In this document: in pieces, positions 1 to 64,000 of the stretch
Position numbering within the stretch: the first letter of the stretch is position 1
Layout of the letters: the number at the start of each line of letters is the position of its first letter
Origin: Salinirussus salinus
Lineage (GTDB): Archaea > Halobacteriota > Halobacteria > Halobacteriales > Haloarculaceae
NCBI RefSeq assembly: GCF_009831455.1
Contig: NZ_WOWO01000002.1
Location: 372,001-436,000, forward strand
DNA: 64,000 nucleotides
Direction of reading: 5' to 3'
Program-made: the position numbers and the translations under genes
Notes under the pieces: generated by a model
Seen by the model: only the letters and a program-made list of their open reading frames with translations
Told to the model about the DNA's origin: nothing
Databases searched by the model: none

Positions 1-1647
1 CGTCTCGACGAGGCGCTCGTACTCCTCGAGTTCGCGGGCCCGGTCGACCTGCGTGAACGCCGCCCTCAGGTTCGCGGCGAGGATCTCGGCGAGGCTGACC
101 GTCTGGTCGTCGAACTCCCGGCGGGTCGTCGACCCGGCGGCCAGCACGCCGTACTCCCCCAGCGGAACGAGCAGTTCGCTCTCGACCGGGAAGTCGGGGG
201 CGTAGGCTTCCCGGCGCCACTCGCCGCTCTCGAGCACGGCCGTCTCTCCCGTCTCGTAGACCCGCCAGGCGACGCCCTCGCTGCGCTCCAGTTCGGGGAC
301 CTCCGCGTCGAGTGTCCCGTCTTCGACCCGCGCGGCCGCTGGCACGAGCGCGTCGCGGTCCTCGTCGTAGCGGAAGACGACAGCCTGGGTCAGCCCGAGA
401 ATGTCCTCGGTCGCCTCCACCGCGGTCTCGGCGACGGCGTCGTGGGTCCCTGCCACGACCATCTCGCGGGTGACGTCGTGTAGCGCCTCGAGCCGGGTGG
501 CCCGACGCCGCCGGTCGGTGACGTCCCGCGTGGTGCCCAGGACGACGTCGTCCCCGCCCGGCGAGGGCAGCGGGCGGAGGTGGAGTTCGACGGCCTCCGT
601 CTCGTCCGGGTAGGCGGGTCCGACCTCCAGCCGGACCTCCTCGCGCTCGCCGGCGATGACCTCGTCGATCCCGTCCTCGATCGCGGCGACGTCGTCCTCG
701 GAGAGCACGCCCGTCTCCGCCAGGTACGACACCGGGCGGCCGACCCAGTCCTCGGCCGAGGGCGGGACGCCGTCGACCCGGTGGCTGGCGAACTGCAGCC
801 GGTAGTCGGCGTCGTGGACGTAGACGCCTTCCCCGAGGTTCTCGAGGATCGCCCGGTGCCAGTCCGCCGTCGCCTGGCTCTCCCGGCGGTCGGTGACGTC
901 CCTGGCGTTGGCGACGATCCCCTCGATGTCGGGGTCTTCGAGGAGGTTCCGGGCCCGGACCTCCACCCACCGCCACTCGCCGCCGGCGTGCCGGACGCGT
1001 ATTTCGACGGTCGCCTCGGCGCCCGGCTCGGCGAGGACCTCGTCGAGGCTCCCGGTGACTCTTCCCCGGTCGTCGGTGTGGACGTACTCCAGGGCGTTCT
1101 CGCCGAGTACCTCCGCGGGCTCGTACCCGAGCACGCGCTCGACGGCCGGGGAGACGTACGTGATAGTCCCGTCCGGCTCGAGGATGTGGACGTAGTCCGC
1201 CGACCCCTCCAGGAGCTTCCTGAACCGGCGGTGGGTCTCGTGGACCTCGCGCTCGGCGGCGTACTTCTCGGCCGCGTTGGTCACCCGGTTGGCCAGCAGG
1301 GCGTACTGGTCGGTTCCGGAGCTCTTCTGGAGGTAGTCGGTCGCCCCGGCCCGCACCGCCTCCGCCGCGATCTCCTCGCTTCCCTTCCCCGTGAAGAGGA
1401 TGAAGGGGAGGTCCGGATGCTCCTCGCGGACCGTCTCCAGGAACTCGATACCGTCCAGCCCGGGCATGTCGTAGTCGGAGACGACGCAGTCGACCGGCCG
1501 CTCGGCCAGCCGGTCGAGCCCCTCCGCGGCAGCCGTCGCCGTCGTCACCTCGAGCCGCTCGTTCTCCCGTTCGAGGTACTCCGCCGCCAGCTCCGCGAAG
1601 TCCGGTTCGTCGTCCACGTGCAGAACCCGGACTGGGTCGGTGCTCAT
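1..1647 (-). CDS. Receiver-PAS-PAS-GAF signalling protein (C-terminus beyond the window)
   Basis: Partial gene; 549 codons are visible and the frame is still open at base 1. Residues 1 to about 120 form a response-regulator receiver with acidic residues near the start (VDDEP), a probable phosphoacceptor Asp58 in VVSDYDMPG and a conserved Lys in FTGKG. Two PAS domains follow (about 145-260 and 265-385), then a GAF domain (about 395-540). The missing C-terminus would normally be a histidine kinase or an HTH_10 output domain, which cannot be told here. The start is the ATG at 1647. It has an AT-rich TATA element (TTTATTATAAG, minus strand) near 1680-1691, and a 6-bp inverted repeat lies just upstream. 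Likely cytoplasmic signal sensing; the ligand is unknown. Confidence 0.85.
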   Translation of the reverse strand, partial: MSTDPVRVLHVDDEPDFAELAAEYLERENERLEVTTATAAAEGLDRLAERPVDCVVSDYDMPGLDGIEFLETVREEHPDLPFILFTGKGSEEIAAEAVRAGATDYLQKSSGTDQYALLANRVTNAAEKYAAEREVHETHRRFRKLLEGSADYVHILEPDGTITYVSPAVERVLGYEPAEVLGENALEYVHTDDRGRVTGSLDEVLAEPGAEATVEIRVRHAGGEWRWVEVRARNLLEDPDIEGIVANARDVTDRRESQATADWHRAILENLGEGVYVHDADYRLQFASHRVDGVPPSAEDWVGRPVSYLAETGVLSEDDVAAIEDGIDEVIAGEREEVRLEVGPAYPDETEAVELHLRPLPSPGGDDVVLGTTRDVTDRRRRATRLEALHDVTREMVVAGTHDAVAETAVEATEDILGLTQAVVFRYDEDRDALVPAAARVEDGTLDAEVPELERSEGVAWRVYETGETAVLESGEWRREAYAPDFPVESELLVPLGEYGVLAAGSTTRREFDDQTVSLAEILAANLRAAFTQVDRARELEEYERLVET

Positions 1648-1705
1648 GTGGCTGTTCCTCACGTGTATGGCGCCCTCACTTATAATAAACCGTGTGCGAT
1701 TATGG

Positions 1706-1724
1706 AGCCTGAAAATCACAGGCT
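1706..1724. promoter_or_regulatory. Inverted repeat upstream of the sensor-gene TATA element
   Basis: AGCCTG and CAGGCT (6-bp perfect arms, 7-bp AT-rich spacer) lie directly upstream of the TATA-like stretch at about 1680-1691 that serves the leftward receiver-PAS gene. The position fits an activator or regulator binding site, but short arms like this also occur by chance. Confidence 0.25.
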
Positions 1725-1789
1725 GTCGGGGCCGGACAGTGTTCTTCCCTGCCGGCTGACTGCTCGCACCGCCCGCCGGGGCCCGACTC

Positions 1790-2773
1790 TCACTCCGTAA
1801 CTGCGTCGATAGCCCGCCGCTCTTCAGCCGGGTCGGGCACGCCATCGGCCGGCTCCGGCCCGCGCTCGAGAGTCGCCCCGACGGTCTCCCGGATGGCCGT
1901 CGCGGCCTCGACGGGCGTCCAGCCTAACGACGCCAGACGCCCGGTGTCCAGGACGTGGGGGTACCGGCGGTAGTAGGGGATCGTGTCGGGGTCGACGGCC
2001 GTCCCCTCCAGCTCCCGGGGGCTCGCGGTGACGGTCTCGACCTCGGTCCCGGCGGCGTCGGCGGCCGTCTCCACGAACTCCTCCAGGGGGAACAGCCGCC
2101 GGTCGCCGACGTTGTACGCCGCGCCGGGCTGGCCCTCCTCCGCGACCGTCCGGAGCGCGCGGGCGACGTTCTCGACGGCGACCAGGTGCCACAGGGCGTC
2201 CCCGTCGCCGGGCACGAGCACGCGGTCGTGTTCGACCACGCGGTCGACCCAGTAGTCGAAGCGGCCGGTGTAGTCGTGGGCGCCGTAGACGATGGTCGGC
2301 CGGACGCTCATCGCCCTGACTCCCCGGCCGGCGGCCGCGAACACCTCCCGGTCGCCCTCCGCCTTGCGCGGGCCGTAGCTCTCCGGGCTGTCGTCGGTCG
2401 CCTGCTCGTCGCTGCAGCCCTCCAGCGCCGTCTCGCCCTCGCGTTTGGGGACCTCCTCGGCGCCGTACGCGCCGCCCGAGGAGACGTAGACGTAGGCGTC
2501 GACGTCGGCGAACGCCTCCGTGGCGGCCCGCACCTCCCGGGGTTTGTAGGCGACGCAGTCGACCACGATGTCGGGGTCGAGCGCCGCGGCCGCCCCGAGG
2601 TCCCCGCTCGCGGTGCGGTCCCCTTGGAGGTGGTCGACGCGGTCGTCGGCTGCGAAGGGGTTGTCGTGGCTGCCGCGGTTGAAGACAGTCACGCCGTAGC
2701 CGCTCTCCAGCAGTTCCTCGACCGTGGCCCGTCCGATGAAGCGCGTCCCGCCGACGACGAGTGCGTGGCTCAT
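1790..2773 (-). CDS. NAD-dependent epimerase/dehydratase family protein
   Basis: A 327-residue extended short-chain dehydrogenase/reductase. The N-terminus carries the Rossmann motif GGTRFIG (residues 8-14), followed by acidic strands typical of NAD(P) binding. The active-site Tyr of a YxxxK motif is visible in SYGPRKAEGD. This family acts on nucleotide sugars or related substrates; the substrate cannot be read from the sequence. A T-rich element about 25-30 bp before the ATG (near 2797-2803) is a plausible TATA box for a leaderless transcript. The gene follows gltB on the same strand after a 55-bp gap, with no metabolic link evident. Confidence 0.85.
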   Translation of the reverse strand: MSHALVVGGTRFIGRATVEELLESGYGVTVFNRGSHDNPFAADDRVDHLQGDRTASGDLGAAAALDPDIVVDCVAYKPREVRAATEAFADVDAYVYVSSGGAYGAEEVPKREGETALEGCSDEQATDDSPESYGPRKAEGDREVFAAAGRGVRAMSVRPTIVYGAHDYTGRFDYWVDRVVEHDRVLVPGDGDALWHLVAVENVARALRTVAEEGQPGAAYNVGDRRLFPLEEFVETAADAAGTEVETVTASPRELEGTAVDPDTIPYYRRYPHVLDTGRLASLGWTPVEAATAIRETVGATLERGPEPADGVPDPAEERRAIDAVTE

Positions 2774-2828
2774 GGGGTCCCGTGGGGGCCCCGGAGCAAA
2801 AAGCGCCGAGGAGTCCGCGCGCCGCTCG

Positions 2829-7385
<4,557 letters not shown>

Positions 7386-7439
7386 GTGGCCCATAACAGT
7401 GGGCGCACCTTTATCAGGCTACTCCTGAAGGCCGTCGGT

Positions 7440-7453
7440 GGAACTATTGTTCC
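7440..7453. promoter_or_regulatory. GGAA-N6-TTCC palindrome at the gltB promoter (NrpR-like operator)
   Basis: The 14-bp perfect inverted repeat GGAACTATTGTTCC matches the GGAA-N6-TTCC operator described for the nitrogen repressor NrpR of methanogens. It lies about 25 bp downstream of the TATA-like TTATATCC (7470-7477, minus strand), so it would cover the predicted gltB transcription start. Gene content (ammonium assimilation) agrees with nitrogen control. That an NrpR homologue acts here is inference. Confidence 0.5.
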
Positions 7454-7469
7454 CTATACCACCATTATT

Positions 7470-7477
7470 GGATATAA
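7470..7477 (-). promoter_or_regulatory. Putative gltB TATA box
   Basis: Read on the minus strand this is TTATATCC, in an AT-rich island that stands out from its GC-rich surroundings. It predicts a start near 7449, inside the palindrome. A second possible TATA (TGATAAAG, 7409-7416) closer to the gene could give a leaderless message. Confidence 0.45.
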
Positions 7478-7567
7478 GGAACATAATAGTGACAACGAGC
7501 CAGTAGGAGGGTACTAAGGGTGCTGGCGACGGTCCGTTCGGACCCGGCCCGGGAGCGGTCGCGAGTC

Positions 7568-9022
7568 TCAGTAGCTCTTGGCGAAGTAGGCAGTCTCTTC
7601 GGCCGGCTCACCGCAGATCGCACACGCATCGTGGACCGGCTCGGCGTCGCGGTCCTCGGGGACCATCACGATCTCCGCCGCGATGGCCTCCTTGATCGGT
7701 TCCTCGCAGTCCTCGTCGCCACACCAGCCGGCCTTCACGTAGCCGCCGTGCTGGCCGATGGTTCCGAGGATCTCTTCGCGGCTCTCGGCCTCGCGGACCT
7801 CGCCCTCCAGCGTCTCCTCGGCGTCCGCGTACAGCTTCGCGAAGACGGTGTCGAGGTGGTCGGTGACCGTCCCGGCGACCCCATCGAAGTCGGCGGTCGC
7901 GCGCTCCCCGTCGGGCCGGTGGACCAGCGTCACCTCGCCGTCCTCTACCTCGGCGGGACCGACTTCCACGCGCAGCGGCACGCCCTTCAGCTCCCACTCG
8001 TTGTACTTGAACCCGGGATTCCGGTTCTCGCGGTCGTCGAGGTCGACCCGCAGCCCCGCCGCGTCCAGCGCCGCCTCCACATCCTCGGCGTACTCGATGA
8101 CTTCGTCCTTGTTCTCCTCCTGCCAGATGGGGACGACGACCACCTGCGTGGGCGCGAGCGTGGGCGGGAGCACCAGTCCCTGGTCGTCGGAGTGGGTCAT
8201 GATCAGCGCGCCCATCGCCCGCCAGGACAGCCCCCAGGAGGTGGTGTGGGCGGACCGGTCCTCCTCGTCGGCGTCGGCGTAGGTGATGTCGAAGGCCTCC
8301 GCGAAGGACGTCCCCAGGTAGTGGGAGGTCGCCCCCTGCACCGACTTGCCGTCGGGCATCAGCGCCTCGACGGTCGTCGTGGTGTGTGCGCCGGGGAACT
8401 TGTCGTGTTCGGGCTTGCGACCGCGGAGGACCGGAATGGCGAGCACCTCCTCGTAGACGCGCTCGTACTGGTCCAGCCGGGTCATCGCCTCCTCCCAGGC
8501 TTCCTCCTGGGTGGCGTGGGCGGTGTGGCCCTCCTGCCAGAGGAACTCCTTGGTCCGGAAGAAGGGCTTGGTCTCGGTGGCCTCCCACCGGACGACCGAA
8601 CACCACTGGTTCAGACGGAGGGGGAGGTCCCGGTGTGAGCGGACCCACTGGGCCATGAACGGGGCGATGATCGACTCGCTCGTGGGCCGCACCGCGAGTC
8701 GCTCCTCCAGCTCCTCGTAGCCGCCGTGGGTCACCCACGCCACCTCGGGGTCGAACCCCTCGACGACGTCTTTCTCCCGCTCCAGGTAGCTCTCCGGGAT
8801 GAAGAGGGGAAAGTAGGCGTTCCGGACGCCGGTGTCCTTGAACCAGCCGTCGAGGTAGTCCTGAATGCGCTCCCAGATGGCGTAGCCGCGCGGGCGGGTG
8901 ACGATGAACCCGCCCATCGGCGCGTAGTCGGCGAGGCCGGCCTTCCGGACGACCTCCGCGTACCACTCGCCGGTGGCGTGCTCCTTCGATTCGGTGATCC
9001 CCAGGTCCTGCTCGTCGCTCAT
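7568..9022 (-). CDS. proS: Prolyl-tRNA synthetase
   Basis: A 484-residue class II aminoacyl-tRNA synthetase of the archaeal/eukaryotic ProS type, which charges tRNA-Pro. The sequence shows the class II core: motif 1 region near GFIVTRPRGYAIWERIQ, motif 2 around RWEATETKPFFRTKEFLWQEG, and a C-terminal anticodon-binding domain. It ends in the hallmark zinc-like extension with C-x-x-C pairs and a terminal Tyr (AYFAKSY). The length is normal. The ATG at 9022 has a TATA-like TGTTTATGGG element about 25-30 bp upstream, which fits a leaderless mRNA. It is divergent from the next gene. Confidence 0.95.
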   Translation of the reverse strand: MSDEQDLGITESKEHATGEWYAEVVRKAGLADYAPMGGFIVTRPRGYAIWERIQDYLDGWFKDTGVRNAYFPLFIPESYLEREKDVVEGFDPEVAWVTHGGYEELEERLAVRPTSESIIAPFMAQWVRSHRDLPLRLNQWCSVVRWEATETKPFFRTKEFLWQEGHTAHATQEEAWEEAMTRLDQYERVYEEVLAIPVLRGRKPEHDKFPGAHTTTTVEALMPDGKSVQGATSHYLGTSFAEAFDITYADADEEDRSAHTTSWGLSWRAMGALIMTHSDDQGLVLPPTLAPTQVVVVPIWQEENKDEVIEYAEDVEAALDAAGLRVDLDDRENRNPGFKYNEWELKGVPLRVEVGPAEVEDGEVTLVHRPDGERATADFDGVAGTVTDHLDTVFAKLYADAEETLEGEVREAESREEILGTIGQHGGYVKAGWCGDEDCEEPIKEAIAAEIVMVPEDRDAEPVHDACAICGEPAEETAYFAKSY

Positions 9023-9144
9023 TGGTGGCGTGTGCGGGACCGACCCATAAACAGGCTACGTTTCACGGGGCTATCGAGGCATCCTCAGCCGCCCGACCCC
9101 GCCAGCGCAAACAGAGTTATGGCCCTGGCGCCCGGCTCCCGTCT

Positions 9145-9735
9145 GTGGCTCGCCCGACGATCACGACTCGTCCCTGCGAGACGACGGAGACCCGACACGT
9201 CACCGAACTCCTGTACGACGACGGTGAGAACGACGACACGCTGGTCCTCGCGCTCCACGGCGGCGACGTCGAGCCCGGCACCGCCGAGACGGCAGTCGAA
9301 CTCGCCAGCCGCCTGTCCGACGCGACCTGCTGGGCCAGGCTCGGCTACGACGACGGCGGCGCCTTCGAGGCCTGGCACCCGCCCTCAAAGCAGATCGGCC
9401 CGGCCGACCACCCGCTGCTCGCCGAGGTCGCGGGTCGGGGGTTCGACACCGTGCTCAGCCTCCACGGCCGCGCCGACGAGGAGGTCGTCGTCGGCGGTCG
9501 GGCCGACTCCGCCGCCAGACGGACAGTCAGAAACCGGCTCGACGACGCGCTTCCGGTCCCGGTCCGGACGGCCGCCGACGGCCCCTACGCCGGCGTCCAC
9601 CTCGAGAACCCGGTGAACCGGCTCGCGGCCGGCGAGGGCGGCATCCAGCTCGAACTCGCTCCCTCCGCCCGCGGGGAGCACGCCGGCGCCGTCCGGGAGA
9701 CGCTCGCGGACCTGGTCGCCGCCGAACGGTTCTGA
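9145..9735 (+). CDS. Poly-gamma-glutamate hydrolase family protein
   Basis: About 196 residues, starting at a GTG. An upstream in-frame ATG at 9022 would add a poorly conserved-looking, non-acidic tail. The region around residues 29-34 (LALHGG, then an acidic residue) resembles the zinc-site HGG..E motif of the phage poly-gamma-glutamate hydrolase family (PF05908), and LSLHGR and VHLENPVNRL follow in the expected order. Family members hydrolyse gamma-glutamyl polymers. No capsule or PGA synthesis gene is nearby, so the real substrate is unknown. There is no signal peptide, so it is probably cytoplasmic. Confidence 0.65.
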   Translation: MARPTITTRPCETTETRHVTELLYDDGENDDTLVLALHGGDVEPGTAETAVELASRLSDATCWARLGYDDGGAFEAWHPPSKQIGPADHPLLAEVAGRGFDTVLSLHGRADEEVVVGGRADSAARRTVRNRLDDALPVPVRTAADGPYAGVHLENPVNRLAAGEGGIQLELAPSARGEHAGAVRETLADLVAAERF

Positions 9736-9760
9736 GTTCCCCGGCTCTCACCCGTCGGGA

Positions 9761-10324
9761 TTACCCGAACACGGAGTCGGCCGTCGCGGCCCCGACGACG
9801 CTGAAGATGGCGCCGATGGAGACCGCCTTGGCCGTGGTGTCGGCCCCCGCCTCGAAGGTCGCCGGGGCGTTGAAGACGACCGCCAGCGTCGCAACCGAGA
9901 GATACGAGACGGCCATAAGCGAGAGAAACCGGACCGGCAGGCCCGCGACCGAGTTCTCGCGGTCGGCGTCACGGCTCTCGTCGGCCCGGTAGAGCGTCCC
10001 GTAGCCGATCAGCGCGACGATGGCGACCGTGACCGCCCAGCGGAGCGCGTCCATCCCCGCCGCGAGGTTCCAGACCTCCTCCGTGACGACGAAGGGTGCC
10101 GAGAGGATGAAGCCGCCGACGACCTGCTGGGCGAGGTCGTCGAGCCCGAACGCACGTCCCCCGGGGAGCCGGTCGAGCAGGCTGATCGTCTCCCGAATGA
10201 CGCGGCGCTCGTCGGGGGTGTCGGCGGCCTCCTCGAGCTCCTCCAGGTCCTCGAGCAGGTCCTCGACTTCGTCGCTGTCGGGGCCCTCGACAGGCTCGCC
10301 GTCCCGGTCCGGGCGGTCGGTCAT
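9761..10324 (-). CDS. DUF2391/TIGR02587-type integral membrane protein
   Basis: 187 residues. An acidic, coiled-coil-like N-terminal third (EDLLEDLEELEEA) is followed by about four hydrophobic segments: AQQVVGGFILSAPFVVTEEVW, a segment near WAVTVAIVALIGYG, a segment near LSLMAVSYLSVATLAVVF, and a last one near AVSIGAIFSVVGAA. The VTEEVW signature fits the DUF2391 family, whose function is unknown. Its ATG overlaps the stop of the preceding TrmB regulator by 4 bp (ATGA), so the two are almost certainly translated together. Confidence 0.7.
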   Translation of the reverse strand: MTDRPDRDGEPVEGPDSDEVEDLLEDLEELEEAADTPDERRVIRETISLLDRLPGGRAFGLDDLAQQVVGGFILSAPFVVTEEVWNLAAGMDALRWAVTVAIVALIGYGTLYRADESRDADRENSVAGLPVRFLSLMAVSYLSVATLAVVFNAPATFEAGADTTAKAVSIGAIFSVVGAATADSVFG

Positions 10325-11172
10325 CCGCTCTCCGGGTACTCCCCGACGCTCTCGTGGTCCCAGACGAGGTCCATGTACCGCTTCAGCCCGGCCACGAACG
10401 AGCCGTTCTCCGTGATCGCGGCCTGGCGCATGTGGTCGGGGACGCCGGGCTCCTCGACGAGGAAGATCGCCTCCCCGGAGTCGTAGGCCATGCTCGGGTC
10501 GATCAGCGTCCCGCGCCAGGGGAGCTGGCCGGTCGAAAAGCGCAGCGACACCTCCGGATAGGACTCGCGCAGCCGGGCGACGATGTCGGCCTGTATCTCC
10601 CGGTTCTCCGCCGAGAGCAGGTCGGGGTGGTTCAGGAGCGCGCGCACGTCCACGCGGCCGAGCGCCTCCGCCAGCGCGGGCTCGACGGCCTCCAGGTACG
10701 CGAAGCTCTTCGTGATGACGTCGACCCGCTCGTCGGCCTCACGGTAGAGCCGCCGGGTCTCGGTCTCGCTGGGCTCGCCGACGTCGACGACGTGGAACAG
10801 CTCCTCGGCGGGTCGGACGTCCTCGCTGGCGCGTTCGTAGCGCGGCCGGAACTCCGCGAGAAAGTCCTCGCGCATCGAATCCAGGTCCTGGCGGTAGCGC
10901 TCGAACTCCTGACGGTGGTTCTCGACGGCCCGGTCGAGCACCTCCTCGGGCGGCTTGGGCTGGTACTCCTTGGGTCGGCCCGGGATCACCTCGATGTATC
11001 CCTGATCGGCCAGCGAGTCGAGCACGCCGTAGATCCGCGCCTTCGGGATCCCCGTCGCCTCGGCGAGGTTCGGTGCGGTCGTCCGACCGAGCGCCAGAAG
11101 CTCCGCCAGTGCCGTCTGCTCGTACTCCGTCAACCCGAGCCGCTCCAGCATGTCCGCCGGCGCGTCCGTCAT
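10321..11172 (-). CDS. TrmB family transcriptional regulator
   Basis: 283 residues. The N-terminal winged helix (about 1-75) reads LGLTEYEQTALAELLALGRTTAPNLAEATG, a clear TrmB-type HTH. A helical linker follows (about 85-125), then a C-terminal phospholipase-D-like effector domain typical of the short TrmB class. TrmB-type regulators usually respond to sugars or metabolites. A T-rich TATA-like element (CTTTTAGG, about 11197-11204) fits a leaderless ATG at 11172. The gene is coupled to the downstream membrane protein by a 4-bp overlap, suggesting it controls or senses with that protein (inference). Confidence 0.82.
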   Translation of the reverse strand: MTDAPADMLERLGLTEYEQTALAELLALGRTTAPNLAEATGIPKARIYGVLDSLADQGYIEVIPGRPKEYQPKPPEEVLDRAVENHRQEFERYRQDLDSMREDFLAEFRPRYERASEDVRPAEELFHVVDVGEPSETETRRLYREADERVDVITKSFAYLEAVEPALAEALGRVDVRALLNHPDLLSAENREIQADIVARLRESYPEVSLRFSTGQLPWRGTLIDPSMAYDSGEAIFLVEEPGVPDHMRQAAITENGSFVAGLKRYMDLVWDHESVGEYPESG

Positions 11173-11254
11173 CGCCTCCGGCTACGCCGGCGCCTGCCTA
11201 AAAGCCCCGCCGTCCGGCCGGTCGCTGCCCGGTCCCGGCACGGCCGGTCCACGC

Positions 11255-12202
11255 TCACGTTCCCCACCACTTCACGACGCCGTAGAGGTACCCGAGCCCG
11301 ACCGCAGCGGTGAAGACCCAGAGCATCGCGAACTGGAGTCCCCTCTCGACGGACGGGTCGCTCGCGAGCCCGCGGAGCCGCTCGGGAACCGAATCGAGCA
11401 GCAGCGCCCCCAGGAAATCCGACTCCGCGTCGGTAGAGCCGGATTCCGGGACCAGCACCTCCATCCCGCGCTTGGAGTAGCCCTGCCAGAACGCCCGGTC
11501 GAGCAGCCACGCGGGGTCGGTCCGGTAGTCGAACACCTTGTGCGCGACCTCCGCGTCGGGGGTGTAGTAGACGCCGTGGCCGTACGCCCGGTCCATCCGG
11601 GCACAGAGTTCGGTCTCGCCGCCCTGGAGGTTGGCGTCGCCCTGCCGGCCGCCGATCTCGGCCTCGAACCCGCCCAGTCCCAGAAAGACCTCCCGCCGGA
11701 AGGAGATGTTCGACCCGAAGGTGTTGCGGACCTCGCCGGCCTCGTCGGGGTCGCCGTCCGGGCCGTACCCCCGGTGGGTGACGCCGACCAGCCAGTAGAA
11801 TTCGGCGGGCAGGAAGCCCGGCCTGCCGGCGACCCAGGCGGGTGTCATCCGCCCGCCGACCGCCGGCACGTCCCGCTCCTCGTAGACGGCGACGAGTTCG
11901 GCTACCCACTCCTCGTCGGCCACCGCATCGTCGTCGAGGAAGGCGACGACGTCCCCGGTCGCGGCCTCCGCGCCGTTGTTGCGGCTCTCCAGCAGGCCGA
12001 CGTTCCCCTCGTTGCAGTGGACGACGGCGTCGGAGCACTCCCCGTAGTCCTCGCGCAGGCGCGCGCAGACGTCGTCATTCCCGTCCGCGACGAGCACCAG
12101 CTCCACGTCGTCGTGGGTCTGGGCGAGGACGCTCTCGGCTGCCTCACGGAGGTCGCCGTAGCGGTCGAGGGTGTGCTCGCAGACGACCACCGAGACGCGC
12201 AT
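11255..12202 (-). CDS. aglG: Glycosyltransferase family 2, AglG-like (glucosyl-dolichyl phosphate glucuronosyltransferase)
   Basis: 315 residues starting MRVSVVVCEH. A GT-A fold is visible, with nucleotide-sugar contacts in VLVADGNDD and the DxD-type metal motif in FLDDDA (about residue 92). A late acidic catalytic region GGETELCARM follows, and a C-terminal hydrophobic segment (FAMLWVFTAAVGLGYLYG) may anchor it to the inner membrane face. Size, C-terminal helix and position next to aglB resemble AglG, which adds the second sugar in the Haloferax N-glycan. The upstream in-frame extension to 12385 would run into the aglB promoter and gene, so it was not used. Substrate assignment is by similarity and context only. 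Confidence 0.72.
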   Translation of the reverse strand: MRVSVVVCEHTLDRYGDLREAAESVLAQTHDDVELVLVADGNDDVCARLREDYGECSDAVVHCNEGNVGLLESRNNGAEAATGDVVAFLDDDAVADEEWVAELVAVYEERDVPAVGGRMTPAWVAGRPGFLPAEFYWLVGVTHRGYGPDGDPDEAGEVRNTFGSNISFRREVFLGLGGFEAEIGGRQGDANLQGGETELCARMDRAYGHGVYYTPDAEVAHKVFDYRTDPAWLLDRAFWQGYSKRGMEVLVPESGSTDAESDFLGALLLDSVPERLRGLASDPSVERGLQFAMLWVFTAAVGLGYLYGVVKWWGT

Positions 12203-12283
12203 ACCCCGGGCTGGGACACGCCCGGGCAAAGGCGTTTTCCATCCGTCTCCGGGGGTCTCTCGGCCCCGCTCGCTGACCGAGAC

Positions 12284-12296
12284 ATAAGGCTTATGC
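12284..12296 (+). promoter_or_regulatory. Putative aglB TATA element
   Basis: The stretch ATAAGGCTTATGC is an AT-rich partial palindrome about 30 bp before the aglB ATG. The spacing fits a TATA box producing a nearly leaderless transcript. Confidence 0.4.
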
Positions 12297-12320
12297 GCGG
12301 GCTGTAACTCTAAGCGGCCA

Positions 12321-15300
12321 ATGAGTAACTGGCGCGAGGAGTTCGAGGACGGCTCGGGGGTCGCGGCTGTCACGGCCTGGCTCACGAGCTACTACCACTA
12401 CGTCGCGCTCGCCGCGCTCGCCGGGTTTACGCTCTGGAACCGCACCCGCTTCTGGGGCCGCTTCGTCGTCGACGGCCGGACGCTGCTCTCGGGCAACGAC
12501 CCTTACTACCACCTCCGCAGCGTCCAGTACGTCGTCGAGAACTACCCCGCGACGATGCCCTTCGACCCGTGGACGTACTTCTCCTACGGGACTGCGAACT
12601 CCCAGTTCGGCACGCTGTACGACCAGCTGATCGCGACGGCCGCCCTGGTCGTCGGGCTCGGGAGCCCGAGTGACGAACTCGTCCGGACGGTCGTCCTCTT
12701 CGCCCCCGCGGTCTTCGGGGTCGCCGTCATGGTCCCCGCCTACCTCCTCGGCCGGCGGCTGGGTGGGCGGGCCGGCGGCGTCGTCAGCGCCGCCGTCATC
12801 GCGCTGGGCGCCGGCGCCGTCCTCCAGCAAGGGATGGTCGGCAGCGCGGACCACCACATCGCCGAGGTGCTGTTCCAGGCGCTCGCGGTGCTGGGCGTCG
12901 CCGTCGCGCTCGCGGTCGCACGCGAGGAGAAGCCGGTCTGGGAACTGGTCAGAGCCCGCGAGTTCACCGCGCTCCGCCGCTCGCTGGGGTGGGCGGCCCT
13001 CGCCGGCGTCGCCATCGCCGCCTATCTCTGGGTGTGGCCGCCGGGCGTCCTCCTGCTTGGCGTGTTCGGTCTCTTCTTCCTCGTCCACCTCAGCGTCGAG
13101 TACGTCCGCGGGTCGAGCCCGGAACACGCCGCCTTCGTCGGCGCGGTGGCGCTGTCGACCGCCGGCGTCCTCCAGTTGCCGATGCTCGATACCCTCGGAC
13201 TCACCGCCACCGGCCGGTCGCTGCTCCAGCCCGGACTCGCTATCGGCGTCGCCGCCGGCTGTGTCTTCGTCGCCTGGCTGGCCCGCCGGTGGGACGCAAG
13301 CGACCAGCCGGCCCGTTACTTCCCCGCCCTCACGTTCGGCCTGGTCGCGGCCGTCGGTATCTTCGTGGCAGTGGTCCTCCCCGACACCTTCGGCTACTTC
13401 GTCACCCAGGTCGACCGCGTGCTCGGCTTCGTCACCGGGCAGAGCGCCCAGGCCGCGACGGTCGTCGAGGCACAGCGGGGGAGCCTCGACACCGTTTACG
13501 GGGCCTACAAGCTCGCGGCCGTGACGGCGCTTCTGGGAGCGGGGGTCCTGCTGGGCCGGCAGGTGCTCGACGACGACCCCGGCGGCGAGGGCTTGCTGGT
13601 CGTCCTCTGGGCGGCACTCATGCTCTCGGCGACGCTCACCCAGGGCCGCTTCGCCTACTACATGGCCGTCCCCGTCGGCGTGCTCAACGCCGCCCTCGTC
13701 GGGTGGGCGGCCGGCTACATCGGGAGTGTCGGTGAGGACGGCGCGATAGAGACCTACCAGGTGCTTGCGGTCGGCGTCGTCATTCTGGTGGTGCTCGCGC
13801 CCATGATGCTCATCGCCCCGACAGCGATGGCGACTGCCCAGCAGACCCAGGCCCCGGGCAGCGTCACCGGCTGGCAGGGCAGCCTGGAGTGGATGGAGGA
13901 GAACACGCCCGCCGAGGGGCAGTTCGCCAACCCCGACGGCGACCCGATGGTCTACTACGGCACCTACGAGCGGACCGACGACTACGACTACCCCGAGGGC
14001 GCATACGGGGTGATGTCGTGGTGGGACTACGGCCACTGGATCACGAACATCGGCGAGCGGGTCCCCAACGCCAACCCGTTCCAGCAGGGAGCGACCGACG
14101 CCGCGCGGTTCCTGCTCGCCGGCACGGAAGCGGAGGCCGCGAGCGTCCTGAGCGAGATCGACGAAGCGGACGCGACGACGCGCTATGTGATGATCGACAG
14201 CCAGATGGTCGGCGGGAAGTACCAGGCCCCGCCGCAGTTCGCACCGAACGTCACCCGGTCTGACTTCTTCACCCGGTCGACGCTCAACCGCCGGGTGCTC
14301 CAGCAGTACGCCCGGGCGTTCCAGCAGCAGGGGCTCTCCGAGGCCGGCGCGGCGCGGCAGGCCCAACAGATCGCCACCGTCCGCCACCAGACCCAGGCCT
14401 ACTACGAGTCGATGATGGTGCGGCTGTACGCCTACCACGGTAGCTCGATGGAGCCCCGCCCCTACGTCGTCGACTGGGAGCAGGTCCGGACCGAGCAGGG
14501 GGTCCGCCTCGTCGAGCCCGAGAACAGCTCGATGTTCCGGGTGTTCGAGAACATGAGCGCGGCCCGCGAGTTCGCCCGCCGGGACGGGACGGCCGCCGTC
14601 GGCGGCTTTGGCCCTTACCCCAAGGAACGCGTCGAGGCGCTGGACCACTACCGGCTGGTCCAGACCGGCTCCAGCCGGTCCGGGAAGTTCGCCCGCGACG
14701 TGGTGGGCGTCGGTTACACCTCCCGGACGGTCCTCCAGCAGCTGGGCAACGGGTCGCCGGTCGCCCAGCAGTACCTCCGGGACCTGACCACGCAGGTCCG
14801 GTCGTCGGACGGGTTCACCAAGGTGTTCGAGCGCGTCCCCGGCGCGCAGGTCCAGGGCGACGGCGCCCCCGCGAACACCAACCTCACGATGCAGGTCCGG
14901 ATGAACCCCGCGAACGGTGGGAACTTCACCTACAGCAAGCGGGTCGAGACTGACGCCGACGGGGAGTTCGCCACGACGGTCCCCTACTCGACGACCGGCT
15001 ACGAGAACTGGGGGCCCGAGCAGGGGTACACCAACGTGAGCGCCCGCGCGACCGGCCCCTACACCATCTCCTCGGGGCTCCGGACCAACGAGACCGGCTC
15101 GGTCGTCACCTACCAGGCGTCGGTCGACGTCACCGAGGCACAGGTCATCGGCGAGAACACCACCCCGATACAGGTGACACTCGACGAACGGGCGCTGAAT
15201 ATCGAGGGTCCCTCGAACGGGACCGACGGGAGCGACAGCAGCGGGTCGGACGGGAGCGGCACCGACGGGAGCGACAGCAGCGGGTCGGACGGGAGCGGCA

Positions 15301-15404
15301 CCGACGGGACTGACGGGAGCGGCACCGACGGGACTGACGGGAGCGGGGACGACACCACAGGTTCGGTCCCGCTCGGGCCCGTTCAGGCCGCGCGGGCGGG
15401 GTGA
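12321..15404 (+). CDS. aglB: Dolichyl-phosphooligosaccharide-protein glycotransferase AglB (STT3)
   Basis: 1027 residues. AglB moves the assembled glycan from dolichyl phosphate to Asn of S-layer and other exported proteins. The N-terminal half holds about a dozen membrane spans, with the early acidic loop SGNDPYYHLR (about 57-66) typical of STT3 proteins. The catalytic signature WWDYG is at residues 567-571, followed by a large external soluble domain. The last 50 or so residues are an unusual Gly/Ser/Asp/Thr tandem-repeat tail encoded by DNA repeats at 15228-15346. The stop overlaps the GTG of the next gene, a DUF368 transporter, by 4 bp. The aglG-like gene is divergent. Confidence 0.95.
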   Translation: MSNWREEFEDGSGVAAVTAWLTSYYHYVALAALAGFTLWNRTRFWGRFVVDGRTLLSGNDPYYHLRSVQYVVENYPATMPFDPWTYFSYGTANSQFGTLYDQLIATAALVVGLGSPSDELVRTVVLFAPAVFGVAVMVPAYLLGRRLGGRAGGVVSAAVIALGAGAVLQQGMVGSADHHIAEVLFQALAVLGVAVALAVAREEKPVWELVRAREFTALRRSLGWAALAGVAIAAYLWVWPPGVLLLGVFGLFFLVHLSVEYVRGSSPEHAAFVGAVALSTAGVLQLPMLDTLGLTATGRSLLQPGLAIGVAAGCVFVAWLARRWDASDQPARYFPALTFGLVAAVGIFVAVVLPDTFGYFVTQVDRVLGFVTGQSAQAATVVEAQRGSLDTVYGAYKLAAVTALLGAGVLLGRQVLDDDPGGEGLLVVLWAALMLSATLTQGRFAYYMAVPVGVLNAALVGWAAGYIGSVGEDGAIETYQVLAVGVVILVVLAPMMLIAPTAMATAQQTQAPGSVTGWQGSLEWMEENTPAEGQFANPDGDPMVYYGTYERTDDYDYPEGAYGVMSWWDYGHWITNIGERVPNANPFQQGATDAARFLLAGTEAEAASVLSEIDEADATTRYVMIDSQMVGGKYQAPPQFAPNVTRSDFFTRSTLNRRVLQQYARAFQQQGLSEAGAARQAQQIATVRHQTQAYYESMMVRLYAYHGSSMEPRPYVVDWEQVRTEQGVRLVEPENSSMFRVFENMSAAREFARRDGTAAVGGFGPYPKERVEALDHYRLVQTGSSRSGKFARDVVGVGYTSRTVLQQLGNGSPVAQQYLRDLTTQVRSSDGFTKVFERVPGAQVQGDGAPANTNLTMQVRMNPANGGNFTYSKRVETDADGEFATTVPYSTTGYENWGPEQGYTNVSARATGPYTISSGLRTNETGSVVTYQASVDVTEAQVIGENTTPIQVTLDERALNIEGPSNGTDGSDSSGSDGSGTDGSDSSGSDGSGTDGTDGSGTDGTDGSGDDTTGSVPLGPVQAARAG
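15228..15346 (+). repeat. Tandem repeats encoding the AglB C-terminal tail
   Basis: Two identical 39-bp units (15228-15266 and 15267-15305) are followed by a 24-bp unit (15306-15329) and a shortened copy of it. In frame they encode runs of GSDSSGSDGSGTD followed by GTDGSGTD. Exact DNA identity between units indicates recent expansion by slippage or unequal crossing-over. Confidence 0.85.
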
Positions 15405-16480
15405 CCGTGGCGGGCGAGCCCGCACACGAACCGGACCGGGGCGAGGAGGCGTCCGGCGAGAGCAGTGACGGCGACCCCACGGCCCGCGAGCCGGACGGCG
15501 AGCACGCCGGAGCGGCCGCGGCCACGGGCACCGGCAACTCCCTCCGGGACCTCGGCACCGTCTACCTCAAGGGGACGGCGATGGGGGCCGCGGACACGAT
15601 CCCCGGCGTCTCCGGCGGGACTATCGCGCTCATCACCGGCATCTACGAGCGGTTCGTCCGGGCGCTCACCCGGCTCGACCCCCGGATTCTCCGTCACGTC
15701 CCCCGCCTCCACCGCGCCGAGGGCCGGCGCGACCTGCTCGCCGACCTCCGGGAGATGGACTTCTTCTTCCTGGTGGCGCTCGGGCTGGGCGTGGTGACGT
15801 CGGTCGTCACGCTCTCGCGGGTGATGCATCTCGCACTCGAAACGGCCAGAGCCCCGACCTTCGCCTTTTTCCTCGGGCTCATCGCCGCGTCGGCGGTCGT
15901 CCTCTACGGCGAGCTGAACCTCGAGTCCGCCGGACAGGCGGTCGCTGGCCTCGGCGGATTCGGACTCGCCTTTCTGCTCAGCGGCGCAGCTGCCGAGGGT
16001 CTCCTCGGGAACGGTCTCCCCGTGATCTTCGCCGTCGGCGCGGTCGCGGTCACGGCGATGGTCCTGCCCGGTATCTCGGGCTCGTTCATTCTCATTCTCC
16101 TCGGGCAGTACTACTATCTCACGGGCGTTCTCGGGGAATTCGTCGACGGGGTCATCGCGGTGGTCACCGGAGGGGCGGCGGGAAACCTCCCCTCGCTCGC
16201 CACCGTCGTCGTCACCTTCGTCGCGGGAGCAGTCGTCGGTCTGGTGAGCGTCGCCCACCTCATCCGGTGGGCGCTGGACGCGTACCGGACGGCGACGCTG
16301 GTCTTTCTCGTGAGCCTGATGGTCGGCTCGCTCCGCCTGCCGGTGGTCGAGGTCACGACCAACGTCGACGCGTGGACGCCGGCTGCGGCGGGGCTCATCA
16401 CACTCGCCGTCGTCGTCGGCGCGGGCGCCGTTCTCCTGCTCGACTACTACACGGCGGACCTGTCGGGGATGGCGAACTAG
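15401..16480 (+). CDS. DUF368 (PopT-type) polyprenyl-phosphate transporter family
   Basis: 359 residues from a GTG that overlaps the aglB stop (GTGA). After a hydrophilic N-terminus of about 45 residues, the protein has multiple membrane spans. It carries two related loop signatures, TIPGVSGGTIALITG (about 66-80) and VLPGISGSFILILLG in the second half, which are the diagnostic inverted-repeat motifs of DUF368. Bacterial DUF368 proteins (PopT) return undecaprenyl phosphate across the membrane. The tight coupling with the oligosaccharyltransferase suggests that this one recycles the dolichyl phosphate released by AglB (inference). It ends tail-to-tail with cutA. Confidence 0.85.
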   Translation: MTVAGEPAHEPDRGEEASGESSDGDPTAREPDGEHAGAAAATGTGNSLRDLGTVYLKGTAMGAADTIPGVSGGTIALITGIYERFVRALTRLDPRILRHVPRLHRAEGRRDLLADLREMDFFFLVALGLGVVTSVVTLSRVMHLALETARAPTFAFFLGLIAASAVVLYGELNLESAGQAVAGLGGFGLAFLLSGAAAEGLLGNGLPVIFAVGAVAVTAMVLPGISGSFILILLGQYYYLTGVLGEFVDGVIAVVTGGAAGNLPSLATVVVTFVAGAVVGLVSVAHLIRWALDAYRTATLVFLVSLMVGSLRLPVVEVTTNVDAWTPAAAGLITLAVVVGAGAVLLLDYYTADLSGMAN

Positions 16481-16797
16481 CCCCGGTTGTCGCCGACGGC
16501 CCCGGCCCGCCAGTCCGCGAAGGCGTCGAGGACGTCGTCCTCGTCGAAGCGCTCGATACAGGGGACGTCGTGGGGATGGAGCGCCAGGACGCGCTCGCGG
16601 AGGTCGTCGTACCCTTCGGTGGTGGTTTTCGCCAGCAGAACGACCTCCGGCTCCTCGTGGACCTCCCCCTCCCACCGGTAGGTGGAGTGGCAGCCGAGGC
16701 GGTTCACGCAGGCCGCGAGCCGCTCCTCGACGAGCGTCTCGGCGATGTCGGCGGCCGCCTCGGGCGGAGCGGTGATGTAGGCGGTCGGCACGCTCAC
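16477..16797 (-). CDS. cutA: Divalent-cation tolerance protein CutA
   Basis: 106 residues, the usual CutA size. Family landmarks include a start of the PTAYITAP type, LVEERLAACVN (about 22-32), the CHSTYRWEGEV segment and EVVLLAKTT. CutA forms small trimers with a ferredoxin-like fold linked to copper and metal tolerance; its precise role in archaea is unclear. Its stop overlaps the stop of the DUF368 gene on the other strand by 3 bp, and its start overlaps the end of the HEWD-like gene upstream, so the two minus-strand genes are probably co-transcribed. Confidence 0.9.
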   Translation of the reverse strand: MSVPTAYITAPPEAAADIAETLVEERLAACVNRLGCHSTYRWEGEVHEEPEVVLLAKTTTEGYDDLRERVLALHPHDVPCIERFDEDDVLDAFADWRAGAVGDNRG

Positions 16798-16973
16798 TCG
16801 GCGACGGGGTTGTACGTCCCGTTGATGTCCCAGTCGTGGAGACAGTGTGGGGTCCCGGTCAGGCGCTCACCGTCCTCTTCGACGGCGACCCACGTCGACT
16901 CCTCGTCGCTCCAGGTATCGCGCCGGCCACACCGGAGACACTCCCGCTCGGAGGGGGGTACGACTTCGACCAT
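16794..16973 (-). CDS. Small zinc-binding-like protein (HEWD-type haloarchaeal family)
   Basis: 59 residues starting MVEVVPPSERECLRCGRR. One CxxC knuckle (CLRC) and a later HCLHDWD segment suggest a single metal site. The C-terminal HDWDINGTYNP pattern resembles a small haloarchaeal family named for its HEWD motif. Longer in-frame starts (to 17153) would collide with the promoter of the divergent methyltransferase. It overlaps cutA by 4 bp and so sits in an operon with it. Function unknown. Confidence 0.6.
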   Translation of the reverse strand: MVEVVPPSERECLRCGRRDTWSDEESTWVAVEEDGERLTGTPHCLHDWDINGTYNPVAE

Positions 16974-17104
16974 ACCCGGGCGGAAGCGGTCGCGGGTCTT
17001 CAATCCCTCGCCCCCCGCGGGCGGAGTCGTACGACCGAGGTGCCGCCAGCACGGCCCGGAAGGCGGTCGCATCCTTGATACGGGCGCGCGGTCTACGCCC
17101 GGGC

Positions 17105-17770
17105 ATGAAGCGCTCGCTCGCCGACCACGCCGCTCGCTTCGACGAGAAGGCACCGGAGTACGACAGCTCGAAAAGCGACGAGTACAAGGCCGCCGTCTCG
17201 CTGGTCGTCGAGCACGCCGCGCCCGGCCCCGACGACGTCGTCCTCGACCTGGGGACCGGCACGGGCGCCATCGCGCTGGCGCTCGCGGCAGACGCCGGCC
17301 GCGTCGTCGGCCGGGACATCAGCGAGGGGATGCTTGCGGAGGCCCGGGAGAAGGCAGCCGACCGGGGGCTCGAGAACGTCAGCTTCGGCGAGGGGCGGTT
17401 CCGGGAGCCCCGGGTGGAGGCGGCCGGCCCGGAAGCGGGTGTCGACATCGTCACCTCGAACTTCGCGATGCACCACCTGAGCGACGGCGAGAAGCGCGAG
17501 GCCATCGAGGTCATCGCGGCCCTCGGGCCCCGCAGGGTCGTCCTCGGCGACGTGATGTTCTTCGGCGAGCCCGACCCCGACGACCCGTTCTACAGCCCGG
17601 ACGTCGACGACCCCGCGACCGTGGGGACCCTCGCCGACGCCTTCACCGACGCGGGCTTTGCCCTGACTGCCGTCGAGCGGGTCCACGACCAGGTCGGTGT
17701 GCTCGTCGGCGAGCGGCTCGACGGCGACCGCGCCCGGGAACGTACCGGAAGCGAGGGGACCGACTCGTGA
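17105..17770 (+). CDS. Class I SAM-dependent methyltransferase
   Basis: 221 residues. The SAM-binding motif I is VLDLGTGTGAIALALA (about 48-63), motif II region VVGRDISEGML follows, and NFAMHHLSDGEKR resembles the post-motif of small-molecule methyltransferases. The substrate is unknown. The stop overlaps the GTG start of the RNase P subunit gene by 4 bp (GTGA). It therefore sits in the operon position where many archaea carry the other RNase P protein Rpp30, which is an unusual neighbour for this cluster. The ATG at 17105 was chosen because upstream sequence lacks coding character. Confidence 0.82.
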   Translation: MKRSLADHAARFDEKAPEYDSSKSDEYKAAVSLVVEHAAPGPDDVVLDLGTGTGAIALALAADAGRVVGRDISEGMLAEAREKAADRGLENVSFGEGRFREPRVEAAGPEAGVDIVTSNFAMHHLSDGEKREAIEVIAALGPRRVVLGDVMFFGEPDPDDPFYSPDVDDPATVGTLADAFTDAGFALTAVERVHDQVGVLVGERLDGDRARERTGSEGTDS

Positions 17771-18240
17771 CACTGCCCAAACACCTCAGACAGCGCTGGC
17801 GGTATCTCGCGGTCGGGGTCGAGTCCTGGCCGGAGGCGTCCGTCGAGCGCGATCCCTTCCAGCGGGCGCTGTGGTACGGCGCTCAGGATCTCGTGGGCGA
17901 CGTCGGGAGCGCGACGGTCGACCTGACGGTCCAGCGGTTCCGGTACGGGGACGGCGAGGGGGAGGCGGCCGTGCGGACCCGCCGCGGCGCTGTCGAGCGG
18001 GCCCGGGCCGTGATAGCGAGCGTCGACGAGGTCGCGGGCGACCCGGTCGGGCTGCGGGTCCGCGGGGTCAGCGGGACCCTGCGTGGCTGTGAAGAAAAGT
18101 ATATGGGCGGCGGGCCGGTAGCCACGGAGCAGAGACACGTCACCTTCGAGGGTGCCGACCGGACGGCGACGCTCCGGGGCGGCCGGGCGACAGTCCGGGT
18201 CGACGGCGCGCCCGTCGGGGTGACGACGCTCGATATCTAA
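17767..18240 (+). CDS. rnp2: Ribonuclease P protein component 2 (Pop5 family)
   Basis: 157 residues from a GTG start. The N-terminus PKHLRQRWRYLAVGVE matches the Pop5/Rnp2 opening, and the central FQRALWYGAQDLVGDVG and a C-terminal VSGTLRGCEEKYMG-like segment fit the alpha/beta core. Rnp2 is a protein cofactor of RNase P, which trims tRNA 5' leaders. Only 2 bp separate it from psmA, a conserved archaeal neighbour. Overlap with the methyltransferase upstream implies translational coupling. Confidence 0.88.
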   Translation: MTLPKHLRQRWRYLAVGVESWPEASVERDPFQRALWYGAQDLVGDVGSATVDLTVQRFRYGDGEGEAAVRTRRGAVERARAVIASVDEVAGDPVGLRVRGVSGTLRGCEEKYMGGGPVATEQRHVTFEGADRTATLRGGRATVRVDGAPVGVTTLDI

Positions 18241-18242
18241 GT

Positions 18243-19004
18243 ATGCAGGGTCAAAACCAACAGCAGGCGTACGACCGCGGGATCACGATCTTCTCGCCGG
18301 ACGGGCGCCTCTACCAGGTCGAGTACGCCCGCGAGGCAGTCAAACGCGGGACGGCGAGCATCGGCGTCCGGACCAGCGACGGGGTCGTCCTCGCGGTCGA
18401 CAAGCGGATCCGCTCGCCGCTGATGGAACGGGACAGCGTCGAGAAGATCCACAAGGCCGACGACCACATCGGCATCGCCAGCGCCGGCCACGTCGCCGAC
18501 GCCCGCCAGCTGATCGACTTCGCGCGCCGGCGCGCCCAGGTCAATCAGCTCCGGTACGACGAGCCGATCGGCGTCGAGACGCTCACCAAGGAGGTCACCG
18601 ACTACATCCAGCAGTACACCCAGGTCGGCGGTGCCCGGCCCTTCGGCGTGGCGCTGATCATCGCCGGTATCGCGGACGGCAAGCCCAAGCTCTACGAGAC
18701 CGACCCCTCGGGCACCCCCTACGAGTGGAAGGCGCTGGCGGTCGGCGCCGACCGCGGCGACATCCGCGAGTATCTCGAGGAAAACTACAGCGAGGAGATG
18801 GACCTGGAGGCGGGCGTCCGGCTCGCGCTCGAGGCGCTGGCCTCCGTCAACGACGACGAGCTCGCCCCCGAGGGGATCGGCGTCGCGACGATCTCCGTCG
18901 ACGACGAGGTGTTCTCCGAGCTCACCGACGACGAAAAGGCGTCGTATCTCTCCGAGTTCGGACTGCTGGCGGAGGATGACGACGGCGAGGAGACCGAGGA
19001 ATAG
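18243..19004 (+). CDS. psmA: Proteasome alpha subunit
   Basis: 253 residues. The N-terminal signature YDRGITIFSPDGRLYQVEYA (about 10-29) is diagnostic of proteasome alpha subunits. An acidic C-terminal tail ends in EEDDDGEETEE. The alpha rings gate the 20S core and dock ATPases such as PAN or CDC48-type proteins; a CDC48 homologue is encoded at 41.7 kb. It is the third gene of the methyltransferase-rnp2-psmA run, and its stop is immediately followed by the end of the convergent PsiE gene. Confidence 0.95.
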   Translation: MQGQNQQQAYDRGITIFSPDGRLYQVEYAREAVKRGTASIGVRTSDGVVLAVDKRIRSPLMERDSVEKIHKADDHIGIASAGHVADARQLIDFARRRAQVNQLRYDEPIGVETLTKEVTDYIQQYTQVGGARPFGVALIIAGIADGKPKLYETDPSGTPYEWKALAVGADRGDIREYLEENYSEEMDLEAGVRLALEALASVNDDELAPEGIGVATISVDDEVFSELTDDEKASYLSEFGLLAEDDDGEETEE

Positions 19005-19601
19005 CTACGGACTGTTCGGACCGGACCCGGTACCGTCGTCGGACTCGCCGTCGCCAGACTCGCCGCCTTCGGACTCCCTGCCGGCGCTCCCGTCGCCGGC
19101 ACCCACAACGGAAAGTAACCCCTCTCCGTAGACCCGTTCGACCAGCAACAGCCCGACGAGTCCGGCGATGATGATCGTGTAGGAGAGGGCGACAAGAGCC
19201 GCGTCCTGCGTGGTGGCGTACTCGCCAGTCCGGAAGATGATGACTTTCCGGACCATCGCGATCACACCGGTGTAGATGACGAGGCGGACGATCTTCCGGG
19301 TGTCGCTCTGCTGGGTGTACGCGATGACGGTCTGGTAGACCTCGACGATGATGAGCAGGAGCAGGCCGGTGTCGATGAAGCCGATCACGACGAGCGGGTC
19401 AGTGATCCTCCCTGACTGGATGGACTGGACGATCTGGAGGGCGAGGTCGACCACGCCCACAGCGAACAGGAAGGCAAAGAGGGCCGCCGCGGCGAGTTCG
19501 ACGACGTGGACGAACCCGTCGGTCACCTTCGCCACGTCGGCGGCGGTCACGCCGCCGATCTGGTCCTCGCTGCGGGGCGTCGGGTCGCTCCCCTCGCTCA
19601 T
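19005..19601 (-). CDS. PsiE family (phosphate-starvation-inducible) membrane protein
   Basis: 198 residues with four predicted membrane spans: near VVELAAAALFAFLFAVG, ITDPLVVIGFIDTGLLLLI, a segment at KIVRLVIYTGVIAMVRKVI, and LVALSYTIIIAGLVGLLLV. Their arrangement fits the PsiE family. The C-terminal 45 residues are acidic, Gly/Ser-rich and probably disordered. The ATG at 19601 was preferred because the in-frame extension upstream is antisense to SBDS. No phosphate-control element could be seen. Confidence 0.78.
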   Translation of the reverse strand: MSEGSDPTPRSEDQIGGVTAADVAKVTDGFVHVVELAAAALFAFLFAVGVVDLALQIVQSIQSGRITDPLVVIGFIDTGLLLLIIVEVYQTVIAYTQQSDTRKIVRLVIYTGVIAMVRKVIIFRTGEYATTQDAALVALSYTIIIAGLVGLLLVERVYGEGLLSVVGAGDGSAGRESEGGESGDGESDDGTGSGPNSP

Positions 19602-19695
19602 ACCCACACTTCGGGTTCCCCACTGATACCCGTGGTGGCGAAACGGCGGGGTAGACAGACAAACACATAAATGGGCGCCGGAGGTAACTGTGGCC

Positions 19696-20421
19696 ATGAT
19701 ATCACTCGACGAGGCCGTGACGGCGCGGCTGGAGTCCCACGGCGAGCGGTTCGAGGTGCTCGTCGACCCGGACGCCGCCCTCGCTATCAAACGCGGGGAG
19801 TTCGAGGGCGACCTGGAAGACGTCATCGCCGCGGAGGACGTCTTCGAGGACGCGTCCTCGGGCGACCGGCCGGCCGAGAACGCCCTGGAGGAGGTCTTCG
19901 GCACCACGGACCCGCTGGAGGTCATCCCGGAGGTGATCCGGGAGGGCGAGATCCAGATCACGGCCGACCAGCGCCGGGAGATGCAGGAACAGAAGCGCCG
20001 ACAGCTGATCAACCAGATCACGCGCAACGCGGTCAACCCCCAGATGGACGACGCCCCCCACCCGCCCGAGCGCATCGAGTCCGCCCTGGAGGAGACCGAC
20101 TTCCGGGTCGACCCGATGGAGCCCGTCGAGAGCCAGGTCGACGACGCGCTGGACGCGCTCCGGCCGGTCATCCCGATCCGCTTCGACACTGTCACTGTGG
20201 CCGTCCAGCTCCCCCCGGACTACGCCGGCAGCGGCCAGGCGAAGGTGCGGGAGTTCGGCGACCTCGAGCGCGAGGAGTGGCAGTCCGACGGCTCCTGGGT
20301 CGGCGTGCTCCAGTTCCCTGCGGGGATGCAAAACGACTTCTACGACCTCGTCAACGAGGTCTCCAGCGGCGAGGCAGAGACACAGATCATCAAAGACGAG
20401 GACGACCTCGATACGCGGTAA
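19696..20421 (+). CDS. Ribosome maturation protein SBDS
   Basis: 241 residues, starting MISLDEAVTARLESHGERFEVLV. All three SBDS domains are recognisable: the N-terminal FYSH-like domain with YxxL-type contacts, a helical middle around TADQRREMQEQKRR, and a C-terminal RNA-binding-like domain. SBDS helps release the anti-association factor aIF6 from the large ribosomal subunit. An upstream in-frame GTG (19690) is rejected because the TATA-like ACATAAAT (about 19664-19671) places a leaderless start at this ATG. The gene is near psmA and rnp2, as in other archaea. Confidence 0.93.
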   Translation: MISLDEAVTARLESHGERFEVLVDPDAALAIKRGEFEGDLEDVIAAEDVFEDASSGDRPAENALEEVFGTTDPLEVIPEVIREGEIQITADQRREMQEQKRRQLINQITRNAVNPQMDDAPHPPERIESALEETDFRVDPMEPVESQVDDALDALRPVIPIRFDTVTVAVQLPPDYAGSGQAKVREFGDLEREEWQSDGSWVGVLQFPAGMQNDFYDLVNEVSSGEAETQIIKDEDDLDTR

Positions 20422-20448
20422 TGTCGCCGCGTGGGCGGGCGCGCCGGG

Positions 20449-20769
20449 TCAGGCGCGCTTGAAGCCGAGGAAGAAGCCGGCGGCGAAGCCCGCACCGATC
20501 CCGGCAGTCGAGACGAAGGTGTTCACGAGCGACTGCGCCTGGCCCGGGGCGTCGTTTGCCAGTCCCTCGAAGGCGCCGCCCAGCTTCCCCCAGTTGATGA
20601 CGAGAAAGCCCTGGGTCTCGAGGAACTTGAAGAGGATGAGCTCCAGCCCGACGATGATCGCGATGATCTTCGCGACCTTCTTGGCGGCGTACCCGATGAC
20701 GGCGCCGATGATGGCGCTCCCGCCCATCTGCACGCCGAGGGCCGTCGCGTTGAAGTTCTCCAGTACCAT
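20449..20769 (-). CDS. FUN14 family membrane protein
   Basis: 106 residues. A Gly-rich amphipathic first span (MGGSAIIGAVIGYAAKKVAK), a second span (IAIIVGLELILFKFLE) and a C-terminal GIGAGFAAGFFLGFKRA helix match the FUN14 fold. Eukaryotic homologues are mitophagy receptors; the archaeal function is unknown. A TATA-like CCTTAACC lies about 25-30 bp before the ATG. The gene converges with SBDS and is divergent from hflX. Confidence 0.82.
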   Translation of the reverse strand: MVLENFNATALGVQMGGSAIIGAVIGYAAKKVAKIIAIIVGLELILFKFLETQGFLVINWGKLGGAFEGLANDAPGQAQSLVNTFVSTAGIGAGFAAGFFLGFKRA

Positions 20770-20925
20770 ATCGGGTCTCTGACAGCCCCCGGTTAAGGCT
20801 CTTGTGCCCGACTCACGGCGTAAATTCTCCCTGGCTGAAACGATCGGCGGGGTCGTCCGACTCCGAGGGGAGGATCGGTGGCCCGGACCGGAATTTAAAT
20901 ATCCGGGCGACGTACCGGCTGGTAA

Positions 20926-22236
20926 GTGACGGAGCGAGACACGCGAACCGAGCGGGCCGTGATCGCAAAGCGAGTCGACAGCGGGGACGCGGACACCGCC
21001 GAGATCCGCGACCTCGCCGCCGCCGCGGGCTACCGTGTCGTCGACGAACTGACCCAGACCCGGACCGAGGACGCCGCCTACCACTTCGGGGAGGGGAAAG
21101 TCGAAGCGATTGCCAGGGCCGTCGTCGAGGGCGATGCGACGGTTCTCGTGGTGGACAACGAGCTCGGTCCCTACCAGACGTTCAACATCGGCAACAAACT
21201 CCCAGACGGAGTCAGAGTGGTCGACCGGTTCCGGCTGATCCTGGAGATCTTCGGCCAGCGGGCTCAGACCCGGAAGGCCCAGCTGCAGGTCGAACTCGCC
21301 GAGTTGCGGTACGAACTCCCGCGGGCGGAGGCCAAGGCGAGCCTGGCAAAGCGGGACGAGCGGCCCGGCTTCATGGGACTCGGCGAGTACGACGAGAGCC
21401 GCGAACGGGACATCAAGGCGCGCATCTCCCGGATCCGCGACGAACTCGAGAACATCGAGCAGACCGACCAGCACCGCCGCGAGCAGCGCCGCGAGTCCGG
21501 ATTCGACCTGGTGGCGCTGGCCGGCTACACCAACGCCGGCAAGTCGACGCTGTTGCGCCGGCTCGCCGCAGACCTGGACGTCGACGAGAACGAACAACTC
21601 CACCCGGACCTGGACGCGACCGCCGAGTCCGAGAACCGGCTATTCACGACGCTGGGGACGACAACCCGCCGGGCCGACATGGACCGCCGGGACGTGCTCG
21701 TGACGGACACGGTCGGGTTCATCTCCGACCTGCCCCACTGGCTGGTCGAGTCGTTCAAGTCCACGCTCGATGCCGTCTACCGCGCGGACCTGGTCCTGCT
21801 GGTCGTGGACGTCACCGAGCCGGTCGAGGAGATGCGCGAGAAGCTCGTCACGAGCCACGACACCCTCTACGAGCGCAACGAGGCGCCGATCGTCACCGTG
21901 CTGAACAAGGTCGACCGGGTCGAGGAGGCGACCGTCGAGCGAAAGCGGGAGGCGCTGTCGGCGCTCGCCCCCAACCCCGTGACCGTGAGCGCCAGGACCG
22001 GCGAGAACCTCGACGCCCTCCGCGAACGGATCCACGAGGAGCTCCCGGCCCTCGAACGCGAGCGGCTCGTTCTCCCGATGAACGACGACACCATGAGCGT
22101 CGTCTCCTGGATCCACGACCACGCCAACGTCCGCGACGTGGACTACGGCGACCAGGTCGTCATCGAGTTCGAGGCCCGCCCGGCGGTCGTCGAGCAGTCC
22201 CGCGCGAAAGCCGGTGACCTCGTCGCCTCGGCCTGA
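20926..22236 (+). CDS. hflX: GTPase HflX
   Basis: 436 residues from a GTG. The N-terminal HflX nucleotide-binding domain (about 1-135) includes the Gly-rich FGEGKVEAI segment, and a coiled linker follows. The GTPase domain carries G1 GYTNAGKST (about 198-206), G3 DTVGF and G4 NKVD. HflX binds ribosomes and in bacteria splits stalled 70S particles. The GTG is supported by an AT-rich TATA element (AATTTAAATAT, about 20892-20902) at leaderless distance. Confidence 0.92.
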   Translation: MTERDTRTERAVIAKRVDSGDADTAEIRDLAAAAGYRVVDELTQTRTEDAAYHFGEGKVEAIARAVVEGDATVLVVDNELGPYQTFNIGNKLPDGVRVVDRFRLILEIFGQRAQTRKAQLQVELAELRYELPRAEAKASLAKRDERPGFMGLGEYDESRERDIKARISRIRDELENIEQTDQHRREQRRESGFDLVALAGYTNAGKSTLLRRLAADLDVDENEQLHPDLDATAESENRLFTTLGTTTRRADMDRRDVLVTDTVGFISDLPHWLVESFKSTLDAVYRADLVLLVVDVTEPVEEMREKLVTSHDTLYERNEAPIVTVLNKVDRVEEATVERKREALSALAPNPVTVSARTGENLDALRERIHEELPALERERLVLPMNDDTMSVVSWIHDHANVRDVDYGDQVVIEFEARPAVVEQSRAKAGDLVASA

Positions 22237-22275
22237 CTGTCGGCCCGGCGCGCCCTGGGTCGCCCCGGCAGTCGG

Positions 22276-23709
22276 TCACTCCTCCCGACGCATCGCCGCA
22301 GGGACGGCCTCGACCATGTCGCTCGCCAGCAGGCCGTTCCCCCGCTCCCCGACCACGATGTCCCCCGCGCGGCCGTTGGCGTAGGCCGCGATGGCTGCGG
22401 CGTGGACCGGCTCCTGCGTGGCCGCCAGCGCGCCCGTCACGCCCGCGAGCACGTCGCCGGTCCCGCCGACGGTCATCCCGGGATTCCCGGTCCGGTTGAC
22501 ACGCGTGCGCTCGCCGTCGGAGACCACGTCGTAGTGCCCCTTCACGAGCAGGGTGTGACCGAGGTCGGCGGCGAACTCGGCCACGAGGTCGCGGCGCTCG
22601 CGCCAGTCGTCGCTGCGGGGCCCGCCCATCCCCACGAGTTCGCCCTGGTGGGGCGTACAGACCAGGTCCGCCTCCGTGGTCAGGTCGGGCACCACCTGGA
22701 GGGCGTCGGCGTCGACGACCGCAGTCCCCGAGTACCCCTCGAGCAGCGCGCGGGCGGCCTCGAGGCTGTCGGGGTCGTTTCCGAGCCCGGGGCCGACGAC
22801 GATTGCGTCCTGTTCCTCCGCGAACTCCAGCACCCGGCCGACGTGGCCGGGCTCGAACTGTCGGCCCTCGACCGGCCGGACGATCAGGTCCTCCCGGTAG
22901 CCCTGGACCTCGTGGGCGACGCTCGTCGGGCAGGCCACCCGCACGAGGTCGGCCCCGGCCCGGAGCGCGGCTTGCGCGGTCAGGGCGGGTGCTCCGGCGT
23001 AGGGCCCGCCGCCCACCACCAGGACCTCGCCGTGGTCGCCCTTGTGGCTCTGCGGGTCCCGGCTCAGCCGCAGCAGGTCCCCCGGTCCCGTGAACGCCTC
23101 CGCCGCGTCCGGGATGCCGATGTCGGCGACGGTTACGTCGGCGTCGAGGTCCGCCAGCCCGGGCTTGGTGGCGTGGAACGTGACGACGTGGTCTGCCTCG
23201 ACGGCGTTCCCGGCCAGCTCGCCGGTGTCGCCGTCCAGCCCCGAGGGGACGTCCACCGAGAGGACGGGCGCGTCGCTGTCGTTCATCGCGGCGGCGGCCG
23301 TCGCCGCGGGTTCGCGGAGCTGGCCGCTGACCCCCGTGCCGAGCATCGCGTCGACGACCAGGTCCGGCTCCCCCAGCGCGACATCCGTGGAGTCCCGGAC
23401 CTCGCGGGCCGGAATGTCGCTGTCCAGCAACGCCTCCCAGTTCTCCCGGGCGATGTCGGTGGTGACCGTCTCGGCCCGGCCGAGTAGCAGGACTTCGACG
23501 TCGTACTCGCTCAGAAAGCGGGCAGTCACGAAGGCGTCGCCGCCGTTGTTCCCGCGGCCACAGACGACCGTCACCGACGCCCCGGGGTCGACCAGCTCTC
23601 TCGCCCGGCGGGCGACGGCGTTCCCGCTCGACTCCATCAGTTGCTTCTGCGGGACGCCGAGTCCGGCCGCGTTCGCGTCGACGACTGCCATCTCGGAGCC
23701 AGTGATCAT
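22276..23709 (-). CDS. nnr: Bifunctional NAD(P)H-hydrate epimerase/ADP-dependent dehydratase
   Basis: 477 residues, a fusion of the two NAD(P)HX repair enzymes. The N-terminal epimerase (about 1-205) shows VVCGRGNNGGDAFV and DAMLGTGVSG. The C-terminal dehydratase (about 210-477) shows the GSHKGxxG-like SHKGDHGEVLVVGG, a VLTPHxGE-type VCTPHQGEL and GTGDVLAG. Together they repair hydrated nicotinamide cofactors. The ATG at 23709 is preferred over one at 23736 because CGTTTTGAGCC at about 23733-23743 looks like the TATA element. It is followed on the same strand side by acyP and a DNA glycosylase upstream. Confidence 0.92.
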   Translation of the reverse strand: MITGSEMAVVDANAAGLGVPQKQLMESSGNAVARRARELVDPGASVTVVCGRGNNGGDAFVTARFLSEYDVEVLLLGRAETVTTDIARENWEALLDSDIPAREVRDSTDVALGEPDLVVDAMLGTGVSGQLREPAATAAAAMNDSDAPVLSVDVPSGLDGDTGELAGNAVEADHVVTFHATKPGLADLDADVTVADIGIPDAAEAFTGPGDLLRLSRDPQSHKGDHGEVLVVGGGPYAGAPALTAQAALRAGADLVRVACPTSVAHEVQGYREDLIVRPVEGRQFEPGHVGRVLEFAEEQDAIVVGPGLGNDPDSLEAARALLEGYSGTAVVDADALQVVPDLTTEADLVCTPHQGELVGMGGPRSDDWRERRDLVAEFAADLGHTLLVKGHYDVVSDGERTRVNRTGNPGMTVGGTGDVLAGVTGALAATQEPVHAAAIAAYANGRAGDIVVGERGNGLLASDMVEAVPAAMRREE

Positions 23710-23776
23710 GGCCCCGGCTTCGGCGCGGTGGCTCAAAACGGTATCGCGGCGCAGGAGGGGACGACCGCCCTGGCGG

Positions 23777-24052
23777 CTACCACTGCACCCGGAACCGCCC
23801 CTCTCCCTCGGGCTCCCCGTAACTCACATCGACGTCCTCGACCCGGGCGGCCTCGCTGCCCTCCTGGCAGAACTCGACCATCGCCTCGACGTCCTCTTCT
23901 GGCCCCTCGAAGACCGCCTCGACGCGGCCGTCGTCGAGGTTGCGTACCCACCCGTCGACGCCGCGCTCGCGGGCCTCGTCGCGGGTCGTCGCCCGGAAGT
24001 AGACTCCCTGCACCGTTCCCGTGACGTAGACGTGTGCGCGCGTCCGTGACAT
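23777..24052 (-). CDS. acyP: Acylphosphatase
   Basis: 91 residues. The active-site signature VTGTVQGVYFRATTRDEA (about 10-27) contains the catalytic Arg, and the conserved Asn lies in GWVRNLDDGRVEA (about 34-46). Acylphosphatase hydrolyses carboxyl-phosphate bonds. The T-rich element ATTTTTGTC about 25-30 bp upstream of the ATG fits a leaderless promoter. It is a single gene between nnr and the glycosylase. Confidence 0.95.
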   Translation of the reverse strand: MSRTRAHVYVTGTVQGVYFRATTRDEARERGVDGWVRNLDDGRVEAVFEGPEEDVEAMVEFCQEGSEAARVEDVDVSYGEPEGEGRFRVQW

Positions 24053-24125
24053 GCGCGTAGTGGTCGGCCCGCGCGAGACAAAAATCCCGGCGGCCCGGCC
24101 GGCCGTGGCCCCCCGAAGGGACCGC

Positions 24126-25037
24126 TCAGGCCTCGGGGGCCTCGTCGGCGTGACGGAGGTAGTGGAAGATGTAGGTCTGGGTGTACCCCGCGAACTCCCC
24201 GCCGAGGCGCTCCCGGATCGCCCGGGAGGTGTCGGCGTAGGTACCGCGGTCGCAGTCGGGGTAGTACTCCTCGATGGTCGTCCGGATCCAGGTGTCGAGC
24301 GGCACCGCTTGGAGGTAGCCAAGCGAGAACAGCAGGACGCAGTCGGCGACCTTCTCGCCCACGCCGACGAACCGCGTGAGGTACTCGCGGGCGTTCTCGT
24401 AGTCCCGCCCGGCCGCTTCCCGGGGGTCGGCCTCGGCGTCGGCGACCATCTCCGCGGTCCGCTTGACGTATGGCGCCCGGTAGCCCAGCTTGAGCTCGCG
24501 GAGCCGGTCCTCGCTGGCCGCCGCGAGCTGTTCGGGCGTGGGAAAGGCGTGGTAGGTCCTGCCGTCGAACTCGACCGGCGTTCCGAAGGCCTCCCGGAGG
24601 GACTGTTGCATCCCGTGGATCCGCGAGACGCGCATCTGGGCCGAGCAGATGAAGGAGACCAGGGAGGGAAAGGCCGGGTCGCGGACGATCCGCATCCCCC
24701 AGTACTCGTCGTAGGCCCGCCGGACGAGCCGGTCGTCGGGGGAAGTCCCGCGGATGGTCGGGAGGTCGTCGTCGAGGCCGAGCCGGCGATACAGTAGCGG
24801 CCCGGCGTCGACGGTCGACTCCCACTCCAGGCGCCCGTCGCGCTGGCGGGCGCGGACGGCGACCGGCGTCCCGTCGACGCGGGCGGTGGTGAGATACCAG
24901 CCGTCGTCGCCGGCGGTGCCGGCCTCGAAGTCGGCACCGTCCTCGCGCCACCAGAGGTAGGACTGCCCGCTCTCGAGTGTGGCCTGGAGGTCCAGGCCGC
25001 CGGACAGCGACGCCACGTCGATGGTCCCGCGCTCCAT
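24126..25037 (-). CDS. 8-oxoguanine DNA glycosylase / DNA-(apurinic) lyase (OGG1-like)
   Basis: 303 residues. The N-terminal TBP-like domain of the OGG1 family starts at LQATLESGQSYLWW. A helical core follows with ICSAQMRVSRIHGMQQ (about 175-190 region). The helix-hairpin-helix FVGVGEKVADCVLLFSLG carries the catalytic Lys in VGEKVADC, and an Asp in VPLDTW completes the Schiff-base lyase site. The enzyme excises oxidised guanine. A GTG two codons upstream (25043) is possible, but the ATG is more natural. Confidence 0.9.
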   Translation of the reverse strand: MERGTIDVASLSGGLDLQATLESGQSYLWWREDGADFEAGTAGDDGWYLTTARVDGTPVAVRARQRDGRLEWESTVDAGPLLYRRLGLDDDLPTIRGTSPDDRLVRRAYDEYWGMRIVRDPAFPSLVSFICSAQMRVSRIHGMQQSLREAFGTPVEFDGRTYHAFPTPEQLAAASEDRLRELKLGYRAPYVKRTAEMVADAEADPREAAGRDYENAREYLTRFVGVGEKVADCVLLFSLGYLQAVPLDTWIRTTIEEYYPDCDRGTYADTSRAIRERLGGEFAGYTQTYIFHYLRHADEAPEA

Positions 25038-25142
25038 ACCCACGGGAGGGAGCGGCCGCCCTTCGGCGTTTCGAGTCGGACCTTCCGCTGGAAGTGAACC
25101 TTCGGGCTAACCTTCATATTGGTCCCCGAGCAAACACTGAAT

Positions 25143-25658
25143 ATGGACTGTCGAGTTGTCGTCGAGGCCGCCGTACCGGTGTACGACGTGGAGACAACGG
25201 ACGAGGCGGTCCGGATCGCGATCTCGAAGACCGGCGAGATGCTGAATCCGGACCTCAACTACGTCGAGATCAACATGGGCGAGCGGGCCTGTCCCAACTG
25301 CGGGGAGACCCACGACCCCGCCTTCATCGCCGCCGACGAGAGCCTCGTCGCGCTGGAGCTCGAGATGACGGTCTTTAATGTCGAGCGGGACGAACACGCC
25401 GCCCGGATCGCCCGCAAGGAGATCGGCCAGCGTCTGGAGAACATCCCGCTCGAGGTCATCGAGATCGAAGAGCTCGAAGAGGAAGGTGGGGACGGGGACG
25501 ACGAAGACGTGTCGGACGAAGTGGACAGTACCGCCGAGGACGACCACGCTGGCAGCCCCGACGACCCGGACGACACCGGGTCACCGGGCTCCGGCGACCG
25601 CCCGGAGTCCGGGGACGACGAGGTTCTCCCGGAGTTCGAGGAACTCATCGACGAGTAG
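25143..25658 (+). CDS. UPF0212/DUF555 family protein
   Basis: 171 residues starting MDCRVVVEAAVPVYDV. The conserved core (about 1-120) holds a CPNCGETH zinc-type knuckle (about 50-57) and ends in an IEIEELEEE strand, as in the archaeal DUF555 family. The last 50 residues are a highly acidic, disordered, haloarchaea-style tail. The TATA-like TTCATATTGG at about 25111-25120 supports this ATG rather than a GTG at 25119. Function unknown. Confidence 0.8.
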   Translation: MDCRVVVEAAVPVYDVETTDEAVRIAISKTGEMLNPDLNYVEINMGERACPNCGETHDPAFIAADESLVALELEMTVFNVERDEHAARIARKEIGQRLENIPLEVIEIEELEEEGGDGDDEDVSDEVDSTAEDDHAGSPDDPDDTGSPGSGDRPESGDDEVLPEFEELIDE

Positions 25659-25699
25659 CCACTCGCGGGGAGCGGAAGTAGCAGAACGGCGGTCGTTCG

Positions 25700-25936
25700 T
25701 CAGTCCGCGGCTGCGGAGACGGGCTCGGCCTCTTCGACCTCCATCTCGGAGGTGATCCCTCGCGCCAGCGCGAACACGGCCGCTTTGTGGTCGGTTTTGG
25801 ACCGGTGGATCGATGTCGGCTGGACGCCGAGTGTCACGTACTCGTCGTGGTCGACAGTGTCGCCGGTCTCCTGCTCGTAGTGATTCTGTACCTGTGCAAG
25901 AAGACCGTGCAGATGAATGAGCTCTTGCTTCTTCAT
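25700..25936 (-). CDS. UPF0058 family protein
   Basis: 78 residues starting MKKQELIHLHGLLAQVQNHY, which is the hallmark opening of the small archaeal UPF0058 family. It is largely helical with a conserved VQPTSIHRSKTDHKAAVF segment. A TATA-like ACTATAACC lies about 28 bp upstream of the ATG. Its function is unknown. Small all-helical proteins of this type are often regulatory or nucleic-acid associated, but nothing in this sequence proves that. Confidence 0.78.
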   Translation of the reverse strand: MKKQELIHLHGLLAQVQNHYEQETGDTVDHDEYVTLGVQPTSIHRSKTDHKAAVFALARGITSEMEVEEAEPVSAAAD

Positions 25937-26169
25937 GGACACCTGCCCCTATTAACTGGAGGGTTATAGTAGTATCCTGAGTACCGTTAACATACATCGG
26001 CGTAATTCGGGAATAGCAACCGTGAGAGAGGGGTCTGGGAATGACACGCATATTCATGCAGACCGGACCGTCGGCTGTCGGACCCGACCCGTGTGTCAGT
26101 AGTGTCGTACCTCGTCTGGCACGGGCCGGAGAAGGCATCTTGAAGGGGGTCCGACCATACGGGTCGGGT

Positions 26170-26640
26170 ATGTCCGCCATCGATACCGTCGTGTACGCCG
26201 CCCACCTGTTGTTCGCCGGGCTGTGGTCGGGGAGTGTGCTGTTCGTCGCCTACGCAGTGTTGCCGGCGGCGCGGGACGGCGAGGTGAGCGCCGACCTCCT
26301 CGGAAGCCTCAGCGGGAAGCTGACGACCGTTTCGCGGACGAGCGCGCTGCTTCTCCTGTTGACCGGCGGGCACATGGCCGGGACACAGTACACCGCCGAG
26401 AGCCTGTTCGGCACGTTTCCGGGGTACAACGTCCTCGCCATGGTCGTCCTCTGGTTCCTGCTCGCGGGGTTCGTCGAGGTCGGGACCAGCAGGCTCTCGG
26501 ACGGTACCGGCCGTGACAAGGTCCGCGAGCCCGCCGCTGCCGCCCGGCCGTTCGTGCTGGCTGCCAGCGCGACGGCCGTGCTGTTGCTGGTCAACGCCGG
26601 GATCCTGTTCGCGTACTGGCGGGGCGTCGTCCCGGTCTAG
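26170..26640 (+). CDS. CopD-like four-helix membrane protein
   Basis: 156 residues from MSAIDTVVYAAHLLFAGLWSG. Four hydrophobic spans are visible: residues about 6-28, 50-70 (with TGGHMAG), 84-103 and 128-150. Conserved His and Trp near the membrane (AAHLLFAGLWSG and TGGHMAG) resemble the heme- or copper-linked CopD/DUF2269-like group. The in-frame extension to 26041 overlaps a non-coding-looking upstream region and was not used. It ends overlapping the stop of the convergent GMC oxidoreductase by 3 bp. Confidence 0.65.
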   Translation: MSAIDTVVYAAHLLFAGLWSGSVLFVAYAVLPAARDGEVSADLLGSLSGKLTTVSRTSALLLLLTGGHMAGTQYTAESLFGTFPGYNVLAMVVLWFLLAGFVEVGTSRLSDGTGRDKVREPAAAARPFVLAASATAVLLLVNAGILFAYWRGVVPV

Positions 26641-28259
26641 AGGTCCGCTTTCAGGTGGTCGGCGGCCTTCAGCGCCAGCGCCGCGATGGTCAGCGTCGGG
26701 TTCATCGAGCCCGCAGTCGGGAAGACGCTGCTCGAAGCGACAGTCAGGTTCGGGAGGTCGTGAGTCCGTAGCCGCGGGTTCACCACGCTCTCGGCGGGGT
26801 CGACACCCATCCGCGTCGTCCCCATGTGGTGGTAGGCGGGACCGGTGTCCGCCGGTCCGACCGTCCACGCGAGGTCGGCCCCGAGTTCCGAGAGGACCGC
26901 ACGCTGGATTGCGTTTGCCCGCCGGAGCGTGCGCTCGAGCCGCGGGCCCCACGACCACCGGATGTCGGGGACCGGGTTGCCGTGGTCGTCGGTCGTCGAG
27001 GTGTCGAGCGTCACGCGGTTCTCCTTTCGGGGGGGCTGGCCGACCAGCCCGCCCATGGCGATGCTGTGGCCGTACCCCTCGCGCAGGTCCGCCAGAAGGT
27101 CGTCCCCCCAGGTCTCGCTCCCGAGCGCCATCTCGACGGGTGAGGGGCCGGCGTAGTTCAGGAACTCGAGTTTGATCGGCTGGAGGGCCCCGCTGTCGAC
27201 ACCCGGAACCACGGGTTCCCCGTCGCGCTCGACTGCCTGTCCGGGGTGGTCGTAGAACTGGTGGCTCCCGCTCGTGAGAAAGCCGACGTGGTTCTGGCGG
27301 GTCCGGCGGTCGAGGGTTCCGCCCGCGCCCGCGAACAGGTGGTCCATGAAGTAGTGACCCACCAGCCCGCTGGAGTTGGCGAGCCCGTCGGGGTGGTCGC
27401 GGGACCGCGAGAGCAACAGGAGCCGAGGGGTCTCGATCCCGCCGGCGGCGAGCACGAACTGGCGGGCGCGCTGCTCGTACGCTCCCTCCGGCGTCGCGTA
27501 GCGGGCGGCCGTCACGCGCTCACCGTCGGTCTCCAGGTGCTGGACGGGCGCCCTGTCGACCACGCGGGCACCTGCCTCCTCGGCCTTCCGGACGTGGTGG
27601 TCCGCGCTGTACTTCGCCCCGGAGGGACAGACCGGCTGGCAGGTCCCGTAGCCGACGCAGGCGCTGCGACCGTCGTATCCCTCGGAGTTGCGGGCGTTGG
27701 GCACCGAGTGGGTCGTGACCCCCAGCCGCTCGCAGGCCTCGGCGAACAGCGAGTCGCTGTAGCTCGGCCGGAAGGCGGGCATCGGGAACGGCTCCTCGCG
27801 CGGGGGGGCGAAGGGATTGTCGTCGGCCCCGGCCACTCCCAGCTTCCGTTCGGCCTCGGCGTAGTAGGGCCGCAGGTCCTCGTAGTCGATGGGCCAGGCC
27901 GGCCCGGGCCCGTTCTCGCCGGCGAAATCCGACTCGTGGAGGCGCATCACCATCCCCTGCCAGTGCAGCGTCGACCCGCCGACGCCCTTCACACGGGCGA
28001 CGTTCAGCGGGTAGTAGCGGTCGCCGCCCGCCGCGAAGGCGTCGCGCTCGCCGCCCATCTCCCAGACGTCGCCGGTGTCGAACGCGGGACGGATCGCCCG
28101 CTCCATCCGCCCGTCGCGCTCCTCGAACCGGAACCGTGGACCGGCCTCCAGCACGACGACTTCGTGGCCCGCCTCGGCGAGTCCGTGGGCGAGAAGCGCC
28201 CCCGCCGGTCCCGCGCCGACCACACAGACGTCGGCGCGGCCCTCGGGTGCCCTGCTCAT
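26637..28259 (-). CDS. GMC family FAD-dependent oxidoreductase
   Basis: 540 residues. The FAD dinucleotide site VVGAGPAGALLAHGLAEAG is near residue 13. A substrate domain follows with CVGYGTCQPVCPSGAKYSAD, a Cys-rich stretch seen in gluconate- and sorbose-dehydrogenase-like members. The C-terminal GMC box is HHMGTTRMG and FPTAGSMNPTLTIAALA. The substrate is probably a polyol or sugar acid (inference). The gene is divergent from acs. A 14-bp palindrome (28270-28283) overlaps its TATA-like AGTTTAGG, suggesting operator control. Confidence 0.88.
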   Translation of the reverse strand: MSRAPEGRADVCVVGAGPAGALLAHGLAEAGHEVVVLEAGPRFRFEERDGRMERAIRPAFDTGDVWEMGGERDAFAAGGDRYYPLNVARVKGVGGSTLHWQGMVMRLHESDFAGENGPGPAWPIDYEDLRPYYAEAERKLGVAGADDNPFAPPREEPFPMPAFRPSYSDSLFAEACERLGVTTHSVPNARNSEGYDGRSACVGYGTCQPVCPSGAKYSADHHVRKAEEAGARVVDRAPVQHLETDGERVTAARYATPEGAYEQRARQFVLAAGGIETPRLLLLSRSRDHPDGLANSSGLVGHYFMDHLFAGAGGTLDRRTRQNHVGFLTSGSHQFYDHPGQAVERDGEPVVPGVDSGALQPIKLEFLNYAGPSPVEMALGSETWGDDLLADLREGYGHSIAMGGLVGQPPRKENRVTLDTSTTDDHGNPVPDIRWSWGPRLERTLRRANAIQRAVLSELGADLAWTVGPADTGPAYHHMGTTRMGVDPAESVVNPRLRTHDLPNLTVASSSVFPTAGSMNPTLTIAALALKAADHLKADL

Positions 28260-28269
28260 CGATGACGGA

Positions 28270-28283
28270 TTAGGCCGGCCTAA
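28270..28283. promoter_or_regulatory. Palindrome between the divergent GMC oxidoreductase and acs genes
   Basis: TTAGGCCGGCCTAA is a perfect 14-bp palindrome that overlaps the putative TATA element of the leftward gene (about 28279-28286) and lies about 30 bp from the acs TATA (CTTTTTAT, about 28313-28320). Its placement fits a dimeric repressor site able to affect both genes. Confidence 0.4.
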
Positions 28284-28349
28284 ACTTGTGCGTTCCGGCT
28301 CCCGGCGACGGTACTTTTTATGACGGTATGGTACGACGTACCGATCGGG

Positions 28350-30341
28350 ATGAGCGAGACAGACGACACCGAACTCGAGGCGCGACTGGCCGAACAGGAC
28401 GAGTTCGAACCGCCCGAGTCGTTCGTCGAGGGGGCCAACGTCACCGACCCCGGGGTCTACGACGAGTTCGAGGAGTCCTGGCCGGACTGCTGGGAGCAAG
28501 CCGCCGACCTGCTTGACTGGGACGAGGAGTACGACCAGGTGCTCGAGGACTCGAACCCCCCCTTCTACGAGTGGTTCACGGGCGGCTCGCTGAACGCCTC
28601 CCACCAGTGCATCGACCGCCACCTCCCCGAACGGGCCGACGAGGCGGCCATCGAGTGGGTCGGCGAGCCCACCGACGAGCCCGACCGGACGATCACCTAC
28701 GGGGAGCTATACGAGGAGGTCAACGAGTTCGCCGCCGCGCTCCGTGACCTGGGGGTCGGCGAGGACGACGTCGTCACGATGTACATGCCGATGGTGCCCG
28801 AACTCGCGCTGGCGCTGCTGGCGTGTTCGCGGATCGGCGCCCCCCACTCGGTGGTCTTCGCGGGCTTCTCGGCGAGCGCGCTGGCCGAGCGGATGAACGA
28901 CGCCGACTCCGAGTACCTGCTGACGGCCAACGGCTACTACCGCCGCGGGGACCCGCTCGACCACCTCGCGAAGACCAACGAGGGGCTCGCCGAAGTCGAG
29001 CACGACGTGGAGACGGTGGTCGTCGACCGGCTGGGCGAGGACGGCTTCGGGCACGACCTGACCGACGACCAGCACGACTACGACGACCTGCTGGCCGACC
29101 ACCGCGGCGCGGAGGTCGAGCCGGTCGAGCGCGACGCCGAGGACATGCTCTTTCTGATGTACACCTCGGGGACAACGGGCAAACCCAAGGGGGTCAAACA
29201 CACCACCGGCGGCTACCTCTCGTGGGTGACCTGGACCTCGCAGGCGGTGCTCGACATCAAGCCCGAGGACACCTACTTCTGTACCGCCGACATCGGCTGG
29301 ATCACCGGCCACTCCTACATCGTCTACGGCCCCCTTTCGCTGGGAACGACGACCGTCATGTACGAGGGGACGCCCGACTACCCCGACAACGACCGGCTCT
29401 GGGAGATCGTCGAGGACCTGGAGGCGAACCAGTTCTACACCGCCCCCACGGCGATCCGCTCTTTCATGAAGTGGGGCGAGGAGTACCCGAACCGCCACGA
29501 CCTCTCCTCGCTGCGCCTGCTCGGGACGGTCGGCGAGCCGATCAACCCGAAGGCCTGGAAGTGGTACTACAAGCACGTCGGCGACGAGGACTGCCCCATC
29601 GTGGACACCTGGTGGCAGACCGAGACCGGCGGGATGATGGTCACAACCCTGCCCGGGGTCAAGAACATGAAGCCGGGCTCCGCGGGCCCGCCGCTGCCCG
29701 GCGTCGACGTCCGGGTCGTCGACGCCGAGGGCGGGGAAGTACCCGCCGGCGGCGCGGGCTACCTCACCGTCCACAAGCCCTGGCCGGGCATGCTCCGGAC
29801 GCTGTATCGAAACGACGAGCGGTTCATCGACGAGTACTGGGCGGTCTACTCCGACACCGACTCCGACGACCCGGAGGACTGGGTCTACTTCCCCGAGGAC
29901 GGCGCGAAGGTCGACGACGACGGCTACATCACGGTCGTGGGCCGGGTCGACGACGTGGTCAACGTCTCCGGCCACCGGCTGGGGACCATGGAGATCGAGT
30001 CCGCCGTCGTCGCCGCGGAGGGCGTCGCCGAGGCCGCCGTGGTCGGTGCCGACCACGACGTCAAGGGCGAGGCGGTCCACGCCTACGTCATCCTCGAGGA
30101 CGGCCACGAGGCCGGCGAGGAGATGCGCGCGCGCATCGAGGAATCCGTCGAGGACGCCATCGGGCCCATCGCCCGGCCCGAGCGAGTCGTCTTCACGCCC
30201 GAACTCCCCAAGACCCGCTCGGGGAAGATCATGCGTCGGCTGCTCGAGGAGATCTCCGACGGCGAGGAGCTGGGCGACACCTCCACGCTCCGGAACCCGG
30301 ACGTCGTCGAGGACATCCGCCAGGACGTGCAGGGCGACTGA
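28350..30341 (+). CDS. acs: Acetyl-coenzyme A synthetase (AMP-forming)
   Basis: 663 residues, normal for Acs. The P-loop-like AMP-binding signature is YTSGTTGKPKGVKHTTGGYL, followed by TADIGWITGHSYIVYGP, DTWWQTETGG and the C-terminal catalytic Lys in PKTRSGKIMRR. It activates acetate to acetyl-CoA with ATP. An in-frame ATG at 28320 lies inside the probable TATA box (CTTTTTAT at about 28313-28320), so the ATG at 28350, at near-leaderless distance, is preferred. It stands alone and is divergent from the GMC oxidoreductase. Confidence 0.95.
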   Translation: MSETDDTELEARLAEQDEFEPPESFVEGANVTDPGVYDEFEESWPDCWEQAADLLDWDEEYDQVLEDSNPPFYEWFTGGSLNASHQCIDRHLPERADEAAIEWVGEPTDEPDRTITYGELYEEVNEFAAALRDLGVGEDDVVTMYMPMVPELALALLACSRIGAPHSVVFAGFSASALAERMNDADSEYLLTANGYYRRGDPLDHLAKTNEGLAEVEHDVETVVVDRLGEDGFGHDLTDDQHDYDDLLADHRGAEVEPVERDAEDMLFLMYTSGTTGKPKGVKHTTGGYLSWVTWTSQAVLDIKPEDTYFCTADIGWITGHSYIVYGPLSLGTTTVMYEGTPDYPDNDRLWEIVEDLEANQFYTAPTAIRSFMKWGEEYPNRHDLSSLRLLGTVGEPINPKAWKWYYKHVGDEDCPIVDTWWQTETGGMMVTTLPGVKNMKPGSAGPPLPGVDVRVVDAEGGEVPAGGAGYLTVHKPWPGMLRTLYRNDERFIDEYWAVYSDTDSDDPEDWVYFPEDGAKVDDDGYITVVGRVDDVVNVSGHRLGTMEIESAVVAAEGVAEAAVVGADHDVKGEAVHAYVILEDGHEAGEEMRARIEESVEDAIGPIARPERVVFTPELPKTRSGKIMRRLLEEISDGEELGDTSTLRNPDVVEDIRQDVQGD

Positions 30342-30377
30342 GGGGCCGTCGTAGCCCGCCAATCTCGCCGGCTGTCG

Positions 30378-31031
30378 CTACCTCAGCTGGCCGCGCTGTT
30401 TCCGCCGGTAGAGCACGAAGGAGTAGACGGTCGCCAACAGCGCCGCGGCGGCGACCGGGGCGATGACGATCACCTCGAAGTACCCGGGGAACGCAAGCGC
30501 GGCAAGCGACGCCAGTCCGGCGAGTTTGAACAGCACACCGGCCCGCTCGTGAGTCCTGTCCCAGACCTCCTCGTCCGAGAGCGTCCAGGGCGTCCGGATG
30601 CCGACGAACCAGTTCTGTTTGGCGTTCTCGATGACGTAGCCCGCAACGACGAACGTGGCCGCGAGCAGCGGGACGACGACCGCGGCCAGGTCGAACCGGT
30701 AGCCGATGTTGTACGCGAGCACGAGCCCGTGGACGTACGCAAGGATGCCGACGGTGAACACCACGAAGAAGTCGTAGTACCGCTGGAACCGCTCGACGTT
30801 CCTGCCCAGCGGGTCGATGGCCGGAACGGCCTTGAACAACAGGAGGACGGCGACAGCCACTCCGGGCAGCAGCGCTACTGCGAGCGGCCGGGCGAGGTAA
30901 CCGTCGGGCTCGCCGGCCGCGCTGAAGTGGACTGCCATCCGCTCGGGGAGCCGCGGGTACAGCAGTGCCGCGGCGAGGACCATCAGGAGGACGATGCCAC
31001 CGCCCGCAAGGTCGCGTCGGTCGAGGTTCAT
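30378..31031 (-). CDS. SdpI/DUF1648 family membrane protein
   Basis: 217 residues. An N-terminal DUF1648 unit (first span VLLMVLAAALLYPRLPERM, then HFSAAGEPDGYL) is followed by an SdpI-like domain with NWFVGIRTPWTLSDEEVWDRTHE. Five to six membrane spans are predicted. Bacterial SdpI gives immunity to a toxic peptide; archaeal relatives have no proven role. A TATA-like CAGTTTAAACG about 25-30 bp before the ATG supports the start. Confidence 0.82.
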   Translation of the reverse strand: MNLDRRDLAGGGIVLLMVLAAALLYPRLPERMAVHFSAAGEPDGYLARPLAVALLPGVAVAVLLLFKAVPAIDPLGRNVERFQRYYDFFVVFTVGILAYVHGLVLAYNIGYRFDLAAVVVPLLAATFVVAGYVIENAKQNWFVGIRTPWTLSDEEVWDRTHERAGVLFKLAGLASLAALAFPGYFEVIVIAPVAAAALLATVYSFVLYRRKQRGQLR

Positions 31032-31096
31032 ATCCGACCGTTCGCGGTCCTGTCGTTTAAACTGGGCCGCGGAGTTACAGGGGCGTCAGTTCGTCG

Positions 31097-31115
31097 ATAA
31101 AAATAAGTGGGAAAA
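31097..31115 (-). terminator. T-rich terminator after the FAA hydrolase gene
   Basis: Read on the minus strand, two T-runs (GTTTT, then TTATTTTTAT) occur 36-55 bp past the FAA-hydrolase stop. Oligo-T tracts without a hairpin are the usual archaeal termination signal. Confidence 0.45.
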
Positions 31116-31150
31116 CACCTCGACCCGGACTCAGGGCCGCGGCCTTCCCG

Positions 31151-31921
31151 TCACTCGGAGACGGTGTGGGTCAGCCGGCCGACGCCCTCGACCTCGATGG
31201 TGACCTCGTCGCCGTCGGCGAGCGGGCCGACGCCCTCCGGGGTTCCGGTCGCGATCACGTCGCCCGGCTCCAGCGTGAGGTAGGTCGTGATCTCCGCGAT
31301 GAGCTCCGGAATAGAGAAGATCAGGTGGGTCCGGTCGGAGTCCTGCTTGACCTCGCCGTTGTGCAGCAGCCGGATGCCCGCGTCGTCGGGGACGTGCTCG
31401 GGGTCGGCGACGACCGGACCGACCGGGGCGGCGTTGTCGAAGGCCTTGCCCCGGACCCAGTTCTGTTCCTGGCGCTGGTCGTCCCGGTTCGAGACGTCGT
31501 CGACGCAGGTGTAGCCCGCGACGACGTCCATCGCCTCCTCCTCGGGGACGTTGCGACACTGCTCGCCGATGACGACCCCGAGTTCGGCCTCGTAGTCGAC
31601 CCGTTCCTTGCCCGCCGGGAGGGGGACCTCACCGCCGTGACTGGCCAGGGCGTTCGGCCCCTTCAGAAAGAGCAGCGGCCGGTCGGGGAGGTCCGAATCC
31701 TGCTCGTCGGCGTGGTCGGCGTAGTTCAGGCCGATGCAGACGATCTTCGAGGGCTCGACCGGCGGGAGCACGTCGACATCTTCGGGGTCGTAGGTCCGCC
31801 CCGCAGCGCGGATCTCGCCGCCGGAGCCGCAGGTCGCGGTGTTTGCGGGAGCGCCGGTCTCGTCGACCCACTCGCCGGTGCGCACGGTGCCCGCGGCGTC
31901 GCGGAACCTGACGCGTTTCAT
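31151..31921 (-). CDS. Fumarylacetoacetate hydrolase family protein
   Basis: 256 residues. The FAH fold is marked by KIVCIGLNYADHADE (about 59-73), FLKGPNAL, the metal-binding DYEAELGVVIG (Asp/Glu ligands) and a conserved GDVIATGTPEGVGPL near the C-terminus. Members cleave C-C bonds or decarboxylate oxoacids in aromatic and related breakdown. The substrate cannot be read. A TATA-like GCCTAATCC lies about 25-30 bp before the ATG. There is no catabolic operon around it. Confidence 0.9.
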   Translation of the reverse strand: MKRVRFRDAAGTVRTGEWVDETGAPANTATCGSGGEIRAAGRTYDPEDVDVLPPVEPSKIVCIGLNYADHADEQDSDLPDRPLLFLKGPNALASHGGEVPLPAGKERVDYEAELGVVIGEQCRNVPEEEAMDVVAGYTCVDDVSNRDDQRQEQNWVRGKAFDNAAPVGPVVADPEHVPDDAGIRLLHNGEVKQDSDRTHLIFSIPELIAEITTYLTLEPGDVIATGTPEGVGPLADGDEVTIEVEGVGRLTHTVSE

Positions 31922-32010
31922 ACACCCTCTTTCCGGTGGGGGGGATTAGGCGTTTGCGGCTCCGAACCACCGGCTCCCCGTCTCATCCCACTGGTTCCGG
32001 CACAGAACAG

Positions 32011-32571
32011 TCAGATCTCCTGGAAGGCGGTCTCGTAGTCGTGCTCCAGAAGGTCGTCGAGACTCTCGTCGACCTCCTCGCGGAGCGTCCGGAGCTCCTC
32101 GGTCAGCTCCTGGTACTCCGTACTAGAATGGTGGTCGATATCCGGCGACGCCTCGAGCGCGGCTCGCTTGGAGGCCAGCGAGAACAGCTCCCGGCTGCGC
32201 TCGTCGTACTCGGCGCGCTGGAGGAGCACGTCGATGACGGACTCGAGTTCGGCCTGTGAGACCGGCTTCGTCAGGTAGTCGTCGAAGGGCAGGTCGACGA
32301 TGTCCGCCGCCGGGTCGACGGCGGTGAGCATCGCCACCTGGGGGTCGTGGCCCCGGGCACGGAACTCCCGCAGCAGTTCGTCGCCGGCCATCCCCGGCAT
32401 CCGCCGGTCGAGGAAGACGACGTCGACCGCCTCGTCTATCACTCCCAGCGCCTCCTCGCCGCCGCTCGCAGTCCGCACCTCGCAGGTGTCGGCCAGCCAG
32501 AGCTCGTACACCTCCAGCAGGTCCGGCTCGTCGTCCACGAGCAGCACGGTCGGGTCGTCAGCGTCGCTCAT
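32011..32571 (-). CDS. HalX-domain response regulator
   Basis: 186 residues. The receiver domain (about 1-115) has the acidic pocket LVDDEPD, the phosphoacceptor Asp in VVFLDRRMPG and the Lys in DYLTKPV. The C-terminal 65 residues, with RSRELFSLASKRAALEA and a helical ELTEELRTLREEVDE, form a HalX domain, a haloarchaeal output module of unknown mechanism. There is no DNA-binding HTH and no adjacent kinase. The ATG at 32571 is used; a longer start at 32607 would begin inside the promoter region. Confidence 0.85.
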   Translation of the reverse strand: MSDADDPTVLLVDDEPDLLEVYELWLADTCEVRTASGGEEALGVIDEAVDVVFLDRRMPGMAGDELLREFRARGHDPQVAMLTAVDPAADIVDLPFDDYLTKPVSQAELESVIDVLLQRAEYDERSRELFSLASKRAALEASPDIDHHSSTEYQELTEELRTLREEVDESLDDLLEHDYETAFQEI

Positions 32572-32706
32572 GTGACCCCATTTACCAACTGTTATTGGCG
32601 GCCACACTCAAAGCTATCGGGGCGAGTATCGACGGTGAAAATCGCGGGTGCGTGGCTTCCGGGAGCGCCCCCCGGATTCTTGACCCCTCGCCTGCGAGTC
32701 GTTTCC

Positions 32707-33390
32707 ATGCCATTCGACCCGGAAGCCGTTTCGACGGTTACCTTCGACTCCTACAGCACGGTCGTCGATGTGGACGCGGCCGAGCGGGCTCTCGCGGACC
32801 GTGTGGACGGTGATCCCCGGCCGGTCTCGCGACTCTGGCGCTCCCGGTCGCTGATGTACACGATGATCGCGAACTTCGTCGACGCCTACCAGCCCTTCTA
32901 CGAGATGAACCGCGACGCGCTGACCTACGCGCTGGCGGCCTACGGCGTCGACGCCACCGAGGAGGAGCGCGACGAGATCCTCGCAGTCTACCACGAACTC
33001 GATGTCTTCGAGGACGTGCGGGACGGGATGGAGCGGCTCCGCGACGCCGGCTACCCGCTGTATGTCGTTTCCAACGGCAACCCCGAGATGCTCGACTCGA
33101 TGGTCGAACACGCCGGGGTCGGCGACCTGCTCGAGGACACTGTCAGTGCCGACGAGGTCGAGACGTTCAAGCCACACCCCGAGATCTACCGCCACGCCGC
33201 CGCCCGGACGGGGACGCCGGTCGACGGGATCGTCCACGTCAGCGCCGGCCAGTTCGACATCGCCGGCGCGGTCCACGCCGGGATGCAGGGTGCCTGGCTC
33301 AACCGCGGGGACCGCCCACAGGAGGTGTTCGGTCCCCAGCCCGACACCGTCGCTGGCTCCATCCACGACGTCGCCGACGCGCTGGAGTGA
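32707..33390 (+). CDS. HAD-superfamily hydrolase, haloacid dehalogenase type II
   Basis: 227 residues. The nucleophile motif is TFDSYSTVVDVD (about 11-22), where the usual Gly of DxxGT is Ser. Motif II is VVSNGNPEML, the motif III Lys is in ETFKPHPEIY, and the C-terminal HVSAGQFDIAGAVHAGMQGAWLNR matches the type II dehalogenase block. Biochemical substrate unknown; many archaeal members are general phosphatases or dehalogenases. It is convergent with a small membrane protein gene that begins the next base after its stop. Confidence 0.85.
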   Translation: MPFDPEAVSTVTFDSYSTVVDVDAAERALADRVDGDPRPVSRLWRSRSLMYTMIANFVDAYQPFYEMNRDALTYALAAYGVDATEEERDEILAVYHELDVFEDVRDGMERLRDAGYPLYVVSNGNPEMLDSMVEHAGVGDLLEDTVSADEVETFKPHPEIYRHAAARTGTPVDGIVHVSAGQFDIAGAVHAGMQGAWLNRGDRPQEVFGPQPDTVAGSIHDVADALE

Positions 33391-33711
33391 TCAGAGCAAC
33401 CGGAGCAGCCACCGCCCGGAGTGGGCCACCAGCAAGGCGGAGCCGACCAGTAGCAGCGCGCCGATGGCCGCCTGCTCGCGGACCGACCGGCGCAACCCGG
33501 TCGCCTCGGCGCCGAGGTCACCGTCCAACTCGGGGTCCAGGTCCCGGTTCGAGAGCCCCCCCGGGGCGCCCGCGGTCGGCTCCGCGCCCTGCCACCGGCG
33601 GTAGGCCTGGAGACACCAGAGCCCGCCGGTCCGGAGCCCGAGTAGCCCGGCGACGAAGGGCAGACCGAAAAAGAGGAACGTCGCCCAGAGGTCGGGTGAG
33701 GGAGTCGTCAT
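33391..33711 (-). CDS. Small membrane protein, unknown
   Basis: 106 residues with two membrane spans (DLWATFLFFGLPFVAGLLGL near the N-terminus and AAIGALLLVGSALLVAH near the C-terminus). An acidic loop between them reads SNRDLDPELDGDLGAE. No family is recognised with confidence. The start MTTPSPD was chosen over one at 33819 because the longer version runs into the start of the divergent ASCH gene. Confidence 0.6.
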   Translation of the reverse strand: MTTPSPDLWATFLFFGLPFVAGLLGLRTGGLWCLQAYRRWQGAEPTAGAPGGLSNRDLDPELDGDLGAEATGLRRSVREQAAIGALLLVGSALLVAHSGRWLLRLL

Positions 33712-33796
33712 CGGCAGAGGTTGGGGCGGGGGCCTCGAATGGCTTGCGACCCGCAGCCTGCGGGACGGTTTTGTCGCTGGAAGCCCAACCGCGGGT

Positions 33797-34108
33797 ATGG
33801 GAGAGATCGACCCAGACACGCTGCTGCCCAGCCCGCGGATGCGCGACCAGGCCCGCGAGGGCGAGGTGACACAGGTCCACCGCGGCGACCGTTACGCCGA
33901 GGAAGGTGACACCTTCAACATCGACGGCGAGACCTTCGAGGTCGTGGACGTTCGCGAGCGGAAGCTGGGTGACATGACCGACGAGGACGCCCGCCGGGAG
34001 GGTGCCCGGGACCTGGAGCACTACCGGGAGATCCTCGACCGGGCCCACGAGAACTTCGAGTGGGACGACGACAGCGACGTCGTCCTGCACAGGTTCGAAG
34101 CGCAGTAG
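33797..34108 (+). CDS. ASCH-like small protein
   Basis: 103 residues. The pattern LLPSPRMRDQAREGEVTQVHRGDRYAEEGD followed by FNIDGETFEVVDVRERKLGDM resembles the ASCH/PUA-like beta-barrel fold, thought to bind RNA or nucleotides. A TATA-like GGTTTTGTC sits about 25-30 bp before the ATG. The last five codons and stop are repeated 104 bp downstream as part of a 45-bp direct repeat. Confidence 0.65.
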   Translation: MGEIDPDTLLPSPRMRDQAREGEVTQVHRGDRYAEEGDTFNIDGETFEVVDVRERKLGDMTDEDARREGARDLEHYREILDRAHENFEWDDDSDVVLHRFEAQ

Positions 34109-34136
34109 CCAGTGCAGGGAGCGAAGCGACCGAACC
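34092..34136 (+). repeat. 45-bp direct repeat, copy 1 (3' end of the ASCH-like gene)
   Basis: This copy covers the last five codons and stop of the ASCH-like gene plus 28 bp downstream. It matches 34196-34240 at 44 of 45 positions; the mismatch is at 34131 (C against T). Confidence 0.9.
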
Positions 34137-34195
34137 GGACCTGCCTTCGAATCCCGGGAGTCGCAGCGGTCCGGGGCAACCGACCGTCTCCCTCC

Positions 34196-34240
34196 GGTTC
34201 GAAGCGCAGTAGCCAGTGCAGGGAGCGAAGCGACTGAACC
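34196..34240 (+). repeat. 45-bp direct repeat, copy 2
   Basis: Second copy, 104 bp downstream, again reading F-E-A-Q-stop in the same orientation but with no gene in front of it. The 59 bp between the copies and the sequence after copy 2 are unrelated, so this is not a simple 104-bp tandem duplication. Confidence 0.9.
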
Positions 34241-34331
34241 GAGTCCGCCTGGCTCGGGAACCGCCACGGCCGGCGGCGTGAAGCAGCCAGACGTGTGAGA
34301 CACGGCGCGCGGACCGAATATGTCGGCTGCC

Positions 34332-34724
34332 CTACGAGGTGGCGCAGCCGTTCATCACCATAACCTCGTCGGGCTCGATCGTGACGTTGAGTTCCGGTGA
34401 GTCACAGGAGGCCGGAACGGAGTACGTCCGGGTGACGCTCCGGCCATCCTGTATCGAGACCCGGACCTCCGTCGGAGTCCCGACGAACGACTCCGACTCG
34501 TCGCCCTCGCCCGGAGCCAGCGCATACGACCCGCTGAACAACTCCGTCGACCCCCGGCTGGCGGTGACTGTGACCCGGACCGACTCGTCGAGGGCGTTGG
34601 TCACGAACACCTCCAGTTGCGGCTTGTGTTCCGTGGACCCGCTCCCCCCCAGGAGCGAGGATCAACCCGCGAGTACCCCTGCACCTCCCGAAGCCCCACC
34701 CAGGAGGAACTGTCGTCGGTTCAT
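34332..34724 (-). pseudogene. Tat/lipoprotein gene with a TGA stop at the lipobox cysteine
   Basis: From an ATG at 34724 the frame encodes MNRRQFLLGGASGGAGVLAG, a twin-arginine-type signal with a lipobox. The next codon (34662-34664) is TGA where LAGC would need TGC or TGT. The same frame then continues with SSLLGGSGSTEHKPQ and a secreted-looking beta-rich domain of about 100 residues to 34332. A single base change would restore an intact lipoprotein of about 130 residues. As it stands the gene is probably inactive or yields only a cytoplasmic fragment from an internal GTG (34610). A sequencing error is possible. Confidence 0.75.
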
Positions 34725-34941
34725 ACGAGAGGGTCCCGCCAACTCGCGGAAAACCTACTGGAGGCTCAAACCGTGGTTTGTCCCTCGGCTCACCTTCGAC
34801 ACGTGCCGTGGTAAGTACCGGCGGCGACCCGGACCGCGCTCGGCGCTTCTCCCTCGGCGGCGGACAGGTCGACCGGTCGAACCGGCACGGACGTCCGGCC
34901 GACCGAACGGTTTTTTCCCGGCCGCGGGCAACCGGCGTGCG

Positions 34942-35688
34942 ATGAACGGACTCGTGGTCGGGGCCGGCGAGATGGGACGGTGGCTCGTCGACGTGCTCGG
35001 GGATGCTGGTTTCGAGGTCGGCGTCGGCGACGCCGACCCCGACGTGGCGAGCGCGCTCGCGGACGCCGTGGCCGGCGTCCGGGCTGTCCCGCTCGAGGGT
35101 GCCGACCGCCCGACCGAGGGGGAGTTCGACCTCGTTTGCGTCGCGGTCCCGATCCCGGCTGCTGAAGGCGCCATCGCCGACGCCGCCCCGCTCGCCGACC
35201 TGGCCCTGCTGGACGTCACGGGGACGATGACCGACCCCGTGGCTGCGATGCGCGAGCACGCCCCCGGCCGCGAGCGCGTGAGCCTCCATCCCCTCTTCGC
35301 TGCCGACGCCGAACCCGGCAACGTGGCCGTGGTTGCTGACGCTGCCGGCCCCGTCACGGACGCCGTCCGGGAGACGCTCGCCGAGCGGGACAACCACCTC
35401 TTCGAGACGACCCCCGCCGAACACGACCGGGCGATGGAGACCGTCCAGGCGCGCGTCCACGCGGCCGTGCTCGCCTACGGGCTCGCCGCCGAGGAGGTGC
35501 CCGAGGAGTTTCACACCCCGGTCTCGGCCGGCCTCACGGAACTCGTCGAGCGGGTGACCGGCGGCGATGGCCGCGTCTACGCCGACATCCAGGCGGCCTT
35601 CGGCGGCGCGGATGACGTCGCCGACGCCGCGCGCCGGGTGGCCGAGGCCGACCGCGAGACCTTCCGGCAGCTCTACGAGGACCTATGA
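34942..35688 (+). CDS. tyrA: Prephenate dehydrogenase (TyrA-like)
   Basis: 248 residues. The NAD site VVGAGEMGRWLVDVL (about 5-19) is followed by an acidic strand end (GDADPD). The family segments VAVPI, DVTGTMTDPVAAM, and the catalytic-His region RVSLHPLFA fit prephenate dehydrogenase, which makes 4-hydroxyphenylpyruvate for tyrosine. It is on the short side for the family. A T-rich TATA-like element lies about 30 bp upstream of the ATG. It overlaps the next gene by 4 bp (ATGA). Confidence 0.85.
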   Translation: MNGLVVGAGEMGRWLVDVLGDAGFEVGVGDADPDVASALADAVAGVRAVPLEGADRPTEGEFDLVCVAVPIPAAEGAIADAAPLADLALLDVTGTMTDPVAAMREHAPGRERVSLHPLFAADAEPGNVAVVADAAGPVTDAVRETLAERDNHLFETTPAEHDRAMETVQARVHAAVLAYGLAAEEVPEEFHTPVSAGLTELVERVTGGDGRVYADIQAAFGGADDVADAARRVAEADRETFRQLYEDL

Positions 35689-37169
35689 ACGAGAGTCAGC
35701 GCCAGGGCGTCCTCGACAACGCCCGGTACCTCCGGCGGGTCCGTCCGCTCGACCCCGAGGAGATCGCCGAGTACGTCGAGGGTCGACCGCACCCCGCGGC
35801 CGTCAGGCAGGTGCTCCGGGAACACGCCGTCGAGTTGAGCCTGTTCGAGCGCGAGGACGGCACCTTCGTCCCCGTCGAAGGCGGGCCAGCCGGCGAGGCG
35901 GTGGACGCCGGCGGGGACGGCGAGGACTGGCGGGCCGACCTGGCCTTCGACGGCGTCGACGCGCTCCCGGAGCGGTACGCCCGCCGCCTCGAGGACCTGC
36001 TCGTCGCTGAGTTCGGTGCCGGCTGGCCCGACGGCGACTCCGGCGACCGCCTGCGCGAGCGAGTCCGGGCGTTCAAGGCCAGCTACCTCCGCGACGAGTC
36101 CGTCGAGTACGACCGGCTGACCGCGCTCGGTTACGCCGTCTACCACCTGCCCGCCTACTACGCGGCGGTCCAGTACGTCCTCGCCGAACTGGCCGCGGAC
36201 GGTCTACTCTCCGCGGAGCTGCGCGTGCTCGACGTCGGGGCGGGCGTGGGCGGACCCGCCCTCGGGCTCCACGACCTCCTGCCCGAGTGGACACTGGTCG
36301 ACTACCACGCGGTCGAGCCCAGCGCGGCCGCCGACGTGCTGACGGAACTCCTCGAGGAGACCGGGCGGAACTTCCACACGACCGTTCACCGCGAGCGCGC
36401 CGAGGCCTTCGACCCCGACCGCGAGGGACCGGTCGACGTCCTCCTCTTCGCGAACGTCCTCTCGGAACTCGAGGACGCCGCCGGAACCCTCGGCCGCTAC
36501 CTCGACGCGCTGGCCGACGGGGGAACGGCGGTGGCGCTGGCCCCGGCGGACCGCGAGACGGCCATCGGGCTCCGGGAGGTCGAACGCGCGGTCGAGCGGG
36601 ACGCCGGCGCGACCGTCTACGCGCCGACGCTGCGCCTGTGGCCCGGCGAGCACCCCGCCGGGGAGTGCTGGTCGTTCGACCGCAAGCCAGACATCGGGGT
36701 CCCGGCGATCCAGCGCCGCCTCGACGAGGGCGAGCGTGGCCGGAGGGCTGACGGTCCGGACGGGCGCTCGCCGGGTGACGGCGAGTTCGTCAACGTCGAC
36801 GTCCAGTACGCCTACAGCCTCCTCCGGACGGACGGCCGCGAGCAGGTTTCCTTCACTCCTGACCCCGACCGCGTGGCGAAGATGGCCGACAGCGAGCGCC
36901 ACGTCACCGACCGGGTCGACTGCGTCGGCGTGAAGCTCAGTCACGACCTCGGGTCCGGGAACCCGCTCTTTCTGGTGGGGGACGGCAGCGAGCGGGTGGA
37001 CCACTTCGCCGTGCTGACCGAGTCGACGACGCTGAACCGCACCCTCGAGGAAGCCGACTACGGTGCAGTCCTGTGGTTCGAGAACGTCCTGGTGCTCTGG
37101 AACGACGACGAGGGGGCGTACAACCTGGTCGTCGACGGGGAGACGGTCGTCGACCCCGTCGCGCGGTAG
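35685..37169 (+). CDS. Rsm22-family small-subunit rRNA methyltransferase-like protein
   Basis: 494 residues. A winged-helix-like N-terminus (about 1-65) precedes a class I methyltransferase core with YHLPAYYAAVQYVL and the SAM motif VLDVGAGVGGPALGL. FANVLSELEDA follows, and a C-terminal region has ECWSFDRKP. The Rsm22 family is linked to mitochondrial and small-subunit ribosome assembly. The role in archaea is inferred. The ATG overlaps the tyrA stop, an apparently unrelated functional pairing. Confidence 0.82.
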   Translation: MNESQRQGVLDNARYLRRVRPLDPEEIAEYVEGRPHPAAVRQVLREHAVELSLFEREDGTFVPVEGGPAGEAVDAGGDGEDWRADLAFDGVDALPERYARRLEDLLVAEFGAGWPDGDSGDRLRERVRAFKASYLRDESVEYDRLTALGYAVYHLPAYYAAVQYVLAELAADGLLSAELRVLDVGAGVGGPALGLHDLLPEWTLVDYHAVEPSAAADVLTELLEETGRNFHTTVHRERAEAFDPDREGPVDVLLFANVLSELEDAAGTLGRYLDALADGGTAVALAPADRETAIGLREVERAVERDAGATVYAPTLRLWPGEHPAGECWSFDRKPDIGVPAIQRRLDEGERGRRADGPDGRSPGDGEFVNVDVQYAYSLLRTDGREQVSFTPDPDRVAKMADSERHVTDRVDCVGVKLSHDLGSGNPLFLVGDGSERVDHFAVLTESTTLNRTLEEADYGAVLWFENVLVLWNDDEGAYNLVVDGETVVDPVAR

Positions 37170-37245
37170 GGTCGCCGCGGACCGGGGCCTGCTTGCGGCG
37201 ACCCCGGAGAGGTACCCTTTTGCGGCTTCCGGCCACAGCGGGCCC

Positions 37246-38028
37246 ATGGACGACCCCACGATCCTGCTGACCAACGACGACGGGATCGACGCCGCCGGGA
37301 TCCGGGCGCTGTACGACGCGCTCGGCGAGGTCGGCGACGTGACGGCCGTCGCCCCCGCGGACGACCAGAGCGCGGTCGGCCGGGCGCTCTCCTACTCCGT
37401 GACGGTCCACGAGCACGAGACCGGCTACGCCATCGAGGGGACGCCGGGGGACTGCGTGGTCGCGGGGTTGGAGGCGCTGGTCCCCGACGCCGACCTTGTG
37501 GTCGCCGGCTGTAACGAAGGGGCGAATCTCGGCGCGCACACGCTGGGACGGTCGGGAACGGTCAGCGCGGCCGTCGAGGCCACCTTCTTCGACGTGCCCG
37601 CCATCGCCGTCTCGATGTACTACCCCGTCGAGAAGGATATCTCGCTCGCGGAGGTCGACCCCGACCCCCAACTGTTCGCGGAGGCCGAACGGGTCGCGAC
37701 CTACCTCGCGGACCACGCGCCCGGTGCCGGCGTCTTCGAGCAGGCCGACTACCTGAACGTGAACGTCCCCATCCCCGAGCGCGCGACCGGGGAGATGCGC
37801 GTCACGCGCCCGTCCGAGGTGCACATGCTCGAAGCCAAGAAAGACGGCGAGGACATCGAACTGACAGACCCGATCTGGGAGCTGATGTCCGGAGGGGAGG
37901 TCCCCGACCCGCGTGGAACCGACCGTCGGGAAGTGCTGGAGGGCCACACCAGCGTCTCGCCGCTGACCGCTCCTCACACCACCGAACACCACGAGGCACT
38001 CGACGCGCTGGCCGAGACCTACAGCTGA
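37246..38028 (+). CDS. surE: 5'/3'-nucleotidase SurE
   Basis: 260 residues. The signature LLTNDDGIDAAGIRAL (about 7-22) carries the metal-binding Asp pair. Further conserved blocks are VAPADDQSAVGRALSY and VVAGCNEGANLGAHTLGRSGTV with the catalytic Asn and Ser. SurE dephosphorylates nucleoside monophosphates. A CCCTTTTGCGG element about 25-30 bp upstream of the ATG fits an archaeal promoter. Confidence 0.93.
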   Translation: MDDPTILLTNDDGIDAAGIRALYDALGEVGDVTAVAPADDQSAVGRALSYSVTVHEHETGYAIEGTPGDCVVAGLEALVPDADLVVAGCNEGANLGAHTLGRSGTVSAAVEATFFDVPAIAVSMYYPVEKDISLAEVDPDPQLFAEAERVATYLADHAPGAGVFEQADYLNVNVPIPERATGEMRVTRPSEVHMLEAKKDGEDIELTDPIWELMSGGEVPDPRGTDRREVLEGHTSVSPLTAPHTTEHHEALDALAETYS

Positions 38029-38074
38029 GCGGCTGTCGCGTGGCGGCCGCTGTCGACTCCCTATTCCTGTCCGC

Positions 38075-38377
38075 TCACTCCTCGAACCCCTGGCCGTAGC
38101 TGTCGACCACTTCGGCGACGGTCACCTCGTAGGCCTCGTACCACTCCTCCCACCGCCGCTTTGCCTCCAGGTGGTCGTCGTGCCCTGCGAAGGCCGCGAG
38201 CGCGTCTGTCGACTCCCACCGGTAGGTGACGAGCACCTCCTCCCCGTCCGGAGACTCCCAGGTGCGCCGCCCGCGGTAGCCCGACGTCGACTCCGCGGCG
38301 GCCTCGACGGTCGCGTTGAGCTCCCGGAACTCCTCGTCGAACTCGTTGGGCCTGAGTCGGAAGGTGACCAGGTACAC
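38075..38377 (-). CDS. Antibiotic-biosynthesis-monooxygenase-like (ABM) protein
   Basis: 100 residues with the ferredoxin-like dimeric alpha/beta-barrel pattern: YLVTFRLRPN, ESTSGYRGRRTWESPDGEEVLVTYRWES and a helix HLEAKRRWEEWYEAY. ABM proteins are heme-degrading or quinol-oxidising enzymes or simple stress proteins; no heme ligand is obvious. Before the insertion described at 38456-39296 this gene would have directly followed chorismate mutase on the same strand. Confidence 0.7.
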   Translation of the reverse strand: MYLVTFRLRPNEFDEEFRELNATVEAAAESTSGYRGRRTWESPDGEEVLVTYRWESTDALAAFAGHDDHLEAKRRWEEWYEAYEVTVAEVVDSYGQGFEE

Positions 38378-38422
38378 ATCCCTTCTGTGGCGGGGTAACC
38401 CAAAACGGTTCGTGTCCTGCCC

Positions 38423-38455
38423 TCAGCGCGACTCCCGCTGTTCGACCTTGTTCAG
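38423..38455 (-). repeat. Relic of the chorismate mutase 3' end (attL-like)
   Basis: On the minus strand these 33 bases read L-N-K-V-E-Q-R-E-S-R-stop, identical in protein to the end of the chorismate mutase 841 bp away. Codons are the GC-ending ones normal for this genome (AAG GTC GAA CAG CGG GAG TCG CGC TGA). It has no gene in front of it and marks the left boundary of an insertion. Confidence 0.85.
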
Positions 38456-38569
38456 GTCTCAAACTGACGTAACAAATTTCGTCTAAATGGCCGCTTTCTC
38501 CCCGGATCTTCCCAGATGACATCAGTGTGACTCGTCACCAGATTCGACGGAGTGCTCGAAAGCCCTTAG

Positions 38570-38589
38570 TGTAGTACGTGCGTACTACA
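38570..38589. promoter_or_regulatory. Operator palindrome in front of the toxin-antitoxin pair
   Basis: Perfect 9-bp arms TGTAGTACG and CGTACTACA flank a 2-bp centre and end 4 bp before the antitoxin ATG. This is the expected place and symmetry for a ribbon-helix-helix autorepressor. A CTTAGTG element just upstream is a weak TATA candidate. Confidence 0.7.
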
Positions 38590-38593
38590 AAGC

Positions 38594-38866
38594 ATGGCTC
38601 AGCCCGATACCGCCGCCGACGGAAACGACGAAAAGGTCAATCTTCGACTTCCGAAGGACTTTCTCGCCGACTTGGACGAGCGGTGGCAGGAACAGGGATA
38701 CAATTCGCGCTCGGAGTTCATGCGCGAGGCTCTGCGCGACGCGGTGTACGGAACTCGCCTTTCCAAGCGGGCGCTCGAAGACTTACTGGAGAGTGAACGG
38801 CAGTTCGACGAAGGTGAGACGGTGAGCGCCGAGGCGGCCCGCGAGCGGTTCGGTACGGATGAGTGA
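38594..38866 (+). CDS. Ribbon-helix-helix (CopG/ParD-like) antitoxin
   Basis: 90 residues. The RHH DNA-binding core reads EKVNLRLPKDFLADLDERW followed by GYNSRSEFMREALRDAV (about 13-52). The acidic, helical C-terminus probably wraps the toxin. The start overlaps nothing upstream and sits 4 bp after a palindromic operator. The gene overlaps the toxin gene by 8 bp, giving coupled translation. Base composition is visibly less GC-rich than neighbouring core genes, which agrees with acquisition. Confidence 0.82.
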   Translation: MAQPDTAADGNDEKVNLRLPKDFLADLDERWQEQGYNSRSEFMREALRDAVYGTRLSKRALEDLLESERQFDEGETVSAEAARERFGTDE

Positions 38867-39143
38867 CGACGAGTGGACGTGGGAACTCTCCGAACGAGCG
38901 GCTGACGGGCTCGAAGCACTCGACGCCGAGACACAACAGCGAATCCTCGATAAGCTTGACGACGTAGTGTCGGACGAGTTCCGTGACCCGCCGGACTTCG
39001 CCAAACCGTCGACTGGCGCGAAGCCGTGGCAGTCGTTACGAATCGGTGACTATCGGGCAATCGTGCGATTCGACCGAGGGGAGCAGGTGATGCAGGTCGG
39101 CGCCGTCGGTCATCGGTCGTCCATCTATGACGAGTTCCCCTAA
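38859..39143 (+). CDS. RelE/ParE-family toxin
   Basis: 94 residues. The RelE fold is indicated by WELSERAADGLEALDAETQQRILDKLDDV, followed by PSTGAKPWQSLRIGDYRAIVRFD, whose central Arg residues match the family's catalytic or binding surface, and a terminal GHRSSIYDEF. RelE proteins cleave ribosome-bound mRNA and ParE proteins poison gyrase; which one applies here is open. The gene lies in the inserted 841-bp segment and overlaps the antitoxin gene. Confidence 0.82.
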   Translation: MSDDEWTWELSERAADGLEALDAETQQRILDKLDDVVSDEFRDPPDFAKPSTGAKPWQSLRIGDYRAIVRFDRGEQVMQVGAVGHRSSIYDEFP

Positions 39144-39250
39144 TAGTGCGTCAGGGTCACTCGGCTTTGGAACTGTAACATCGTTCATCGATCCAGGAGC
39201 AGCTATCGGAAGGTGATTCGGCAGCCACACCGATAATAAACGGTTTAATA

Positions 39251-39261
39251 CGCCTGTTTGA
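39251..39261. repeat. Inverted arm matching 38459-38469
   Basis: CGCCTGTTTGA is, in reverse complement, TCAAACAGGCG, matching TCAAACTGACG at 38459-38469 at 9 of 11 positions. In a circularised element the two arms would sit 2-3 bp on either side of the 33-bp core, like recombinase arm sites. Confidence 0.4.
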
Positions 39262-39263
39262 AG

Positions 39264-39296
39264 CTACCTAGACTCACGTTGCTCAACTTTGTTCAG
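39264..39296 (-). repeat. Recoded chorismate mutase tail (attR-like)
   Basis: These 33 bases encode the same ten residues and a stop as 38423-38455 but differ at synonymous positions and use a different stop codon. The longest identical run is CTGAACAA at the gene-body side, the best candidate crossover core. Confidence 0.8.
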
Positions 39297-39554
39297 CTCG
39301 ATGAGGAGCCGGAAGATCGCCTTGACGAGGTTGGCGTCGACGTCGAACCGCTCGGCGTTCTCGCCGGCGCGGTCCATCACCTGCTGTTCCTGCTGTTCGT
39401 CGGTGGTCGGCAGCCCCTGCTCGGCTTTCACCTGGGCGATGGTGTCGGCGACGTAGGTGCGCCGCGCGATGAGTTCGACGATCTCGCGGTCGATCCCGCG
39501 TATCTCGGTGCGCAGTTCATCCAGGGTCATCTCCTCGGGCTCTGGGTCGCTCAT
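39264..39554 (-). CDS. aroQ: Chorismate mutase
   Basis: 96 residues, an AroQ-type all-helical chorismate mutase that converts chorismate to prephenate. Visible active-site elements are LRTEIRGIDREIVELIARR (helix 1 Arg), VAxxIxxVK-type VADTIAQVK and the C-terminal RLLIELNKVEQ. It follows aroK closely. The last ten codons and stop (39264-39296) use AT-richer codons (AAA GTT GAG CAA CGT GAG TCT AGG TAG) unlike the rest of the gene. They duplicate, in protein only, the relic at 38423-38455, so this tail was evidently brought by the inserted element. Confidence 0.92.
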   Translation of the reverse strand: MSDPEPEEMTLDELRTEIRGIDREIVELIARRTYVADTIAQVKAEQGLPTTDEQQEQQVMDRAGENAERFDVDANLVKAIFRLLIELNKVEQRESR

Positions 39555-39586
39555 TGTCCTCGTGGTCTCGGATTCGGGTCGCTCAT
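39551..39586 (-). CDS. Eleven-codon relay ORF between aroK and chorismate mutase
   Basis: ATG at 39586 overlaps the aroK stop (ATGA), and the frame M-S-D-P-N-P-R-P-R-G-Q ends in a TGA that overlaps the chorismate mutase ATG (again ATGA). The first eleven bases repeat the chorismate mutase start exactly (ATGAGCGACCC). It may only pass ribosomes from aroK to the next gene; no function for the peptide is claimed. Confidence 0.35.
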   Translation of the reverse strand: MSDPNPRPRGQ

Positions 39587-40434
39587 AGCACTCGCGCCCC
39601 CTCGGTCTGTGTGGTCGTCAGCCAGGTCGTGCCGTCGTACTCCGCCCACTGCCCGGCAAGCGTCTCGAGCGCCTCCCGCGTCCCGACCGCGGTGTAGCTC
39701 GGGCCGGTCCCGGACAGCGAGACGCCGGTCGCGCGGTCCATCGCGTCGACCATCGGATTCGCCGGAAAGTCCAGGGCGGCACAGAACGCCAGCCCGTTGA
39801 CGGTCATCGCGGTCCCGAACCTCCCATCGAGCGCCAGCTCCGCGACCAGGTCCGCGACCGGCGTGACCTGCCGACAGCGGGTCACGTCCGCGTCGGAACT
39901 GTAGGCCCGCTCCGGGGGCGTGTAGACCAGCACGTCCCACTCGCGTTCCTCCCGCGCGAGCAGCTCGTCGGTCGTGTTGTCCGTGACCGTCACGCCACCC
40001 AGCATCGAGGCGCTGGCGTCGTCGAACGCGCCCGTCACCGTGACCCCCGCATCGCGGGCGGCCTCGACGCCGACCCGGGCGGCCTCCTCCCGCGTGACCT
40101 CGTCGGTGGCGTCCAGCGCGTCGAGCGTCGCCAGCACGGTCGCGTTCGCCGCGGCACTCGAGGATTTCAGCCCCGAGGCCATCGGAACGTCGCTCTCGGT
40201 CCGGACGGTCCCGCCCTGGCCGTCGCCGAAGCGCCCGGTCACCCGAGCGAGGCAGGTCTCGACCAGCTCGGTGTCGGCGTCGGGCTCGCCCGCGACCGTC
40301 CCCTCGACGTCCGCGCCGGCGGCGAGTTCGACCGTCGCAGTCGTGTACTCGTCGATGGCGAAGGCGGAGCCGCGGCCGTTCGCGAGCGCGTTCAGGACTG
40401 TGCCCGCCGCGGGCGCCGCCGCCTGGCCGTCCAT
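39583..40434 (-). CDS. aroK: Shikimate kinase, archaeal GHMP type
   Basis: 283 residues, typical for the GHMP-kinase shikimate kinase used by archaea instead of bacterial AroK. The ATP-binding GHMP box is PMASGLKSSSAAANATV (about 84-100). The N-terminal NGRGSAFAID and the C-terminal VSLSGTGPSYTAVG complete the family. It phosphorylates shikimate in chorismate synthesis and sits directly upstream of chorismate mutase, joined by a short relay ORF. The ATG at 40434 was chosen; longer frames upstream are low-complexity and promoter sequence. Confidence 0.92.
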   Translation of the reverse strand: MDGQAAAPAAGTVLNALANGRGSAFAIDEYTTATVELAAGADVEGTVAGEPDADTELVETCLARVTGRFGDGQGGTVRTESDVPMASGLKSSSAAANATVLATLDALDATDEVTREEAARVGVEAARDAGVTVTGAFDDASASMLGGVTVTDNTTDELLAREEREWDVLVYTPPERAYSSDADVTRCRQVTPVADLVAELALDGRFGTAMTVNGLAFCAALDFPANPMVDAMDRATGVSLSGTGPSYTAVGTREALETLAGQWAEYDGTTWLTTTQTEGARVL

Positions 40435-40588
40435 CGTGGGTGTGACTCCCGCGGCACGGTATTTCACCGTTGCGGAACGGGTAGCCCGCGGGCCGTTGCC
40501 GGACGGGTAGCCGGCCGGTCGGGGGAGAACCGGCCCGCCCTCGGGGCGGTGCGGAACGCACATATCTTCGCCCGCCGAAGCCGGTGAC

Positions 40589-40873
40589 GTGCCGGACGAC
40601 GCGGGCGGAGATGGGAGCGCAGACGCCGCCTCCGGACCTAGTGGCGACACGGACACCAGCGACGGACCAGCCGGGGAGTCGGTGGAAACCGAAGCCTTGC
40701 GCCGTCAGCAGCTGTTCGTGGGAAGCGGTGTCGCCGCCCTGACCGGAATGGCCGTCGTCGTCGCCGGCCTCCAGCAGTTCCCCGGACTGACGCCGGTGGT
40801 CCCGTTCGGGGCGGGCATGGTCACGACCGCGGCGACCTTCGCGGTCGTCTACGCCAGCATCTTCGGCAGGTGA
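40589..40873 (+). CDS. Small membrane protein, unknown
   Basis: 94 residues from a GTG. The first 45 residues are acidic and disordered (DGSADAASGPSGD type). Two membrane spans follow (LFVGSGVAALTGMAVVVAG and GAGMVTTAATFAVVYASIF). A CATATCTTC stretch about 25-30 bp before the GTG could be the TATA box. No family assigned. Confidence 0.55.
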   Translation: MPDDAGGDGSADAASGPSGDTDTSDGPAGESVETEALRRQQLFVGSGVAALTGMAVVVAGLQQFPGLTPVVPFGAGMVTTAATFAVVYASIFGR

Positions 40874-40956
40874 GGTCCGGGGCTTCCCCGCCGAACCCGA
40901 CCGCGGGTGCCCGCGACATGGACGCCGTTTTAGGCGTCGACCGCGAACGTCGGCGT

Positions 40957-41403
40957 ATGGAGGGACGCTCCGAGGTCGCGCCGGATACGCTACCCGTCGA
41001 ACTCCAGGAGGACGGCGTGCTCGTCGAGTACACCGACGGCCGGGAAGTGTTCTACCGCGGCGTCCCCGAGAAGGTCGTGGGGACGCTCGCCACCCCGCCC
41101 GGCAAGGACGTCCACGTGCTCGTCACCGACGGCTCCGACACCCAGGGAGTGCTCGTCTACGTCAACGAGCGAAAGACCGAGGACGGGATCCTCGAGGATA
41201 CCGGCGTCGGCCGGGTGCTGCTCGACCGGGAGGAACGGACCACGGTGTTTCCCGGCGTCGCCGTCGAGGACGTGGGCAACGGCCTGCGCGTCGAGGTCGA
41301 GGTCGAGGACCCCGGGGTCGTCGACGGCCGCGTCTTCGTCTTCGCCGAGGACGGGATGAGCGAACACTCCTACGAAGTCGTGCCGGCGGAAGACGAGGAG
41401 TGA
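40957..41403 (+). CDS. DUF5796-type haloarchaeal protein
   Basis: 148 residues starting MEGRSEVAPDTLPVELQEDG. It is beta-rich with YTDGREVFYRGVPEKV and TDGSDTQGVLVYVNERKTEDG, resembling a conserved haloarchaeal family of unknown function. The TATA-like CGTTTTAGG at about 40926-40934 fits a leaderless start at 40957 rather than the longer frames at 40870 or 40918. No membrane or signal segment. Confidence 0.7.
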   Translation: MEGRSEVAPDTLPVELQEDGVLVEYTDGREVFYRGVPEKVVGTLATPPGKDVHVLVTDGSDTQGVLVYVNERKTEDGILEDTGVGRVLLDREERTTVFPGVAVEDVGNGLRVEVEVEDPGVVDGRVFVFAEDGMSEHSYEVVPAEDEE

Positions 41404-41429
41404 GCGGGAGGGCCGCGCCGAGTGGGCTG

Positions 41430-41564
41430 TTACTGGATGTAGGAGGGGTCCTCGTCGTCGCAGTTCGCCTCGTGTTGCCTGGCGTCCTCCTCGTCGTCGA
41501 ACATGAGGCCACACTGGTCGCACTCGTACCACGTCATGTCGTCACGCGTGGTGGTCGAGACCAT
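41430..41564 (-). CDS. Small C2H2-like zinc-finger protein
   Basis: 44 residues. ECDQCGLMFDDEEDARQHEANC is a single Cys2-His-Cys/C2H2-like zinc finger followed by a short acidic end. A start at MTWYECD (41537) is also possible. The ATG at 41564 lies at leaderless distance from an AT-rich TATA element (ATCTATTTACT, about 41590-41600). Such tiny zinc fingers are abundant in haloarchaea and are often regulators or adaptors. Confidence 0.7.
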   Translation of the reverse strand: MVSTTTRDDMTWYECDQCGLMFDDEEDARQHEANCDDEDPSYIQ

Positions 41565-41673
41565 ATGTGAATGTCCGCTGGCGGCGAGTAAATAGATTTC
41601 TCCGGCGACTGCCCGGACGCTCCGGTTCGGTGTCCGGGCCGGACTTATGCCCGTCCCGCGCTTACGGGTGGCC

Positions 41674-43824
41674 ATGAGCGAGGCTGGCACGAGCGGGGAG
41701 GTCCGCGCCCGCGTCGAGGGGGCGCGCAAGCGCGACGCCGGGCGGGGGATCGCCCGGCTGCCCGAGAGCCTCCAGTCCGAGCTGGGGCTTCTGAGCGGCG
41801 ACCCCGTGGTGATCGAGGGCGACCGCGAGACCGTCGCGAAGGTCTGGCCCGGTAGCGACGATGGCGTGGTCCGGATCGACGCCGACACCCGGAAAAGCGC
41901 CGGCGCGACCGTCGGCGACACCGTCCGGCTTCGCGGGGCCTCCGTCGAGGAGGCCGCCGCGGTCACGCTCCAGCCGACTGACGAGGGAGGAGCCGGCGAC
42001 GGCAGCGGTCCCGGCGCTGACGGCCGCCGCGACCTCCCCTCCGACGGCACGGCTGGACGGCGCCTCCGCGACCGGATCGTCGCGCCGGGCAAGCGTCTGC
42101 GCGTCGACGGCGAGTCGTTCGTCGTAGGCGAGACCGCACCCTCCGGGACCGTTCGGGTGACCGACGCGACCGCCGTCACCGTCGACCCCGAGCCGGCGAC
42201 CGTCGACGGGACCGACGAGACCATCGACGAGGAGCCGACCGGCACGACCTACGAGGACATCGGCGGCCTCGACGAGGAACTGGACCTGGTGCGGGAGACG
42301 GTCGAACTCCCGCTCTCCGAGCCCGAGACATTCGCGGACCTCGGGGTCGACCCGCCGAAGGGCGTCCTGCTGTACGGGCCGCCAGGGACGGGCAAGACGC
42401 TGATCGCCCGCGCGGTCGCCAACGAGGTCGACGCCTACTTCGACACCATCTCCGGCCCGGAGGTCGTCTCCAAGTACAAGGGCGAGTCCGAACAGCGCCT
42501 CCGGCGGGCCTTCGAGGCGGCGGCCGAGAACGCCCCCGCGGTCCTGTTCATCGACGAGATCGACTCCATCGCCGGCGCCCGCGACGAGGACGCCGACATG
42601 GAGAACCGCGTGGTCGCGCAGCTGCTGACGCTGATGGACGGCCTCGACACCGACGAGGGGGTGGTTGTGGTCGGCGCGACCAACCGCGTCGACGACGTCG
42701 ACCCCGCGCTCCGGCGGGGCGGCCGGTTCGACCGCGAGATCGAGGTCGGCGTCCCCGACGAGGCCGGCCGGCGGGAGATCCTCACGGTCCACACCCGCGA
42801 GATGCCACTCGCCGCGGACGTCGACCTCGACGAGGTCGCCGCCCGGACCCACGGCTTCGTCGGCGCGGACCTGGCCTCGCTGGCCCGCGAGGCCGCGATG
42901 AGCGCCCTCCGCCGGGGCGGGGACGGCGAGGGTGAGCGCGAGGGAGCGCCCGAGGTGACGGCGGCCGATTTCGAGCGCGCGCTCGCGGCCGTCGACCCCT
43001 CGGCGATGCGGGAGTACGTCGCCGAGTCCCCCGACGAGACCTTCGCCGACGTGGGCGGGCTCGGGGACACCAAAGACCGGCTCCGGGAGGCCGTCGAGTG
43101 GCCCCTCTCCTATGGCCCGCTGTTCGAGGCCGCCGGCGCCGACCCGCCCTCCGGCGTCCTGCTGTACGGGCCGCCCGGCACCGGCAAGACGCTGCTCGCA
43201 CGGGCGGTCGCGGGTGAGAGCGGGGTCAACTTCCTGCGGGTTGCCGGCCCGGAGCTGCTGGACCGGTACGTCGGCGAGAGCGAGGAGGCCGTCCGGGAGG
43301 TCTTCGAGCGGGCCAGACAGACCGCCCCCGCGGTCGTCTTCCTCGACGAGGTCGACGCCGTCGCCGGCCGGCGCGGCGAGACCGGCGAGGTGACCGACCG
43401 GGTCGTCTCACAACTCCTGACCGAACTCGACCGGGCGGCCGACCACCCCTCGCTTCTGGTGCTCGCGGCCACCAACCGCAAGGACAGCCTCGACCCCGCC
43501 CTCCTCCGGCCCGGACGCCTGGAACGCCACATCGAGGTCCCCCTTCCCGACGAGGCCGCGCGCCGCGAGATCCTCGCAGTCCACGCCCGGGAGACGCCAC
43601 TCGCCGCGGACGTCGACCTCGATGCCGTGGCCGCGGAGACGGCGGGATTCTCGGGGGCTCAGCTCGAGGCGCTGGTCCGGGACGCCTCCCTCCGGGCGGT
43701 CCGTGAGGTCGTCGAGACTGTCGAGCCAGAGGAAGCGGGCGAGCACACCGACCGCGTGACCGTCACCCGCGAGCACGTCGACGCCGCCCTGGCTGCCCTC
43801 CGGGCGTCAGCGAACCCCGAGTGA
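41674..43824 (+). CDS. AAA+ ATPase, CDC48/VAT family
   Basis: 716 residues with the full VAT layout: a double-psi barrel N-domain (about 1-175), D1 ATPase with Walker A GPPGTGKTLIARAVA and Walker B VLFIDEIDSIAG, and D2 with GPPGTGKTLLARAVA and VVFLDEVDAVAG. It is somewhat shorter than the canonical 740-750 residues. The linker after the barrel is Gly/Asp-rich, suggesting a paralogue rather than the main Cdc48. These ATPases unfold proteins, in archaea often for the proteasome. ACTTATGC about 30 bp upstream serves as TATA. Confidence 0.9.
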   Translation: MSEAGTSGEVRARVEGARKRDAGRGIARLPESLQSELGLLSGDPVVIEGDRETVAKVWPGSDDGVVRIDADTRKSAGATVGDTVRLRGASVEEAAAVTLQPTDEGGAGDGSGPGADGRRDLPSDGTAGRRLRDRIVAPGKRLRVDGESFVVGETAPSGTVRVTDATAVTVDPEPATVDGTDETIDEEPTGTTYEDIGGLDEELDLVRETVELPLSEPETFADLGVDPPKGVLLYGPPGTGKTLIARAVANEVDAYFDTISGPEVVSKYKGESEQRLRRAFEAAAENAPAVLFIDEIDSIAGARDEDADMENRVVAQLLTLMDGLDTDEGVVVVGATNRVDDVDPALRRGGRFDREIEVGVPDEAGRREILTVHTREMPLAADVDLDEVAARTHGFVGADLASLAREAAMSALRRGGDGEGEREGAPEVTAADFERALAAVDPSAMREYVAESPDETFADVGGLGDTKDRLREAVEWPLSYGPLFEAAGADPPSGVLLYGPPGTGKTLLARAVAGESGVNFLRVAGPELLDRYVGESEEAVREVFERARQTAPAVVFLDEVDAVAGRRGETGEVTDRVVSQLLTELDRAADHPSLLVLAATNRKDSLDPALLRPGRLERHIEVPLPDEAARREILAVHARETPLAADVDLDAVAAETAGFSGAQLEALVRDASLRAVREVVETVEPEEAGEHTDRVTVTREHVDAALAALRASANPE

Positions 43825-43901
43825 CGCCGGTCCGTCTCCGCATCTGTCCCGTGGTATCGCCCACCACACGGCTTATTCGAACGCGGTGACAACACAGCGT
43901 C

Positions 43902-45440
43902 ATGAGCGGGGAGTCAACCACACAGCGGGAATCCGAGGTACACGGCCACTACGTCGACGGCGAGTTCAGGGGCGGCGACGGCGACACGTTCGAGAGCCTC
44001 AACCCGGCGACCGGGGACACTATCGGAACGTTTCGGCGCGGGACCGAAAGCGACGTCCGCGCGGCGACGGAAGCCGCCGAGCGGGCCTTCGAGGAGTGGC
44101 GCGGCCTCTCCTACATCGACCGCGCGGAGTTCCTCTGGGAGGTGTTTCACGAGCTGCGCGACCGCCACGAGGAGCTCGGCGAGGTCGTCACCCGGGAGTG
44201 TGGCAAGGAGATCGGGGAAGGGAAAGCCGACGTCACCGAGGCCTGGCACATGGTCGAGTGGGCGGCGGGCAACGCCCGCCACCCTCACGGCGACGTCGTC
44301 CCCTCGGAGGTCGCGGGGAAGGACGCCTACATGCGCCGGAAGCCCCGCGGCGTGGTGGGCTGTATCACGCCCTGGAACTTCCCGGTCGCGATCCCCTTCT
44401 GGCACATGGCGACCTCGCTGGTGGAGGGCAACACCGTCGTCTGGAAGCCCGCCGAGCAGACCCCCTACTGCGGCCAGGTCATCGCCGAGATCTTCGACGA
44501 CGCAGGCGTTCCACCCGGAGTCTTCAATCTCGTCCAGGGCCACGGCGACGCCGGTGCGGCCATCGTCGAGGACGACCGCGTCGACACCGTCCTCTTCACA
44601 GGGTCGGCGGAGGTCGGCCACGGCGTCGCCGAGCGGGTCGCCGCCCAGCCGGGGAAGAACGCCTCCTGTGAGATGGGCGGGAAGAACGCGCTCGTGGTCA
44701 CCGCCGAGGCCGACATGGACATCGCGGTCCGCGCCGCCGTCATGTCCAGCTTCAAGACGACCGGCCAGCGCTGTGTCTCGACGGAGCGACTCATCGTCCA
44801 CGAGGACGTCTACGAGGAGTTCAAGCGGGAGTTCGTCGACCTCGCCGAGCGGGTGGCGGTCGGCGACCCGCTCGACGAGGGCACCTTCATGGGGCCGCTG
44901 GTCGACGCCGAGCAGGTCGAGAAGTTCCACGAGTACAACGAGATCGCCCGCGAGGAGGGGGTCGACGTGCTGGTCGACCGTGCCGAGCTGGACCCGGATG
45001 GGGTTCCGGATGGGCACGGAGACGGGTTCTGGGCAGGGCCGTTCGTCTACGAAACCGAGTGGGACACCGACAAGCGGTGTCTCACCGAGGAGGTGTTTGG
45101 TCCCCACGTCGCGCTGGTCGAGTATTCGGGCGACGTCGACCGGGGTATCGAGATCCACAACGACGTGGCCTACGGACTGACGGGGGCGGTCATCAGCGAG
45201 GACTACCGGGAGGTAAACCGCTACCGGGACCGCGCGGAGGTCGGGCTCGCGTACGCCAATCTCCCCTGCATCGGCGCCGAGGTCCAGCTCCCCTTCGGCG
45301 GGGTCAAGCGGTCGGGCGTCGGCGCGCCCCACGCCCGGGAGGCCATCGAGGCCGTCACCGAACGGACGGCGTGGACCGTCAACAACGAGGAGGACATCGA
45401 GATGGCACAGGGACTCTCGGCGGACATCACCACGGAGTGA
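43902..45440 (+). CDS. Aldehyde dehydrogenase family protein
   Basis: 512 residues, normal size. NAD-binding motifs are GCITPWNFPVAIPFWHMATS and FTGSAEVG. The general base Glu lies in CEMGGKNALV, and the nucleophile Cys in TTGQRCVSTER (about residue 290). The C-terminal EVFGPHVALVE fits the ALDH fold. The specific aldehyde is unknown; the FPVAIPFWHMAT region resembles semialdehyde-type members. TATA-like GGCTTATTCG lies about 28 bp before the ATG. Confidence 0.9.
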   Translation: MSGESTTQRESEVHGHYVDGEFRGGDGDTFESLNPATGDTIGTFRRGTESDVRAATEAAERAFEEWRGLSYIDRAEFLWEVFHELRDRHEELGEVVTRECGKEIGEGKADVTEAWHMVEWAAGNARHPHGDVVPSEVAGKDAYMRRKPRGVVGCITPWNFPVAIPFWHMATSLVEGNTVVWKPAEQTPYCGQVIAEIFDDAGVPPGVFNLVQGHGDAGAAIVEDDRVDTVLFTGSAEVGHGVAERVAAQPGKNASCEMGGKNALVVTAEADMDIAVRAAVMSSFKTTGQRCVSTERLIVHEDVYEEFKREFVDLAERVAVGDPLDEGTFMGPLVDAEQVEKFHEYNEIAREEGVDVLVDRAELDPDGVPDGHGDGFWAGPFVYETEWDTDKRCLTEEVFGPHVALVEYSGDVDRGIEIHNDVAYGLTGAVISEDYREVNRYRDRAEVGLAYANLPCIGAEVQLPFGGVKRSGVGAPHAREAIEAVTERTAWTVNNEEDIEMAQGLSADITTE

Positions 45441-45454
45441 GCGCCTCGGCAGGG

Positions 45455-45467
45455 CGATACTGTATCG
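45455..45467. repeat. Palindrome just after the aldehyde dehydrogenase gene
   Basis: CGATAC-T-GTATCG is a perfect 13-bp odd palindrome 14 bp past the stop. Flanking CCTCG (45444-45448) and CGAGG (45473-45477) could extend it into a compound stem. Confidence 0.6.
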
Positions 45468-45500
45468 AAAGGCGAGGGGCGTCGAGGAGGCGACGGGAGT

Positions 45501-45518
45501 GGGCTGTCCGGACAGCCC
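45501..45518. repeat. Perfect 18-bp palindrome in the 45441-45683 gap
   Basis: GGGCTGTCCGGACAGCCC is self-complementary over all 18 bases. It lies in the longest gene-free stretch of the window. It could be a hairpin in an RNA or a dimer binding site. Confidence 0.7.
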
Positions 45519-45615
45519 GACGATGCCGGGTGGTCGGGAGCCCGCGAGGCCGAGCAGTGTGCCGGCGTCGACGTGAAAAGCGCCTCGCCGGCACCGGAAC
45601 GGTCGGCCGCCGGAA

Positions 45616-45623
45616 CTATAAAT
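45616..45623. promoter_or_regulatory. Orphan TATA-like element
   Basis: CTATAAAT stands out in GC-rich sequence between the convergent aldehyde dehydrogenase and SRPBCC genes. On the minus strand it would start an RNA near 45595 that runs through the 18-bp palindrome. On the plus strand it would give antisense to the SRPBCC gene. No protein gene is in either position. Confidence 0.35.
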
Positions 45624-45683
45624 TCCCCGCAACCGTCCGCACGCTGGCCCGCCCGTCGGTCCGCACCGCTCCGATGGAGCGCC

Positions 45684-46112
45684 TCAGTACCGCAGGCCCA
45701 GGTCCTCGTGGAGCGCGCGCTCGAGGTTGTCGAACTCGGCTTCGAGGTTGCGCTTGAAGAAGCGTTCGACTCCGGGGAGTTTGCCGTCGACGACGAAGCG
45801 GTTGGTCAGCCGGGTGTCGCCGTCCCGTTCCTCGAGGGTGTGCTCGCCGACGACGCGCATCACCTTCGAGTTTCCGACGAACTCGACGTACCGCGGGGGG
45901 TCCCGCTCGCGGTCCTCGGTCTCGACACGGACCGTCCGGTTTATGACGGGGATGGGAAGCCTGACGTGCCAGACGGCCTTTCCGTCGCCGAGGTCCTCGT
46001 AGTCGGTCACGACGCTGATCGACCGGGCGCGCTTCTCGGGGTCGGCGATGAATCCCCACACGTCTGCCGGGGGTGCTGGCACGTCGACGACACGCTCGAC
46101 CCGGACAGTCAT
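45684..46112 (-). CDS. SRPBCC (START-like) family protein
   Basis: 142 residues. VERVVDVPAPPADVWGFIADPEKRARSIS is the classic SRPBCC opening, and the middle strands (DTRLTNRFVVDGKLPGVERFF) plus the long C-terminal helix (NLEAEFDNLERALHEDL) complete the hydrophobic-cavity fold. Members bind lipids, polyketides or other small hydrophobics. The ligand is unknown. TATA-like GGTTTTTCACC lies about 25-30 bp before the ATG. Confidence 0.82.
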   Translation of the reverse strand: MTVRVERVVDVPAPPADVWGFIADPEKRARSISVVTDYEDLGDGKAVWHVRLPIPVINRTVRVETEDRERDPPRYVEFVGNSKVMRVVGEHTLEERDGDTRLTNRFVVDGKLPGVERFFKRNLEAEFDNLERALHEDLGLRY

Positions 46113-46158
46113 GGACGAGGGTTGCTCCCCCGGGGTGAAAAACCCGTCAATCCCCCGG

Positions 46159-46389
46159 TCAGCTCCGCGTGACCCGCCAGGTGGTCGAGCGGGCCCGTCC
46201 CCACTTCTCTATGTCGACGTCGACCTCCTCCTCCTCTTCGGCGAGTTTGGGTAGGCGCGCACCAACCTGCTTCGACGAGAGCCCGAGCTGGCTGGCGATG
46301 TTTTTCGCCCGGACGTACGCCTCCCCGCCCGAGACTTTCTCGCGGAGAACCTCCAGGATCTTCCGGTCCTCCTCGCTGAGCTCTGCCAT
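46159..46389 (-). CDS. Winged-helix DNA-binding-like protein
   Basis: 76 residues: MAELSEEDRKILEVLREKV, then a helix-turn-helix (AKNIASQLGLSSKQVGARLPKL, about 27-48) and a basic/aromatic wing ending STTWRVTRS. It looks like a compact winged-helix regulator conserved in haloarchaea. The ATG at 46389 is at leaderless distance from CGTTAAGAGC. Targets unknown. Confidence 0.65.
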   Translation of the reverse strand: MAELSEEDRKILEVLREKVSGGEAYVRAKNIASQLGLSSKQVGARLPKLAEEEEEVDVDIEKWGRARSTTWRVTRS

Positions 46390-46479
46390 TGACGGATGTA
46401 GGGGCCGTACGCTCTTAACGGTTATTGGAGCGGGCGCGGACAACTGGCGTCTGCGCTCGCCCGTGGGCGTCGTCCAGGG

Positions 46480-46689
46480 TCACTCGTAGACGTGAAGGGC
46501 GGCGATGGCCAGCCCGCCGGCGAGCATCGCGACGGCCATCCCCAGTCCCGCGACCAGCTGCATGTCGCTGCCCCCGACGGCGTCCATGTAGGAGGAGACA
46601 GTCGTCACCAGGGCCGCGAGCACGGCGATCGTCCCGAAGACGAACGCGAGCCCGGTTCCCATATCCGACCGCCCCGCGAGTTCTGCCAT
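46480..46689 (-). CDS. Small two-span membrane protein
   Basis: 69 residues: a short cytoplasmic start, span 1 (GTGLAFVFGTIAVLAALVTTV), a loop DAVGGSDMQ and span 2 (LVAGLGMAVAMLAGGLAIAA). It resembles haloarchaeal hypothetical membrane proteins. No function can be assigned. It is on the same strand as the regulator at 46159 but is separated from it by about 90 bp. Confidence 0.55.
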   Translation of the reverse strand: MAELAGRSDMGTGLAFVFGTIAVLAALVTTVSSYMDAVGGSDMQLVAGLGMAVAMLAGGLAIAALHVYE

Positions 46690-46774
46690 ACCTGGAGCCT
46701 TTCCCGACGGCCACTTAGTTCGCTCGGTTCACCCGGTCAGCCGGGAGAGCCGCCCGGCTGGTCGCGGTGTTCGC

Positions 46775-47809
46775 TCAGCTGATCGTGGTGTGGGCGTCCT
46801 CCTCGTTCTGTGCGAGGTTGGTCGCGATCTCTGCATTGCGGACCGCGTACTGGGCGGTCTGCTGGAGGCTCACGAGCACCTCGCGGGTCTCCAGCAGGTG
46901 GCGGTTGTCCATCTCCGGCAGGTCGGCGAGGATCTCCTCCTCGCGGTCCTCGATGTCGGCGAAGCGCTCGCGCACCTCGATGGTCGTGTCGAAGTTCCGG
47001 TCCACGGCGGCCTCGACCGCCAGCTCGGTGATCTCGTTGACCTCGTCCGTGAAATCCCGGATCCGGCGCATCGTGTCGTTGTCGACGTTGAGCGCGTTGT
47101 CCTCCGCGGCCAGCGCGATGTCCGCGATGTCCTCGGCGTTGTCCGCGGTGAGTTCGAGGTTCTTGGCGATCGAGCGGTAGCCGATCAGCGGAAACCCGTC
47201 CTCGAGCCCCACCGCCCGGGCCAGCGTTGGGTTCTGGTAGGCCGTGAAGATCAAGCGCAGGAGCAACACGAAGATCTTGTTGGCCTGGCGCTCCCGGTTG
47301 AGCGCGCGCTGGGCGAGGTCGGGGTTGTTGTGGGCCAGTGCCTTCACCGCCTCGTTGCGCATCGTCGACCCCGTCGACTCCAGCCGTTCCAGCAGGTTGT
47401 CGAGCGTGAAATCCTCCGGGTCAACCGAACACCGGATCGCGATGCTGTCCGGCGTCTCCTCGATCACGCCCAGCCCCATCAGCTGGGTCTCGGCGTTGTA
47501 GACGGCGTTGATGTGCGTACTCTCCAGCGTCTCCCCCTCGGGTGCCTCGACGTGGATGATCCGCCGCCCCAGCACGTACTGGGCGACGATGGCCCGCTCG
47601 ACGGCGTCGGCGTCCAGCCCCTCGGCGCTGATCACCGCCTCCGTGTCCTCGGTCTGGACGGACTCGGGCATCACGGTGAGCGCCCCTTTCCCCCCGACCC
47701 GCAGCGACACCTCGTCGCCCTTCTCGACGTCGTGTGCGCCGGCCCACTCCGCGGGCAGCGTCATCGCGAGCGTCGACGGCCCCAGCCGCTGGACTTTGCG
47801 CGTCTCCAT
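46775..47809 (-). CDS. PhoU-like phosphate uptake regulator with AbrB N-terminus
   Basis: 344 residues. The N-terminal SpoVT/AbrB-type swapped-hairpin domain (METRKVQRLGPSTLAMTLPAEWA) is followed by a connecting domain. Two PhoU-like three-helix bundles come next, with repeated acidic ends such as LTADNAEDIADIALAAEDNAL. This DNA-binding/PhoU fusion is typical of haloarchaeal phosphate regulators. No phosphate transporter is adjacent. The gene is transcribed alone. Confidence 0.85.
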   Translation of the reverse strand: METRKVQRLGPSTLAMTLPAEWAGAHDVEKGDEVSLRVGGKGALTVMPESVQTEDTEAVISAEGLDADAVERAIVAQYVLGRRIIHVEAPEGETLESTHINAVYNAETQLMGLGVIEETPDSIAIRCSVDPEDFTLDNLLERLESTGSTMRNEAVKALAHNNPDLAQRALNRERQANKIFVLLLRLIFTAYQNPTLARAVGLEDGFPLIGYRSIAKNLELTADNAEDIADIALAAEDNALNVDNDTMRRIRDFTDEVNEITELAVEAAVDRNFDTTIEVRERFADIEDREEEILADLPEMDNRHLLETREVLVSLQQTAQYAVRNAEIATNLAQNEEDAHTTIS

Positions 47810-47898
47810 ACCGACCCCTGGAGCCGGAGTGCCTTAACCTTATCATTACAGCCTAATATGCAGGGAAGACCGTGACCGATCTTGGGGTACCACTTAGG

Positions 47899-48984
47899 TC
47901 AGACGACCTCCACGAGCCGGGTCTCGAACCGGCCGACCCGGACCCGCCGCCAGCCCCGCAACTCCTCGTCCAGGTCGGGGTCGCCGGTGTCGACTCTGAG
48001 GACGCCGACCTCGGCCAGTTTCGCCCGGGAGGCCACGACCGAAAGTTCGGAACGCCGGAGCACAGCCGGCGATAGCTGCTGGTTTCCTCTCCCGAGCACG
48101 AACCCCTGGCCGCCGACCGGCGAGACGACCACGACGTTGTCCTCCCCCAGCGCCGCCAGGATATCCGACTCGGCGGCGTCGCGGGCGAGTACCTCGCCGT
48201 CCCGGTAGACGTCCACCCCCAGGGCGGTGCCGTCGATCCCCAGTCGCTCCTTGACCTCGCCGAGCGTGCCTCCCGGTCCCAGGACGTACGTCACCCCCGG
48301 ATCCATGTCCTCGACGAAGCCCGCGGCGAGCCCCTCGACACTCCCGCCGGAGAGCTGTTTGCTCGCCTGGCGCTCCTCCGCGACCGGGACTCTCGCGACC
48401 GCCCGCAACTCCGTCCGGACCTCGCCGGCCCTGTAGTCGTCCTCGTCGATGTCGTTGACCTCGGCGCGTTCGGTCTCGTCGAACGTCGCCGCCACCCGGC
48501 CGGCGGCCTCCGGGGAGACGCCGAACACCGAGGAGTACACCTTCACGCCCGCCGGCACGCCGAAGATGGGCGTCTCGTCGTCCATCCCGGCGAGCGTCTC
48601 CGCGACGTCGGCTGCCGTCCCGTCCCCGCCGACGAACAGGATGATGTCGACCCCTTCCTCGACGAACTGCCGGACGGCGTCGTGGGTGTCTGTAGCCGTC
48701 GTCTCGCCGACCGTCGCGTCGGCTCCGGCCTCGGGTTCGCCCACGACGACCGGGTCCAGGCCGGCCTCCCGGGCCGCCTCCGCGCCCATGACGCCGGCGT
48801 AGGCCAGCACCCGGAGCGGCTCGCCGGTGGCTGCCATCGCCTCGAGGGCCTGACGGGCGCGGTCGGGTGCGCGCGGCTCGGCGCCCCGCTTGCGTGCCTC
48901 GTCGACCTTCCCGTCGGTGCCCTTCAGCCCGACCCGGCCACCCATCCCGGCGACCGGGTTGACGACGACCCCGACGGTGCGCAT
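47899..48984 (-). CDS. ATP-NAD kinase-like protein
   Basis: 361 residues. The GGDGT motif of NAD and diacylglycerol kinases is at IILFVGGDGTAADVAETLAGMDD (GGDGT near residue 119). The N-terminal VVVNPVAGMGGRVGLKGTDG fits the COG3199 group, annotated as predicted inorganic polyphosphate/ATP-NAD kinases. A C-terminal FVLGRGNQQLSPAVLRR follows. True substrate uncertain. TATA-like GCTTTTGCCC lies about 25 bp before the ATG, and a tiny membrane-protein gene starts divergently. Confidence 0.82.
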   Translation of the reverse strand: MRTVGVVVNPVAGMGGRVGLKGTDGKVDEARKRGAEPRAPDRARQALEAMAATGEPLRVLAYAGVMGAEAAREAGLDPVVVGEPEAGADATVGETTATDTHDAVRQFVEEGVDIILFVGGDGTAADVAETLAGMDDETPIFGVPAGVKVYSSVFGVSPEAAGRVAATFDETERAEVNDIDEDDYRAGEVRTELRAVARVPVAEERQASKQLSGGSVEGLAAGFVEDMDPGVTYVLGPGGTLGEVKERLGIDGTALGVDVYRDGEVLARDAAESDILAALGEDNVVVVSPVGGQGFVLGRGNQQLSPAVLRRSELSVVASRAKLAEVGVLRVDTGDPDLDEELRGWRRVRVGRFETRLVEVV

Positions 48985-49055
48985 ACCCGGGATTGGCCGA
49001 CCGCGGGCAAAAGCGAACCGGAACGGTTTACACCCAGGGCTGGCAACCGCCGACC

Positions 49056-49181
49056 ATGACGCTGCTGACCGCGGCCGGCGAGGTTACCGTGCAGACCGGC
49101 GTTATCGACGTCGTTGGCTGGGCGCTGACGCTGGGCGGGGTCTTAGTCACCGCGCTGTGGCTCCGCCACCTCTCCCGGTAG
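49056..49181 (+). CDS. Forty-one-residue single-span membrane peptide
   Basis: MTLLTAAGEVTVQTGVIDVV leads into the span VGWALTLGGVLVTALWL and a short basic end HLSR. A clear ACGGTTTACACC promoter element sits about 27-32 bp before the ATG, giving a leaderless gene, which argues that it is real despite the length. It is divergent from the ATP-NAD kinase-like gene. Function unknown. Confidence 0.5.
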   Translation: MTLLTAAGEVTVQTGVIDVVGWALTLGGVLVTALWLRHLSR

Positions 49182-49210
49182 CCCCCCGGACTCCCGACAG
49201 TCCCGCCCGC

Positions 49211-49897
49211 CTACCCGGCGGGTTCGACCCGCTCGCGCAACCACGCCGCCGCGCTCGCGACAGCCCTCTCGTCGCTCCCTCTCACTTTCAGCCGCACCGT
49301 CTCCCCCGGGTAGCTCCCCACGTCGACGTCGAACTCCTCGCGGACCCGCGCCACCCGGTCGACGAGCCTGCTCTCGGGCTCGTCGGCCACGACGGTCTCG
49401 GTGTATATCGGTTCGCCCTCGAACCGGTCGGCGACGAGTTCGAACATCGCCTTCATCTCCGCCGGCACTCCCGGGAGGACGTAGACGGTCCCGATGACAC
49501 AGCCGGGGGCGACCCCCTCGGGGTTCTCGAGCATCTCCGCGCCCCTGGGGATGTGTGCCGTCCCCTCGGAGAGGTCCTCGCGGGCGTAGCCGTCCTCGGC
49601 AAGCCACTCGTAGACCGCCTCGCTCTCGGCGGTCTCGGTCCCGAACGCGGCCGCCACCGCGTCCATCGTCAGGTCGTCGTGGGTGGGGCCCAGCCCGCCC
49701 GTGACCAGCACCGCGTCGTACTCCGCGCGGTACTCGTTGACGACCCTGGCGATGTCTCCCTCCCGGTCGGGGACGACGGTCACCCGCTCAACGTCGACGC
49801 CGCGGTCGGCCAGCTTCCGACCCAGCCACGCGGCGTTCGTGTTGACGGTGTCGCCGGCCAGCAGTTCGTCGCCGACGGTCACCAGCGCGACGCGCAT
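49211..49897 (-). CDS. CinA/MoaB-like molybdopterin-binding domain protein
   Basis: 228 residues, the COG1058 domain of CinA without the C-terminal deamidase part. MRVALVTVGDELLAGDTVNTNAAWLGRKLADRG and VLVTGGLGPTHDDLT are diagnostic. Such proteins include nucleotide-repair (ADP-ribose/NMN) enzymes. It is the last gene of a minus-strand run that starts with TFE, but with an 80-bp gap. Confidence 0.87.
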   Translation of the reverse strand: MRVALVTVGDELLAGDTVNTNAAWLGRKLADRGVDVERVTVVPDREGDIARVVNEYRAEYDAVLVTGGLGPTHDDLTMDAVAAAFGTETAESEAVYEWLAEDGYAREDLSEGTAHIPRGAEMLENPEGVAPGCVIGTVYVLPGVPAEMKAMFELVADRFEGEPIYTETVVADEPESRLVDRVARVREEFDVDVGSYPGETVRLKVRGSDERAVASAAAWLRERVEPAG

Positions 49898-49976
49898 ACC
49901 CTCGGTAGGGCCGAGGCGGTGAAAGGTTCACCGGCTCCCGGCCGGGGCGGCCTGAAAAGGGGCGAGGCGGCAGACG

Positions 49977-50735
49977 CTACCGCATCCCGGGAGGCGGCCC
50001 GTCGTCGGTCGGGTCGTCCTCGTAGTCCACGTCCAGCCCCAGCTCCTCGCGCTTTTTCTCGAGCTGGCGGATCTGTCTGAGGTAGTAGACAAGCCCGCCG
50101 ACCCCGAGGGTCACGGATATCACCGCGATCCCCCCGAAGATCCAGAGGTCGCGCTGGAGGTAGTAGCGGACGCTGATGGCCCCCTCCGAGAGGTCGTTCC
50201 ACCGCAGCGTCATCCGGTCGTCGGCGACGCTGGTCTCGTAGCCCCCGGGGTCGGCGTGTGAGAGGATGGGGACGCCGACCCGGGTGCTCGGAGGCAGACG
50301 GACGCTGTAGGAGCCCTCGGCGAAGACGGGCAGAGTGAACTGGTTACCGACACGCTCGGCGGTGTAGCCGACCTTCCCGGCCTCCGCAGGGAGGTTGATC
50401 TGCGTGCGCTCGGCCTCCAGCGTCGCCGAGAGGTTCCCCTCGCTGGCGTTCACCACGGTGCCGTTGGGGTACCGGAACTGCAGCGCCGAGATCCGCACCG
50501 CGCCGTCGCCGCCGAGGGCGCTGCGCTGGTAGATCTCCAGCGTCGACGTGTTCGTGAGATTGACCACAGTCTGGTAGGAGGCGTCGCTCACGTCCACGGC
50601 CACCGTCGCGTTCGTCTCCCAGTCGTACTCGGCGTCCGCGCTCAGGTCCTCTTCCGGGACCTGCGTCGAGCCGGCACAGCCGCTCAACACGAGAAGCGCG
50701 AGCAGCCCTCCGAGCGCGAGCGTCCTCCGGTTCAT
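49977..50735 (-). CDS. DUF5803-type membrane-anchored lipoprotein
   Basis: 252 residues. A signal peptide ends in the lipobox VLSGC (Cys20). A beta-rich external region with many N-glycosylation sequons (NAT, NLTNTS, NAS, NLS) follows. A membrane span near residues 200-220 (IFGGIAVISVTLGVGGLVYYL) and a charged cytoplasmic tail complete it. Only 3 bp separate it from the DUF2110 gene, so it is in the TFE operon. Function unknown. Confidence 0.78.
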   Translation of the reverse strand: MNRRTLALGGLLALLVLSGCAGSTQVPEEDLSADAEYDWETNATVAVDVSDASYQTVVNLTNTSTLEIYQRSALGGDGAVRISALQFRYPNGTVVNASEGNLSATLEAERTQINLPAEAGKVGYTAERVGNQFTLPVFAEGSYSVRLPPSTRVGVPILSHADPGGYETSVADDRMTLRWNDLSEGAISVRYYLQRDLWIFGGIAVISVTLGVGGLVYYLRQIRQLEKKREELGLDVDYEDDPTDDGPPPGMR

Positions 50736-50738
50736 GAG

Positions 50739-51404
50739 TTATGGCACGACGGCGAGCAGTTCCGAGCGGAGATACCCCCCGATACTCGCCAGCAGCCCCG
50801 GCGGGTCAGTCCCCTCGGCACAGACGATGCTCCCCTCGAGCAGGCCCAGCCGCTCGACGGTCAGGATGTCGTCGGCGTGGCCGGCGCGGTTGACCGTCGC
50901 CCGGATCTCGGCGCGGGTGGCGCTGTTGACGTTGACCCGTCCGGTCCCGCGGGTCCACTCGTAGAGGCGGTCGCGTTCCTCCTCTGCCAGCCGCGGCGGG
51001 TCGCCGTAGACGAAACGCAGCGGCAGGTGCTGGACGAGGCCGAAGCGCTGGCGGACCTGCGCGGGCGTCCCCTGGCCGAGCCCGAGTTCGTCGGCGGGGA
51101 CCTGAACCTCCCGGCCGGCGTCGAGCACGAAGCCGTCGCCGTCCCAGGACTCGAGGGTCCCGACGTAGGTCTCGCCTTCCTCCAGATGGGGGGTGATCTC
51201 TCCCCACCGCTCCCGGAGGACGTTCCGGGCGGCGACGGCGTCCGGTCCCTCGACGGTCACCGCCGGGAAGCCGTCATCCCGGACGCCGACCTCGTACTCG
51301 ACGTCCAGGTCCCCGACGTCGTCCGCGACCATCGAAGCCAGCCCGTCCAGCGCCCGCTCGCGGGCCTCGCCGTCGACGTAACACTTCGTTGCGAGTACGA
51401 CCAT
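50739..51404 (-). CDS. DUF2110 family protein
   Basis: 221 residues. MVVLATKCYVDGEARERALDGL opens a first alpha/beta domain. The middle (GTLESWDGDGFVLDAGREVQVPADELGLG) looks like an S1/OB-type or S4-linked RNA-binding region, and the C-terminus (TGRVNVNSATRAEIRATVNRAGHADDILTVERLG) is helical. Its start overlaps the TFE stop by one base (TGATG). That tight coupling across haloarchaea hints at a role near transcription, but this is inference. Confidence 0.78.
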   Translation of the reverse strand: MVVLATKCYVDGEARERALDGLASMVADDVGDLDVEYEVGVRDDGFPAVTVEGPDAVAARNVLRERWGEITPHLEEGETYVGTLESWDGDGFVLDAGREVQVPADELGLGQGTPAQVRQRFGLVQHLPLRFVYGDPPRLAEEERDRLYEWTRGTGRVNVNSATRAEIRATVNRAGHADDILTVERLGLLEGSIVCAEGTDPPGLLASIGGYLRSELLAVVP

Positions 51405-51937
51405 CAGACCTCGGCGTCTGCGGGGTCGGTGTTGAGTTCGTCGCTGAGCGCTTCGATCCGGTCGTCCATCGCCTCCACGAGACGGGTGTTCTCCAGGGCC
51501 TCGAGGTCGCTGCCACACTGGGGACACTCGAAGCCGAAGTCCATCGCCTCGCCGAACTCGAATCGGAGGCCGTCGGTCTCACAGAGGTAGAACTCGTGGT
51601 CGAGCTCGTACTGCCGGCGCTCGTGAAGCCCGGCGAGCAGTCGCTCCATCTCCTCTTCGAGCTGTTCGGGGATGTCCTCGTACTGGAAGGTCCAGAGGTA
51701 GGTCAGCCACCCCGAGTCCTCGTCGCGCAGCCGCCGGTAGCTCGCCAGGTCGTTCTCGTAGAGGATGAACAGCGCCCGGCGGACGTCGTTGAGCTCCAGG
51801 CCCAGCTCCTCCGCGAGCTCCTCGTCGGTCACCTCGCCGTCCGGCGGGGCTGCCGCGACCGGCATCCCCTTGGGACCGACCAGCTCGTGGAGGTACTTCT
51901 GTATCACGGGGTCCTCGAGGAGTTCCTCAAAAGCCAT
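51404..51937 (-). CDS. tfe: Transcription initiation factor E subunit alpha (TFE)
   Basis: 177 residues. The N-terminal winged helix (DGEVTDEELAEELGLELNDVRRALFILYENDLASYRR, about 33-70) is followed by a helical linker. A C-terminal zinc ribbon has CPQC as one half; the other half (LCETDG) has only one Cys, a degenerate pattern. TFE helps open promoter DNA with TBP, TFB and RNA polymerase. It is the first gene of the TFE-DUF2110-DUF5803 operon. Confidence 0.93.
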   Translation of the reverse strand: MAFEELLEDPVIQKYLHELVGPKGMPVAAAPPDGEVTDEELAEELGLELNDVRRALFILYENDLASYRRLRDEDSGWLTYLWTFQYEDIPEQLEEEMERLLAGLHERRQYELDHEFYLCETDGLRFEFGEAMDFGFECPQCGSDLEALENTRLVEAMDDRIEALSDELNTDPADAEV

Positions 51938-52040
51938 TACCGAATCTGGAGGGTGTCACGCGGTTAAAACCATCGGGTCGTCGACTCCACCCACCGGAGC
52001 CGAGCGCCGCGGGCTCCCGCCGCTGCCCCGTCACTCGCGG

Positions 52041-52583
52041 TCACTCTCTCCCGCGCTCTTCGACCCGCTTGCCCTCCGCCTGCGGGACCACCTTGCGGTC
52101 GGCGTCCTCCCACTCCCGGTCGAGTTCGGCGCCCTCGAACAGCCGGTCCAGAAAGACCGCCAGCGAGGCGACTTCGGAGTGGGGCTGGTTCGTGACTGCG
52201 AGGTTCCAGTCGGCGGCCTCGTAGACGTCCCAGGGCACCTTTTCGGCCCCGACGACCACGAGCAGCGGCCCCGAGCGGTGGGCCTCGCGCACGTCGGCTA
52301 TCTCCTCCTGGACTGGCAGCCCGTACATCGTGAGGTGGACGACTACGCCCTCCCACTCCTCGATGACCGCGACCGGGGAGTCCGTCGTATCGACGCCGAA
52401 CGGGCCACCGAAGCGGTCGGTGATATCCTCCACGGTGTCGGCGCGGCTGGTGCCCTCGCCGGCGAGGATGACCCGGTCGGCACCCAGCGCCCGCGCGGTC
52501 AGGCCGACGTGGGTTGTCATCCGCTCGTCCCTGCCCGGGCGGTGGCCGAGCCGCAGGACCGCGACCTCGGGCGAGCCCCGCAT
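52041..52583 (-). CDS. tRNA (cytidine(56)-2'-O)-methyltransferase Trm56
   Basis: 180 residues, an archaea-specific SPOUT enzyme that methylates C56 in the tRNA T-loop. VLRLGHRPGRDERMTTHVGLTARALGA opens it, and the SPOUT knot shows VVVGAEKVPWDVYEAADWNLAVTNQPHSEVASLAVFL. Its ATG overlaps the stop of the DsbA-like gene by one base (TGATG), so the two are co-translated, though functionally unrelated. Confidence 0.92.
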   Translation of the reverse strand: MRGSPEVAVLRLGHRPGRDERMTTHVGLTARALGADRVILAGEGTSRADTVEDITDRFGGPFGVDTTDSPVAVIEEWEGVVVHLTMYGLPVQEEIADVREAHRSGPLLVVVGAEKVPWDVYEAADWNLAVTNQPHSEVASLAVFLDRLFEGAELDREWEDADRKVVPQAEGKRVEERGRE

Positions 52584-53302
52584 CAGAGCCGCTCCTCGAT
52601 GGCCGACCGGACCGTCTCGACCGTCGAGTCGCCGAAGCCGCTGGTGACCACCTCGCCGTTCACGACGAAGCCCGGCGTCCCCTCGACGCCCGCGTCGATC
52701 CCGCGCTGGCGGTCGCCCATCACGGTGTCAGTGTACGCCCGGTCCACGGCGTCCGTCCGGACCGGCTCGCCCTCGTAGTCGAGTTCGACGGCCACCTCGG
52801 CGTACAGCCCGGGGGTCTCCGAACCCAGCGCGTCCTGGTTCGCGAAGAGCGCGTCGGCGTACGTCCAGAACGCCTCCCGGCCGTGGCGAGTCTGGACTGC
52901 GCGGGCGGCGTTCGCGGCCTCGAAGGACTCGGGGTCGAGAACGGGGATCGGGAGGTCGCGGTGCTCGTAGCGGATCTGACCCGTGTCCACGAACGCCTCG
53001 GCGAGCGCGGGGTACCCGTTCTCGCTGTAGTCCCGGCAGTGCGGGCAGGCGAAGTCCTCGTAGACGGCCAGCGTCACGTCGGCCTCCGGGTCGCCCCTGA
53101 CCGGTGGCGATAGCTGGCCGGCGGGGGTCTCCTCGCTACCGTTCCCGTCGCCGCCCCCGTCGCTGTTTCCGTCTCCGTTTCCGCCGCCTCCCTGGCCGTC
53201 GGTGGTCGGCGTCGACCCGCCACCGGTGCAGCCGGCGAGGCCGACGATTCCCGTGACTCCGGCCGCAGCGAGGACCTGCCGCCGGGTGGGCGTCTCGCGC
53301 AT
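52583..53302 (-). CDS. DsbA-family thioredoxin-like Tat lipoprotein
   Basis: 239 residues. A twin-arginine signal (TRRQVLAAAGVTGIVGLAGC) ends in a lipobox Cys at about residue 25, followed by a Gly/Asp/Asn-rich spacer (about 28-57). The catalytic pair CPHC is at about residue 88, and the cis-Pro loop GVEGTPGFVVNG completes the fold. It would act as a disulfide oxidoreductase outside the membrane. Contrast the broken lipobox at 34332-34724. Confidence 0.88.
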   Translation of the reverse strand: MRETPTRRQVLAAAGVTGIVGLAGCTGGGSTPTTDGQGGGGNGDGNSDGGGDGNGSEETPAGQLSPPVRGDPEADVTLAVYEDFACPHCRDYSENGYPALAEAFVDTGQIRYEHRDLPIPVLDPESFEAANAARAVQTRHGREAFWTYADALFANQDALGSETPGLYAEVAVELDYEGEPVRTDAVDRAYTDTVMGDRQRGIDAGVEGTPGFVVNGEVVTSGFGDSTVETVRSAIEERL

Positions 53303-53418
53303 GGCGGGTCTCGGCGCCCGCCGAGGATATATCCTCCGACAGCGGGCGGTGGCGGTGTCCCCGAAATAGCCGGTCCCGGGGGAGAGCTTTTTCCTGCTGG
53401 CGCCGCGAGAGTCCGGTG

Positions 53419-54693
53419 ATGAACCTAGAGGAGCATGCCGAGGAGCTCGCCTCCGACCTCGGCGTCGACAAAGAGGAGGTCAAACGCGACCTGGAGAACC
53501 TGGTGGAGTACAGCGTCCCTGTCGACGAGGCGAAGGGGAACCTCCGCCGGAAGTACGGCGACGGCGGTGGCGGCGACGCCACCCCCGCGAGCAAGGACGT
53601 CGCCGACGTCGAGACGGGCGACTCGAACGTCTCGGTCACCGCGGTCGTGCTCACGGTCGGAAAGCGGTCGATCCGCTACCAGGGCGAAGACCAGGTGATC
53701 TACGAGGGACAGCTTGCCGACGGGACCGGCCGGATCGACTTCACCTCGTGGGTCGAGTTCGAGTACGAACCCGGCGACACGCTCCGGCTCGGCAACGCCG
53801 GCGTCCGCGAGTGGGAGGGCGACCCCGAACTCAATATCGGTCAGGAAACCAGCGTCGAGACTGTCGACGAGTCCCTCGACATCGGCGCGGACGAGGTCGG
53901 CGGCGACAGGGGTCTGGCGAAGCTGGCACCGGGGGACCGCGGCGTCAACGTCGAAGTCACGCCCATAGAGGTCGAGTCGAAGGTCATCGACGGCCGTGAC
54001 GGCGAGACGGAGATCCTCAGCGGCGTCCTCGCCGACGAGACCGCCCGGCTGCCCTTCACCGACTGGGACCCGCATCCCGAGGTCGAGGAAGGCGCGTCCG
54101 TGCGGGTCGAGAACGCCTACGTCCGGGAGTTCCGTGGCGCTCCATCGGTCAACATCTCCGAGTTCTCGACAGTCCGCGCGCTCGAGCGGACCGTTGAGGC
54201 GACGGAGTCCGCCCCCAGCCTCGACATCGGCGAGGCCGTCGACTCCGGCGGCCTCTTCGACGTGGAGGTGACCGGCAACGTCGTCGGCGTCCGCGACGGC
54301 TCCGGGCTGGTCGAGCGCTGCCCGGAGTGTGGCCGGGTCACGCAGGGAGGCCAGTGCCGCCAGCACGGCGCGGTCGACGTCGAGGACGACCTCCGGACGA
54401 AGCTCATCTTCGACGACGGGACCGGGACGCTGACAGTCGTCCTCGACGACGAACTGACCGCCGAGGTCTACGGCGGGGGCCTCGACGAGGCCCGCGAACA
54501 CGCCCGCGACGCGATGGACCGCGAGGTCGTGGCCGACGCGATCCGCGAGACGCTCGTCGGTCGTGAGTTCCGGACACGGGGCTCGCTCAGCGTCGACGAC
54601 TTCGGGGCGACACTCGACGCCTCGGAGTTCGCCGAAACCGACGGCGACCCCGCGGCCCGCGCCGAGGCGCTACTCGCGGAGGTGGGCGAATGA
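53419..54693 (+). CDS. Replication protein A (single-stranded DNA-binding)
   Basis: 424 residues. The N-terminal helical MNLEEHAEELASDLGVDKEEVKRDL and YSVPVDEAKGNLRRKYG match haloarchaeal RPA. Three OB folds (about 65-165, 170-270, 285-360) contain the repeated GTGRIDFTSW-like strands. A zinc finger CPECGRVTQGGQCRQHG lies near residue 299. It coats ssDNA in replication and repair. The ATG at 53419 is preferred to the GTG at 53416. It overlaps the RPA-associated protein gene by 4 bp. Confidence 0.9.
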   Translation: MNLEEHAEELASDLGVDKEEVKRDLENLVEYSVPVDEAKGNLRRKYGDGGGGDATPASKDVADVETGDSNVSVTAVVLTVGKRSIRYQGEDQVIYEGQLADGTGRIDFTSWVEFEYEPGDTLRLGNAGVREWEGDPELNIGQETSVETVDESLDIGADEVGGDRGLAKLAPGDRGVNVEVTPIEVESKVIDGRDGETEILSGVLADETARLPFTDWDPHPEVEEGASVRVENAYVREFRGAPSVNISEFSTVRALERTVEATESAPSLDIGEAVDSGGLFDVEVTGNVVGVRDGSGLVERCPECGRVTQGGQCRQHGAVDVEDDLRTKLIFDDGTGTLTVVLDDELTAEVYGGGLDEAREHARDAMDREVVADAIRETLVGREFRTRGSLSVDDFGATLDASEFAETDGDPAARAEALLAEVGE

Positions 54694-56369
54694 GCGACTC
54701 CGACGGGCCCGGTCGTCGGGAGGTGGCCCACCGGCTGTTCGCCGCCGAGTTCGAGGACGCCGACCTCTCCTACTCGGAGAGCGACGAGGAGCGCGCGCCA
54801 AACTACGTCGTCACGCCCTCCGGTGCCCGCGTGAACCGGCTGTTCGCCGTCGGCGTGCTGACCGAGGTCGAACAGGTCTCCGAGGACGTGCTCCGGGGTC
54901 GGGTGGTCGACCCGACAGGTGCGTTCGTGCTCTACGCCGGCCAGTACCAGCCCGACGAGCAGGCCTTCCTGGACCGCGCCGAGCCCCCGATGTTCGTCGC
55001 CGTGACGGGAAAAGCGCGCACGTTCCAGCCCGACGACGCCGACACGGTCTACACCTCGGTCCGCCCCGAGACGATAAGCGAGGTCGACGCCGATACACGG
55101 GACCGCTGGACGGTCGACGCCGCCGAGCGGACCCTCGACCGGGTCGCCACGTTCGCCGCCGCAGCCCGGATGGACGAACGCGGGGACGCCCTCGCGAGCG
55201 CGCTGGGCGAGCAGGGTATCGACGAGAGCCTCGCCGAGGGAATCGCCCTCGCGCTGGAGCACTACGGGACGACCGGCACCTACCTCGCCGCCCTCCGCGA
55301 GCTGGCGCTCGACGCCGCCAGGGTCGTCGCCGGGCAACGCGAGGAGGTCGAACCGCTCACCGTCGACCCCGGGGCGGGCGACGACGGGGCGCTCGCCGAC
55401 CTCGCGGCGGACCTGGAGGGAGGCGAGGACCCGACGGAGCCGGCCGCGACGCCGGAAGCGGGGACTGACGTCGAGGACGAGACCGCCGCCACACCGACGG
55501 GGGAGGACGGTGTCGAAACCGCGGAGACGACGGCGTCAGCAGGGACAGACTCGGACGAGTCGACAGAGGCTGCGGAACCGTCGGCGGCGACGACGTCGGG
55601 AACCGCCGCGGCGACCGACGCGAGCGAGGCGGCCGAAGCGACCGGAGCCACCGAGGTAGCCGAGACCACGGAAACAGCCGGAGCGACAGCCGAGTCGACC
55701 GCGGGGTCGGACGCGACGGCGGAGGACGCGGGCGAAGCGACGGGGACCGAAGCCGTCGGCGACGCCGACAGCTCCGGGGACATCGGCGACTTCGAGGGCG
55801 GTGCCCTCGGGAGCGGCGAAGCCGAGGAGGCCGTCGACGACTTCGAGCCAGAGGAGTTCGAGCTCGACGAGGAGGAACGCGAGGAGATCGAGGAGGAGTA
55901 CGGCACGGACTTCCAGAGCGGGGCCGAGGTCGACGAGCCCGGCGAGGCCGGCATCGAGACGCCGGACACCGAGTCGGAGATGACAGGAACCCAGAGTGAG
56001 GAGCCGGCTGCCAGCGGGGAGCCGGAGCCGGAGCCCGAGCCGGAGGCGGTACCCGAACCCGACACCACACCTGAGTCGGGTGCGGGGGCCGACACCGAAA
56101 CCGGGACCGACGCCGGAGGTGGAGCCGACGACGGCGGCGGCGAGGACACGGCAGACACCGAGGCGCTCGAGGGTGAGGAGCTCGAGGACGCCGTCGTCGA
56201 CCTGATGGGCGACCTGGACGAGGGCGACGGCGTGGCCCGCGAGGAACTCGTCGGGGCCGCAACCGAGCAGTACGGCGCCGACGCCGGCGCCGTCGAGGAC
56301 GCCATCCAGGACGCGCTGATGGGCGGCCGGTGTTACGAGCCGGACGACGGCACGCTCAAGCCGATCTGA
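54690..56369 (+). CDS. RPA-associated protein (RPAP)
   Basis: 559 residues. The conserved N-terminal part (about 1-230) holds an OB-like fold with VNRLFAVGVLTEVEQV and QYQPDEQAFLDRAEPP. An extended Ala/Glu/Thr-rich acidic disordered region follows (about 235-490). A C-terminal winged-helix-like domain reads LEDAVVDLMGDLDEGDGVAREELVGAA. RPAP proteins partner RPA and stabilise it in Haloferax. The disordered middle is unusually long. The stop overlaps the next gene's ATG. Confidence 0.85.
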   Translation: MSDSDGPGRREVAHRLFAAEFEDADLSYSESDEERAPNYVVTPSGARVNRLFAVGVLTEVEQVSEDVLRGRVVDPTGAFVLYAGQYQPDEQAFLDRAEPPMFVAVTGKARTFQPDDADTVYTSVRPETISEVDADTRDRWTVDAAERTLDRVATFAAAARMDERGDALASALGEQGIDESLAEGIALALEHYGTTGTYLAALRELALDAARVVAGQREEVEPLTVDPGAGDDGALADLAADLEGGEDPTEPAATPEAGTDVEDETAATPTGEDGVETAETTASAGTDSDESTEAAEPSAATTSGTAAATDASEAAEATGATEVAETTETAGATAESTAGSDATAEDAGEATGTEAVGDADSSGDIGDFEGGALGSGEAEEAVDDFEPEEFELDEEEREEIEEEYGTDFQSGAEVDEPGEAGIETPDTESEMTGTQSEEPAASGEPEPEPEPEAVPEPDTTPESGAGADTETGTDAGGGADDGGGEDTADTEALEGEELEDAVVDLMGDLDEGDGVAREELVGAATEQYGADAGAVEDAIQDALMGGRCYEPDDGTLKPI

Positions 56370-57121
56370 TGGCGGCCGTCGAGCCGGTCCCCGGCGCGCC
56401 CGCAGCGGTCGTCACGACCGCGGGCGAGCGCCTGCTCGTCGTCGCGGACTACCACGCCGGCATCGAGGCGGTGTTGCGAAGCGAGGGTGTCGAACTCGAC
56501 AGCGGCGCGCCCCGGCGCCGCGAGCGCCTGCTCGGGCTCGTCGCCGAGACCGGCGCCGACCGGCTGGTCGTGCTCGGCGACCTGACCCACGCCGTCGGCG
56601 ACCCGTGGGGCGCCGAGCGGGAGGAACTCGCGGCGCTCTTCGACGCTCTGGGGGCCCCCACGCTGCTCGTCAAAGGCAACCACGACGGCGAGATAGAGCC
56701 GGTCATCGAAGACCTCGCGGTGGACGTGACCGTCGCGCCGGCGGCCGGCACGCGCGTGGGAGCTGTCGGCTTCGCTCACGGTCACACCTGGCCCAGCCCC
56801 GAGGTGCTGGCCGCCGAGACGGTCTGTACGGCCCACGAGCATCCGGTGGTGCGCCTGGAGGACGAGGTCGGCGGCGGCCGCAGGGAGCGGGTCTGGCTGC
56901 GGGGCCGACTCGCCCCCGCGCCGTTCCGCGAGCACCACGGCGAGGGAACCGAGGTGGGCGAGGAACTCGTGGTCTTCCCGGCGTTCAACGACACCTCCGG
57001 CGGCACGTGGGTCAACGTCGCCGGCCAGGACTTCCTGTCGCCGTTTCTTCCCGAGGGGCTGGCTGACGGGCAGGCCTACCTCCTCGACGGGACGCGGCTG
57101 GGTCGGTACGACCGGGTGTAA
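56369..57121 (+). CDS. Calcineurin-like metallophosphoesterase (RPA operon)
   Basis: 250 residues. Metal-binding motifs are VVADYHAG, VVLGDLTHAVGD, KGNHDGEIE and GFAHGHTWPSPE, in the order of the MPE family. The family has archaeal nuclease and phosphodiesterase members. It is the third gene of the rpa-rpap operon (overlap of 1 bp), as in other haloarchaea, suggesting a role in DNA processing (inference). Confidence 0.87.
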   Translation: MAAVEPVPGAPAAVVTTAGERLLVVADYHAGIEAVLRSEGVELDSGAPRRRERLLGLVAETGADRLVVLGDLTHAVGDPWGAEREELAALFDALGAPTLLVKGNHDGEIEPVIEDLAVDVTVAPAAGTRVGAVGFAHGHTWPSPEVLAAETVCTAHEHPVVRLEDEVGGGRRERVWLRGRLAPAPFREHHGEGTEVGEELVVFPAFNDTSGGTWVNVAGQDFLSPFLPEGLADGQAYLLDGTRLGRYDRV

Positions 57122-57153
57122 ACCCGGGTAAACTCGAAACCTGACCGCTGCTA

Positions 57154-57477
57154 TCAAAGGGAAGACAGCCAGAGCGGTTCTGTCTCCGCGGGGTCGAACT
57201 CCATCGCCTCGATGCGCGCGACGGCGGTCCGAACCGCTCCACCGGTCATCCCCTGCGGAGCGACGAAAACCGGAGCCGTCGCGTCCACCTCGGCGAAGTC
57301 TTTCACGTCGGTCGAGAGGATGGCAAAATCCTCTGTCTCCGCGAATTCGACGAGAGTGTCGTCGGGTGCCTCGGGTCCGATCGCAGCCACATCGCGGCTG
57401 TATCTGACCTCGTGTCCGTCGCCACGGAGCGCGGCGACGTATTCAGCAGGAACGTTCGCGTCTGCCAGGATCCGCAT
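57154..57477 (-). CDS. PIN-like (DUF5615) putative toxin
   Basis: 107 residues from the ATG at 57477 (a TTG two codons earlier is less likely). RILADANVPAEYVAALR and AILSTDVKDFAEV carry the acidic metal-binding positions of the PIN/Mut7-C-like fold. Its partner upstream encodes a DUF433 protein, with only 2 bp between them. DUF433-DUF5615 pairs are widespread two-gene modules predicted to be toxin-antitoxin systems. Confidence 0.75.
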   Translation of the reverse strand: MRILADANVPAEYVAALRGDGHEVRYSRDVAAIGPEAPDDTLVEFAETEDFAILSTDVKDFAEVDATAPVFVAPQGMTGGAVRTAVARIEAMEFDPAETEPLWLSSL

Positions 57478-57479
57478 CC

Positions 57480-57788
57480 TCAATCGGCCCGCTCGCTCCG
57501 TTCGACTTCCCTGCGCTCGCTATCGAGAAGCTCTTTCGTCGCCTGTTCGCCCTCCCGGCGGGCGGCCGCAGCCTCTCGCTCCCGGGATTCGAACTCGTCG
57601 CGGTGGTCGTAGTAGTAGGCAAGGGCGCGGAACAGGTCGGCCATCGCGACATCGTACTCGCCCGCGACGACGTGAGGGTCCTCGCCGCCGTCGATGACGC
57701 GGCGCTTGACGTCGAGCACTGCGACCCGGGTCCCCTCGATCCGGGGCTCGCCGGAGCGAACGTCGTCGTCACGTACGATACTGGCCAT
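57480..57788 (-). CDS. DUF433 putative antitoxin
   Basis: 102 residues starting MASIVRDDDVRSGEPRIEGTR. The DUF433 core with GTRVAVLDVKRRVIDGGEDPHVVAGEYDVAMADLFRALAYYYDH is a short helix-turn-helix-like DNA-binding fold. A charged coiled tail (about 75-102) probably contacts the toxin. The ATG at 57788 is preferred over 57884. The pair sits between the RPA operon and lhr. Confidence 0.75.
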   Translation of the reverse strand: MASIVRDDDVRSGEPRIEGTRVAVLDVKRRVIDGGEDPHVVAGEYDVAMADLFRALAYYYDHRDEFESREREAAAARREGEQATKELLDSERREVERSERAD

Positions 57789-57897
57789 ATCGACCTCTAG
57801 CTCGTGGCCGGGTTTAATAGCTCGGACGGGGTAGCGTCGGATTCCTGCCCACCGAGGTGCGACGGGCTTTTTCGCTCGAGACACCTACGAACTGACG

Positions 57898-60750
57898 ATG
57901 AGCGACGGGGAGATGCGCGAGAGCCGCGGGGAGGACGGCGCTTTCGGCAGGCTCGGTGCGGAGGTGCGTTCGGCCCTCTCCGAGCGGGGCTTCGAGACGC
58001 CAACGGAGCCCCAGCGCCGCGCCATCCCCCCGCTGGTCGAGGGCCGGGACACCCTGGTGGTTGCGCCCACCGGAACCGGGAAGACCGAGACCGCGATGCT
58101 CCCCGTCTTCGATTCGCTCGCTTGCGAAGAGCGGTTCGGTATCGGCGCGCTGTACATCACGCCGCTGCGCGCACTCAACCGCGACATGCGCGACCGGCTG
58201 GAGTGGTGGGGCGAGACCCTGGGTCTGGAGGTCGACGTCCGCCACGGCGACACCACCGACTACCGGCGCCAGCAGCAGGCGAACGACCCGCCCGACGTGC
58301 TGGTCACGACCCCCGAGACCCTCCAGGCGATGCTCACCGGCGAGAAGCTCCGGGTCGCCCTGGAGGACGTCGAGCACGTCGTCGTCGACGAGGTGCACGA
58401 ACTGGCGGTCTCCAAGCGCGGCGCCCAGCTGACGGTCGGGCTGGAGCGGCTGCGGGAACTCGCGGGCCCCTTCCAGCGCGTCGGCCTGTCGGCGACCGTC
58501 GGCGACCCCGCAGAGGTCGGCCGCTTCCTGACCGGCGACCGCGGCTGTGAAATCGCCGAGGTCGACGTCGGCAGCCGCCTGGAGGTCGACGTCCTGGCGC
58601 CGGAGGTGACGGAGACTGACGAGGCACTGGCGAGTGAGTTGATGACCGACGCCGAGGTGGCGAGTCACGTCCGGGCGATCGACGACCTGGTGACCGACCA
58701 CGAAGCAACCCTGATATTCGTCAACACTCGACAGACCGCGGAGGCACTGGGCTCCCGGCTCAAGGAGTACGGCACGGACGTGGGTATCCACCACGGCTCG
58801 CTGGCCCGCGAGACCCGCGTCGACGTGGAGTCGCGGTTCAAGGACGGCGAACTGTCGGCGCTGTTGTGTACCTCCTCGATGGAGCTGGGGATCGACGTGG
58901 GCCACGTCGACCACGTGGTCCAGTACAACAGCCCCCGGCAGGTGACCCGTCTGCTCCAGCGTGTCGGGCGGGCGGGCCACCGCCGGGATCTCGTCTCCTC
59001 GGGGACGGTCGTGACCAGCCACCCCGACGACGTGCTCGAGTCGGTGGCCATCGCCCGCCAGGCTCGCAGCGGTGAGGTCGAGCCCGCGGCCATCCACGAC
59101 GGCTCGCTGGATACCGTCGCCAACCAGGTCGTGGGCCTGGTGATGGACTTCGGCGAGGTGTCGGCGATGCGGGCCTACGAGGTGATCACCCGCGCGTACC
59201 CGTTCCGTGACCTCGACACTGCGGAGTTCCGGGAGGTCGTCCGCGAGCTCGCGGGCAACCGCGTCGTCTGGCTCGAAGAGGAGGAAGACAGCATCCAGAA
59301 GCGGAGCGGTACCTGGCAGTACTTCTATCAGAACCTCTCGATGATCCCCGACGAGACCACCTACGACGTCGAGGACGTGGCCAGCGGCTCGCGGGTCGGG
59401 ACGCTGGACGAGCGCTTCGTCGTCAACTTCGCGGCCCCGGGCGAGGTGTTCATCCAGCGCGGGGAGATGTGGCGGATCACCGAGATCGACGAGGAGGAGG
59501 AGACGGTGACGGTCTCGCCCATCGAGGACCCCGCCGGCGAGGTCCCCTCCTGGACCGGCCAGGAGATCCCAGTCCCACAGTCGGTGGCCCGGGAGGTCGG
59601 GGAGATCCGTCGCGTGGCGGGCGCGCAGCTGGAGGGTGCAGGGGTCGGAGCCGGCGTGGATGCTGTCGCACGTGACCTCACGCGCCGCTACGCGGTCGAC
59701 GAGGACACCGTCGCGACCGGCCTCTCACAGCTCGCCGAGCACGCACCCGCTCACCCGGTCCCGACGGACAGCCGGGTCGTCGTCGAGCACACCGGGCGGG
59801 CAATCGTGGTCAACGCCTGTTTCGGTCACACGGTCAACGAGACGCTGGGTCGGGTGCTCTCGGCGCTGCTGGGCCAGCGGACCGGCACCAGCGTCGCCAT
59901 GGAGGTCGACCCCTACCGCGTGGAACTGGAGGTGCCAAGCGGCGTCTCGGCGACTGACGTGGTCGAGTTGCTGGAGACGACCGACCCCGACCACGTCCAC
60001 GGGGTCGTCGACCTGGCGCTGAAACACGCCGACTCGCTGAAGTTCAAGCTCGCCCAGGTGGCCGCGAAGTTCGGCGCCCTGAAGCGGTGGCGCTCCTACG
60101 GGCGCCCCTTCGGCAAGGACCGTCTGCTGGAGGCCCTGGAGGACACGCCGGTCTACGACGAGGCCGTCCGCGAGATCCGCCACGAGGAACTGGACGTCGC
60201 GGGCGCGGCCGACGTCCTCCGGCGGGTCCAGTCGGGCGCGCTGGCCGTCGAGGTGGTCGGCGAGCACACCCCCATCGGCACCGGCGGGCGCTCCTCCGGC
60301 CGCGAACTGCTGACTCCCGAGAACGCCGATGCGAGCGTTATCGACACGGTCAGGGAGCGCATCCAGAACGACCGCGTGATCCTCTTCTGTCTGCACTGCC
60401 AGGGGTGGGAGCACACCCGGAAGGTCGGCCGGGTCCGCGACCAGCCGGAGTGCCCGGAGTGTGGCTCGACGCAGGTCGCCGCGCTCAACCCCTGGGACGA
60501 GGAGACCGTCGCGGCAGTCAGGGCCGACGACAAGGACGACGAGCAGGAGAAAGCCACCGAGCGCGCCTACCGGGCGGCGAGTCTTGTCCAGAGCCACGGC
60601 AAGCAAGCCGTGGTCGCGCTGGCAGCACGGGGCGTCGGTCCGCACAACGCCGCCCGGATCATCAATCGCCTCCGCGAGGACGAGGAGCAGTTCTACCGCG
60701 ACATCCTCGAGCGCGAACGGGAGTACGCCCGCACGCGGTCGTTCTGGTAA
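57898..60750 (+). CDS. lhr: Lhr-type superfamily 2 DNA helicase
   Basis: 950 residues. Motif I is VAPTGTGKTETAMLPV (about 59-74), motif II VVDEVHEL, motif III LSATVGD, and the second RecA domain has LIFVNTRQTAEAL and LLQRVGRAGHRRDL. An Lhr winged-helix and beta-rich core follow. The C-terminal third contains LFCLHCQGWEH and QPECPECGSTQ, a probable zinc-binding module. Lhr proteins remodel branched DNA in repair. TATA-like GCTTTTTCGC lies about 25-30 bp before the ATG. Confidence 0.9.
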   Translation: MSDGEMRESRGEDGAFGRLGAEVRSALSERGFETPTEPQRRAIPPLVEGRDTLVVAPTGTGKTETAMLPVFDSLACEERFGIGALYITPLRALNRDMRDRLEWWGETLGLEVDVRHGDTTDYRRQQQANDPPDVLVTTPETLQAMLTGEKLRVALEDVEHVVVDEVHELAVSKRGAQLTVGLERLRELAGPFQRVGLSATVGDPAEVGRFLTGDRGCEIAEVDVGSRLEVDVLAPEVTETDEALASELMTDAEVASHVRAIDDLVTDHEATLIFVNTRQTAEALGSRLKEYGTDVGIHHGSLARETRVDVESRFKDGELSALLCTSSMELGIDVGHVDHVVQYNSPRQVTRLLQRVGRAGHRRDLVSSGTVVTSHPDDVLESVAIARQARSGEVEPAAIHDGSLDTVANQVVGLVMDFGEVSAMRAYEVITRAYPFRDLDTAEFREVVRELAGNRVVWLEEEEDSIQKRSGTWQYFYQNLSMIPDETTYDVEDVASGSRVGTLDERFVVNFAAPGEVFIQRGEMWRITEIDEEEETVTVSPIEDPAGEVPSWTGQEIPVPQSVAREVGEIRRVAGAQLEGAGVGAGVDAVARDLTRRYAVDEDTVATGLSQLAEHAPAHPVPTDSRVVVEHTGRAIVVNACFGHTVNETLGRVLSALLGQRTGTSVAMEVDPYRVELEVPSGVSATDVVELLETTDPDHVHGVVDLALKHADSLKFKLAQVAAKFGALKRWRSYGRPFGKDRLLEALEDTPVYDEAVREIRHEELDVAGAADVLRRVQSGALAVEVVGEHTPIGTGGRSSGRELLTPENADASVIDTVRERIQNDRVILFCLHCQGWEHTRKVGRVRDQPECPECGSTQVAALNPWDEETVAAVRADDKDDEQEKATERAYRAASLVQSHGKQAVVALAARGVGPHNAARIINRLREDEEQFYRDILEREREYARTRSFW

Positions 60751-60861
60751 TCACCGCGGGGGAGACCGGACCCCGCGCGGCCCGGTCGCGACCCGCACCC
60801 GGTACAGCACCGCCAGGGTGGCCGACGGGTTTATCCGTACATCTGTGGTGTTTCGTCCACG

Positions 60862-61464
60862 ATGGCAACCGGAACACAGCCGACGGGCGGACGCAACGAC
60901 CTGCCGCTGTGGCGGGGCGCGGCCGGCGGCGCGCTGGCCTTCCTTCTCGGGTATCTGGCGACCTTCCTGGTCCAGTCCAGCGACCTCCCCGAGGGCCTCG
61001 GGTCGCTCGCCGACGCGCTGGCCACGGTCGGCGTCTCCCCGCCCGCGGGCTGGCAGGTCGTCGGCTGGTACTTCCTCGGGGCCCACAACGTCGGCATCGA
61101 CGTCTCGACGTCGGTAGCCGGCCAGTCCGGCTCCGGAACCGTCCTGGGCGACCTGGGGGTCCTCCAGATGGTGGTCCCGGTCCTCTTGCTCGTACTCGCG
61201 GGTTTTCTCGTCGCCCGGACCGCCGCTCCCCGGGACGCGACCGAGGGCGCCAAGGCCGGGCTGACCGTGGTGCCGGGTTACCTGGTTCTCGCAGTCGTCC
61301 TCGCGCTGGCCTCGTCGTGGTCGTTCAGCGAGAGCGCCGCAGGGGTGTCGGCGAGCGCGAGCATCGCGCCGGAGCTCCTGCCGGCCGTCCTGCTCGCGGG
61401 GGTGCTCTACCCGGCCGTCTTCGGTGCGCTCGGCGGGGCCGCCGCCGGCGGGACCGGCGGCTGA
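60862..61464 (+). CDS. Membrane protein, unknown
   Basis: 200 residues with about five hydrophobic spans (LWRGAAGGALAFLLGYLATFL, VVPVLLLVLAGFLVA, TVVPGYLVLAVVLALASSW, and a last Ala/Leu-rich helix LLPAVLLAGVLYPAVFGALGG). The loop GWQVVGWYFLGAHNVGID is shared by a set of haloarchaeal hypothetical membrane proteins. TATA-like GGTTTATCCG lies about 30 bp before the ATG. Function unknown. Confidence 0.65.
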   Translation: MATGTQPTGGRNDLPLWRGAAGGALAFLLGYLATFLVQSSDLPEGLGSLADALATVGVSPPAGWQVVGWYFLGAHNVGIDVSTSVAGQSGSGTVLGDLGVLQMVVPVLLLVLAGFLVARTAAPRDATEGAKAGLTVVPGYLVLAVVLALASSWSFSESAAGVSASASIAPELLPAVLLAGVLYPAVFGALGGAAAGGTGG

Positions 61465-61557
61465 CCCGCTGCGGCCGAGGTCCGAGCCGTCGCTGCTGTC
61501 TCGCCCCGCTCCCGAGAGGGGATATACCTAAGACGGTCGCGCCGGTGGCACGAGGCA

Positions 61558-63303
61558 ATGCGACTGGAGGATTACTGGGGCGTCGGGCCCAAGACCCGCG
61601 AGTTGCTCGCGGAGAGTCTGGGGGTGGAGGCGGCCATCGACGCCATCGAGCGCGGCGACGTACGGGCGCTGACCGACGCCGGACTCCCGCGCGGGCGGGC
61701 GACGCGGGTCCTCCGGCACGCCCACGGCGGTGCGGCGATGGACCTGCTCGCCACGCCGGACGCCCGGGACGTCTACAAGTCGATCCTCGACATCGCGGGC
61801 GGGTACGCCGTCACCGCCGACGCCCGCGACCGGATCCGGGTTCTCACCCCGCTGTCCGACCGCGAGGCCATGGAGGCCCGGCTGGACGACGTCCTCACCG
61901 CCCGGGATACCTGGGCCGACCTGCCGGAGGTCGACCGCGAGGCGGTGCTCGCGGCCTTCGAGGACTACGACAGCGGCGGCGGCCGGCGCGCGGCCGTCGA
62001 GGCGGCACTCGCGCTCAAGGAGACGGGCGTCGACTCCGGCGTGTTCGCCCCGCTGGCCGACCTGGACGCGGGAACGCTCGAGGACGCGGCCGCGGCCCTC
62101 GCCGGGCTCGGCGAGTCGGGCGTCGGCGAGGGGGCCGACGACCGCCTCGACGGACTCCGCAAACAGTTGGGAGCCGTCGAGGACATGGCAGCCACGCCCG
62201 GGCAGGTGGTCGAGCGCGTCGGCGAGGGGGTCCGGGGGACCGAGGAACTCCGGGACGCCTTCGCCCGCGAGGTGACCGACGAGACCGGCGTCGACGCCGC
62301 CCGGGTCCGCGAGGCGATGGCGACCGACGCCGCCGACGCCCGCGCGTTCGTCGGCGAGACGCTCCGGAGCCTCTCCGACGACCTCCGGACCGCCGTCGAC
62401 GAGCGCGAGCGCGAGGTGCGCGAGGAACTGGAGGGGACACTCGAAGAGGCCGAGGAGTCCGTCGAGCAGGCCGTCTCGGCGGTCGACGGGGTCGCCTTCG
62501 ACGTCTCGCTGGCCCGCTTCGCGCTGGCCTTCGAGCTGACCCGGCCGACGCTGGTCGACCGCGACGTTACGGCCGTCGCCGACGCCCGGAACCTCTTTCT
62601 GGTCGACGCCGGCGAGAAGACACAGCCGGTCACCTACGCCGTCGGCGACCACGACCTGGCGGTCCCGCGGGCGACCGTCCCGCCGCGCCACCGCGTGGCC
62701 GTGCTCACCGGCGCGAACAGCGGGGGGAAGACGACGCTGCTGGAGACGCTGTGTCAGGTCCAGCTGCTCGCACAGATGGGACTTCCCGTCCCCGCCAGCG
62801 CGGCGGAGGTCGGCCCCGTCGACGCCGTCGTCTTCCACCGCCGGCATGCGAGCTTCAACGCCGGGGTGCTGGAGTCGACGCTGCGGTCGGTGGTGCCACC
62901 GCTCAGCGAGGGCGGGCGGACGCTGATGCTCGTCGACGAGTTCGAGGCGATCACCGAGCCGGGCAGCGCCGCGGACCTGTTGCACGGGCTGGTGACGCTG
63001 ACCGTCGACAGCGACGCTCTGGGGGTGTTCGTCACCCACCTCGCGGACGATCTCGAGCCCCTGCCCGAGGAAGCGCGGGTCGACGGCATCTTCGCCGAGG
63101 GGCTGACTCCGGCGCTGGAACTCGACGTCGACTACCAGCCCCGCTTCGGGACGGTCGGCCGGTCGACCCCGGAGTTCATCGTCTCCCGGCTGGTGGCGGA
63201 CGCGACCGACCGTGCCGAGCGGGCCTCCTACGAGACGCTGGCGGAGGCGGTCGGCGAGAGCGCGGTCCAGCGGACGCTGGCCGACGCCCGCTGGCAGTCC
63301 TGA
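61558..63303 (+). CDS. MutS-related ATPase with N-terminal HhH
   Basis: 581 residues. A helix-hairpin-helix region (about 1-60: LEDYWGVGPKTRELL and GLPRGRATRVLRHA) precedes a long coiled helical middle (about 150-310). The C-terminal MutS ATPase has Walker A GANSGGKTTLLETL (near residue 385), a VVPPLSEGGRTLMLVDEFEAI Walker B/signature region and a late conserved His. It lacks the MutS mismatch-recognition domain and the Smr nuclease, so it is a MutS2/MutS5-like member whose role in repair or recombination is open. GATATACCTAA upstream serves as TATA. Confidence 0.83.
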   Translation: MRLEDYWGVGPKTRELLAESLGVEAAIDAIERGDVRALTDAGLPRGRATRVLRHAHGGAAMDLLATPDARDVYKSILDIAGGYAVTADARDRIRVLTPLSDREAMEARLDDVLTARDTWADLPEVDREAVLAAFEDYDSGGGRRAAVEAALALKETGVDSGVFAPLADLDAGTLEDAAAALAGLGESGVGEGADDRLDGLRKQLGAVEDMAATPGQVVERVGEGVRGTEELRDAFAREVTDETGVDAARVREAMATDAADARAFVGETLRSLSDDLRTAVDEREREVREELEGTLEEAEESVEQAVSAVDGVAFDVSLARFALAFELTRPTLVDRDVTAVADARNLFLVDAGEKTQPVTYAVGDHDLAVPRATVPPRHRVAVLTGANSGGKTTLLETLCQVQLLAQMGLPVPASAAEVGPVDAVVFHRRHASFNAGVLESTLRSVVPPLSEGGRTLMLVDEFEAITEPGSAADLLHGLVTLTVDSDALGVFVTHLADDLEPLPEEARVDGIFAEGLTPALELDVDYQPRFGTVGRSTPEFIVSRLVADATDRAERASYETLAEAVGESAVQRTLADARWQS

Positions 63304-63402
63304 GCGGCCGGCGGCCGCCGGGGCGTTGCGGACGCCGCGCGGCGTTTTCAGCCGCCGGGAGCTCCCGGTGGATTCAGGTGGGCGGGGGCCGAACGGTCAG
63401 TC

Positions 63403-63735
63403 ATGCTTCCCGCACCACTCCGCAAGGCCGGCTACGCGTTCGTCGCCGCCTACGGGCTGTTCGCCGCGCTCGCACCGCGCCTCGCGAGTTCGCTCGGCGT
63501 CCGGATGGGGCTGCTCGGGTTCGATAACACCGCCGAACTCGAGGCCGAGGACTGGTACGTCCGGGCGGTCCGGGCGGCCGGCGTCGGTATGCTCGCCGCC
63601 GGAGGTGTCGGCCTCCTGCTCGAGGACCGCGCCGGCGGTGGCGACGACGAGCCGGAGTTCGACGCGGCCACCGACGACGAGGAGACGGCAGAGCCGGACG
63701 ACGACAGCGCGGTCGACGTCGACATCGACGTCTGA
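63403..63735 (+). CDS. Small membrane protein, unknown
   Basis: 110 residues. Span 1 (KAGYAFVAAYGLFAALAPRLA) and span 2 (AVRAAGVGMLAAGGVGLLLE) are followed by a 40-residue acidic tail (DDDSAVDVDIDV at the end). No family recognised. It is monocistronic between the MutS-like gene and a convergent regulator. Confidence 0.55.
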   Translation: MLPAPLRKAGYAFVAAYGLFAALAPRLASSLGVRMGLLGFDNTAELEAEDWYVRAVRAAGVGMLAAGGVGLLLEDRAGGGDDEPEFDAATDDEETAEPDDDSAVDVDIDV

Positions 63736-63746
63736 CGGCTCACTCC

Positions 63747-64000
63747 TTACGACTCGACGAGTTCACCGAGCAGCTTGCCCTGGGCCGCCGTCAGGTGCTC
63801 GGTGAACGTCGAGGGCCGAATGTCGAGCGCCGCCGCCACCTCGGTCGCGTTCGACTCGCGCGGGTACTCGAAGTAGCCCATCTCGTAGGCCGTCTCGACG
63901 ACCTCGCGCTGTCGGTCGGTGAGCCGTCGGACGTCCACTGGGACGACCTCCGCCTCCTCCTCGTCCTCCCGTCCCTGGACGAGATATTCGATGTGGACCG
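63747..64000 (-). CDS. HTH_10 (bacterio-opsin-activator-type) regulator, C-terminal part
   Basis: Partial gene; the frame is open to the window end, so only the last 84 residues are visible. The HTH_10 core reads LTDRQREVVETAYEMGYFEYPRESNATEVAAALDIRPSTFTEHLTAAQGKLL, the DNA-binding domain of haloarchaeal Bat-like regulators. Upstream of it VHIEYLVQG and an acidic linker are seen. Sensor domains, if any, lie outside. Confidence 0.85.
   Translation of the reverse strand, partial: VHIEYLVQGREDEEEAEVVPVDVRRLTDRQREVVETAYEMGYFEYPRESNATEVAAALDIRPSTFTEHLTAAQGKLLGELVES

Follow-up and report, generated by a model that had tools for sequence, protein, structure and literature searches.

We found that popT, a gene of the DUF368 family, lies directly 3' of the oligosaccharyltransferase gene aglB in the haloarchaeon Salinirussus salinus, and that this arrangement is widely kept in Halobacteriales. 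The best reading of the arrangement, to which we assign a probability of about 0.7, is that PopT is a putative dolichyl-monophosphate importer expressed together with AglB; here we infer the co-transcription of the two genes, the substrate, the direction of transport and the service to N-glycosylation. A role of PopT in recycling the lipid carrier is partly supported by the conserved adjacency, by the invariant residues of the protein, and by a haloarchaeal homologue that is reported to work in a bacterial mutant. The DUF368 family and its likely activity are already known, and what appears to be new is the conserved tie to an oligosaccharyltransferase in an archaeal setting. The literature we searched, in which coverage of papers on the family is incomplete, appears to hold no report of DUF368 as a standing operon partner of aglB.

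The aglB-popT locus of Salinirussus salinus

The window is the whole stretch of S. salinus DNA that was analysed, 64,000 nucleotides in length. Its features relevant to the pair are the following.

11255 to 12202, minus strand: aglG, of the glucosyl-dolichyl-phosphate glucuronosyltransferase type and divergent from aglB (NF041394, 477 bits; cut-off 440)
12321 to 15404, plus strand: aglB, archaeal oligosaccharyltransferase of the archaeosortase-A-system type (TIGR04154, 821 bits against a cut-off of 450; STT3, AglB_core and AglB_L1 domains; WWDYG)
15401 to 16480, plus strand: popT (DUF368), polyprenyl/dolichyl-phosphate transporter family (open reading frame; PF04018, 206 bits; start compared with that of a congener)
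15401 to 15409, plus strand: junction GTGACCGTG, with the aglB stop TGA and two candidate popT starts (15401 and 15407)
15581 to 15622, plus strand: first conserved PopT motif MGAADTIPGVSGGT, at the first predicted broken helix (motif alignment and model)
16055 to 16081, plus strand: second conserved PopT motif AMVLPGISG, at the second predicted broken helix (motif alignment and model)
16477 to 16797, minus strand: cutA, convergent with popT (PF03091, 98 bits)

The popT open reading frame comprises 359 codons, starts with GTG and is on the same strand as aglB. It is the sole DUF368 gene in the S. salinus genome. By its score the upstream gene belongs to the TIGR04154 subfamily of AglB, and the WWDYG motif is present in its translation. 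The listed open reading frame of aglG extends to 12385, and its family match starts at residue 62; the divergent aglG/aglB arrangement is one that the window shares with many haloarchaea. Because popT and cutA meet tail to tail and share bases in their stop codons, the operon should end with popT. The predicted operon is therefore the two-gene unit aglB-popT, which would be co-transcribed, with aglG divergent upstream.

Two further observations concern the surroundings of the pair. The C-terminal tail of AglB (15209-15370, just 5' of the popT junction) consists of a repeat rich in Ser, Gly, Asp and Thr (GTDGSDSSGSDGSGTDG...), and comparable low-complexity tails occur in the AglB proteins of relatives, for example at loci L141 and L201. 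At 9022-9735, an open reading frame with a poly-gamma-glutamate hydrolase domain (PF05908) adjoins a prolyl-tRNA synthetase gene.

Where does popT start? The aglB TGA occupies 15402-15404 and the first popT GTG occupies 15401-15403, giving GTGA, and the DNA continues to a second candidate, the GTG at 15407 (...GCG GGG TGA CC GTG...). In the sole other genome of the genus that we compared (G001, locus L016), the junction reads TAA-CC-GTGGCGGGCGAGCCC, with a GTG start 2 nt past the aglB stop. This start is the equivalent of 15407 and lacks the 4-bp overlap. The popT start in the window is ambiguous, and 15407 is more likely than 15401. The first-pass annotation had described popT as overlapping the aglB stop by 4 bp and as translationally fused to aglB. 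The GTGA is real in the window, but it is not kept in the congener, and a conserved overlap was rejected for that reason. Moreover, aglB and popT are two separate open reading frames, which are at most translationally coupled. Judged by position, either start is near enough to the aglB stop for such coupling.

Conservation and history of the pair

Our survey covered 145 Halobacteriales genomes that were at least 90% complete, in which DUF368 and TIGR04154 matches were joined by their coordinates. DUF368 was detected in 144 of the 145 genomes, as was AglB. In 106 genomes, from 9 of the 11 families, DUF368 follows aglB on the same strand, within 2.6 kb; G063, which is among these, has the UDP-glucose dehydrogenase gene aglM between the two. 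The adjacency, for which the first-pass annotation had proposed a survey across Halobacteria, is thus conserved in Halobacteriales and is not unique to this strain, and conservation in 106 of 145 genomes excludes chance adjacency. The pair is missing from 39 genomes, about a quarter of the sample. Genomes of this kind have popT at another place or have an unlinked paralogue. Assembly effects probably account for at least two of the exceptions: G061 has aglB and popT on separate short contigs, the latter at the end of its contig, and the search with TIGR04154 found no AglB in G068. The sole sampled Halobacteriales genome in which no DUF368 was found, G027, is about 98% complete, and it has AglB and two DedA-family matches.

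A conserved pair might reflect passive gene order, in which an ancestral neighbourhood has merely stayed unbroken. Neutral neighbours can last for a while, and unlinked copies of popT function elsewhere. However, all the other neighbours of the pair have been reshuffled, at protein identities near 40-55%. When the genes around popT were clustered in 62 linked loci, the gene just before popT was aglB in 61. The next most constant neighbour was the divergent aglG at position -2 (25 of 59 linked loci), and the best recurring gene 3' of popT appeared in only 7 of 47. Both flanks have been reshuffled while aglB-popT persists, and therefore the pair is not kept by conservation of the whole region. 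The junction itself is also tight, which is a further argument against passive order: when read base by base, 42 of 64 linked loci still have a popT start no more than 10 nt away from the aglB stop, and the nearest start sits at -4 in 10 of them and at -1 in 8 others. We consider passive gene order extremely improbable.

Elsewhere in the phylum DUF368 is patchy, being present in 21 of the roughly 122 genomes outside Halobacteriales, and it was not found next to STT3 among them. Two candidate links to AglB were rejected, in both cases on neighbouring genes named by eye. In the methanogen family f33, DUF368 lies 12-14 kb from STT3, and its neighbours are uracil permease-like and uracil phosphoribosyltransferase-like. 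In Methanomicrobia-like loci (L215, L223, L224, L225 and L226), DUF368 adjoins a sugar-nucleotide epimerase-like gene, and 2-oxoacid:ferredoxin oxidoreductase-like genes lie further on. A single Thermoplasmata MAG (L047, 1515-8933) holds a codirectional row of STT3, AMMECR1, a dihydroorotase-like gene, DUF368 and an inositol-monophosphatase-family gene, in which STT3 and DUF368 are 1.9 kb apart and the DUF368 ATG overlaps the preceding stop.

A maximum-likelihood tree of 111 PopT sequences, with a bootstrap that is not fully settled, contains two kinds of PopT, for which we coined the names PopT-1 and PopT-2. PopT-1, the kind linked to aglB, occurs across the families. The 33 rows of PopT-2, none of which is linked to aglB, form a well-supported clade (100/97), and PopT-2 is found in Haloarcula-like genera, in most Natrialbaceae, and elsewhere as second copies. 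It branches beside the PopT-1 of Haloferacaceae, a placement that looks as if PopT-2 had spread from there. The PopT-2 loci (L164-L198) have varied housekeeping neighbours, such as genes for a thermosome subunit and MutS-like and ArgE-like proteins, and no glycosylation genes.

The pair was found in both halves of an AglB tree of 70 rows and is therefore probably ancestral to Halobacteriales. The tree shows at least four losses of linked PopT-1, and the genomes affected have unlinked PopT-2. Independent contrasts between PopT-1 loss and PopT-2 presence gave three cases for, none against and one tied (p ~0.25), too few for significance. Linkage is not required, since AglB works alongside the unlinked paralogue in Haloarcula-like genomes and in most of those from Natrialbaceae. 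At L201, a locus from the window's own family in which PopT-1 has been lost, cutA is still convergent downstream of aglB, with other genes between.

In some Haloferacaceae, popT-1 adjoins aglM, another N-glycan gene, instead of aglB. It is divergent from aglM in Halobellus rufus and in G112 and G131, and the order is aglB-aglM-popT in G063. In the genus represented by L232-L234, the order is aglG|aglB-aglM and popT then comes after aglM; we take the order of the first three genes to be that of Haloferax. Haloferax-like genomes differ from the window in that aglM, in the opposite orientation, is inserted between aglB and popT. Their popT is two genes from aglB and beside aglM, and for this reason the H. 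volcanii protein HVO_RS12060, likewise a haloarchaeal DUF368, is probably orthologous to the linked clade. Its gene would sit at the place after aglM, as in L232-L234. Among the pathway members listed for the H. volcanii agl cluster (aglJ to aglM) in the cluster description consulted, popT does not appear (PMC5867893).

PopT as a member of the DUF368 family

The popT protein matched PF04018, currently described as 'undecaprenyl phosphate translocase-like', at 206.4 bits (cut-off 26) over positions 1-227 of the 246 in the profile. PF04018 was the only Pfam family matched, and there was no match to DedA/VTT (PF09335). Against the NCBIfam equivalog models NF052564 (Vibrio type) and NF052563 (PopT), the core of the window protein scored 180.8 and 87.1 bits. 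Because these scores are well below the 400-bit cut-offs, we regard the window PopT as a member of the family and not as an equivalog of either type. Both models match all 64 of the 64 aligned DUF368 members.

We counted 37 positions as invariant, each conserved in at least 90% of the sequences in all three groups: linked and unlinked PopT of haloarchaea, and bacterial PopT. The window PopT retains 36 of these 37, the sole change being L39F. The invariant positions centre on two similar motifs, and the corresponding family patterns, MGxADxxPGxSGGT and AMxLPGxSG, are both present in the protein. Its structure is predicted with confidence to be all-helical (pLDDT 94, pTM 0.88), and in this model the two matching PG(V/I)SG motifs would each break a helix. 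Searches by sequence found no solved relative of the fold, only chance matches to potassium channels. Likewise, Foldseek and VIA-align found no solved structure that scored above unrelated helical transporters when compared with the model.

Bacterial PopT/DUF368 proteins, such as V. cholerae VCA0040 and S. aureus SAOUHSC_00846, belong to the same Pfam family as the window PopT and share its invariant motifs, and the window protein is about 34-38% identical over the core to the bacterial members aligned. In contrast to the bacterial genes, the window gene is in a predicted operon with an oligosaccharyltransferase, and its product does not reach the NCBIfam equivalog cut-offs. For the return of undecaprenyl phosphate to the cytoplasmic face, the leading candidates are bacterial DUF368 proteins, whose mutants show more of this carrier on the surface (PMC9876793). 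HVO_RS12060 at least partly complements a V. cholerae vca0040 deletion, and the discussion in that work already points to dolichol phosphate and Halobacteria (PMC9876793). In S. salinus the carrier should be dolichyl and not undecaprenyl phosphate, since an archaeal host is without peptidoglycan.

Proposed return of dolichyl phosphate and competing roles

The archaeal N-glycan donors characterised so far are mainly dolichyl monophosphate (PMC4476749), and therefore AglB should release dolichyl phosphate (Dol-P). The first-pass annotation had allowed for release of either the phosphate or the pyrophosphate; the phosphate agrees with these donors, whereas the pyrophosphate branch is probably minor. 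In the cycle we propose, AglB, acting at the outer face, would move the glycan from Dol-P onto protein and leave Dol-P on that side of the membrane. PopT would return the Dol-P to the cytoplasmic face, where glycosyltransferases of the AglJ/AglG type would recharge it. Dol-P would be the form that PopT handles, with no phosphatase acting before transport, so that a transporter made with AglB would close the cycle. Co-expression would also match recycling capacity to the output of the oligosaccharyltransferase, and PopT would serve N-glycosylation above other uses of Dol-P. A stronger version of this proposal, about which we are doubtful, is that PopT is a dedicated Dol-P return transporter that has been in an operon with AglB since the Halobacteriales ancestor, and that it possibly resides in an AglB complex in which Dol-P is handed on directly.

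Is PopT specific to N-glycosylation? It could be a general polyprenyl-phosphate recycler for all Dol-P pathways, including N-glycans, exopolysaccharide and other glycoconjugates, that acts conditionally (alkaline, high sodium) and beside DedA, with the aglB site providing a convenient constitutive promoter. UptA/DedA flippases (PF09335) have been proposed to do the same job, return of the polyprenyl phosphate carrier, although they belong to a different Pfam family. All 59 haloarchaea examined, G027 included, have DedA/VTT proteins, and the three DedA matches in the window genome all lie away from the aglB-popT locus; such proteins may share or take over Dol-P return. The bacterial DUF368 and DedA proteins are redundant and act under certain conditions (PMC9876793), and among Pseudomonas species the two families substitute for each other (PMC12893004). 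The housekeeping surroundings of the PopT-2 clade also favor a general role. However, a general role leaves unexplained the link to aglB in nine families and the link to aglM where aglB has moved away, and we consider it unlikely. The ubiquity of DedA in the haloarchaea examined and the mutual replacement of the two families in Pseudomonas nevertheless suggest that a single popT deletion may give a mild or conditional phenotype.

A gene adjoining aglB would also suit an outward flippase that supplies AglB with its lipid-linked oligosaccharide substrate, and we know of no settled forward flippase for the Dol-P-oligosaccharide in haloarchaea. The bacterial relatives of PopT, however, act on bare C55-P and in the return direction, and the haloarchaeal homologue substitutes there (PMC9876793). 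Moreover, 19 of the 64 linked loci already have Wzx-type flippase genes (PF13440/PF01943) close to aglB; these are better candidates, which makes an outward role for PopT less likely. Altogether we judge such a role very unlikely, and import of Dol-P remains the reading we prefer.

To our knowledge, no Dol-P return transporter has been established, in archaea or in eukaryotes, for the step of N-glycosylation that brings the spent carrier back to the cytoplasmic face. The natural swap to an unlinked paralogue in the Haloarcula-like and Natrialbaceae lineages provides a comparative control. With a conserved operon of an oligosaccharyltransferase and a PopT-family gene, the question of carrier return comes down to deleting a single gene in Haloferax volcanii or Halorubrum, where surface Dol-P and the glycosylation of the S-layer would offer a ready readout.
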